Positions 1-33,124 of a stretch of DNA of 33,124 bases are shown in pieces. Below the pieces are notes generated by a model. That model did not search any database and was not told the origin of the DNA. It saw nothing but the letters and a program-made list of their open reading frames with translations. The translations under genes and the position numbers were made by a program. Positions within the stretch are counted from its first letter, which is position 1; each line of letters begins with the position of its first letter. Source of the DNA: Methanosarcina sp. Ant1 (GTDB lineage Archaea > Halobacteriota > Methanosarcinia > Methanosarcinales > Methanosarcinaceae); assembly GCA_001714685.2 (NCBI GenBank), contig MDTP02000069.1, positions 1 to 33,124 of the forward strand, given 5' to 3'.

Positions 1-360
1 CTTTTAATTTCTCTTTTTTGTTATTAAGGTTGCAGTGTTCAAGAAATTGTTTTTGATTTCTATTAGTACCTGTTGTCCTGCAATAGACTGTGTGAAGACT
101 TCGCCGCATGTAACTTTGGATGTCACTGTAAAAAACAATTTTTGTTACTCTTTCATTTTTCATTCAATTAACTTAATATATCTTTGTAATAATTATAAAT
201 ATAAACCTTATAGCGAAACCTGATTAATAACCTTAATTTAAGTGGAATACAGTCTTTTGACTGTTTACTTTATTCCCATGTTTAAATAAGGTGTTTTATT
301 CGTATGGATAATTTTAAATTTATCACTGCCTAATGTATAAAATACCTTAGAGGGATAAAT
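1..360. other. A+T-rich upstream region, no gene recognised
   Basis: This stretch is very A+T-rich. A 62-codon open frame starting with GTG at 35 has no recognisable domain, no convincing ribosome site and skewed composition, so I do not call it. The last 30 bases carry the ribosome site of the RDD gene that follows. An upstream gene may lie to the left of the window. Confidence 0.5.
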
Positions 361-753
361 GTGCAATGGTATTCCGGCTTTTTCAGGAGATTTGTAGCCT
401 CAATAATCGATATTTTTGTAATCATCCTTTTTATTGTATTAATCCAGTTTATCTCAGGAGTTATGGATGGAACGTTTTTCTACGTTATTGTATTTTTTAT
501 GATGTTGAGTTATTTTGCTTTCCAGGAGAGTTCGACCAGGAAAGGGACAGTAGGCAAGCAAGCTATGAATCTTATTGTAACTGATCTTAACGGAAACAAA
601 ATTTCCTTTAAACAGGCAACAAAGCGCTTTTTAGGAAAATTTCTGGCTGCAATTCCCTTCTTTGCAGGGTTTTTTCTAATCTTCTTTACTGAAAAAAAGC
701 AGGCTCTTCATGACATTATTGCAAAGACCGTTGTGTTTATTCAGGAGGACTGA
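361..753 (+). CDS. RDD family membrane protein
   Basis: A 130-residue integral membrane protein. The N-terminus has the family signature: Arg-Arg at residues 9-10 followed by Asp at 17 at the start of a hydrophobic helix (about 11-32). A second hydrophobic segment lies at 38-54 and a third at about 93-110. Between helices 2 and 3 is the Gly-x-x-Gly-Lys stretch (62-66) typical of RDD domains, and the tail has the usual Lys-x-Ala-Leu-His-Asp motif (113-118). Start is GTG at 361, chosen because AGAGGGAT lies seven bases upstream and no ATG fits. RDD proteins are small membrane proteins of mostly unknown function, some linked to ion transport. It stands alone; a T-rich tract follows the stop. Family call is firm, function unknown. 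Confidence 0.85.
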   Translation: MQWYSGFFRRFVASIIDIFVIILFIVLIQFISGVMDGTFFYVIVFFMMLSYFAFQESSTRKGTVGKQAMNLIVTDLNGNKISFKQATKRFLGKFLAAIPFFAGFFLIFFTEKKQALHDIIAKTVVFIQED

Positions 754-763
754 AATTAGTTAG

Positions 764-815
764 GTTTTTTTTCCTTGCTCTCTCTTCCTCTTGCTTTCTT
801 TTGACTTCTTTTTTA
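764..815 (+). terminator. T-rich probable transcription terminator after the RDD gene
   Basis: Just after the RDD stop codon there is a run of eight T (766-773) followed by a pyrimidine-rich stretch with further T runs up to about 815. Oligo-T tracts on the non-template strand are the usual archaeal terminator signal. No stem is needed and none is obvious. Confidence 0.4.
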
Positions 816-824
816 TAGGACGAA

Positions 825-1116
825 GCGTAAAACCCCGAAGTCTTTAGCTTCGTGGGATATAAGCGTCAACTTCCTCACGTTCTACTGTTATTGATTCCGT
901 AATCTTATTAATACTTTCAAACCTATTATATATTACTTAAAATGCTGTCACCACAATGCGAAAGCAAGTTGGTTAACAGGGCATAGTAAGGAACATTAAA
1001 AGGTTAACATAATTTTCCACCTGCGGAACGCAGGGTTGAGCGCGTGTGACTTGTCCTCGATAAAGGGAGGGATGACCCGCGAAGCCGGTTAGTCTTTAGC
1101 TAAGAGGTAGTTCACT
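825..1116 (+). mobile_element. Possible IS200/IS605-type remnant with two same-loop hairpins (omega-RNA-like ends)
   Basis: Two hairpins share the loop core AGTCTTTAGC. The first, at 833-856, pairs CCCCGAAG with CTTCGTGGG with one mismatch. The second lies at about 1084-1110, pairs TTAG with CTAA, and is followed by TTCAC. From 1020 to 1110 the sequence is more G+C-rich than the surrounding spacer. One frame there reads a charged stretch ending Asp-Lys-Gly-Arg-Asp-Asp-Pro-Arg-Ser-Arg before stop codons, which could be the eroded end of a TnpB gene. From memory, hairpins of this form lie at the right ends of archaeal IS200/IS605/IS1341 elements, where the 3' end of the TnpB guide RNA is encoded. 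No intact tnpA or tnpB is present. The family identification is an inference. Confidence 0.4.
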
Positions 1117-1240
1117 CTTGTTCTTTCTACTTTCACCCATCATATATAATTTTTATACAATGAGTACGTTCTTTTATCATGATATCTTAATGTATAAGTA
1201 GGAAGGCATTTGCCGCCAGAGCATTAAAGGAATGTTTATT

Positions 1241-1861
1241 ATGCCAATTTATTTCGACCAGCGTAAATTTATCAAGAGTAATCCAGTTAGTATTCAGAAT
1301 GCGATTTCAGATTATTCATCTACGGCGTCCTATTTTCCCAGGCATGTGGGAAATATAAAGCTCTTTCTCGATATGGATGGAGTCCTTACAGATTTCACGT
1401 GCGCTTGTGAAATGCTCAGTGAGCATATGATGCTCTGGTACGGCAACGATAAGGAGCGTTTCTGGAGACAGATTACATTTTCAGGGGCTAAATTCTGGTC
1501 GGATATGCCATGGATGACTGGAGGGCGTGAACTTCATGGGTTCCTTAAAAACTCTGGCTTTTGTCCCACAATTCTTTCTGCGCTCCCGGGTCAGGAAAGA
1601 AAAAAGGCTTTAGCTGATGCGAGAAAAGGAAAAATTCAGTGGCTTAGAAAAGAACTCGGAATCCAATACGCAAACAATGCAATTCTATGTTTCCGCCCTG
1701 AAAAAGCCCTTCAATCCGGGGCCTCAAGAGTCCTGATTGATGACAACTCCGAAAACATCAGCGAATGGGAAGAAGCAGGAGGAACAGGAATCCTGCATAA
1801 AAATACGAATCGGACAATCCGATGTTTCAGTAAGATTCTCGACGTCGAGCAAAAACTCTAA
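1241..1861 (+). CDS. HAD-superfamily 5'-nucleotidase-like protein
   Basis: A 206-residue soluble protein of the haloacid dehalogenase superfamily. Motif I is LFLDMDGVLTDF, with nucleophile Asp and general acid Asp, about 43 residues from this start. Motif II is probably the Ser in ILSALP, and the C-terminal acidic pair is in VLIDDNSENI, followed by Trp-Glu and Gly-Gly. This arrangement, with the helical cap between motifs I and II, resembles the 5'(3')-deoxyribonucleotidase-like branch. The real substrate cannot be told. I chose ATG 1241 over ATG 1232 because AAAGGA (1226-1231) is nine bases from 1241 but abuts 1232. Three 17-bp tandem repeats begin at the stop codon. The gene is flanked by spacers on both sides, so it is probably monocistronic. 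Confidence 0.75.
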   Translation: MPIYFDQRKFIKSNPVSIQNAISDYSSTASYFPRHVGNIKLFLDMDGVLTDFTCACEMLSEHMMLWYGNDKERFWRQITFSGAKFWSDMPWMTGGRELHGFLKNSGFCPTILSALPGQERKKALADARKGKIQWLRKELGIQYANNAILCFRPEKALQSGASRVLIDDNSENISEWEEAGGTGILHKNTNRTIRCFSKILDVEQKL

Positions 1862-1911
1862 TGTTTGAAATCCTCTGATGTTTAAAATCCTCTGATGTTT
1901 GAAATCGTCTC
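1861..1911. repeat. Three tandem 17-bp repeats at the 3' end of the HAD gene
   Basis: Unit ATGTTTGAAATCCTCTG runs three times: 1861-1877, 1878-1894 (one change) and 1895-1911 (two changes). The array starts on the last base of the TAA stop codon of the upstream gene. Confidence 0.9.
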
Positions 1912-2120
1912 ACTTTCAGGCTCTTTTCCTGGTCTATCTAGGAATTCTGAAATCCTGTTTCTGCCCTCTTCTTTTTGCAGGAAAACTTAAATTTTCTTTT
2001 CAGTCGGCAGACTACAGGAGTTAAAAAGTATATGTCTTTTTACCAGAAATATAAATAAAATATCACTTGGTAATTACCCTTTTTTATCAAGTCCGGTTAA
2101 GTTTTACTGATCCCGAAATG

Positions 2121-2624
2121 TCAGTAGATGCTCACTCCCTTCACCAAGGGCAGGTTAAGGATTTTGTCCACCAGGTCTCCGGGCACTTTGCGGTCGGTAA
2201 TGATTGTAAGCCTAGGATTGTCAGTAAGATAGGGGTCATCCGAGACAGCCTGGCGGATACTCATGTTGTTTTTGGAGATAAGGCCTGCAACTTCTGCGAG
2301 AATACCCACATTAGCGGCATCTTCCGGGATAATGATAATCACTCCTAATCCAAGGGAGGGGGCAACATCTCTCAAGAAGGGAATGGAATGAACATTTTTA
2401 AAAATCGTGCTAAGAAGTTCATCTGAGATAATGGTCTTTGTGGTTGCGTCTACCACTCTTCTGTCAACACCTGCCTCTTTTGCAAGCTGGGTATGTGCTA
2501 TCTCGATACTTCCGGAAGTGACTTTTCCTTCCTCGTTCACCTGAAACCCACGTTCAAAGAGCAATTTAAGCACTTTTGCCTGCGCAGGGTATTTTTCAAA
2601 TTTTTTAAGTAATGTCTGCCACAT
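2121..2624 (-). CDS. ACT-domain regulatory protein with N-terminal HTH
   Basis: A 167-residue soluble protein. Residues 1-75 look like a helix-turn-helix region, including AHTQLAKEAGVDRRVVDATT, where a recognition helix would sit. Residues 92-165 form a beta-alpha-beta ACT-like domain starting GLGVIIIIPEDAANVGILAEVAG, with the Gly at the beta1-alpha1 turn that commonly binds amino acids. This matches the archaeal 'predicted regulator of amino acid metabolism with an ACT domain' family. It probably senses an amino acid and controls a biosynthetic gene; the ligand is unknown. ATG 2624 has no Shine-Dalgarno sequence, and a TATA box at 2652-2662 puts the transcript start about six bases upstream, so the message may be leaderless. 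It is divergent from the cysteine-cluster protein. Confidence 0.8.
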   Translation of the reverse strand: MWQTLLKKFEKYPAQAKVLKLLFERGFQVNEEGKVTSGSIEIAHTQLAKEAGVDRRVVDATTKTIISDELLSTIFKNVHSIPFLRDVAPSLGLGVIIIIPEDAANVGILAEVAGLISKNNMSIRQAVSDDPYLTDNPRLTIITDRKVPGDLVDKILNLPLVKGVSIY

Positions 2625-2649
2625 ATAAACTTAATTAAAACTAGTTCCT

Positions 2650-2664
2650 TGATATACTTTCGTA
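2650..2664 (-). promoter_or_regulatory. TATA box of the ACT-domain gene
   Basis: On the minus strand the sequence reads AAAGTATATCAAGG. Its centre lies about 32 bases upstream of the ATG at 2624, so transcription should begin about six bases before the start codon. Confidence 0.4.
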
Positions 2665-2777
2665 TTACAATCTGTTGTCCTCGGAACAAAATTTTCCCGA
2701 ATGGTAATTTTGGAGTGTCGTTGGCACTAACCTCAGCTTGCGTTAATTTGATGTACCTGCAGGGCACGAACTTTTAT

Positions 2778-3581
2778 ATGGAAATTTCCAGCTCAGGCAG
2801 TAAACAAAAGTCAGGAAAAACAAACTACCAGCTCCTTCTCATTGCCAGTCTCAGCAAGGAAATAGAATCGGCTCGCAAACTTGATTCTGAAAAGCTTGCA
2901 GCTGAAATCAGAACAGTTGGTTTCTCCTGCCAGCACTGTGGAAAGTGTTGCCAGCGGGCTTTCGGGGACAATAGGGTAGTGATAATTCCTCCCGAAATCG
3001 AGAGAATCCGGGAATTCACAGGTCTCTCAAAGCTTGAGGTAGCAGGACCATTTGTCCCTGAAACCTTTCAACCGGATGAATTGGATGGGGAAGAAAACAG
3101 TACTGAGGTTTTTTCCGGAGCTTCAGAAGAAAACGAAGATTCGTTCTTCACTGAGTTTCTTGAGCTTTTTCAGGAAAATATCGATTGTGAGGGCAATATT
3201 CACACTTTTGGATGGACACTCAGGCGGAAGAGAAACTGGGACTGCATCTTTCTTGAAAAAGGAACGAGAAGATGCCGGGCGTATCCGGTGCGTCCAATGC
3301 TCTGCAGAACCTATCCCTTTTATCTCGAAGGGCTGAAATTGCACACGTGCGAGTGCGAAGGTCTCAGATGTCCGATTTCTGTAGAAGACAGCCGAAAACT
3401 GGCAGAAAATCTCCTTTTCAGGTATATTTCGGAGCTTGAGGACATGCTTGCTATGTATGAAAAATATGTAGATTTCATGAGAGACGAAAAAGGACTGGAG
3501 CTCGCAAAGGAGAGCTTGGAAAAAGGCACATGTACATATATAGTCCACGATAGCACAGGAATTACTAAAATTATTGAGTGA
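2778..3581 (+). CDS. YkgJ-like cysteine-cluster protein (putative Zn/Fe-binding)
   Basis: A 267-residue soluble protein with the CxxCGxCC motif CQHCGKCC (about residues 50-57 from this start), a second cluster CRAYPVRPMLCRTYPF, and a third CECEGLRCPI. This spacing is the YkgJ / 'Fe-S oxidoreductase' cysteine-cluster signature. The cysteines are thought to bind zinc or an iron-sulfur cluster; the biochemical role is not established. The insert between clusters 1 and 2 is acidic (Glu/Asp-rich, roughly 88-135). The frame stays open up to 2649, but the upstream part is hydrophobic and unlike the family, and overlaps the promoter region of the divergent gene. I therefore start at ATG 2778. No good ribosome site is visible there. 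Confidence 0.75.
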   Translation: MEISSSGSKQKSGKTNYQLLLIASLSKEIESARKLDSEKLAAEIRTVGFSCQHCGKCCQRAFGDNRVVIIPPEIERIREFTGLSKLEVAGPFVPETFQPDELDGEENSTEVFSGASEENEDSFFTEFLELFQENIDCEGNIHTFGWTLRRKRNWDCIFLEKGTRRCRAYPVRPMLCRTYPFYLEGLKLHTCECEGLRCPISVEDSRKLAENLLFRYISELEDMLAMYEKYVDFMRDEKGLELAKESLEKGTCTYIVHDSTGITKIIE

Positions 3582-3694
3582 CAACACAACAGCACAAAGT
3601 TGTAAAACTCATTGATTAAGCTTTCTTTATTTTTAAGCATATTTATCTTTGCATATGCCTGAAGGATATTTTAATTTCTGCATGCTCTGAACCA

Positions 3695-3718
3695 TCAATT
3701 AAATTTATTTATTATAAA
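3695..3718 (+). promoter_or_regulatory. TATA box of the dehydratase gene
   Basis: The stretch AAATTTATTTATTATAAAG ends about 18 bases before ATG 3735. The TATA centre near 3709 predicts a transcript start at or within a few bases of that ATG, consistent with a leaderless or very short-leader message. Confidence 0.4.
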
Positions 3719-3734
3719 GAGCCAGTTATTCCCC

Positions 3735-5030
3735 ATGAACGGAATGTCTGGTAATGAAAATCGTCCGATGACAGTTTCGGAAAAAGTCTTCTCGAAAGCG
3801 GCCGGAAGTCCAGTAAAAGCCGGGGATTTCGTGCTGGCAAATGTAGACCTGGCAATGACGCATGACATTACGGGTCCGCTGGCAGTCCAGGGCTTTTACG
3901 AGATAATGAAAGATCAGGAAGAGAAGAAAGTCTGGGACCCTAAGAAAATAGTGATCGTATTCGACCATCAGGTTCCTGCGGATTCCATCAATTCCGCAGC
4001 AAATCATATAATGCTCAGAAAGTTTGCTGAAGAACAGGGAATTCTAAATTATGACGTATATGAGGGAGTCTGCCATCAGGTTCTTCCAGAAAAGGGGCAT
4101 GTTCTGCCAGGAGACCTGATTGTCGGCTCTGACTCGCATACATGCGCGTATGGAGCTTTAGGGGCATTTTCTACCGGCATAGGGTCTACTGACATGGCAG
4201 CTGTTTTTGCCACAGGCAAACTCTGGTTCAGGGTACCTGAGACCTTCCGTTTTGAAGTTGAAGGCAACTTGCCAAGGCGCGTTTACTCAAAAGACCTTAT
4301 CCTTCACCTGATCGGTGACGTCGGGGTAGAAGGGGCCAGGTATATGGCAGCCGAATTCGCGGGTTCAACAATCCGTTCTCTCTCTATTCCCGAACGCATG
4401 ACCATCTCCAATATGGCAATTGAGATGGGAGGAAAAGCAGGAATTATCGAAGCTGATGAGGTGACTGTAGCCTACCTCAAAGAACGAATTTTATATTACG
4501 AATTTGACCCCTACTGGAAATCTGACGAAGAAGCGGAATATGTAGCTACCAGGCACTACGATATCTCTGATCTGGAGCCCCAGGTGGCCTGTCCGCATAA
4601 CGTGGACAACGTAAAACCTGTAACTGAGGTCGAGGGCACAAAAATTGACCAGATCTTTATGGGTTCTTGCACTAACGGCAGGTTCGAAGATATTAAGATC
4701 ATGGCAGATATCATGGGTGACGAGCCGGTAGCAAAGGGTGTACGACTCCTTGTTGTCCCTGCTTCAAGGACAGAATACATGAAACTGTTGAAGGCCGGAT
4801 ACATTGAAAAGCTTATGAATGCCGGTGCAATCGTGGAATCTCCCTGCTGCGGCCCATGTATGGGCGGTTCTTTCGGCCTACTTGGTGCCGGGGAAGTGGG
4901 CCTTGCAACGTCTAACCGCAACTTCAAAGGCAGAGAAGGGAGCTCCGAATCTTTTGTATATCTCTCCTCCCCTGCAACCGCAGGAGCATCAGCCCTTACA
5001 GGAGAAATCACTGACCCCAGGAAGGTTTGA
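3735..5030 (+). CDS. hacA: Homoaconitase / 3-isopropylmalate dehydratase large subunit
   Basis: A 431-residue member of the aconitase family, LeuC/HacA branch. It catalyses the stereospecific dehydration-hydration of homocitrate-type or isopropylmalate substrates together with a separate small subunit, which is not in this window. The [4Fe-4S] ligands are C312 (MGSCTNGR), C372 and C375 (CCGPC); C371 is an extra neighbouring cysteine. The substrate loop [20 protein letters not shown] is at 131-150. In methanogens one paralogue acts in the 2-oxosuberate route to coenzyme B and another in leucine synthesis. The large subunit alone does not tell them apart, so the gene symbol is tentative. ATG 3735 lies where a TATA box at about 3709 predicts transcript start; ATG 3744 is an alternative. 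hisE follows after 59 bases and may be cotranscribed. Confidence 0.85.
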
Positions 5031-5089
5031 ACAACTTCCTGTTTGCTTTTTGAGTATTTCTCTGCGTGTTTACATCAACAGGTGTTAGA

Positions 5090-5404
5090 ATGTCGGATGC
5101 TGACTTATCAATTTTGAACAGGGTATACGAGATAATCCTGGACCGGAAACAGAACTATGACGAGAGTTCATATGTCTGCAAGCTTTTGAACAATCGCAAG
5201 GGTATGAACAAAATTCTTGAAAAAGTAGGAGAGGAATCAATTGAAACTATTCTTGCAGTCAGGAATGAAGACCATGCAGAGATCGTTTCGGAAAGTTCGG
5301 ACCTAATCTTCCATCTTCTGGTAATGCTTGCGGCAAATAATATCACCCTGGAAGAAATTGCAGCCGAGCTTACTGCCCGGCATGAAAGTATGAAAAGAGA
5401 CTGA
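5090..5404 (+). CDS. hisE: Phosphoribosyl-ATP pyrophosphatase
   Basis: A 104-residue all-helical enzyme of the MazG-like superfamily. It hydrolyses phosphoribosyl-ATP to phosphoribosyl-AMP and pyrophosphate, the second step of histidine synthesis. Visible signatures are the Ser-Ser-Tyr-Val stretch followed by KVGEESIE, with the metal-binding Glu pair, and the second helix [18 protein letters not shown], with the Glu-x-x-Asp metal ligands. The length is normal for a stand-alone HisE. The frame extends to GTG 5066, but ATG 5090 starts the conserved region and has GGTG just upstream. It follows the dehydratase gene on the same strand by about 60 bases. No other his gene is nearby. Confidence 0.9.
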
Positions 5405-5533
5405 AGGTTTAGAGAATTTGCTACACCTGGCTTGAAGGTGAAAACAATTAAAATGTTGGGGGAATTCTCGTTTTTTCCGCAAACCCTGCGGAATTTTCCT
5501 GCTTTTTCCTATAACTGTGAAAAACCTTAATTC

Positions 5534-6409
5534 TCAGTAAACTGCCAGTTCGTTCAGGACATCGGTTTTTGATAGGGTTCCTTTGGGTACGCCGTTGATT
5601 GTTACAATAAGCCTTCCTACGTTATATTTATGGAAGAGTTTTACCACGTCGTAGAGTTGCATGTCCCCATCGACAGTGATTAGTTCTTTTGTCATGATAT
5701 CTTTAACTTTTACGTTCGGTTTACCCTGGGCAATGGCATGGGCGATATCTGTGTAGGTAATTATCCCTACGATTTTCCCCTTGTCCTCTACAGGGGCTCC
5801 GTGAACGTTGTTCCTGATAAAAAGCCTTGTTGCTTCCTGAATACTTGAATTCATATTCACAAGCAAAGGAGGATATTTCATATAATGTTTAACGTGTTTT
5901 TTAGGAAGAGATATCATTTCGGTAATATTGAAGAGAATAGAGTTACTAGTGTCGTCCCTTCCTGTAACTTCTCCGCGAACTATCAGGCGGTTTACAGGCG
6001 TCGGGCCAACTTGAATCTTATCGTCCATCACAAAGTCCTTTATATTCCCTAGTACACGGATGACTCCGTTACAGGCGTCGGGATTCCTGACGGTCGTAAA
6101 ACTAATTTCAGAAGCTGTAGCACTATTAACTATCATATTGTTTCTGTAAAGGGGAACAACTGATTCGTTTTTAAGTTGCTGGATGCGTAAAGCGTCATAT
6201 GCTGCCCCTGTAGGTTTGTATCCTCCTTTTGGTCCGGGGACTCCTTCCACCAACCCCAGAGCCTTTAATAACTGCATCTGGTTGCGGATAGTTCCAGGAT
6301 TGCGCTGGATAACCTCAGCAATTTCTTCCCCCTTGATTGCCCTGTCCTTTTGCCGCTGCAGGTTGATTAATGCATTAATAATATCTTTTTGAATAGAAGT
6401 GAGTTCCAT
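5534..6409 (-). CDS. HTH-CBS domain regulator
   Basis: A 291-residue soluble protein. Residues 1-80 form a winged helix-turn-helix (helices around 8-20, 26-35 and 40-50, wing at 56-66 with GPKGGYKP). Residues 90-165 are a middle region of unknown fold. Two CBS domains follow: CBS1 at about 170-226 (NNVHGAPVEDKGKIVGIITYTDI) and CBS2 at about 230-290 (YNVGRLIVTINGVPKGTLSKTDV). CBS pairs bind adenosyl ligands such as AMP, ATP or SAM, so this is probably a ligand-sensing DNA-binding regulator. Its target is unknown. ATG 6409 has GGTGGAAAT just upstream. A minus-strand TATA box near 6476-6486 fits. It is divergent from the Nog1-like GTPase across a 350-base spacer. Confidence 0.85.
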   Translation of the reverse strand: MELTSIQKDIINALINLQRQKDRAIKGEEIAEVIQRNPGTIRNQMQLLKALGLVEGVPGPKGGYKPTGAAYDALRIQQLKNESVVPLYRNNMIVNSATASEISFTTVRNPDACNGVIRVLGNIKDFVMDDKIQVGPTPVNRLIVRGEVTGRDDTSNSILFNITEMISLPKKHVKHYMKYPPLLVNMNSSIQEATRLFIRNNVHGAPVEDKGKIVGIITYTDIAHAIAQGKPNVKVKDIMTKELITVDGDMQLYDVVKLFHKYNVGRLIVTINGVPKGTLSKTDVLNELAVY

Positions 6410-6473
6410 ATTTCCACCATCAATTTCATATACCTTTATAAGGATGATGTGTTATACACAGATAATCTATGCT

Positions 6474-6488
6474 ACTCTATATATTTGC
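6474..6488 (-). promoter_or_regulatory. TATA box of the HTH-CBS gene
   Basis: Minus-strand sequence GGCAAATATATAGAG. It lies about 70 bases before the ATG at 6409, giving a leader of about 40 bases. Confidence 0.4.
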
Positions 6489-6604
6489 CATAATTAATGA
6501 TTATAAATTCCTATTATAATTACTATTACAAATATAAAAAGAGTCCGGTTCTGCTTTGAATTTCCAGCTGGTTTTATGCCTTATATTGAAGTTTATTACC
6601 AGGG

Positions 6605-6618
6605 TTTGTGATCACAAA
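6605..6618. promoter_or_regulatory. Perfect 14-bp palindrome, possible operator
   Basis: TTTGTGATCACAAA is its own reverse complement. It lies in the spacer between the divergent HTH-CBS and Nog1-like genes, about 100 bases upstream of the probable GTPase TATA box. It could bind a dimeric regulator, but the palindrome could also be chance. Confidence 0.3.
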
Positions 6619-6713
6619 TCTAAAATTGAGCAATAAATTTCCATTCAGGAAACTACTTTCAGGAATCTCGCGAAACTTATGCTTGCTATTTGTTTTGTTA
6701 AAAACTTTCGTCC

Positions 6714-6732
6714 ATAAATATATTTATTTAGC
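6714..6732 (+). promoter_or_regulatory. TATA box of the Nog1-like GTPase gene
   Basis: The stretch ATAAATATATTTATTTAG at about 6714-6731 is a good archaeal TATA element. It predicts a short leader before ATG 6760. Confidence 0.45.
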
Positions 6733-6759
6733 TTAACAGAGCCCCCCGAGGGTTAGAAT

Positions 6760-7764
6760 ATGATGATATTTGAGAAAATCCATACAGTTCCCACTTCCGA
6801 GGAATTAATCAATAAATCTTTCAAGCGGGCAGCGAGAGCGATGTCCGGGAAAACGATCGAAGACAAGGAAAGCCGGTTCAAGGCCAATGAATCCATGCTA
6901 CTGACAGCAGCAAACATCTTTACAGATAATCTTGCAAATATAGTCAGGCGGTTCCCGAGTTTTGATCAATTACCCAAGTTCTATTATGAGCTTACGGATA
7001 TCCTTGTAGGCGTGGAGAACCTTAAGATGTCCCTGGCATCCGTAGACTGGGCTAGCAAGAAGATCCACGAAGTTGCAAGGAGCTACGTTGGAAAAATCAG
7101 GGATTCGGACATTCCAGAACCTGTCAGAAGAGAGGCTTTCGGGCGGATTGCATCCATTATTAAGTCCATTAATAAGGATCTTCTCTTACTGAACGAAGCC
7201 AGAAATATCTTAAGAAAACTCCCGGACGTCCAGGACGAACCAACAATTGTGGTAGCTGGCTACCCGAATGTTGGGAAGTCAAGTTTCGTCTCGAAAATAA
7301 CAGGTGCAAGCCCGGAAATTGCTCCTTATCCCTTCACAACAAAAGGAGTAAAAATCGGGCATTTTAGCCGGGATGGAGTCCGCTACCAGGTTATGGATAC
7401 ACCTGGGCTTCTTGACCGCCCCATGTCTGAGAGAAACATTATTGAACGGCAGGCAATCACTGCTATCCACTTCCTTGATGCGGTTGTAATGTTCATGATT
7501 GATCCCAGTGAAAGCTGCGGATACGAGATTGAAGACCAGAAACGTCTGCTTGTGGAAATTCAGGAAAACTTTAAACTTCCCATGCTTGTGGTTGCAAACA
7601 AGGCTGATCGACCGGAATTCCGGAAAATGGATGAAGTCGAGATGAACGTTTCCATGATGACAGGAGAAGGAGTCGAAGATGTAGTGGACAGGCTTCTGGA
7701 AATGATTGAAGAAAAGCGCCTTCTCTCTTCTTCCGAAGAACCGGATACAGGGTCTCCAATCTGA
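6760..7764 (+). CDS. Nog1-like GTP-binding protein
   Basis: A 334-residue GTPase of the Obg/Nog1 branch. The helical N-terminal domain (1-160) is the Nog1-type bundle. G motifs follow in order: G1 GYPNVGKSS (167-175), G2 PFTTKG with Thr193/194, G3 DTPG (213-216), G4 NKAD (280-283) and G5-like MMTGEG (299-304). In eukaryotes Nog1 acts in 60S ribosome assembly, and the archaeal homologues are presumed to act in large-subunit biogenesis. The protein ends soon after the G domain, so it lacks the long C-terminal part of eukaryotic Nog1. ATG 6760 follows CGAGGGTTAGA; ATG 6763 is possible. An array of six 18-bp repeats starts 28 bases after the stop. Confidence 0.88.
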   Translation: MMIFEKIHTVPTSEELINKSFKRAARAMSGKTIEDKESRFKANESMLLTAANIFTDNLANIVRRFPSFDQLPKFYYELTDILVGVENLKMSLASVDWASKKIHEVARSYVGKIRDSDIPEPVRREAFGRIASIIKSINKDLLLLNEARNILRKLPDVQDEPTIVVAGYPNVGKSSFVSKITGASPEIAPYPFTTKGVKIGHFSRDGVRYQVMDTPGLLDRPMSERNIIERQAITAIHFLDAVVMFMIDPSESCGYEIEDQKRLLVEIQENFKLPMLVVANKADRPEFRKMDEVEMNVSMMTGEGVEDVVDRLLEMIEEKRLLSSSEEPDTGSPI

Positions 7765-7792
7765 TTTCCGACCATCTGATCCTTAAGTCTAA

Positions 7793-7900
7793 ATTAAGGA
7801 CTTTGATTCAATTAAGGACTTTGATTCAATTAAGGACTTTGATTCAATTAAGGACTTTGATTCAATTAAGGACTTTGACTCAATTAAGGACTTTGATTCA
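7793..7900. repeat. Six tandem 18-bp repeats
   Basis: Unit ATTAAGGACTTTGATTCA occurs six times head to tail: 7793-7810, 7811-7828, 7829-7846, 7847-7864, 7865-7882 and 7883-7900. Five copies are identical; the fifth has one change (GACTCA). The array sits between the convergent Nog1-like and CcdA-like genes. Because 18 is a multiple of three it makes an open frame on the plus strand coding a repeated Leu-Arg-Thr-Leu-Ile-Gln hexapeptide. That frame has no ribosome site and I treat it as non-coding. Confidence 0.97.
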
Positions 7901-7915
7901 GCTTTGTATTTCTTT

Positions 7916-8842
7916 TCAGATTATTCTAAGCTGCATCAGCAGGGCAAGGGAAATAAGTATAAGTCCTGTTGTCAGCCTTATTTCTACTCTCCATTTTTCC
8001 CTGAACTCAGTAACCTCTTTCGGGCTCAGTCCAAAGGAAAGCAAAAGTCCAAGAGCTACTATAGGAATCAAGAGGCCGATATTGTAAAGTCCCATATATG
8101 CTATTCCTTTCGTCATATCGGTTTTTGTTACCAATATACTCAGGATAGAGAGGTAAACAGCCCCTACGCAAGGGGCTTTGACCAGGAAGTACATCCCCCC
8201 CGAAAGGAAGGACAGCAATAGAAGGTTTTTTTCGTTCATCCCGCTCATAAAGTTCTTTAGAGAATTGGGAGTCTTGAAGGTTGATCTTGCATGCTTTTTA
8301 AGCCAGTATGCATCAAAGATATGCCAAAGGCCAAGAAAAGCAGTAAGCAAGATCGTAACTATAATAAAACTTCCCCGGATTTCAGGCAGGAAATTGACAG
8401 TGCTGAGGATACTGATTCCTGCAAACATATGTATTGCAAAGATCCCTGTTGAAAAACCTAAGGTAATTTTGAGCATTTCCTTTCTTCCTCCCTGCTGTAC
8501 AAGGATGACAGAAGCCAGGAAAGCCATTACCGCAAGCAGACAGGGATTGATACCTGCAAGGATACCTGCTGCCAGGAAGAAAAAGGGGTTCATTATCTCA
8601 ATATGTTTATTTACCCCGACTCTACTTTCTGTCAGGGGAGATGAAAATTCCTGGGCAAAAATTAAAGAAGGAGTTTCTACGACTTTTGTCAGAAAACCTT
8701 CGATTGAATTCTTATATTGTCTATAAAAGCAGCCTGTCAATTTGTTTTCAGCTGAAACGACAGAAGCGGCAGCAGGGCTCAGCAACAAAAGAATGAATAT
8801 TAACACAAAAAATCCCTTAGTTGTAAGCAGTGGACTCACCAT
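7916..8842 (-). CDS. CcdA-like membrane thiol-disulfide transporter
   Basis: A 308-residue membrane protein. It opens with a signal-like hydrophobic segment (10-27) and a roughly 60-residue extracytoplasmic region with a lone Cys38. About six transmembrane helices follow (86-115, 128-150, 158-175, 206-238, 250-270, 290-305). The two redox cysteines of the CcdA/DsbD fold are visible: C101 in GINPC and C225 in KAPCVG. CcdA proteins pass electrons from cytoplasmic thioredoxin across the membrane to extracytoplasmic thiols, for example for cytochrome c maturation. There is no fused thioredoxin domain. The partner is unknown; a thioredoxin and its reductase lie at 21213-22456 but are not linked to it. 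ATG 8842 follows AGGATAGGAAAA. A TATA box on the minus strand lies at about 8873-8885. Confidence 0.82.
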   Translation of the reverse strand: MVSPLLTTKGFFVLIFILLLLSPAAASVVSAENKLTGCFYRQYKNSIEGFLTKVVETPSLIFAQEFSSPLTESRVGVNKHIEIMNPFFFLAAGILAGINPCLLAVMAFLASVILVQQGGRKEMLKITLGFSTGIFAIHMFAGISILSTVNFLPEIRGSFIIVTILLTAFLGLWHIFDAYWLKKHARSTFKTPNSLKNFMSGMNEKNLLLLSFLSGGMYFLVKAPCVGAVYLSILSILVTKTDMTKGIAYMGLYNIGLLIPIVALGLLLSFGLSPKEVTEFREKWRVEIRLTTGLILISLALLMQLRII

Positions 8843-8870
8843 CGTTTTTTCCTATCCTTTCTCCTAATTT

Positions 8871-8888
8871 ATTTTTATAAATATACTC
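8871..8888 (-). promoter_or_regulatory. TATA box of the CcdA-like gene
   Basis: Minus-strand sequence TATATTTATAAAAATAA, about 35 bases upstream of ATG 8842, predicting a very short leader. The rest of the spacer up to 9151 shows nothing I can name. Confidence 0.35.
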
Positions 8889-9151
8889 AAAATTTTCTGG
8901 ATCTATAGGCACATAGCTTCTGATAAGATATTTACTTTGTATCATATATGCTCAAATTTTCTCTTATAGTCAGGAAAGTACCTTTATTCAGGCCCAGTTT
9001 TGCTCTTTCACAGTATTCAGATGGACTGAATATATCTTTTTCTAATTTTTCGACTTTTTTTGGGGAAAGGCAGGCGAGATACAAAACAAGAGAAGTAAAA
9101 AAGTTAAGTAGAAAAAAGCATTCCCATTTTACAGGGATCTCTGTGTATTTT

Positions 9152-10264
9152 TCAGAGTACTTTTTCCATGATATTCAAGGCTTTTTCAATATCCTTCATT
9201 GAAGCTGCATAAGAGATTCTTATGTAGCCGTCGCCCTCGCTTCCGAAAGCTGTCCCTGGCACGACGATAACGCCGTTTGAGATCAATTTAGAGGCAATCT
9301 CTGCGGAATCTGAAACTTTCGGAAAGGCATAGAAAGCTCCTTTGGGAAGAGCACATTCCATCCCGAGTTTATTCAGCCCTTTTACGAGCACATCCCTGCG
9401 TTTTCTGAACTCTTCCTTCATAACATTGACCGAGTCTTTAGGTCCGGTCACTGCGGCATAAGCAGCCTTTTGAGCGACTGAATTGGCACATGCCTGAATA
9501 TACTGGTGTACCTTGAGCATCTGACCGATATACTCTGCTCTGGCTGCCACGTACCCTAGTCTCCAGCCAGTCATGGCATAGCTCTTCGAGGTAGCGTTTA
9601 CGGTAATCACATTATCCGAATAACTTGCAGGGCTTACGTGCTCTCCTTCATAGATAAAGTACTCATAGACTTCGTCTGAAAGGATGGTTATATTGTGATC
9701 CTCTGCAATTTCGGCAAGGGCTTTGGTATCCGCCCTGCTTGAGACTGCCCCTGTGGGATTTGAAGGGGAATTAAGAACAATAGCTCTGGTCTTCGGGGTA
9801 ATTTTCTCGAGCACGGCTTCAGGCTTCATAGTAAGGTCCTCTGAGAGAGGAACGCTTACTGCCCTGCCGTTCAGGATCTCGGTCAGCGCGTTATAGGAAA
9901 CAAACCCGGGATTTGAGATAAGGACTTCATCTCCTGGGTTGAGGAGGGCTGCAAGGGCAATGGCAAGAGCTTCCGATGCTCCGGAAGTGACAATTATTTC
10001 CTGTGGTGAAACCGAAAACCCGTTTTCTTCCTTGAATTTTAAGCTCAGGGCTTCTCTGAGTTCCAGAATTCCAGATCCGATTGTATAACCCGTAAACCCT
10101 TCGTTTATGGCTTTTATTGCCGCTGCCTTGATATGCTCAGGGGTATCAAAATCGGGCTGTCCGAGTCCAAGGTTGATGGCGTCTGAGCCTGCAGCTTCGA
10201 AAATTTTTCTAATTCCAGATGTATCTATTTTGGCTACGTTTTCTGAAAACTTTATCTCCTTCAA
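9152..10264 (-). CDS. PLP-dependent class I aminotransferase (aspartate/aromatic type)
   Basis: A 370-residue fold-type I aminotransferase. Signatures are LGLGQPDFDTP near the N-terminus, SPSNPTG (substrate and cofactor contact), SDEVYEYF (Asp to the pyridine nitrogen), the Schiff-base lysine in NATSKSYAMTGWRLGY (K227 from this start), and the substrate-carboxylate Arg in YIRISYA. It transfers the amino group between amino acids and 2-oxo acids; the family covers aspartate, aromatic and alanine-like activities and the substrate cannot be fixed from sequence. I chose TTG 10264 because GGAGGG lies seven bases upstream and the conserved region starts there; the frame stays open to an upstream TTG at 10288. 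The hexuloisomerase gene lies 69 bases upstream on the same strand. Confidence 0.85.
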   Translation of the reverse strand: MKEIKFSENVAKIDTSGIRKIFEAAGSDAINLGLGQPDFDTPEHIKAAAIKAINEGFTGYTIGSGILELREALSLKFKEENGFSVSPQEIIVTSGASEALAIALAALLNPGDEVLISNPGFVSYNALTEILNGRAVSVPLSEDLTMKPEAVLEKITPKTRAIVLNSPSNPTGAVSSRADTKALAEIAEDHNITILSDEVYEYFIYEGEHVSPASYSDNVITVNATSKSYAMTGWRLGYVAARAEYIGQMLKVHQYIQACANSVAQKAAYAAVTGPKDSVNVMKEEFRKRRDVLVKGLNKLGMECALPKGAFYAFPKVSDSAEIASKLISNGVIVVPGTAFGSEGDGYIRISYAASMKDIEKALNIMEKVL

Positions 10265-10333
10265 ATTGAGCCCTCCTGTGTTCCTCAATCCGCCATTTAT
10301 TAAATGTATTATTTTTCTGGCTATTTTCGGGCC

Positions 10334-10948
10334 TTATTCGATATTCGTATGCCTTGATTTAAGTTCGGCTTCAGAAGCACCTGTTAACGTAATCAGCTGG
10401 GCGATTATAGAGTCCAGGAAAACAAGCGAAGCAATTTCAAAAGAGGTACCCAGCGGGGGCATGTGGGTGTAGTCTCCTCGCAAGTGTCTTTCAAGGTAGC
10501 CGCCTTCTTCACTGTCGTTTTTAGTCTTGCTAGGAAGGATCACAACAATATCGGAGATTCTACCGAGTGTAGAATCTTTTTTAGATGTAACCGTTATAAG
10601 GGTTGAGCCGATGTCTTTTACGATTTTTCCAAGGTCAGCTATAGAGCGAGTTTGTCCTGATCCCGAAATGGCGATCACGACATCCTGAGGCCTAACAGCA
10701 GGAGTTGTGGTTTCACCAACTACATACACACTAAATCCGAGATGCATAAGCCGCATTGCAAACGCTCTGGCAACAAGCCCCGATCTTCCGGCCCCCATCA
10801 CAAAGACTTTATCGCCGTCCATAGTTTTCTGGAGCATAGCCTTTATGGCTTCTTTATCAAGTTTGTCAATTACCTCATTTAGGTTTTCTATGATCTGTCC
10901 CATTGATAATAATACTTCTTCACAGTCATTCACCTGAATTTTTTTCAT
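10334..10948 (-). CDS. hxlB: 6-phospho-3-hexuloisomerase
   Basis: A 204-residue SIS-domain isomerase. It has the sugar-phosphate-binding motifs MGAGRSG (51-57) and ISGSGQTRS (94-102). The C-terminal helix region with GTSFE supplies the conserved catalytic-type Glu. The enzyme interconverts 3-hexulose-6-phosphate and fructose-6-phosphate. In archaea without a classical pentose phosphate pathway it works with hexulose-6-phosphate synthase in reverse to make ribulose-5-phosphate and formaldehyde. The Gly-Tyr-Leu-Glu-Arg-His stretch between about 159 and 172 is an acidic and histidine-bearing loop longer than in short bacterial homologues. Start ATG 10948 has GGAGAA six bases upstream. No synthase gene is in the window. 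Confidence 0.85.
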   Translation of the reverse strand: MKKIQVNDCEEVLLSMGQIIENLNEVIDKLDKEAIKAMLQKTMDGDKVFVMGAGRSGLVARAFAMRLMHLGFSVYVVGETTTPAVRPQDVVIAISGSGQTRSIADLGKIVKDIGSTLITVTSKKDSTLGRISDIVVILPSKTKNDSEEGGYLERHLRGDYTHMPPLGTSFEIASLVFLDSIIAQLITLTGASEAELKSRHTNIE

Positions 10949-11156
10949 ATGAGTTCTCCAAAAAACGTTGGGTTAAAAGCGTGATTCCTTGTAATAATCA
11001 TTTGATTAGAATCTTATCTACTTTTCTACATCAAGGATTGTAAATACTCCTTAAGCTCGTCCCTGATACTCTTATTCATTTTTTCTAGGTTTATATGGGA
11101 TTTTGGACAAATTCCTGGTATCTTCTTTTCATCCCACTACACAGCAGTTTACCTTT

Positions 11157-11708
11157 TCATCTGTTTGTCTGCGGTTCAGATTTATAATTAATAGCTTTTA
11201 GTTCCCAGTTCTCTATATTGTTTTTGAATTCCTGGTAGAGCCTCTGGATATCACAGTCACTCCCATTCCAGTAAAAATCCTTACGCGCGTCTCCTTTTCG
11301 GAGCTCTTCGAGTATAAATTTAGATAGATGGAAAATGGCTTTTTTATTGGAAAAAGGAATACTATAGTTTACGCGATAACCGCCAGCTGTTTTTCCATAG
11401 GACACCAGTATGTACCCTTTACTTTCATATTCCGTTATCTCATCAAAATTGCTGATTATCTCAAACTCATGAACCGTAGACTGGTCGATTTTCGAAATTC
11501 CTATGAGTACCTGTGCTATAATATAATCAGGAACCTTCCGTCCAAACCATACGGCGATTTTCCCGTAGGTACAAATTACATTGACGTCGTTCCTGCCCAT
11601 CTCAAAGGAGCTGAGGGACTGGGGAGGGAATATTTTGGCTTCCAGGTCTGGGATCTTCTGGGCACACATTGCTTCCACTTCGTTACTTACTTGCAGAGAC
11701 AAGTGCAC
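11157..11708 (-). CDS. Uncharacterised protein at the end of the GTPase-DUF2073 set
   Basis: A protein of 183 residues from GTG 11708, or 170 from ATG 11669. I do not recognise a family. It is soluble with no signal peptide, no membrane segment and no metal motif; the two cysteines are isolated. The middle (45-130) looks like alternating beta strands, with VNVICTYGKIAVWFGRKVP and a GYILVSYGKTAGGYRVNY hairpin; the C-terminus is helical and charged. The GTG start overlaps the DUF2073 gene by 26 bases. ATG 11669 lies 13 bases after the DUF2073 stop with GTGGA just upstream and may be the real one. The tight spacing suggests cotranscription and perhaps a shared role with the Era-like GTPase. Confidence 0.65.
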   Translation of the reverse strand: MHLSLQVSNEVEAMCAQKIPDLEAKIFPPQSLSSFEMGRNDVNVICTYGKIAVWFGRKVPDYIIAQVLIGISKIDQSTVHEFEIISNFDEITEYESKGYILVSYGKTAGGYRVNYSIPFSNKKAIFHLSKFILEELRKGDARKDFYWNGSDCDIQRLYQEFKNNIENWELKAINYKSEPQTNR

Positions 11709-12051
11709 TGATCAGGTTCCTATCTTTTTTAAGGGTTTTGAGCTGGTTTGCAGGCCCTATCACTGTAAGTCTCTTGTTGCTTTGTTTTTTGAAAAACTTT
11801 CCCAGCAACGAAGTGTCCGCGTTTGCGGGGTAACTTTGCATTTCAATCCCTGAAAACACATCAGGCTGGATTGCTGACATTGTCATCTCTATTAGTTTTG
11901 CTTCCTCCATAGGGTTCAGGCCCTTTTCAAGTACCAGGATTTTGCCTTTCCGTACCTCATCAATTATGTATCGGACTTTCTCCATCGAAGCCATCTGAGA
12001 TATTTTGGCTTCCGATATCAGATCAAGCTGAATTCCCTGCACGTAGATCAC
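11683..12051 (-). CDS. DUF2073 family protein
   Basis: A 122-residue protein matching the archaeal DUF2073 family (COG3365 type), which is commonly encoded beside an Era-like GTPase. It has the characteristic Gly-Ile-Gln-Leu-Asp-Leu-Ile-Ser N-terminal strand (6-13), a helix with EKVRYIIDEVRKGKILVLEKGL, the EAKLIEMTM helix and a C-terminal basic part with LTVIGPANQLKTL. No enzymatic motif is visible. Start codon GTG 12051 shares four bases (GTGA) with the GTPase stop codon, so the two are translationally coupled. Function unknown; the coupling makes it a likely partner or regulator of the GTPase. Confidence 0.85.
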   Translation of the reverse strand: MIYVQGIQLDLISEAKISQMASMEKVRYIIDEVRKGKILVLEKGLNPMEEAKLIEMTMSAIQPDVFSGIEMQSYPANADTSLLGKFFKKQSNKRLTVIGPANQLKTLKKDRNLISALVSASK

Positions 12052-12689
12052 CCGAACTGCTTTGCCAGAGCTTCGTAAAACGTATCCATTCCGACTCCTT
12101 CAAGTGCCGAAACAGGCACCATTGGGTGCTGTGGGAAGGCTTCCTTTATGACGGCTGGGTCAGCATTAGGAAGGTCGACCTTGTTTGCTACGATCAAAAG
12201 CGGAAGGTTTCTGGCTTCCATATTTCCTATTACCGTTACATTGACCTGAGTATAGGGATTTTCGGTGGAATCCATAACTAGTATGACACCGTCGAGGTCA
12301 TCAAGCCATTTGACAGCTTCAATTACTCCTTCTGTTGCTTCTTTAGATCTTTTCTTTGATTCAGAGTCACTCATTCCCTGTTCCATGAAGTCATGGAAGT
12401 CGATTTTCGTGGCAAGCCCAGGCGTGTCTACAATATCAAGGCTAATTGTGTGCCCATTAGCTTCGATACTGATTGCATTCCTTCTCTTTGCATGCCTGGT
12501 TTCATGGGCAATATGAGAAACAGAACCCATTGTTTCTTCGGTTCCGCCCCAGTCCTTGAGGATACGATTGCCAAGGGTTGTCTTGCCGGCATTGGGAGGA
12601 CCGTAGATTCCTATGCACGCATCTTTTTTCTTGAACAGTTTATTGAACATTTTTGAAAAGCTTACCTTAAATCGTTTTAACATATTCAT
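12048..12689 (-). CDS. Era-like GTP-binding protein
   Basis: A 213-residue small GTPase. From this start the motifs are G1 GPPNAGKT (30-37), G2 region with Thr/Ser before HIAHETRHAKRR, G3 DTPG (88-91), G4 NKVD (169-172) and G5 SAL (194-196). The N-terminus is a short basic amphipathic segment (LKRFKVSFSKMFNKLFKKK). There is no KH domain, so this is the archaeal Era-like family rather than Era itself. The biological role is not established. ATG 12689 was chosen because GGAGGGAAG lies just upstream; the frame is open further to 12719. It is coupled to DUF2073 by a GTGA overlap. The predicted promoter lies about 320 bases upstream, leaving a long leader with 24-bp repeats. Confidence 0.88.
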   Translation of the reverse strand: MNMLKRFKVSFSKMFNKLFKKKDACIGIYGPPNAGKTTLGNRILKDWGGTEETMGSVSHIAHETRHAKRRNAISIEANGHTISLDIVDTPGLATKIDFHDFMEQGMSDSESKKRSKEATEGVIEAVKWLDDLDGVILVMDSTENPYTQVNVTVIGNMEARNLPLLIVANKVDLPNADPAVIKEAFPQHPMVPVSALEGVGMDTFYEALAKQFG

Positions 12690-12879
12690 AGCTTCCCTCC
12701 ATTGGGAAAAGCATAACACCTAAGGATTTCTCGGATTGCTTTCCTGTATGGGTTGATTTTATAGTTCCTTCGGGATTGATTTTATAGTTTCCTTCGGGGT
12801 TGATTTCATAATTTCCTTCGGGGTTGATGTTTAAAGTGACTTTTTTATCTAATTGATCCATGCATAAAATAATTTCCAT
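12667..12879 (-). CDS. Doubtful small frame with Asn-Pro-Glu-Gly repeats in the GTPase leader
   Basis: A 70-codon frame from ATG 12879. It reads a three-fold NINPEGNYEI-type octapeptide encoded by the 24-bp DNA repeats, then runs past the start of the GTPase and ends at 12667. The frame is open further upstream, to GTG 13005. There is no clear ribosome site, and the overlap with the GTPase start is unusual. Repeat unit 1 is one base shorter (23) than the others; with that base restored, the frame would instead end TATGA on the GTPase start codon. It may be a broken leader gene or simply a slippage-derived repeat. I recognise no family. Confidence 0.2.
   Translation of the reverse strand: MEIILCMDQLDKKVTLNINPEGNYEINPEGNYKINPEGTIKSTHTGKQSEKSLGVMLFPMEGSYEYVKTI
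12750..12830. repeat. Three and a half tandem 24-bp repeats in the GTPase leader
   Basis: Units 12750-12772 (23 bases), 12773-12796 and 12797-12820, with a partial copy from 12821. The core is TTGATTTTATAGTTTCCTTC. Copies differ at a few positions, so the array is older than the 18-bp array at 7793. Confidence 0.9.
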
Positions 12880-13004
12880 TTGTTGCACTGCGGGAATCAG
12901 AAAAATTGGAGATGCTCCCTTCTCTTTCCCGGTATACCTGACATAAATAGGAAACTTCGCACCCTTTCTATGGTAAAATAGAAAGTGCCTCCGTAAAAAT
13001 AACA

Positions 13005-13020
13005 CCAGAATATAAATAAA
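13005..13020 (-). promoter_or_regulatory. Probable TATA box of the Era-like GTPase operon
   Basis: Minus-strand sequence AATTTATTTATATTC is the best TATA-like element upstream of the GTPase. It predicts transcript start near 12985, leaving about 295 bases of leader that contain the 24-bp repeats. Confidence 0.35.
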
Positions 13021-13044
13021 TTACTTTTTATCGCCTGATTCCCT

Positions 13045-13089
13045 GACCATATTTAATAAAAATTTCGGACCATATTTAATAAAAATTCC
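13045..13089. repeat. Tandem duplication of 23 bp next to the MITE-like element
   Basis: The 20-base core GACCATATTTAATAAAAATT occurs at 13045-13064 and again at 13068-13087, a period of 23 bases. The duplication lies 14 bases left of the MITE-like element. Confidence 0.9.
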
Positions 13090-13102
13090 CTTATCGTATT
13101 TA

Positions 13103-13235
13103 GAGCCTATCCGAAAAGTGTTGTGACCTACTGTAACTTTTACTTTGGCAATATATACAATCGGAACGGATGCTCGACGTTACAGACCCTTTGTATCTTT
13201 TACAACATGCAATTATTGACTTTTCGGATAGGCTC
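13103..13235. mobile_element. 133-bp MITE-like element with perfect 17-bp terminal inverted repeats
   Basis: The ends are exact inverted copies of GAGCCTATCCGAAAAGT (13103-13119 and complement of 13219-13235). The trinucleotide TTA abuts both ends (13100-13102 and 13236-13238), as expected for a 3-bp TNA target duplication such as some IS5-family groups make. The interior has no coding capacity. This looks like a non-autonomous element mobilised by a transposase elsewhere in the genome. The IS family assignment is an inference, and a 3-base match in A+T-rich DNA is weak evidence on its own. Confidence 0.75.
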
Positions 13236-13239
13236 TTAA

Positions 13240-13643
13240 TAAAAGGCTTTTTGTAAAAGTGATACTTCCAGCTCTTCCCTAACTCTTTTCATTTGTTTTA
13301 AATTTTTTATGTGTGTGATGTTATGTACTTTCCTTTATATTCTTTCCGATTTTATTCATCGAATCTTAAAAATATACACTGTTTTTCCCGAGGACAGCCT
13401 TCTCGCGTCTTCCTCATATGATTATCTCTTTCTGGCCCTTTACAGATGTACTTTTCCTCTATAAATTTCAAGATGCCCTTTGATAAGCGAGGCTCACGGC
13501 AGTAAAAGATAAACCCTTTATCTCGGGTTTAAGCTTTTAGTCACATATTTAAGTTTTTTATTTCTTTGAAGATATTTTTACTTTAAGGAAAATCTATTTA
13601 TCTTTCCTAAGCTGCGACTACTTTTACCCGGTAGAATTTTTAC
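13240..13643. other. Gene-free spacer downstream of the PhoU-type gene
   Basis: No coding frame worth calling. A small hairpin, AAACCC paired with GGGTTT around an eight-base loop, lies at about 13512-13531, roughly 115 bases beyond the 3' end of the AbrB-PhoU gene. It could mark the transcript end, but no clear T tract follows on the minus strand. Confidence 0.4.
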
Positions 13644-14693
13644 TTATTTGTCCCGAATTGCCGAATTTATGGCTATTTCGGCTATATTGGAACCAAGGTC
13701 TCCGATTCTGGAGAGGCTGTCCACAACTGTCCCGAGGGAAATCATAACTTCATGGGACTCCAATTTGAGGATAGATGCATGTAATTCTTCTATCTGTAAG
13801 TGCATATTGTCAACGCTATCTATTACCTGATTGGCAAGAGAGGTATTGGCATCAAAGAGGGCCTCTAATGACTGCTTCACCAGCTCTATGTAAGCGTTAT
13901 TGAGATCTTCTATATCTCCCATCACATCGCCATTAATAGGCTGTTGCAACTTTGAAGCAACAGTTGCGATTCTCTGTGCATGGTCCGCTATCCTTTCCAG
14001 TGGACTTGCCGCCATTCTAAAGTCATGGTATTCTTCTATACTTGTTTCTGTGGAGTCGGGCATTTTCCCTCCACAGAGAATTGAGCGAAATTGCTTAGAA
14101 ATCAGAAGATATAACCTGTCAACCTCGTCGTCTCTCTGACTAACATCAAGAGCAAGGTCATAATCAGCAGTTCTAAGGGCCTTTACTGCATCCTTTTGCA
14201 TGGACCCAGCAATAAGAAACATTCTATGTACGCCTTTTTTAATAGGAAGTTCATTTGGGTTAAGGAGATCCTGGATAACCACGTAGTCAGAGCTTTCTTC
14301 AAAAATTTCCGGACCTATCAGTTTGTAGCAGACCTTCCTGATTACCTGCTTCTGTTCGGCGAGTATTCTTTTCGATGAAAACTCAATCCTGTCGTACCCA
14401 TAGAGATATGCAGCGATAATGTCTCTCTCAAGTGCTTTTATTTCATAACCCGTGACATCGATTCTCTTTGTCTTAATTGCCCTTCCTTCCAGAATAGGGT
14501 CTATCAAAAGTTTCCCGTCTGGCTGTGCTTGAAGGGAAACCCTTACGCCTGTTTTGATTCCCACCTTCTCGGCCCATTGTTTGGGGAGAGAAATAATGTA
14601 AGTCGATCCACCTGTCTGCTGTACTTTCCTCGTCTCTATATTGATTCCCCGTTTTTGGTTAATATTGGTAAATTTGAAATCAATAATATTCAT
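13644..14693 (-). CDS. AbrB-PhoU domain phosphate-type regulator
   Basis: A 349-residue soluble protein. Residues about 19-66 form a SpoVT/AbrB-like DNA-binding domain (TRKVQQTGGSTYIISLPKQW, then a Gly-Val-x-Val strand). Residues 110-349 hold two PhoU-like three-helix repeats; the Glu/Asp-rich helix motifs are DDEVDRLYLLI, PLERIADHAQRIA and SLSRIGDLGSNIAE, where acidic residues bind metals. Archaeal proteins of this layout are annotated as phosphate uptake regulators. No pst transport gene is adjacent, so the phosphate link is by family only. Many relatives start close to the AbrB strand; here about 18 extra residues precede it. ATG 14693 is still preferred, since a TATA box at 14741-14750 predicts transcript start only about 24 bases upstream and no later start codon is available. 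Confidence 0.85.
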   Translation of the reverse strand: MNIIDFKFTNINQKRGINIETRKVQQTGGSTYIISLPKQWAEKVGIKTGVRVSLQAQPDGKLLIDPILEGRAIKTKRIDVTGYEIKALERDIIAAYLYGYDRIEFSSKRILAEQKQVIRKVCYKLIGPEIFEESSDYVVIQDLLNPNELPIKKGVHRMFLIAGSMQKDAVKALRTADYDLALDVSQRDDEVDRLYLLISKQFRSILCGGKMPDSTETSIEEYHDFRMAASPLERIADHAQRIATVASKLQQPINGDVMGDIEDLNNAYIELVKQSLEALFDANTSLANQVIDSVDNMHLQIEELHASILKLESHEVMISLGTVVDSLSRIGDLGSNIAEIAINSAIRDK

Positions 14694-14737
14694 TATTAAT
14701 TTTATAGCATTTAGCGACTAATATTTAGTTATAATTT

Positions 14738-14754
14738 TTCTATATACATAGCAT
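14738..14754 (-). promoter_or_regulatory. TATA box of the AbrB-PhoU gene
   Basis: Minus-strand sequence TATGTATATAGAAAA, about 50 bases before ATG 14693. A TATA-like stretch for the divergent aroK gene (GTTATTTAAATTT, about 14762-14774) lies right beside it. Confidence 0.4.
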
Positions 14755-14890
14755 TCAACTTTGTTATTTAAATTTGTGGATTTCTCTTTTTTTATGAATG
14801 ACTTGCTGCGCCCTACATTTAAAGACATCTCGTATCTTGCTCCAAAAGGAAGTAGCAAAAATTATTAAAGAGCAGCGCATTTTGGGCTTG

Positions 14891-15772
14891 ATGACATTTG
14901 AAGGGCACGCCTGCGCGTCGGGAGCAGGAACCATAATAAACGCCATAGCTACCTGGAAGGGTGCAGCATTTGGGATAGATTTGAAGACCTTTGCAAAGGT
15001 TAAGCTTTCAGAAAACGAAAACGGAGTCACAGGTTCCATCGAAGAAACGCCTGACGGAGACGCTCGTCTTATAGAACGCTGCGTTGAATTGGTCCTCGAA
15101 AGGTTCGGACTTGAGTTGGGAGGTACTGTAAGGACGAGAAGTGAGATCCCTCTTGCAGGCGGGCTCAAGAGTAGTAGTGCCGCAGCAAATGCTTCGGTTC
15201 TTGCAACCCTCCGCGCAGTTGGTGAGACTCTTCCTCCTCTCGAGAGCGTGAAACTTGGGGTGAGGGCTGCAAAAGAAGTAGGAGTTACTGTAACCGGAGC
15301 CTTTGACGATGCATGTGCTTCATTCCTTGGAGGGATTGTGGTTACGGATAATCGAAATATGGAACTAATCAGACGCGAAGAAACCGAGTCTAAGGTTCTT
15401 ATTTTTGCCCCTGCAAGGAAGGCTTACAGTGCGGATACCGATGTGAAACGTTCCCGATTGATTGCTCAATATGTGGAAATTGCATACGGTCTTGCCCTGG
15501 AAGGTGACTATGAAAGTGCCATGACACTTAACGGTTTCCTCTATTGTGGAGCTCTTGGCTTTGATACGGAGTACATGCTTCTGGCTCTTGAATGCGGTGT
15601 AAAAGGAGTGAGCCTATCTGGTACCGGCCCCTCATATGCAGCACTTGTGAAGGATGATCAGATAAAAGAGCTGAAATCTGCATGGGAGAGTTGTGGGATG
15701 GAAGGCAGGGTCATAGAAACCACTATAAATAACAGAGATGCAGTATCTTTATCCAGAGAGGGATCTGTTTGA
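14891..15772 (+). CDS. aroK: Shikimate kinase, archaeal GHMP type
   Basis: A 293-residue GHMP-superfamily kinase. It phosphorylates shikimate at the 3-hydroxyl in the chorismate pathway. The ATP-binding motif is PLAGGLKSSSAAANA, the equivalent of PxxxGLxSSAA. The N-terminus has the archaeal shikimate kinase opening GHACASGAGTIINAIATWKGAAFGID. The C-terminal motif GVKGVSLSGTGPSYAALV is GHMP motif 3. It is unrelated to the bacterial P-loop AroK. The frame is open to 14798, but the 31 extra residues are unlike the family, so I start at ATG 14891. Its stop overlaps the TTG start of the chorismate mutase gene (TTGA), so the two aromatic-pathway genes are translationally coupled. Confidence 0.9.
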   Translation: MTFEGHACASGAGTIINAIATWKGAAFGIDLKTFAKVKLSENENGVTGSIEETPDGDARLIERCVELVLERFGLELGGTVRTRSEIPLAGGLKSSSAAANASVLATLRAVGETLPPLESVKLGVRAAKEVGVTVTGAFDDACASFLGGIVVTDNRNMELIRREETESKVLIFAPARKAYSADTDVKRSRLIAQYVEIAYGLALEGDYESAMTLNGFLYCGALGFDTEYMLLALECGVKGVSLSGTGPSYAALVKDDQIKELKSAWESCGMEGRVIETTINNRDAVSLSREGSV

Positions 15773-16056
15773 GCGAACTTGAAACTGTCCGTAAAGAAAT
15801 TGAAGAGATTGATGTGGAAATCCTTTCCCTCATTAATCGAAGAGTCAATCTGGCTGAAAAGGTGCTTGAATCAAAAAGAATAAATGGAACTTCAATAAAT
15901 GACCATAAACAAAATGAAGTTGTAATTAACAGGGCTTTAAATTCTGCAACCGAGCTCAACCTTGATGTAGGATCCGTGAAGGCGATCTTTGAGATTCTTA
16001 TCAAGATGAGTATCGAACGCCAGAACGAGTTGAGTGGCAAGGGAAGTTTGCCCTGA
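15769..16056 (+). CDS. aroQ: Chorismate mutase, AroQ class
   Basis: A 95-residue all-helical chorismate mutase that turns chorismate into prephenate on the way to phenylalanine and tyrosine. The pattern is that of AroQ: R-x-x-I-x-x-I-D in helix 1 (RKEIEEID), then the active-site stretch LINRRVNLAEKVLESKR with the Arg and Lys contacts, and the helix 2 and 3 region through IERQNEL. It is a free-standing domain with no prephenate dehydratase fused to it. Start TTG 15769 overlaps the shikimate kinase stop and has GAGAGGGAT just upstream. purE follows after 20 bases. Confidence 0.88.
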   Translation: MSELETVRKEIEEIDVEILSLINRRVNLAEKVLESKRINGTSINDHKQNEVVINRALNSATELNLDVGSVKAIFEILIKMSIERQNELSGKGSLP

Positions 16057-16076
16057 CTACCCCAAGGGAGTGAAAA

Positions 16077-16472
16077 ATGGTCGATATCTCAGTAATTATG
16101 GGTTCAGAATCTGATAGGTCAATCGCCAATCGTGCAACAACGGTTCTCGATAAAAGTAAATACACTTACGAAGTAATGGTTATTTCCGCTCACAGGAACC
16201 CGGACGAACTTGACAGCTATATCTCAAGCACTGACGCAAAGGTCTTTATCGCAATTGCAGGTTTATCGGCAGCTCTTCCTGGAGTTGTGGCTTCCAAGAC
16301 TAAAAGGCCTGTAATAGGAGTCCCGGTGAGCGCAAAGCTCGGTGGGCTCGATGCTCTTCTTTCTATAGCTCAGATGCCTCCAGGGGTACCTGTCGGAAGC
16401 GTGGGGATAGATAACGGAGCAAATGGTGCATATCTTGCCCTGAGGATCCTGGATTTAATTGATAGCCATTAA
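16077..16472 (+). CDS. purE: PurE-type AIR carboxylase / N5-CAIR mutase, short form
   Basis: A 131-residue flavodoxin-fold protein of the PurE family, which moves or adds the carboxyl group of aminoimidazole ribonucleotide in purine synthesis. The phosphate loop is MGSESDRS (8-15). The catalytic His39 is in SAHRNP. The C-terminal motif is [16 protein letters not shown]. Two things are unusual. The common AAHLPG motif reads SAALPG here, with Ala67 in place of His. The protein also stops about 30 residues short of typical 160-residue PurE, after the LRILDLI helix. The class II PurE family has NALSG at that site, so this may be a distinct subgroup. ATG 16077 has AAGGGAG six bases upstream. It forms an operon with aroK and aroQ. 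Confidence 0.85.
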
Positions 16473-17204
16473 AGGCTTAAAGAGTCAACAACTTTTCTCA
16501 GTTCCCTAGGTTTCACCCGGGAACATCTTTTTCAAATCCAGAGCGTCTTTACTCCCAGAGCATTTTCTCTTAGAGCGTTTTTTGGTTTTATACACGAGTT
16601 ATTGATCAATTCCGAAAAAACGAGTACACTCCTGTATTCGAGGAAAATGTAGAGAGATTCTTATGCTTACGGTTTTCAATAACTCACACCCACGACCCGT
16701 TTTCTCCTGTCTAGCCTTGTATAATTCAGACTGTCATATCTTCTCAGGCAGGACTTATTCTTAAAGTCAAACCGGATAAACCAGATAGAGAGGACAGATA
16801 GGGAGAACAGATAGAGTTAGATAAATTATTGTTGGGGATTGGCATCTGAGTATTGGAGTAGAGGATAGGGGGTAAAAGTGTTGGCGAGGTTTACAAGAGA
16901 AAATGATTTTTCTCAGATGCCTTAATATTAATATGGCGGACATTTATATAAAAATGAGGGTATACTGCTACTTGGTACGTGTTTTTTTCAGTACTTATAT
17001 TTTTTAGATAGGATATTTTAAAAATACCAGGATATTTTAAGAATACCTTTCGTAAACAAAAATTAAACTTAGAAAAAGTCTGAGTAGCCAGAGATTGAAA
17101 AATAAGAAAATATAAGAATGTGATGTCTTGAAGAGCTGCAGTAATGTATTTTTTCACTTCATGAAGTGACGATAGACCTTTTTGCAGGAATTCTGTCTCG
17201 AAAG
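16473..17204. other. 730-base gene-free spacer with short direct repeats
   Basis: No coding frame is convincing; an 88-codon minus-strand frame at 16891-17157 is Phe/Tyr/Ile-rich with no ribosome site. Short repeats are present. GGACAGATAG-like motifs recur between about 16780 and 16820. A GGATATTTTAAAAATACC-type unit is duplicated between about 17007 and 17047. The spacer lies between the convergent purE operon and dph6 genes. Confidence 0.5.
17154..17169. repeat. Perfect 16-bp palindrome downstream of dph6
   Basis: TCACTTCATGAAGTGA equals its own reverse complement. It lies 36 bases beyond the dph6 stop, with a run of six T directly before it. It could be part of a termination or processing signal on either strand, or a protein-binding site. 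Confidence 0.4.
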
Positions 17205-17876
17205 TCAGCTTTTATCGACGAGTTTTGCTTCAAGGATCTTTAAGGAGCCACTATCTCCTTCCCATTCGACTTCACTTTTTACAATTTCAATACGCTTTTT
17301 AAAGAAGGGGGCGTCAAGGACAACAGTTTCGTATTCTCCGCCTTCTCCGGCCATGTGAACCATGTACCTGCGGTTCAGGGCTTTGAGATTTTCGATGGAG
17401 TTTACATTGATAGGGCGGCCCAGCCAGGATTTGTCAAGGCCATCAGCTGCGACTCGGACAATTCGGATATCTAGCACTTTTGCCATCTCGTTGAGCAATT
17501 CTTCAGGGTCTCTGTGCCAGAGGGGGGTATAAACCTTAAGTCCCAGGGAGTCGCAGATCTTTTGCACTCTACCTGCCTGATACTGTGATTCAATAGCGCC
17601 TACTGATATTCCTTCTACATTCACTTTTTTTAGGGCAAGGGTCAGATCATCCAGCTCAAGTTCCTTGATTCCACTGGACTGTTGCTGGATCAAGGGAATT
17701 TCACATGCAGCAGAGATTAGTTCTACCATATGAAGGTTGATAGAATGATACATGTAGGAATCGCTCCTTGCTGGAATAATGTTAATGAGGTGGGTGACCT
17801 CATGCCCTTCTTCAAAAGCCTTATAAATGGCAAAGATCGAGTCCTTGCCACCGGAAACTAGTGCTGCGAGTTTCAT
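17205..17876 (-). CDS. dph6: Diphthine-ammonia ligase (diphthamide synthetase)
   Basis: A 223-residue ATP-pyrophosphatase-type enzyme. It makes the amide in the last step of diphthamide formation on elongation factor 2, using ATP and ammonium. The PP-loop SGGKDS is at residues 8-13. The family's conserved C-terminal motif is AGEGGEYETVVLDAPFF. The middle carries EGISVGAIESQYQAGRVQKIC and the TPLWHRD motif. I start at ATG 17876, which has AAGGGG six bases upstream; an ATG at 17882 overlaps that site. DphB, which acts earlier in the same pathway, is encoded 2.4 kb away on the same strand. Upstream lies a PfkB-type kinase. Confidence 0.88.
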   Translation of the reverse strand: MKLAALVSGGKDSIFAIYKAFEEGHEVTHLINIIPARSDSYMYHSINLHMVELISAACEIPLIQQQSSGIKELELDDLTLALKKVNVEGISVGAIESQYQAGRVQKICDSLGLKVYTPLWHRDPEELLNEMAKVLDIRIVRVAADGLDKSWLGRPINVNSIENLKALNRRYMVHMAGEGGEYETVVLDAPFFKKRIEIVKSEVEWEGDSGSLKILEAKLVDKS

Positions 17877-17942
17877 CTGCATCCCCTTGTGTCTTAATGC
17901 TTTTTTGTACTTCCGGGTTATAGTTAGTGATTCATCACGTAA

Positions 17943-17958
17943 TTTTTATGTACTTTTT
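17943..17958 (-). promoter_or_regulatory. TATA box of dph6
   Basis: Minus-strand sequence AAAGTACATAAAAATTA, about 70 bases before ATG 17876, which gives a leader near 45 bases. Confidence 0.3.
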
Positions 17959-17993
17959 GACTTTTCAGCCTTTTATCTTCGGTATTCGCAACC

Positions 17994-18893
17994 TCAATAC
18001 CCTTGCTCCAGCTTTCCAAAATTGGCTTCGTAACGGGCTTTCATTTCTTCCCAGGTTGGAAGGCTTGTCTGGCAGCCCTGTGTCTGTACGGCAAAAGAAG
18101 CTACAGTTGATCCTATTTTTCCGCATGTGGGAAGAGAGTATCGTCTGGTAAAAGCTAGCAGGAAACCTGCCCTGTAAGCATCTCCTGCTCCTGTGGGATC
18201 CACAGCTTTAACAGAAACCACAGGAATTGCGAATTCTTCTTTATCTGTATAGATCCTGCTGCCCTCGGCATCGTATGTAACTACGATAATGTCAATCATT
18301 GCCTTGAGTTCGGAGAAGCTTTTGCCGGTCATCTCTGAAACCCGCCTGATTTCATGTCGGTTGGCAAAGAGGATATCAGTACGAGCAAGAATTAGTTCAA
18401 GTTTTTCTTTTGAATATGTAACAAGGTCCTGGCCAGGGTCAAAGGATACAAAACCGGCAATTTGTGCGATCTTTGCATTGTAGACGGAATCTGCGGTTGC
18501 TAGATGGACAAAATCCGCAGGTTCAGGATCCAGTTCTTTGAATTTTGAAGAGGCTCCCCAGTAAAAGTAGGTTGTCTGGTTGTCCTCTTTATCCGTAAAA
18601 ATGAACGCCTTGGAAATTTTCCTGTCTTCAAGCCTGTAGAGGCGGGAAAGATCAACGCACGCGTCTGTAAGGAGTTTTTCATATCCGGAACTTGCAAAGT
18701 CCGTACCTACAGGAGAAATTAGCTGGCTCTTTCCCCCCAATCTTGCTATGCCAACTGCAATATTGGCAGCCCCTCCGCCTGGATATTCTTCGTAATCAAT
18801 GACAGGGGAAGATTCGTTTTTTCCTGCTATTTTTTCAACATCTACGATGTAATCAAGGGCAGTATGCCCCACGATGGAAATTACTTTGTCCAT
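17994..18893 (-). CDS. PfkB-family carbohydrate/nucleoside kinase
   Basis: A 299-residue ribokinase-fold kinase. The N-terminal substrate motif is YPGGGAANIAVGIARLGG (38-54). The ATP/anion-hole motif with the catalytic base is DPTGAGDAYRAGFL (232-245), with Asp238 as base. A 'lid' strand at about 85-112 includes FIFTDKEDNQTTYFY. The family covers ribokinase, fructokinase, nucleoside kinase and others, and archaeal members close to this length include broad-specificity nucleoside kinases; the substrate cannot be fixed from sequence. ATG 18893 has GAGGACA six bases upstream. It precedes dph6 by 118 bases on the same strand and may be read through into it, though dph6 has its own TATA-like element. 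Confidence 0.82.
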   Translation of the reverse strand: MDKVISIVGHTALDYIVDVEKIAGKNESSPVIDYEEYPGGGAANIAVGIARLGGKSQLISPVGTDFASSGYEKLLTDACVDLSRLYRLEDRKISKAFIFTDKEDNQTTYFYWGASSKFKELDPEPADFVHLATADSVYNAKIAQIAGFVSFDPGQDLVTYSKEKLELILARTDILFANRHEIRRVSEMTGKSFSELKAMIDIIVVTYDAEGSRIYTDKEEFAIPVVSVKAVDPTGAGDAYRAGFLLAFTRRYSLPTCGKIGSTVASFAVQTQGCQTSLPTWEEMKARYEANFGKLEQGY

Positions 18894-19113
18894 GTAGTGT
18901 CCTCTTTTTTCGTGGGTCTTGAAGAAGCCAAGGGATCTTGGTTGAATATTCTTAAAAGCTAGGTAAGCGCACCGGAAAGATAAGATTTTTTCTTTTGCAG
19001 GGCTTCTATGACATAAGCTTTCTTTTCTCCTTGTGCCCTTTTAGGTTCGTTCTGGAAGAAGTCTCGCATAGACAGCTCCCAGTATGATGCATATTCTATT
19101 TTCTGCATTTTTA

Positions 19114-19200
19114 ACAGGTTTTCGGAAGAATAACTGCTTTTGACAGGTTTTCGGAAGAATAACTGCTTTTGGCAGATTTTCGTAAAAAAGCTGCTTACTT
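19114..19200. repeat. Three tandem 29-bp repeats at the 3' end of the UPF0212 gene
   Basis: Units 19114-19142 and 19143-19171 are identical and begin ACAGGTTTTCGGAAGAATAA. A third, diverged unit is 19172-19200. The array begins within the last codons of the UPF0212 frame. A GCTTGCCTT duplication just inside the gene adds the protein's Lys-Ala-Ser-Lys-Ala-Ser-Lys tail. A 67-codon minus-strand frame across the array is not called. Confidence 0.9.
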
Positions 19201-19590
19201 GCTTGCCTTGCTTGCCTTACTTTTTTGCTGTTCGCTCTTTTCACCTGATCTTTCGAATTCAGTCACCTCGACAACTGTCAGCGGAATATCCCGGAGGGAC
19301 TTTCCTATCACAGATTTTGCGATCCTTTCCGCGTGTTCTGCAGACTCGGCATCAAAAACCTTCATTTCAAAAATAAGTCCTACAAGAGCGGTATTTGCTG
19401 CCATGAAAACACTGCTAAAAGGCTCACCACATGCCGGGCAGGACGTGGTTCCCACGTCGACCTCTACAAAGTCCAGTTTAGGGTTCAGACGCTTTCCAGC
19501 CTCGGAAATTGCTACTCCTATTGCGTCATCAGCCGTCTTTACATCTCTAACCAACCAAGCTGCTTCAAGTACCACATGAAAGTTCTTCAT
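19195..19590 (-). CDS. UPF0212 / DUF555 family protein
   Basis: A 131-residue archaeal protein. The conserved core is [32 protein letters not shown] (6-37), then a zinc-ribbon-like CPACGEPF (52-59), then an alpha-beta end with [29 protein letters not shown]. The function of this family is not known; the CxxC pair suggests metal binding or redox activity. The last 20 residues are low-complexity (Ser/Lys/Glu/Gln) and are encoded by tandem repeats, so the true C-terminus has probably been extended by slippage. ATG 19590 has GGTGGATAAATA upstream, and that ribosome site is itself duplicated 16 bases further up. Confidence 0.8.
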
Positions 19591-19594
19591 TATT

Positions 19595-19625
19595 TATCCA
19601 CCGTAATTTTTATCCACCGCAATTA
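19595..19625. repeat. Duplicated ribosome-site region of the UPF0212 gene
   Basis: On the minus strand the motif CGGTGGATAAA occurs twice, 16 bases apart, just before ATG 19590. Either copy could act as a ribosome site; the nearer one has normal spacing. Confidence 0.7.
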
Positions 19626-19682
19626 TTCAGTTATACACGTTTTTCCGTCGGGAAAAGTTTTACAGAACCTACAGAATAGAGT

Positions 19683-19699
19683 AAAGTATATAAATTGTT
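19683..19699 (-). promoter_or_regulatory. Probable TATA box of the UPF0212 gene
   Basis: Minus-strand sequence CAATTTATATACTTTAC, about 100 bases before ATG 19590; predicts a leader of about 70 bases. Confidence 0.35.
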
Positions 19700-19727
19700 T
19701 CTGTCCGAATAGTATTTATTAGACTTT

Positions 19728-19780
19728 TTATTAGACTTTTCTTTTTATATGGCTTTATTATACTTTTCTTTTTATATGGC
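19728..19780. repeat. Tandem duplication with 27-bp period
   Basis: A 26-base unit ending CTTTTCTTTTTATATGGC occurs at 19728-19753 and at 19755-19780, with one base difference. Each copy carries a minus-strand CCATATAAAAAG, so a TATA-like box has been duplicated. A related Cys-free CTTTCGGATC repeat lies nearer 19885-19915. The remaining spacer to 19924 holds nothing I can name. Confidence 0.85.
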
Positions 19781-19924
19781 TTTTCAGTTAAGCTTTTAGT
19801 TTCTAGTTCTACACTTTTTAATAATTTAATTAGGAATTACTTTCTCTCTCAGGACCCAGTTTTTGACATTTTTCGTTCTTTTCCTTTCGGATCCTTTTCT
19901 TCTTTCGGATCTCTTTTTCGTCTT

Positions 19925-20206
19925 TCATATGGTAAAAAGAGTTTCGTCATCAACTGCAAAAACACCGAGTTTTGCTCCCGCATCAAGCCAGGCGTGACCG
20001 TAGCTGAAAGAGGCAAGGGCATTTACAGGGTCTCCGTTATCCAGAAAATATACTCCGTCTTTATAATAGGCTTCAGCCATTGTGTAGTAATCCTTTGCAA
20101 CTGCATGCATGTGAGAATTCGGGATAGGGGAATATCTTGCTTTTTGGAGCGCTCTTTTTAACATATCTTCGTATTTTTTGACCTTTTCATTCAAATCCGC
20201 AGGCAT
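19925..20206 (-). CDS. DUF357 domain protein
   Basis: A 93-residue helical protein of the archaeal DUF357 family. The pattern is two or three amphipathic helices: an N-terminal LNEKVKKYEDMLKRALQKA, then AVAKDYYTMAEAYYKDGVYFLDNGDPVNALASFSYGHAWLDAG, which resembles a small TPR/MIT-like hairpin, and a short hydrophobic end. Function unknown. The frame is open to an ATG at 20233, but ATG 20206 has GAGTGAT just upstream and the conserved part starts there. It lies downstream of dphB by about 45 bases on the same strand, so the two are probably cotranscribed. Confidence 0.8.
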   Translation of the reverse strand: MPADLNEKVKKYEDMLKRALQKARYSPIPNSHMHAVAKDYYTMAEAYYKDGVYFLDNGDPVNALASFSYGHAWLDAGAKLGVFAVDDETLFTI

Positions 20207-20249
20207 ATTAATCACTCTAAAACTGACTAGCATTTTATTCTTTTATTCT

Positions 20250-21050
20250 TTACTCTACTTCTTCCATAAGCCCTGTGGGACCTCCTGCAAGTTTCACAAG
20301 CGCTTCTGCTTCAAGAAAGTGCATCTTTCCGGGAATCACAAGGATATGGAGAGGTTTTCCAAAATCAAAATCTTTTAACTTTTCTGTATAGTCAGCTTTT
20401 ACGACCGGTTTTTCCGAGCCTGCCCTGGCTATCCCTACTGCAGCAACGTTGTGCATAAACCCTTCTCCTCTTTTTTCTTCAACCTCCAGGAGAAGCTTAA
20501 GTGCTGTGTTTACGGTCATGTAGCCCTTTTCTTTATCTATATCCAAAAAGACCAGAGTATGCAGACCCATTTCGGCATTTTGCTTTATAATGTCGTAAGG
20601 AGTTTCCGAGATAACCCTTGTGCCCCGTCGACTTTCATAAGGGTGAGGAATGCTTGCGGATTTCCCGAAGCGATAGTTCTGCAGCCCCGTAAGCCCTGAG
20701 ACGGCAGAGGCAATTGAAGCCCCATGAATCAGGCGAGTCTCTATTCCTAGCTTTTCGGCCCTCAAGCGCAGATCCACATGGGTTGTAGAGACCATGGTGT
20801 CTCCACCAGTTAAGAAACAAATATTCTTGTCTTTTGCTTCTATCAACCAATCAGGATGTTGTTCCACATCTTCTCTTGAGAGCAAACAGACTTTCTTTCC
20901 GTAGAGCTTCTCCATTTCATTAAGGTTCGTACCCATGAGGCAGGATGTATAGAACTCCGCATAAACCAGGTCAGCTCCCCTGATAGCTTCGAGTCCCTTT
21001 AAAGAAATGTCATATTCGTCGAAAAGGCCCAGCCCTATGAATGTGAGCAT
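20250..21050 (-). CDS. dphB: Diphthine synthase
   Basis: A 266-residue SAM-dependent methyltransferase of the tetrapyrrole-methylase (CbiF-like) fold. It methylates the modified histidine of elongation factor 2 to give diphthine. The N-terminal motif is LTFIGLGLFDEYDISLKGLEAI. The SAM-binding strand is NICFLTGGDTMVSTTHVDLRLRAEKLG, where GGDTM replaces the more common GGDP. The active-site part is IHGASIASAVSGLTGLQNYRFGKSASIP, with the C-terminal domain ending in ILVIPGKMHFLEAEAL. The length is right for the archaeal enzyme. ATG 21050 is preceded by a TATA box at 21105-21114. It lies upstream of DUF357, and dph6 lies further along the same strand. Confidence 0.9.
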   Translation of the reverse strand: MLTFIGLGLFDEYDISLKGLEAIRGADLVYAEFYTSCLMGTNLNEMEKLYGKKVCLLSREDVEQHPDWLIEAKDKNICFLTGGDTMVSTTHVDLRLRAEKLGIETRLIHGASIASAVSGLTGLQNYRFGKSASIPHPYESRRGTRVISETPYDIIKQNAEMGLHTLVFLDIDKEKGYMTVNTALKLLLEVEEKRGEGFMHNVAAVGIARAGSEKPVVKADYTEKLKDFDFGKPLHILVIPGKMHFLEAEALVKLAGGPTGLMEEVE

Positions 21051-21102
21051 AGCCCGCTTTAGGGGCTTATCATCTTAAAGCTTTTGCCGCAGGCATAATC
21101 TA

Positions 21103-21117
21103 AGCTATATATAACTT
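21103..21117 (-). promoter_or_regulatory. TATA box of dphB
   Basis: Minus-strand sequence GTTATATATAGCTTA, about 60 bases before ATG 21050; gives a leader near 33 bases. It is back to back with the thioredoxin promoter. Confidence 0.5.
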
Positions 21118-21145
21118 TATTTTCCAGATTTACGGATACGCTTAA

Positions 21146-21160
21146 CTTATTTATATCTGG
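21146..21160 (+). promoter_or_regulatory. TATA box of the thioredoxin-thioredoxin reductase genes
   Basis: CTTATTTATATCTGG at about 21146-21160, roughly 60 bases before ATG 21213. Confidence 0.45.
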
Positions 21161-21212
21161 AAATTGATAATACGATTGGCTTACGATTACAGTTTTTAGA
21201 GGTGTTTTTGTT

Positions 21213-21455
21213 ATGATTAAAGTTACACTTGTTCATGCCAGCTGGTGCACTGTCTGTCCAGCAGCTCGCAGACTCTGGAAAGACCTGAAGTCCGAGTATG
21301 AATTTGACTACGAGGAAATTGATGTGGAAACTCCAGAGGGCCAGGTACTTATGGACAAATATGGCATTGTTGGTGTTCCTACAACCATTATTGATGGAGA
21401 GGTAGTTTTTACGGGCCTTCCTAAGAAAGCCGACGCTATCGCTCGCATTAGCTGA
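21213..21455 (+). CDS. Small thioredoxin / glutaredoxin-like protein
   Basis: An 80-residue thiol-redox protein with the single thioredoxin fold found in methanogens. The active site is WCTVC (residues 11-15) near the N-terminus. The cis-proline motif GVPTT lies at about 54-58. At 80 residues it is the short archaeal type that lacks the N-terminal strand and helix of E. coli thioredoxin. Its neighbour at 72 bases downstream on the same strand is a thioredoxin reductase, which makes a matched reductase-thioredoxin pair likely. ATG 21213 has AGAGGTG upstream. The stop codon lies inside a 13-bp tandem duplication (ATTAGCTGAGTTT twice, 21448-21473). Confidence 0.88.
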   Translation: MIKVTLVHASWCTVCPAARRLWKDLKSEYEFDYEEIDVETPEGQVLMDKYGIVGVPTTIIDGEVVFTGLPKKADAIARIS

Positions 21456-21473
21456 GTTTATTAGCTGAGTTTA
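21448..21473. repeat. 13-bp tandem duplication spanning the thioredoxin stop codon
   Basis: ATTAGCTGAGTTT occurs at 21448-21460 and again at 21461-21473. The first copy contains the TGA stop. Confidence 0.9.
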
Positions 21474-21526
21474 CTTATTAACTTTGCACTTTTCTGAAAT
21501 GATTTTTCTGGACTTCGGAGGTAAGT

Positions 21527-22456
21527 ATGTACGACCTTATAATTGTAGGAGGGGGGCCTGCAGGGCTCACAGCAGGAATTTATGCCGTGCGCTCAGGGCT
21601 TGACACTCTGGTTCTTGATAGAAGCGAAATTAGCGGCCAGATCGCGCTTGCAGATATAGTGGAAAATTATCCTGGTTTTCCGTCGATCTCAGGGCTTGAG
21701 TTAATGGAAAAATACAAAAGCCATGCCCAAGAAGCAGGGGTAAAAACAAAGATAACTGACGTCCTCTCTGTTCGCTCTGAAGGAGCAAAGAAAATAGTTT
21801 CCACGGACAGCGGAGATCTTGAATCAAGAGCTGTTATAATTGCCACTGGTGCAAACCCAAAGCACCTTGATGTTCCAGGAGAAGAAGAGCTTATCAGTAA
21901 AGGGGTTTCCTACTGCGCCATCTGTGATGGGCCTTTTTTTAGAAACAAAACTGTTGTAGTGATCGGAGGAGGCAACTCGGCAATTACAGATGCTCTTTTT
22001 CTTTCGAAGATTGCACGGAAGGTATATGTTATCCACAGAAGAGACAGGTTGAGAGCGGCAAAAATTCTTCAGGACCGGGCTTTTGCAACTTCGAATATTG
22101 AATTCATCTTTAATGCCTGTGTCGCGGAAATCGTAGGGAGTAAGGGAGAAATTAGAAGGGTCGAAAAAATAGCCCTTAATGACCTCAAAAGTAGAGAAAT
22201 CCGAGAACTGGCTACAGATGGTGTTTTCATTTATGTCGGTATCCATCCAAACACTGAAATTGTCAATGTGGATAAAGATGAAGAAGGCTTTATCAAGACT
22301 GACCGCTCACTTGAGACATCTGAGAAAGGGATCTATGCAGTTGGAGACTGCCGCGACACAAATATCTGGCAGCTTGTAGCAGCAGTTAGAGACGGGGCAC
22401 TCGCAGCGACTGCTGCAAATGAATACATAGAAAACTTCAAAGAACAGGTTAAATGA
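21527..22456 (+). CDS. trxB: Thioredoxin-disulfide reductase
   Basis: A 309-residue flavoprotein of the low-molecular-weight thioredoxin reductase type. FAD binds at GGGPAG (8-13) and at the C-terminal GIYAVGDCRD. The redox-active pair is C130-C133 in SYCAICDG. The second nucleotide-binding motif is VVVIGGGNSAITDALFL, followed by HRRDRLRA. The Arg pair in HRR is the usual mark of NADPH use, though archaeal relatives may use other donors such as F420H2. It passes electrons to the thioredoxin encoded just upstream, presumably in the same transcript. ATG 21527 follows CGGAGGTAAGT. The next gene is convergent. Confidence 0.92.
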   Translation: MYDLIIVGGGPAGLTAGIYAVRSGLDTLVLDRSEISGQIALADIVENYPGFPSISGLELMEKYKSHAQEAGVKTKITDVLSVRSEGAKKIVSTDSGDLESRAVIIATGANPKHLDVPGEEELISKGVSYCAICDGPFFRNKTVVVIGGGNSAITDALFLSKIARKVYVIHRRDRLRAAKILQDRAFATSNIEFIFNACVAEIVGSKGEIRRVEKIALNDLKSREIRELATDGVFIYVGIHPNTEIVNVDKDEEGFIKTDRSLETSEKGIYAVGDCRDTNIWQLVAAVRDGALAATAANEYIENFKEQVK

Positions 22457-22599
22457 AAAACTATATGAATCAGAAAATTCTGGCTGGAATTTACCTTAAA
22501 GTCCAATTATTTGTGAAAAGCCTGGAAAGAAGGGATAGTAAGGGACAATGAGTCTGTTCTGTCCCTAACTTCTATTCTGATCCTTCTTATTTTTCAGGC

Positions 22600-22881
22600 T
22601 TAATCTACCATCTGGTTGATTTTAGTGTAAAAATCTATTATCAACCTTGTTGCCTCGCTTTCCATGTTCAGCTGGAAGGTTCGGATTTGCTTTCCCAGGG
22701 GTTTTTCTATGACAATCCCTGACTCAATCAAAGGTGTGATAACCCTTGATACGCTTGAATGCGACAGTCCAGTTTCTTCAGCTATCCCTGAAAGGTAAGT
22801 TGATTCGTTCTGGCGTTCGATCAGATTCTTAAGGACTGTCATCTGTGCGGTTTTCCCGAAGATTTTTTCTAGTGGATCCAT
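22600..22881 (-). CDS. Winged-helix transcriptional regulator
   Basis: A 93-residue single-domain DNA-binding protein. It starts MDPLEKIFGKTAQMTVLKNLIE, then a helix-turn-helix at about 28-50 (LSGIAEETGLSHSSVSRVITPLIESGIV), and a wing (IEKPLGKQIRTFQL) before a C-terminal dimerisation-type helix. This is the MarR/ArsR-like layout seen in many methanogen regulators. No ligand or metal site is visible. ATG 22881 has GAGATGATA upstream; ATG 22890 is possible. The gene ends 143 bases from trxB, convergent with it, and is divergent from the receiver-like gene. Its target is unknown; a minus-strand TATA element lies near 22953-22962. Confidence 0.8.
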   Translation of the reverse strand: MDPLEKIFGKTAQMTVLKNLIERQNESTYLSGIAEETGLSHSSVSRVITPLIESGIVIEKPLGKQIRTFQLNMESEATRLIIDFYTKINQMVD

Positions 22882-22949
22882 TGCTATCATCTCAGAGGTG
22901 GCTACTCTCCGTAAGTGATTTTTATTTCCAATATTAACTTGTTATTTAC

Positions 22950-22965
22950 AGTTATAAACTTATCT
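22950..22965 (-). promoter_or_regulatory. TATA box of the winged-helix gene
   Basis: Minus-strand sequence ATAAGTTTATAACTGT, about 75 bases before the start codon at 22881. Confidence 0.35.
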
Positions 22966-23029
22966 CCTTATTGGTTAAGTCAGGCGATCAATACAAAATC
23001 TTCTAAATATTTGGGTCACTTTGTTCTAT

Positions 23030-23049
23030 CTATACTATATATAATTTAC
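23030..23049 (+). promoter_or_regulatory. Probable TATA box of the HTH-receiver gene
   Basis: CTATACTATATATAATTTAC around 23029-23049 is a good TATA element, about 80 bases upstream of ATG 23125. A second TATA-like run at 23097-23106 is too close to the start codon to be used in a normal message. Confidence 0.4.
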
Positions 23050-23124
23050 CATAATATATCATCGTAAATATTTTAGAAATGTTTAATAACTAAGAAAATA
23101 TATACTGTATAGAGGTGGAGGGTA

Positions 23125-23637
23125 ATGAACGAGAAAAATCTTGATCATGAGATCTTGAAATTGATTGAAGCACAGCCTGAAATAAATGATACTGATATTG
23201 CCCGTAATCTTTCGATTTCGGAAGAACTAGTAAAGACGCGCATTGCAAACTTTAAGGATACAAGAGAGAAAATCCTTATTATGAGTTATGGGCCTAGCAT
23301 CTACGATAGCCTTAAATTGGCGCTTGAACCTGAGAATTATAGCGTTGTCAAAGCTCCTGGAGGCTCTTCGGCTCTTGAAACTGTAAAAACCGAAAAGCCC
23401 GACCTCTTCCTGTTAGATACCGGACACGCGGATATAGATGGTTTTGAGATATGCAAGCAGCTGAAGGCTAGTTCAAGGTACCGGTGGATGCCAGTAGTAA
23501 TGCTAAGTGAAAGAGGTGAGGCAAAAGACAGAGTTAAAGCTTTTGAGTCAGGGGCAGATGATTATGTTACTACTCCTCTAAACCCACTTGAATTGAAAGC
23601 CAGAGTCAGGATGATATTAAGACGTACTCGAATATGA
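23125..23637 (+). CDS. HTH protein with degenerate response-regulator receiver domain
   Basis: A 170-residue protein with two parts. Residues 1-44 form a winged-helix/AsnC-like N-terminal domain (DIARNLSISEELVKTRI). Residues 48-165 are a CheY-like receiver fold. The phosphoacceptor position Asp98 is kept (LFLLDTG), as are the DGFEIC helix start, the Ser128 strand end (MLSER) and GADDY. Other key residues are lost. The acidic pair at the end of strand 1 is Ser-Tyr (54-55, LIMSYG instead of LIVDDD). The strictly conserved Lys before Pro is Thr150 (VTTPLNP). So it probably does not undergo normal metal-dependent phosphorylation, and may be a pseudo-receiver sensing something else or acting through dimerisation. 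ATG 23125 has GGTGGAGGG just upstream. The HTH-then-receiver order is the reverse of most bacterial regulators. Confidence 0.82.
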   Translation: MNEKNLDHEILKLIEAQPEINDTDIARNLSISEELVKTRIANFKDTREKILIMSYGPSIYDSLKLALEPENYSVVKAPGGSSALETVKTEKPDLFLLDTGHADIDGFEICKQLKASSRYRWMPVVMLSERGEAKDRVKAFESGADDYVTTPLNPLELKARVRMILRRTRI

Positions 23638-24489
23638 GCTGAAGGGAAAATCCGGCTTCTAACAGGAAAAAATTCATTCTTCTCTCACTACATGGTTCTG
23701 TAGACTGAGAAGACTGCTCTGAAAAGCGAAAACTTTTTAGAACATTTCTTTTGAGATTTTTTCCCTCACCCCCTTCAGCATATGTGGGCAAATTATATTA
23801 GTAGATACCCTTATGGTCTCTCTACTAGACCCTTAATTCATTGATTAATTTATACTATTATTTTTTGTTTTTCAATAGTCATATTTACTTTTTTTATAGT
23901 ATTCCCCAGAAATACACTTTTAAAATATGCATAGAGATGTAGAGAGAAATCTGAATGTAATTTTTCGAAAGTCAGAGAAAATCTCTAAGTTCCCTATATT
24001 ACAGACAATAATGGAATTTAAAGGCAATAATGGAATCCTGGAAAAATCGTGAGATGAATAAGTTTTACGTTCTTGAAAAAGGGTTTGCCTGATTTGTTCT
24101 CTCATCTTTGAGCTCGATTTTTTCCTTGTCAGGGCAGAATAATGAGTTTTATTGCGGAGAACTGGGCTAATTTTAATCTATCAAAACCACAGTTTCTCGT
24201 TTTTGGCTTTGAATAAAATAGACTTATCATAAAATTAGATTATTTACTAAAAATATAGTCCATATTTTTAAAACATTATTTTTAAAATACTAATGTATAT
24301 GAATATTTCAAAATCTTTAAAAAAGAATAAAACGAAAATTATAACGCGTAACTGCAAATATGTTCTTATTTTCTGTAAGGAGCTAAAGTACAAAACTGAT
24401 TTAATGCTCTGAAGACATATATTATTTTTGTTAGGGTAGATGTGGTAAACTGTGGAAAAACGTGATCGAAAAAAGGTGTGGTAAAAACT
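23638..24489. other. 850-base gene-free A+T-rich spacer
   Basis: No coding frame is convincing. CAATAATGGAAT is duplicated with an 18-base period at about 24006-24035. A TATA-like CATATATTATT at about 24416-24426 is about 70 bases before the TPR gene start and is its likely promoter. I see no structured RNA I can name. Confidence 0.5.
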
Positions 24490-25368
24490 ATGACTTCGAA
24501 CGAATGGTACAATAAAGGCGTTGCACTCCATGAACTTAAAAGGTTTGCAGAAGCTCTGGATGCCTACAATAAAGCTCTGGAAATAAGTCCTGACAATGCA
24601 AAAATATTGTTCAGTAAGGGAGCGGTTCTGAAAAACCTGTTGAGGTATGATGAAGCTCTCGATGCCTTTAACAGGTCCATCGAGATCAACCCTACGGATG
24701 CGAAAACTTTGTGCTGTAAAGCTGAATTGCTTATGGGTCTTACGCAGTACGAAGAAGCTATGGATACATATTCTCGGGCTATATATCTTGCGCCTCAGGA
24801 GCCTGAGGTCTGGTACAGGCGGGGAATGGCTCTCAGGGAACTTAAGGCGTACGAAGACGCCATGGATGATTTTGAAAAAGCTATCCGCATCTATGAAAAA
24901 AGCTTTGACATGAACTCTATGAGCGCAAGTGAATGGTGCAAGAAAGGCATGAGCCTCTGTAAGATAAAAAGCTTTGAGGAAGCTCTTGATGCGTTTGACA
25001 GGGCTCTTGAGTTAAACCCTGCGAATGGAAAGGCTCTCTATAACAAGGGAGTGGCTCTCCGCTGGCTTGGAAAGTGCGACGAAGCAAGGCTTTATATAGA
25101 AAAAGCAGTGGGGATTTTTGACACCAAAATAAAAGCAAATCCGGAGAACGCCAGATTCTGGTACAATAAGGGAATTGCCTTAAGAGACCTGGAAAAATAT
25201 GAAGAGGCACTTGAAGCTTTTGAAAGAGCTATCGATATCAACCCGAGTTTTACAAAAGCCTGGATTGGTAAGGGTATTGTATACGATAGAATTAAGAAAC
25301 ACCATAAAGCAATGGAAGCCTACGAAAGGGCAGTAGATATAAATCCGATATATTCGGATCTTCTTTAA
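24490..25368 (+). CDS. Protein of eight tetratricopeptide repeats
   Basis: A 292-residue soluble protein made wholly of TPR units, which stack into a scaffold for protein-protein binding. Units are about 34 residues each, with the Trp/Leu-Tyr-Gly-Ala-Tyr/Phe-Ala-Pro pattern clear: unit 1 begins NEWYNKGVALHELKRF, units 5, 7 and 8 begin SEWCKKGM, RFWYNKGI and KAWIGKGI. Units 4 and 6 each have seven extra residues at the end of helix B (41 instead of 34). No enzymatic domain, signal peptide or membrane segment is present. Start ATG 24490 has GGTGTGG upstream; GTG 24478 is less likely. Its binding partners are unknown; no operon partner is near. Confidence 0.85.
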   Translation: MTSNEWYNKGVALHELKRFAEALDAYNKALEISPDNAKILFSKGAVLKNLLRYDEALDAFNRSIEINPTDAKTLCCKAELLMGLTQYEEAMDTYSRAIYLAPQEPEVWYRRGMALRELKAYEDAMDDFEKAIRIYEKSFDMNSMSASEWCKKGMSLCKIKSFEEALDAFDRALELNPANGKALYNKGVALRWLGKCDEARLYIEKAVGIFDTKIKANPENARFWYNKGIALRDLEKYEEALEAFERAIDINPSFTKAWIGKGIVYDRIKKHHKAMEAYERAVDINPIYSDLL

Positions 25369-25429
25369 GCAGCCAAACTTTAGAGCTTTAGAGACTCGCA
25401 GATCCAGAGCCAGAAAAGCCGTTAGCTGA

Positions 25430-25660
25430 AAGTCTGTTGCAGGATTTTTAGGCGGGGCGGCCAAAAAATTTCTTTTTCTGCTGATTTTTTCAGCCCTGAG
25501 TTTCGCTCCCCGAGTTTCGCTTCGCCCGAATTGCGCCTCGGGATCACAGAAAATCGGAGATTTTCTGGGAGTTGCACTGCAAGTACAACAGCACGAGGTC
25601 CTTTTCGCTGCGCTCAAGAGGACTTATTACTGCTTTGCAGTTTTTTCTGAGCTTTCCGCG
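25430..25660. repeat. G+C-rich spacer block with an internal hairpin, possible repetitive element
   Basis: Between the TPR gene and ppsA the composition switches to clearly higher G+C. The block holds two GAGTTTCGCT-type direct repeats (about 25499-25523) and a perfect hairpin CAGAAAATC-GGA-GATTTTCTG (25547-25567). An unspecific 145-codon frame crosses it on the minus strand, overlapping the TPR gene; I do not call it because it has no ribosome site and no domain. The block may be a dispersed intergenic repeat of the genus, which is an inference from its composition and structure. Confidence 0.45.
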
Positions 25661-25827
25661 TTTTCAGTGGTCATGAGGTGTGAAGCGAGTTTTTTTCGGT
25701 ATCCTCTTCAAATTCAGTCCTTTAATATTTTTCCTAGCCTGGGGAAACTTCTTAGTGAAGCATGAAACTTTAAGTTTATTGCCATACTTCTTATTACAAA
25801 AAATAATTTAAAGGGGATTTTTGGAAA

Positions 25828-28239
25828 ATGTCTGGGAATAAAAGCAAGTACACCCGTTGGTTTGAAGAAACTACGATTGAAGATGTTCCGCTTGTGGGCG
25901 GAAAGAATGCTTCTCTTGGAGAAATGTATAGGGAACTTACTTCGAAGGGGATAAAGATTCCGAACGGCTTTTCAGTCACTGCTGAAGCTTACTGGCATAC
26001 CCTCAAAGCCGGAGGGATTCTCGAGAAGCTCAAAAAAACGCTGGAAGGGCTTGATACTGCAAACGTCGCTGACCTTTCAAAAAGGGGGAAGATTGCAAGG
26101 GACCTGATTCTTGGGGCAGGAATTCCCGACGATCTCTGGGAAGATATCAAAACAGGGTATGATCGCCTATGTGAGCAGTACGGAGAAGATACGGATGTAG
26201 CTGTAAGGAGTTCGGCAACGGCTGAGGACCTCCCCACTGCTTCTTTTGCGGGCCAGCAGGAAACTTACCTCAACATCAGGGGCTACCCAGGGCTTAGGGA
26301 TGCCTGCACGCGCTGTTTTGCCTCTCTTTTTACTGACAGGGCGATTTCCTACCGCGTAACAAACAAATTCGATCATTTCAAAGTGGGGCTATCGATAGGG
26401 ATCATGAAGATGGTCAGGTCGGATATGGCTTCAAGCGGCGTTATTTTTACTCTGGATACGGAAACCGGTTTCAGGGATGTGGTTTTCATTACAGGCGCGT
26501 ACGGGCTTGGAGAAAATATCGTGCAGGGACAGGTCAACCCGGATGAGTTTTACGTTTTCAAGCCAACTTTCAGGGAAGGATATAAGCCTATTATCCAGAA
26601 GAAGGTAGGGAACAAGGAAATCAAGATGATCTACGGGCGCGGCGACTCCAAAGTGCTTACCCGGAATGTAGAGGTTCCTGAAGCTGATCGGCTTCGCTTC
26701 TGTATTGATGACGAAGAAGTGCTTGAACTTGCAGGGTATGCGATTACTATTGAAGATCATTACTCTGAAAAGTATAGGGAACCCCGGCCTATGGATATCG
26801 AGTGGGCAAAGGATGGGATAACAGGAGAACTCTTTATAGTTCAGGCAAGGCCAGAGACTGTCCAGTCCCAGAGAAGCAAAGAAATTCTGGAAACCTACGT
26901 ACTTGAAAAACAGTCGGAAATTATTGTAAAAGGCAGGAGTGTGGGAAGCAAAATTGCTTCCGGAAAGGCTCATGTGATACCTGACGTTTCGGATCTGCCC
27001 TCTTTTAAGCCAGGAGAGATCCTGATTGCGGACACCACGACTCCTGACTGGGAGCCTGTCATGAAAACGGCAGCTGCGATTGTCACAAACAAAGGAGGAA
27101 GGACATGCCATGCTGCAATTGTCAGCCGGGAACTTGGAATTCCCGCAGTCGTAGGAGCAGGCAATGCAACCGAGGTTCTTGAGACAGGCAGGGAAATTAC
27201 TGTAAGCTGTGCGGAAGGAGAGGACGGACTTGTGTACGATGGTATCCTTCCTTTCCATAAAGATACCCTGAGTCTCAAAGACCTGAAACGCCCGAAAACC
27301 GAGATTATGATGAATCTTGGAAACCCTGAGGAGGCTTTTGCCTTTTCCATGATCCCGAACGATGGAATTGGGCTTGCGAGGCTGGAATTCATCATTACAA
27401 GCTATATCAAGATCCATCCAATGGCTCTCGTACACCCTGAAAAGGTCAAAGACTCTAAAGTCCTTCGGGAAATCGAACAACTTACAGGAGGTTACGATAA
27501 AGAAGAGTATTTTGTTGAGCGGCTTGCCCAAGGAGTTGGGACTATTGTTGCGGCTTTTTACCCGAAGCCGGTAGTAGTCCGCCTGAGCGACTTCAAAACC
27601 AACGAGTATGCAAGCCTCCTTGGAGGCATCTATTTTGAAATGGTGGAGAATAATCCAATGATAGGTTTCAGGGGAGCTTCTCGCTATTTTGATGAGCGTT
27701 ATAGGGAAGGTTTTGCCCTTGAGTGCAGGGCTATGAAAAAAGTCAGGGATGAAATGGGGCTTACAAATCTCATTCTTATGATTCCCTTCTGCAGGACAGT
27801 TGAAGAGGCTCGGAAAGTGATTGCCGAGATGGAGAAAAATGGGCTAAAGAGAGGAGAAAATAGGCTGCAGGTCTATGTTATGTGCGAAATTCCAAATAAT
27901 GTTCTTCTTATCGACGAATTCAGCGAATTTTTCGATGGTTTCTCTATAGGCTCAAACGACCTGACCCAGCTGACCCTCGGCGTTGATAGAGACTCCGAAC
28001 TGCTTGCCGCAGAATTCGATGAGCGGGACCCCGGGGTTATGAAAATAATGGCAATGGCTGTACAGGGAGCGAAACGAAATGGAAGGCACAGTGGGATCTG
28101 CGGACAGGCCCCGAGTGACTTTCCTGAAATTGCGGAGTTTCTGGTAAAACAGGAGATAGATTCCATTTCACTTAATCCAGATTCGGTTATGAAGATCACC
28201 CTTAAGGTCCTGGAAACGGAAAAGGAACTGGGAAGGTAA
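25828..28239 (+). CDS. ppsA: Phosphoenolpyruvate synthase
   Basis: An 803-residue enzyme that makes PEP from pyruvate and ATP, giving AMP and phosphate; this is the first step of gluconeogenesis in methanogens. It has the N-terminal ATP-grasp-like nucleotide-binding domain (20-345; VGGKNASLGEMY, VRSSATAEDLPTASFAGQQE). The phosphohistidine swivel domain has GGRTCHAAIVSRELGIPAVVG, with His428 as the phosphorylated residue. The C-terminal PEP/pyruvate barrel carries NPMIGFRGASRY, GSNDLTQLTLGVDRDS and the catalytic Cys in SGICGQAPSD. The length is standard. ATG 25828 follows AAGGGGATTTTTGG. A 46-residue zinc-ribbon gene follows after 225 bases with its own promoter. Confidence 0.95.
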   Translation: MSGNKSKYTRWFEETTIEDVPLVGGKNASLGEMYRELTSKGIKIPNGFSVTAEAYWHTLKAGGILEKLKKTLEGLDTANVADLSKRGKIARDLILGAGIPDDLWEDIKTGYDRLCEQYGEDTDVAVRSSATAEDLPTASFAGQQETYLNIRGYPGLRDACTRCFASLFTDRAISYRVTNKFDHFKVGLSIGIMKMVRSDMASSGVIFTLDTETGFRDVVFITGAYGLGENIVQGQVNPDEFYVFKPTFREGYKPIIQKKVGNKEIKMIYGRGDSKVLTRNVEVPEADRLRFCIDDEEVLELAGYAITIEDHYSEKYREPRPMDIEWAKDGITGELFIVQARPETVQSQRSKEILETYVLEKQSEIIVKGRSVGSKIASGKAHVIPDVSDLPSFKPGEILIADTTTPDWEPVMKTAAAIVTNKGGRTCHAAIVSRELGIPAVVGAGNATEVLETGREITVSCAEGEDGLVYDGILPFHKDTLSLKDLKRPKTEIMMNLGNPEEAFAFSMIPNDGIGLARLEFIITSYIKIHPMALVHPEKVKDSKVLREIEQLTGGYDKEEYFVERLAQGVGTIVAAFYPKPVVVRLSDFKTNEYASLLGGIYFEMVENNPMIGFRGASRYFDERYREGFALECRAMKKVRDEMGLTNLILMIPFCRTVEEARKVIAEMEKNGLKRGENRLQVYVMCEIPNNVLLIDEFSEFFDGFSIGSNDLTQLTLGVDRDSELLAAEFDERDPGVMKIMAMAVQGAKRNGRHSGICGQAPSDFPEIAEFLVKQEIDSISLNPDSVMKITLKVLETEKELGR

Positions 28240-28352
28240 TGAAAAATAGCATGAATGGCAGATTATCGGGGTTTCAACCGATTTGCTAACCTAAGATCGA
28301 AAATTTACAGGAATTACCTATACCTACATTCAGTTTTATAGGGCACTTAAGT

Positions 28353-28368
28353 AATTTATTTATATGTT
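28353..28368 (+). promoter_or_regulatory. TATA box of the small zinc-ribbon gene
   Basis: AATTTATTTATATGTT at about 28353-28368. It predicts transcript start near 28390 and a leader of about 75 bases before ATG 28465. Confidence 0.45.
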
Positions 28369-28464
28369 GCTGTAATCTAAAGTATGTGAATTACATGGGG
28401 ACGTAGTTCATTACACTGAAAATTTGTGGAATATTAACTGCGGAGGATAAAAGGAGTCAATTGT

Positions 28465-28605
28465 ATGTTTTTCTTAAAAAAATGTCCGGAGTGCCACTCC
28501 AAGCTTGAAAACGATTTATTCAGGGAATTTCAGTATTGTTCTGTATGTGGGTACTGGACAAGAAAGGAAACTGTAAGGCTTGAGCCGCTAATGATCCTGG
28601 ATTGA
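28465..28605 (+). CDS. 46-residue zinc-ribbon protein
   Basis: A very short gene. The product starts MFFLKKCPECHSKLENDLF, then EFQYCSVCGYWTRKETVRLEPLMILD. Two CxxC pairs, C7-C10 (CPEC) and C25-C28 (CSVC), form a classic zinc-ribbon with 14 residues between the pairs. Start ATG 28465 has AAGGAGT seven bases upstream and a TATA box at 28353-28368, so both transcription and translation signals are in place. The role is unknown; small zinc-ribbons of this type often bind nucleic acid or partner proteins. It is easily missed because it is below usual length limits. It lies between ppsA and a strong hairpin at 28691-28734. Confidence 0.7.
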   Translation: MFFLKKCPECHSKLENDLFREFQYCSVCGYWTRKETVRLEPLMILD

Positions 28606-28690
28606 AAATAGACATGTTTGAATTCCCTATGGAATGTATGTGATGGGTATACCTCTTAAAAAACAGTAATTAGTTCGAATGAATTTTACT

Positions 28691-28734
28691 ACTGCAGCAG
28701 ATGCGGATGCACATCCTCAGCCGCATCTGCCAGT
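28691..28734 (+). terminator. Strong hairpin downstream of the zinc-ribbon gene
   Basis: A perfect 10-bp stem pairs GCAGATGCGG (28697-28706) with CCGCATCTGC (28721-28730). It is extended by ACTG/CAGT across a two-base bulge. The loop is 14 bases and no T tract follows. It could be a transcript-end structure for the zinc-ribbon gene, a processing site or part of a small RNA. The rest of 28606-29029 has no gene I can support. Confidence 0.5.
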
Positions 28735-29029
28735 TAATCTTCTCGATGTCCAGCTCAGCAGATGATTAATTTCTAAAAAAGTCTGCTTCTGGGTAATAAC
28801 CTTTAAAACCGAAAGTTTCCAGCAAACCTTTTTTAGTCTGAATTTGCAGTTCTGTTGGGCCAGGTTTTGATTTTGATTCTTGTCTTTCGTTATTTAAGAC
28901 CGTTCTATGAACCATGCTATATTTGAAATTCTCTCAATTTTTAATGCTTTGTGATATCTGCTGTCATATTAAGTATTAAGCTATCCAAAAGTTTTGAACA
29001 TGGTACGTCAAACAATAATTGAGAACTAA

Positions 29030-29147
29030 GGAATGACGAATATAATTTCAAATATTTCTGTTAACAATATGTCTTTGAGGTTATTTGAGGAAATGGAATT
29101 CTGAGCCATTCCCAAAGTGAAAACTTGAAGTTGTTTTTAACCATTCC
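29030..29147. mobile_element. MITE-like element, copy A (118 bp)
   Basis: The ends are imperfect inverted repeats; both termini read GGAATG outward-in (left GGAATGACGAATATAATTTC, right complement GGAATGGTTAAAAACAACTT). The trinucleotide TAA abuts both ends (29027-29029, 29148-29150), fitting a 3-bp target duplication. A diverged second copy lies at 32148-32271 in the same orientation. No coding capacity; presumably mobilised in trans. The spacer from here to 29294 has no other feature. Confidence 0.65.
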
Positions 29148-29294
29148 TAAGTATAACTATTACCGACAGCACGAGAAAAACTGAATAAAGATGATACGAT
29201 ATCAGCTTTTCCATGCCTCGGTGGTTATATTAACTGTAGTGAGAAAGGTATGATTTATTTTCGGAACTACAAATTAACGTGCTTTATTCGAAGG

Positions 29295-29741
29295 TTACTT
29301 TTTGTTGCCTTTATGCTTTAATTTTTCGGCAATGTCAATCCCAAGCCTTTTGCACTCCTGCACGTCCTTATCTGTGGGCTTGTGAAGAATCCGGAGTACA
29401 GGGTCTACCACAATCATTCCCATCTCTCGCATTTTTTCGGCTATCACTATAGGCGCTTCCCCACTCCACCCGTAAGATCCAAAAGCAGCTCCGACTTTAC
29501 CCTTTGGGTTTGTAGAAGCGAGAGTCTCGTTCATGAACTTTTCCATTGGCGGCAGCATTTTGTAGTAAAAAGTCGAAGAGCCAACTGCAATTGCTTCCGC
29601 TTCATTAAGTTCTTCGGGCTTTACATCATAAAAGCTAACAGCTTTTACATCCACATTCTTTGATTCTATCCCGCTAGCTATCGCTTCGGCCATAGCTTTT
29701 GTATTCCCTGAAGTACTGAGATAAACTACTATTGCTTTCAA
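29295..29741 (-). CDS. Flavodoxin-like FMN protein
   Basis: A 148-residue flavodoxin-fold electron-transfer protein. The FMN phosphate loop STSGNTKAMAEAI lies at residues 9-21 of the protein that begins KAIVVYLSTSGNT. The second loop with VGSSTFYYKMLPPMEKFM and the third AAFGSYGWSGEAPIVI complete the FMN site. Family members carry low-potential electrons in the cytoplasm. The start is TTG 29741, because it has GGGGATAA upstream and gives the standard N-terminus; the frame is open to ATG 29762. A 16-bp duplication (29771-29802) lies just upstream. It is the only gene between the MITE-like copy A and the PAS sensor, which is on the same strand. Confidence 0.85.
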   Translation of the reverse strand: MKAIVVYLSTSGNTKAMAEAIASGIESKNVDVKAVSFYDVKPEELNEAEAIAVGSSTFYYKMLPPMEKFMNETLASTNPKGKVGAAFGSYGWSGEAPIVIAEKMREMGMIVVDPVLRILHKPTDKDVQECKRLGIDIAEKLKHKGNKK

Positions 29742-29770
29742 TCTTATCCCCATCCAATGCAAGATCTATA

Positions 29771-29802
29771 TTAATGCCAGTCATGGTTAATGCCAGTCAA
29801 GG
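29771..29802. repeat. 16-bp tandem duplication upstream of the flavodoxin gene
   Basis: TTAATGCCAGTCATGG (29771-29786) is followed directly by TTAATGCCAGTCAAGG (29787-29802). Confidence 0.9.
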
Positions 29803-29970
29803 ACAAAAAGTGAGCACAAATCAGCAGTTTCAATTTAACCGGAGCCAAAGGCCATAAAAAGCGAAACCTGAGGCCTTCTCACTTTCCAACCCTGTATTAG
29901 TTATAAAAGTTGTTTTAAATAAGGATTTCGTCTCGCCCAGGTTGAATTAATGCTCGAAAGAAAACCTTTC

Positions 29971-31737
29971 TTATGCCAGGTCCGCCGCAATGCGGATAGG
30001 GGCTATGTAGTTTACTACCTGCAAGACTACGCTCTCAAGAAAGTTGCGTACATTTTGGGAAATCCTGTCTGTAGTATGGGAAGCAAAGTTTAGACTGCCT
30101 ATTGTTTCTCCTCTATGTATCATAGGGATCACCGCGACAGCAGTAATTTTTTCCTTCCTGATTAAATCTGCCATTTTCTCTGAATAAAAATCCAGCTTGT
30201 AGATGGGTTTTTCAGTCCAAATCTGCCGCGCTTCAGGAGAATCTGCATTATATGTTGAAATGCTCTTAACAAACTCGGAGGAAAGTCCTCTGTATGCAAC
30301 CAGGTTAATCCGATCAAGGAGATCGTCTTTCAGGTATATACCTGCAGCATCTATCTCTTCTATTCTCAAGCAGGCATCAAGGACCATATTAAGCATAGCA
30401 TGAAGGTTCCAGGTAGTACTCAGGGATACTCCGAGTTCCCTCTGGATCTCAAGCATTTTCTGTGCTTCTTTCCTTTCAGTAACATCGACAATTATTCCCT
30501 GAAAATGAGTTACATCTCCTTTACTGTCTCTCTGGATAAATGTCCGCTCCTCAACCCAGCGAATATTACCGTCCCCGGTAAATATTCTGTATTCCATCTC
30601 AAAAGAGTCATTTCCTTCTCTTATTGAAAGTGCGAGATTTTCGATGACTGCTTTGATGTCCTCTTTGTGTATTATATTCCCATAAAGTAGTTTTTCAGAT
30701 GTAAAGTCCTCTGCTGTGTACCCGAACTGACTCACATTTTCGGAAACAAATTCTGCAGGCCAGTTTCCCCTATTTTTCCATAGAAAAGCCACTGCCGGAC
30801 TTTTGTTAATTATGGTTTTCAGTATTTTCTGCATTTCGAGAGATTTTCTAAGGGCCTCTTCCACTCTTTTTCTCGGAGTTATATCCAGTACTATTCCCTG
30901 AAAGCAGGTTACCTCCCCATCTCCCTCTCTATGAATAAATGTCCTCTCGTTTACCCATCTCACGTCCCCGGCTTTTGTGAAAATCCTGTACTCCGAATTG
31001 AAGCTTACCTCACCTTTCTGGATGCTTCTTTCAAGCTCTTCTTCTACTTTTCCCAGATCATCAGGATGTATGATTTTCCCATACAGGACTTTTTGTGATA
31101 AAAAATCATCAACTGTATAGCCAAACTGTATTAAATTGTCGGAGACAAAAACCGCAGGCCAGTATTTGTCGTTTTTCCAGAGAAAGACCACTGCAGGACT
31201 GTTGTTAATAACTGTAGTCAGTATTTTCTGCATCTTAAGGACTTTTTCCAGCTTTTCTTCACTCTTCTTCCGCTTGGTGATGTCGAGCACCATTACCTGA
31301 AAGTGTGTTATCTGCCCACTTGTGCTTTTCTGGATAAAGGTCCTTTGGTTTATCCATCTAACATCCCCTGTTTTTGTTAAAATTCTGTACTCAATAATGA
31401 ACTCTGGAGATCCGCTCCTGATCTTTTTCTCAAACACATCTTGAACATTTTCGAGATCATCAGGATATATTATATCCTTGTACAACACCCTGCCAGATGT
31501 TAGGTCTTCTACAGTATACCCAAAATTCGCCACATTTTCGGAGACAAACTCTACAGGCCACTTATCTTCGTTTTTCCAGAGGAAAAGCACTACTTGACTA
31601 TTATTAATTATCGTTTTCAGAGTTTCTTCTTTCTCCAGGACTGCTTGGAGAGCCTCACCTCTCTTATTGTCTCCAGCTTCCGTTCTTCGAAGACCCTTAT
31701 TTAAATCTTCTTTTTCCTCTGAAATTTTAATATCCAT
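29971..31737 (-). CDS. PAS-PAS-PAS-GAF sensor protein without a kinase domain
   Basis: A 588-residue soluble protein (594 if TTG 31755 is used). After a charged N-terminus (1-38) come three tandem PAS domains with PAC ends, at about 40-157, 173-287 and 305-423. They share FLWKN, EFVSENV, FGYT, and DITKRK or DVTERK, with a period of about 132 residues, so they are recent internal duplications. A GAF domain follows at about 431-585 (IDAAGIYLKDDLLDRINLVAYRG, VAVIPMIHRGETIGSLNFAS). No histidine kinase, phosphoacceptor His or output domain follows; the protein ends 15 residues after GAF. Methanosarcina has many sensor kinases of this build, so this looks truncated or regulatory. No transmembrane segment is seen. 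The start codon is uncertain. Confidence 0.8.
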   Translation of the reverse strand: MDIKISEEKEDLNKGLRRTEAGDNKRGEALQAVLEKEETLKTIINNSQVVLFLWKNEDKWPVEFVSENVANFGYTVEDLTSGRVLYKDIIYPDDLENVQDVFEKKIRSGSPEFIIEYRILTKTGDVRWINQRTFIQKSTSGQITHFQVMVLDITKRKKSEEKLEKVLKMQKILTTVINNSPAVVFLWKNDKYWPAVFVSDNLIQFGYTVDDFLSQKVLYGKIIHPDDLGKVEEELERSIQKGEVSFNSEYRIFTKAGDVRWVNERTFIHREGDGEVTCFQGIVLDITPRKRVEEALRKSLEMQKILKTIINKSPAVAFLWKNRGNWPAEFVSENVSQFGYTAEDFTSEKLLYGNIIHKEDIKAVIENLALSIREGNDSFEMEYRIFTGDGNIRWVEERTFIQRDSKGDVTHFQGIIVDVTERKEAQKMLEIQRELGVSLSTTWNLHAMLNMVLDACLRIEEIDAAGIYLKDDLLDRINLVAYRGLSSEFVKSISTYNADSPEARQIWTEKPIYKLDFYSEKMADLIRKEKITAVAVIPMIHRGETIGSLNFASHTTDRISQNVRNFLESVVLQVVNYIAPIRIAADLA

Positions 31738-32147
31738 TTCTCCAACCGCCTGCAAAGGGCTCTCTCATACATCCATTTTAATACATTGCTATACAGTTCT
31801 TCTGCGCTTTTAAGTTCTCTTTCTTATTATAATTACATTTTTATCAAAGTTCAATTTTTTTTATCCGTCCTTATTTTTATGCGTTTTTCTGATTTTGGTC
31901 GTCGGTCGTCCATTTGTATTCAGTTGTTGTTATTCCACAATAATCAAAATAACGTCTACCCTCATTCTTTTCTCGTGACTTTGGAGTTTTTAGAGCTATC
32001 GTGTCGCAATAACATAAAACGCAATCAAGAGGAGCTTTAGATATTTCCCCCTAAAACACCAACCCTGTATCAGTGGACGACCCTGATTTTAAAAAGAAAT
32101 AAATAAGGAATAAAATGCAACTCTCATAAAGCTAAAAGTCCCATTTA
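31738..32147. other. Spacer upstream of the PAS-GAF gene
   Basis: It must hold the promoter of the PAS-GAF gene; a weak TATA-like minus-strand element is possible near 31780-31790. An 84-codon plus-strand frame at 31786-32040 is Phe/Ser-rich without ribosome site or domain and is not called. Confidence 0.4.
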
Positions 32148-32271
32148 GGAATGATGAAACTATAATTTCAAGTATTTTTGTTACCGATATTGTCTTTGAT
32201 GTTTATTTGGGGAAATGGAATTGTAGATCCATTCCCAAAGTGAAAACTTGGAGTTATTTTTTAACCATTCC
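32148..32271. mobile_element. MITE-like element, copy B (124 bp)
   Basis: This is a diverged copy of the element at 29030-29147 in the same orientation, with small insertions. Left end GGAATGATGAAACTATAATT; right complement GGAATGGTTAAAAAATAACT. The internal stretch CATTCCCAAAGTGAAAACTT is shared exactly. TTA abuts both ends (32145-32147, 32272-32274). The presence of two copies with flanking trinucleotides is the main evidence for mobility. Confidence 0.65.
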
Positions 32272-32426
32272 TTAACAAAGGACGATTGTAACTTTATTAC
32301 TCACAGTAATTGTCGGACAGCCTGTAAAGGTCAGGGTATTCGTGACCCTCTGCGCTCCCATAGTAATAAACAACTACTCTAATTTTTTGAATTTACTCTC
32401 CCTATAAAAATCCAACCCAACGGTGA

Positions 32427-32888
32427 TACGATGCTAAAGACAGCTCGGGACCCCAAATCCTTTCAATTCAGCCTAATGGAGCTGACGTAGCTGATTTGAT
32501 TGATGGCATACTTTCAAGATATGGCCATCATAAGAGTGTTATAGGTGTTAATATTGACACGGAGTGGAAATTAACCGGAAATCCTAACCATGTCAGCGAT
32601 AAAGAGCAGATCTCTGGTTAAACAAGATTCAAAGCCATAACCCTGAGTTCAAACTTTTCCTGACAAATTTCAAGGATTATACTTACTTCCCTAATGACGC
32701 AAAAGATGTTGTCGTCCTATACGATGGCGAAGGTTTTCAGAAAGAAGTCCTGACGGGTGCAAAGAACTGGCGAGTCATTTCACATCGGTCGGAATATAGT
32801 TACAGTATTCTTCAAATACCCCAGAACAGTGTCTAATGAAAATATTATGGATGCAGCTCTGAATACAATTTTCATCCTGCAGCAATAG
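32427..32888 (+). pseudogene. Frameshifted remnant of an unidentified protein gene
   Basis: Good protein-like sequence continues across different frames. From 32427 the frame reads PQILSIQPNGADVADLIDGI and onwards to a stop at 32619. A second frame takes over at 32615, with WLNKIQSHNPEFKLFLTNF, then AKDVVVLYDGEG and GAKNW, and ends at 32836. A third frame gives SHFTSVGI near 32772-32796. The first frame returns with VSNENIMDAALNTIFILQQ to a stop at 32888. At least three frame switches and a TGA just before 32427 show the gene is dead. The full-length parent and family are not recognised; the pattern of strands suggests an enzymatic, perhaps barrel-like, fold, but that is a guess. Confidence 0.65.
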
Positions 32889-33124
32889 ATGACTAATGAA
32901 GTGGATCGAGATATACTGATCAGGAATATACTGGTCAGGATTTCGATTTATTTCTGATTTATTTCTTTCCGAGAATTTCTCAAATATTTCCCTCAATTTC
33001 TTATAGATTTTTTGTTATTTTCTGGTCTTCAGAGATTTCCTCTAAATCCAGTACTTCACCAACTGACTTAAACTCTCAGCAAGATTTCATCTACTTATTT
33101 CATTTTTACCGTAATTGGGTGTTA
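32889..33124. other. A+T-rich window end with small direct repeats
   Basis: ATATACTGATCAGGA and ATATACTGGTCAGGA lie in tandem near 32911-32942, and GATTTATTTCT is doubled just after. No gene is supported; a 73-codon minus-strand frame at 32775-32996 overlaps the pseudogene and is rejected. Confidence 0.5.

Follow-up and report, generated by a model that had tools for sequence, protein, structure and literature searches.

Introduction

Regulators in which a helix-turn-helix (HTH) domain precedes the receiver (REC) are a known archaeal kind, termed LtrR-like (PMC5847659). In the type member, LtrR (Mbur_0695) of Methanococcoides burtonii, D98 is phosphorylated by the kinase LtrK (Mbur_0694); the single mutants D54N and D55N still accept phosphate and the D98N mutation abolishes phosphorylation (PMC4823666). 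Pseudo-receivers are known in bacteria, where DNA-binding proteins such as GlnR, ChxR and HP1043 carry a receiver-like domain without the catalytic residues. Such regulators commonly dimerise without phosphate, and GlnR and RamR keep the Asp, which serves dimerisation (PMC12632262). How pseudo-receivers are activated was called a mystery in the same 2025 review, whose authors were aware of no functional work published on any from archaea (PMC12632262).

Here we describe a protein that resembles GlnR, ChxR and HP1043 in pairing a DNA-binding domain with a receiver-like domain devoid of the catalytic residues, and that differs from them in being archaeal, HTH-first and of a different family. In the bacterial regulators of this type, the receiver is N-terminal. 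The archaeal protein is a form of LtrR with a pseudo-receiver; this form is old, has lost its kinase and is kept by selection.

Results

The window encodes an LtrR orthologue

The DNA analysed (hereafter the window) is a stretch of 33,124 nucleotides from Methanosarcina sp. Ant1. It encodes a 170-aa LtrR-like HTH-REC protein with a pseudo-receiver, the Methanosarcina orthologue of M. burtonii LtrR (Table 1). A first-pass annotation, made from the letters of the DNA, had reported this open reading frame, with Asp98 and Ser128 kept, Ser54-Tyr55 at the acidic pair and Thr150 at the Lys position; translation and alignment confirmed all of these points and the coordinates. Pfam placed a receiver (PF00072, Response_reg) at residues 51–162 with an E value of 3.3e-20 and an N-terminal HTH (HTH_24) at residues 6–44, above the gathering score. 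The AlphaFold2 model (mean pLDDT 91.6) gave the expected HTH and receiver, with HTH helices at residues 3–16, 22–29 and 33–46 and a complete (beta-alpha)5 fold from residue 49 on. The last helix of the HTH leads almost directly into receiver strand 1, and a wing is not predicted. OmpR/PhoB-type receivers, namely RpaA, a YycF homologue and PhoB, were the top matches in a PDB fold search. The model was built from a 30-row alignment with bacterial receivers only, and its close fits to activated receivers were not counted as evidence of conformation. A scan of genome contigs, a set that leaves out near records, yielded bacterial OmpR/PhoB-type receivers alone, with matches of about 40%.

The window protein and M. 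burtonii LtrR align end to end with the same residue numbering and a full-length match of 43%, belong to one gene tree, and both adjoin sHTH, a small winged-HTH gene. They also have in common the HTH-REC order, a length of about 170 aa, the numbering 54/55/98 and the divergent orientation of the sHTH neighbour (L167). The first-pass annotation had regarded the HTH-first order as the reverse of the usual one; the order is real, and it is not peculiar, as it defines a known family (PMC5847659, PMC4823666). In genome G075, the LtrR orthologue has D54, D55 and D98, exactly as published for M. burtonii LtrR; the LtrK beside it is 592 aa long and has the His residues named in PMC4823666 (367, 443, 448 and 502). 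M. burtonii LtrR has DD, D, T and K and is phosphorylated on D98 by the kinase encoded next to it; the window protein differs in carrying S54, Y55 and T150, and no LtrK was found in its genome. The window protein is an LtrR orthologue by descent, and not a canonical response regulator.

Table 1. Features of the LtrR locus in the window
Feature	Position	Strand	Basis
Pyridine nucleotide-disulphide (thioredoxin-reductase-like) oxidoreductase, upstream synteny anchor	21527..22456	+	synteny
sHTH, 96-aa winged-HTH protein, divergent neighbour of LtrR	22600..22890	-	synteny
Divergent sHTH–LtrR intergenic region, 234 bp	22891..23124	.	alignment of 15 loci
LtrR-like HTH-REC protein, 170 aa	23125..23637	+	translation, Pfam, tree
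Three-helix HTH, residues 3–46	23131..23262	+	HTH_24, model
Receiver domain, residues 49–168, (beta-alpha)5 fold	23269..23628	+	PF00072, model, PDB fold search
Codons 54–56, SYG replacing the acidic pair (DDE in relatives)	23284..23292	+	alignment of 30 proteins of the genus with 15 from outgroups
Phosphoacceptor position, Asp98 in all 30 proteins of Methanosarcina	23416..23418	+	alignment
Ser128 (T position, kept) and Glu129 (T+1, derived)	23506..23511	+	alignment
Thr150 at the active-site Lys position; T/A/M/E/P/V in the genus	23572..23574	+	alignment
Apparently non-coding stretch, 840 bp, in the place of LtrK in kinase-bearing relatives	23638..24477	.	synteny
TPR-repeat protein, downstream synteny anchor in Methanosarcina and g21	24478..25368	+	synteny

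The phosphotransfer site is degenerate throughout Methanosarcina

The canonical DD-D-T/S-K site is not intact in the window protein, from which both acidic residues (DD1 and DD2) and the Lys are missing. Moreover, the protein has A102 and E129; the D+4 Pro is lost and the T+1 residue is neither Ala nor Gly, secondary changes typical of pseudo-receivers as defined in PMC12632262.

The degeneracy was assessed in 30 orthologous Methanosarcina proteins, the window protein included. A full-length orthologue at 56–75% identity was present in 29 of 30 genomes of the same genus; the exception, G018, a fragmented assembly that is 90% complete, gave matches to neither sHTH nor LtrR. No protein keeps the first acidic residue (Gly in 25, Asn in three, Ser in two), and the second position holds Asn in 12, Asp in ten, Tyr in four, Glu in three and Ala in one, thus remaining acidic in 13. 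The active-site Lys is lost in 29 of the 30, and both Lys150 and Pro102 remain only in L125 (genome G026). Asp98 is lost in none, which rules out an aspartate-less receiver, and Ser128 and Tyr147 are each kept in 28. Conserved derived residues are G54 with G56 (25/30), T99 (28/30) and E129 (27/30).

Outside the genus the picture differs. All 15 order-level outgroup proteins first examined keep the Pro and the Ala along with DD, D, T/S and K, and beyond Methanosarcina and its sister genus, g21, the site is intact in 63 of 63 orthologues. When the comparison is extended to the family, both acidic residues occur in 67 of 97 proteins, the remaining 30 being exactly those of Methanosarcina. Chance or sequencing error was ruled out by the recurrence of site loss in the 30 genus orthologues, and recent decay in one strain by its genus-wide span. 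The Ser54-Tyr55 combination itself occurs in only two of the 30 proteins, the genus consensus being G-[N/D/E]-G. A conserved new site formed by Ser54-Tyr55 and Thr150 was ruled out because these positions are variable.

LtrK is gone from the locus in Methanosarcina and its sister genus

In relatives, sHTH (93–112 aa), LtrR and a histidine kinase form a module. At all 49 kinase-bearing loci, drawn from the family genera g3, g4, g5, g7, g19 and g24, LtrK lies directly downstream of LtrR, sHTH is adjacent and the site is intact (D-[D/E]-D-T-K). At 15 Methanosarcina loci (the window and L140–L153) and four g21 loci (L156–L159), sHTH and LtrR are divergent, the same TPR gene lies downstream and LtrK is absent. 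The gap between LtrR and the TPR gene at the 15 Methanosarcina loci is 840–1178 bp long and apparently non-coding. No recognisable LtrK remnant was detected in this gap (best E 0.15), and no Rfam family was detected in the whole window, the 840-bp stretch included. In 15 Methanosarcina genomes, full-length LtrK matched nothing beyond the kinase core of unrelated entries, that is, of proteins other than LtrK. The LtrK sensor half had no match in 22 Methanosarcina genomes of good quality and four of g21, and the positive controls, the g4 genomes G129 and G130, were recovered with E values of about 1e-82. Relocation of LtrK elsewhere in the genome was ruled out by these two negative searches with their positive controls.

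Conserved blocks adjoin both genes in the sHTH–LtrR intergenic region across the genus, as aligned at 15 loci, and the inverted repeats found in this divergent promoter are AT-rich and imperfect ones only. The gene arrangement varies further away: at the f5 locus L135, sHTH overlaps the LtrR gene (sHTH end 4767, LtrR start 4764), and five order-level orthologues of f3 have neither sHTH nor a kinase adjacent, yet keep the full canonical site. Therefore, loss of the neighbours alone does not explain the decay. A distant kinase may serve the f3 orthologues.

Order of kinase loss and site decay

The 34 kinase-less proteins of Methanosarcina and g21 form one clade (support 100/99). The g21 proteins keep DD, K and Pro, with Ser at T+1 and the coupling Tyr changed to Phe or Cys. 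Since this kinase-less clade includes g21, in which the site is kept, kinase loss came first and site decay later. One g21 species (G066, locus L158; LtrR gene 4889–5392) has Asn at position 98 and keeps DD and K, indicating that D98 is dispensable there; this decay is complementary to that of Methanosarcina. Within Methanosarcina, the G026 protein retains Lys, Pro and Ala but not the acidic pair. In the remaining 29, the first acidic residue, Lys and Pro are all gone, and nearly all of these proteins have gained Thr99 and Glu129 (Glu129 in 27 of the 29, where kinase-bearing relatives have Ala).

The Lys was lost once. For the acidic pair there were one or two losses: the gene tree calls for two changes, and Methanosarcina as a single clade was not rejected by the AU test (p 0.089). 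Grades of the decay are thus found in living organisms: g21 with an intact site or Asn98, G026 with the pair lost and Lys kept, and 29 species with both lost. We regard it as possible, rather than probable, that these living intermediates represent a stepwise archaeal series from kinase loss to a phosphorylation-independent regulator, with Asp98 and a new T99/E129 pocket taken on to keep the receiver active and dimeric.

Selection on LtrR

LtrR has a median dN/dS of 0.134 (43 pairs), compared with 0.09–0.10 for the TPR and oxidoreductase genes and 0.032 for sHTH, an extremely conserved protein. A dN/dS of 0.13 indicates that the protein is selectively maintained, and a pseudogene was ruled out on this ground. 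Slow pseudogenisation, in which the protein would be a relic of a lost two-component system, is in keeping with the lost kinase, the decayed site and a dN 2–6 times that of the neighbouring genes; we consider it highly improbable given the dN/dS, the lack of any in-frame stop across 30 species, the conserved promoter-side blocks and an HTH that is at least as conserved as the receiver. The site is lost across the genus and the gene is under purifying selection; the degenerate state is therefore old and does not represent recent decay.

The ratio of mean REC to HTH divergence was 1.22 (95% interval 0.92–1.75) in the 29 Methanosarcina proteins and 1.80 (0.93–4.85) in g21. It was 0.42 (0.31–0.56) in g5, 0.41 (0.24–0.69) in g3, 0.51 (0.35–0.77) in g24, 0.66 (0.46–1.00) in f5, 0.79 (0.46–1.48) in g4 and 0.26 (0.15–0.43) in f3. 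The interval of the 29 is apart from those of g5, g3, g24 and f3 and overlaps those of g4 and f5. By position, residue 55 lies at the 90th and residue 150 at the 94th percentile of variability and D98 is invariant; positions 55 and 150 therefore hold no conserved sensor site or replacement chemistry.

A phosphorylation-independent dimer as the proposed mechanism

The window protein is a kinase-orphaned LtrR descendant, its LtrK lost and its site lost stepwise, and we consider it probable that it acts as a phosphorylation-independent constitutive dimer with a DNA output. LtrK was lost in the ancestor common to Methanosarcina and g21, with LtrR and the divergent sHTH retained. Stepwise loss of the acidic pair, the Lys and the beta3-alpha3 Pro followed in the receiver, with Asp98, Ser128, Tyr147 and several PhoB-type alpha4-beta5-alpha5 interface residues retained through the decay. 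The receiver would now hold a constitutive dimer for which phosphorylation is no longer needed, and the output would be set by the amount of protein, perhaps together with a ligand or a partner protein. The HTH is predicted to bind DNA, at least at the divergent promoter common with sHTH, and sHTH would be the constant working partner of LtrR. Asp98 may now be structural, as reported for GlnR and RamR.

D145, D146, E156 and R167 do not vary among the 29 proteins, and 28 of them have R160. The residues at R136 and E141 differ between proteins, and 26 have Gly at the K117-equivalent, indicating that the interface is incompletely kept. We take these charged residues to be those of the PhoB-type alpha4-beta5-alpha5 interface.

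The first-pass annotation had suggested a receiver-like fold reused for phosphorylation-independent sensing. As the cognate kinase has been lost too, independence is the most likely reading, and the protein likely works without phosphate; the reuse for sensing is unsupported, positions 55 and 150 being among the most variable. A ligand sensor of another design, in which the HTH is controlled through a small-molecule pocket made up of T99, E129 and a new G-x-G loop after strand 1, would account for the conservation of these derived residues, and some bacterial pseudo-receivers do bind ligands (PMC12632262). We think this very unlikely, as the same pocket contains the variable residues 55 and 150, the window protein itself carries S54, and no linkage to a ligand gene was seen.

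Another explanation is that the protein is an inefficient but working two-component regulator, with Asp98 phosphorylated by an orphan kinase or a small-molecule donor and the signal relayed by Ser128 and Tyr147. Changes of DD, T or K need not abolish phosphorylation (PMC12632262), and weak phosphorylation of Asp98 is possible because the D54N and D55N mutants of LtrR are still phosphorylated (PMC4823666). The retention of Asp98, complete, and of Ser128 and Tyr147, near-complete, also agrees with this explanation, as do the 53 kinases, mostly orphans, of M. acetivorans (PMC11784639). However, the first acidic residue and the Lys are both gone in 29 of the 30 proteins, T+1 is Glu instead of the Ala of relatives, Pro102 and the cognate kinase are lost, and the constraint on the receiver relative to the HTH has fallen.

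The M. acetivorans protein MA1366 bears on the same question. According to PMC11784639, MA1366 is the only HTH response regulator of this species, and phosphotransfer from the kinase MA4377 was profiled on 13 of 15 regulators, two CheA-linked ones being excluded; MA1366, which we infer to be among the thirteen, is not named as a target there. Taken together, these points make a working two-component regulator unlikely.

MA1366 is probably the orthologue that we find at L114/L140, which is 64% identical and the only full-length HTH-REC match there. Its own residues are GNG, D, S and M, a degenerate site that the accessible part of PMC11784639 does not discuss. We flag MA1366 because it probably does not serve as the output of a two-component system. 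Given the biochemically characterised ancestor LtrR/LtrK, a kinase loss placed on the tree, sequenced intermediates and the genetic tractability of M. acetivorans, the question of how a receiver goes on working once phosphate control is lost can be tested directly.

Other features of the module and the window

A PDB sequence search with sHTH gave no match, and a literature search for MA1367/MA1368 was uninformative. The window also encodes, at 29971–31755 on the minus strand, a protein of 594 aa that has PAS and GAF domains but no kinase domain recognised by Pfam, possibly a sensor without output. At L160 of G129 (2433–10189), the whole sHTH–LtrR–LtrK module is duplicated in tandem; the second kinase copy aligns over the first half or so only and has an in-frame stop. 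Stand-alone sHTH paralogues, 85–89% identical, occur in the same genome as the window (G000; C86:6447-6731, C70:4327-4611 and C136:2203-2487), and more are found across the genus, none beside LtrR, forming a small family of methanogen regulators.
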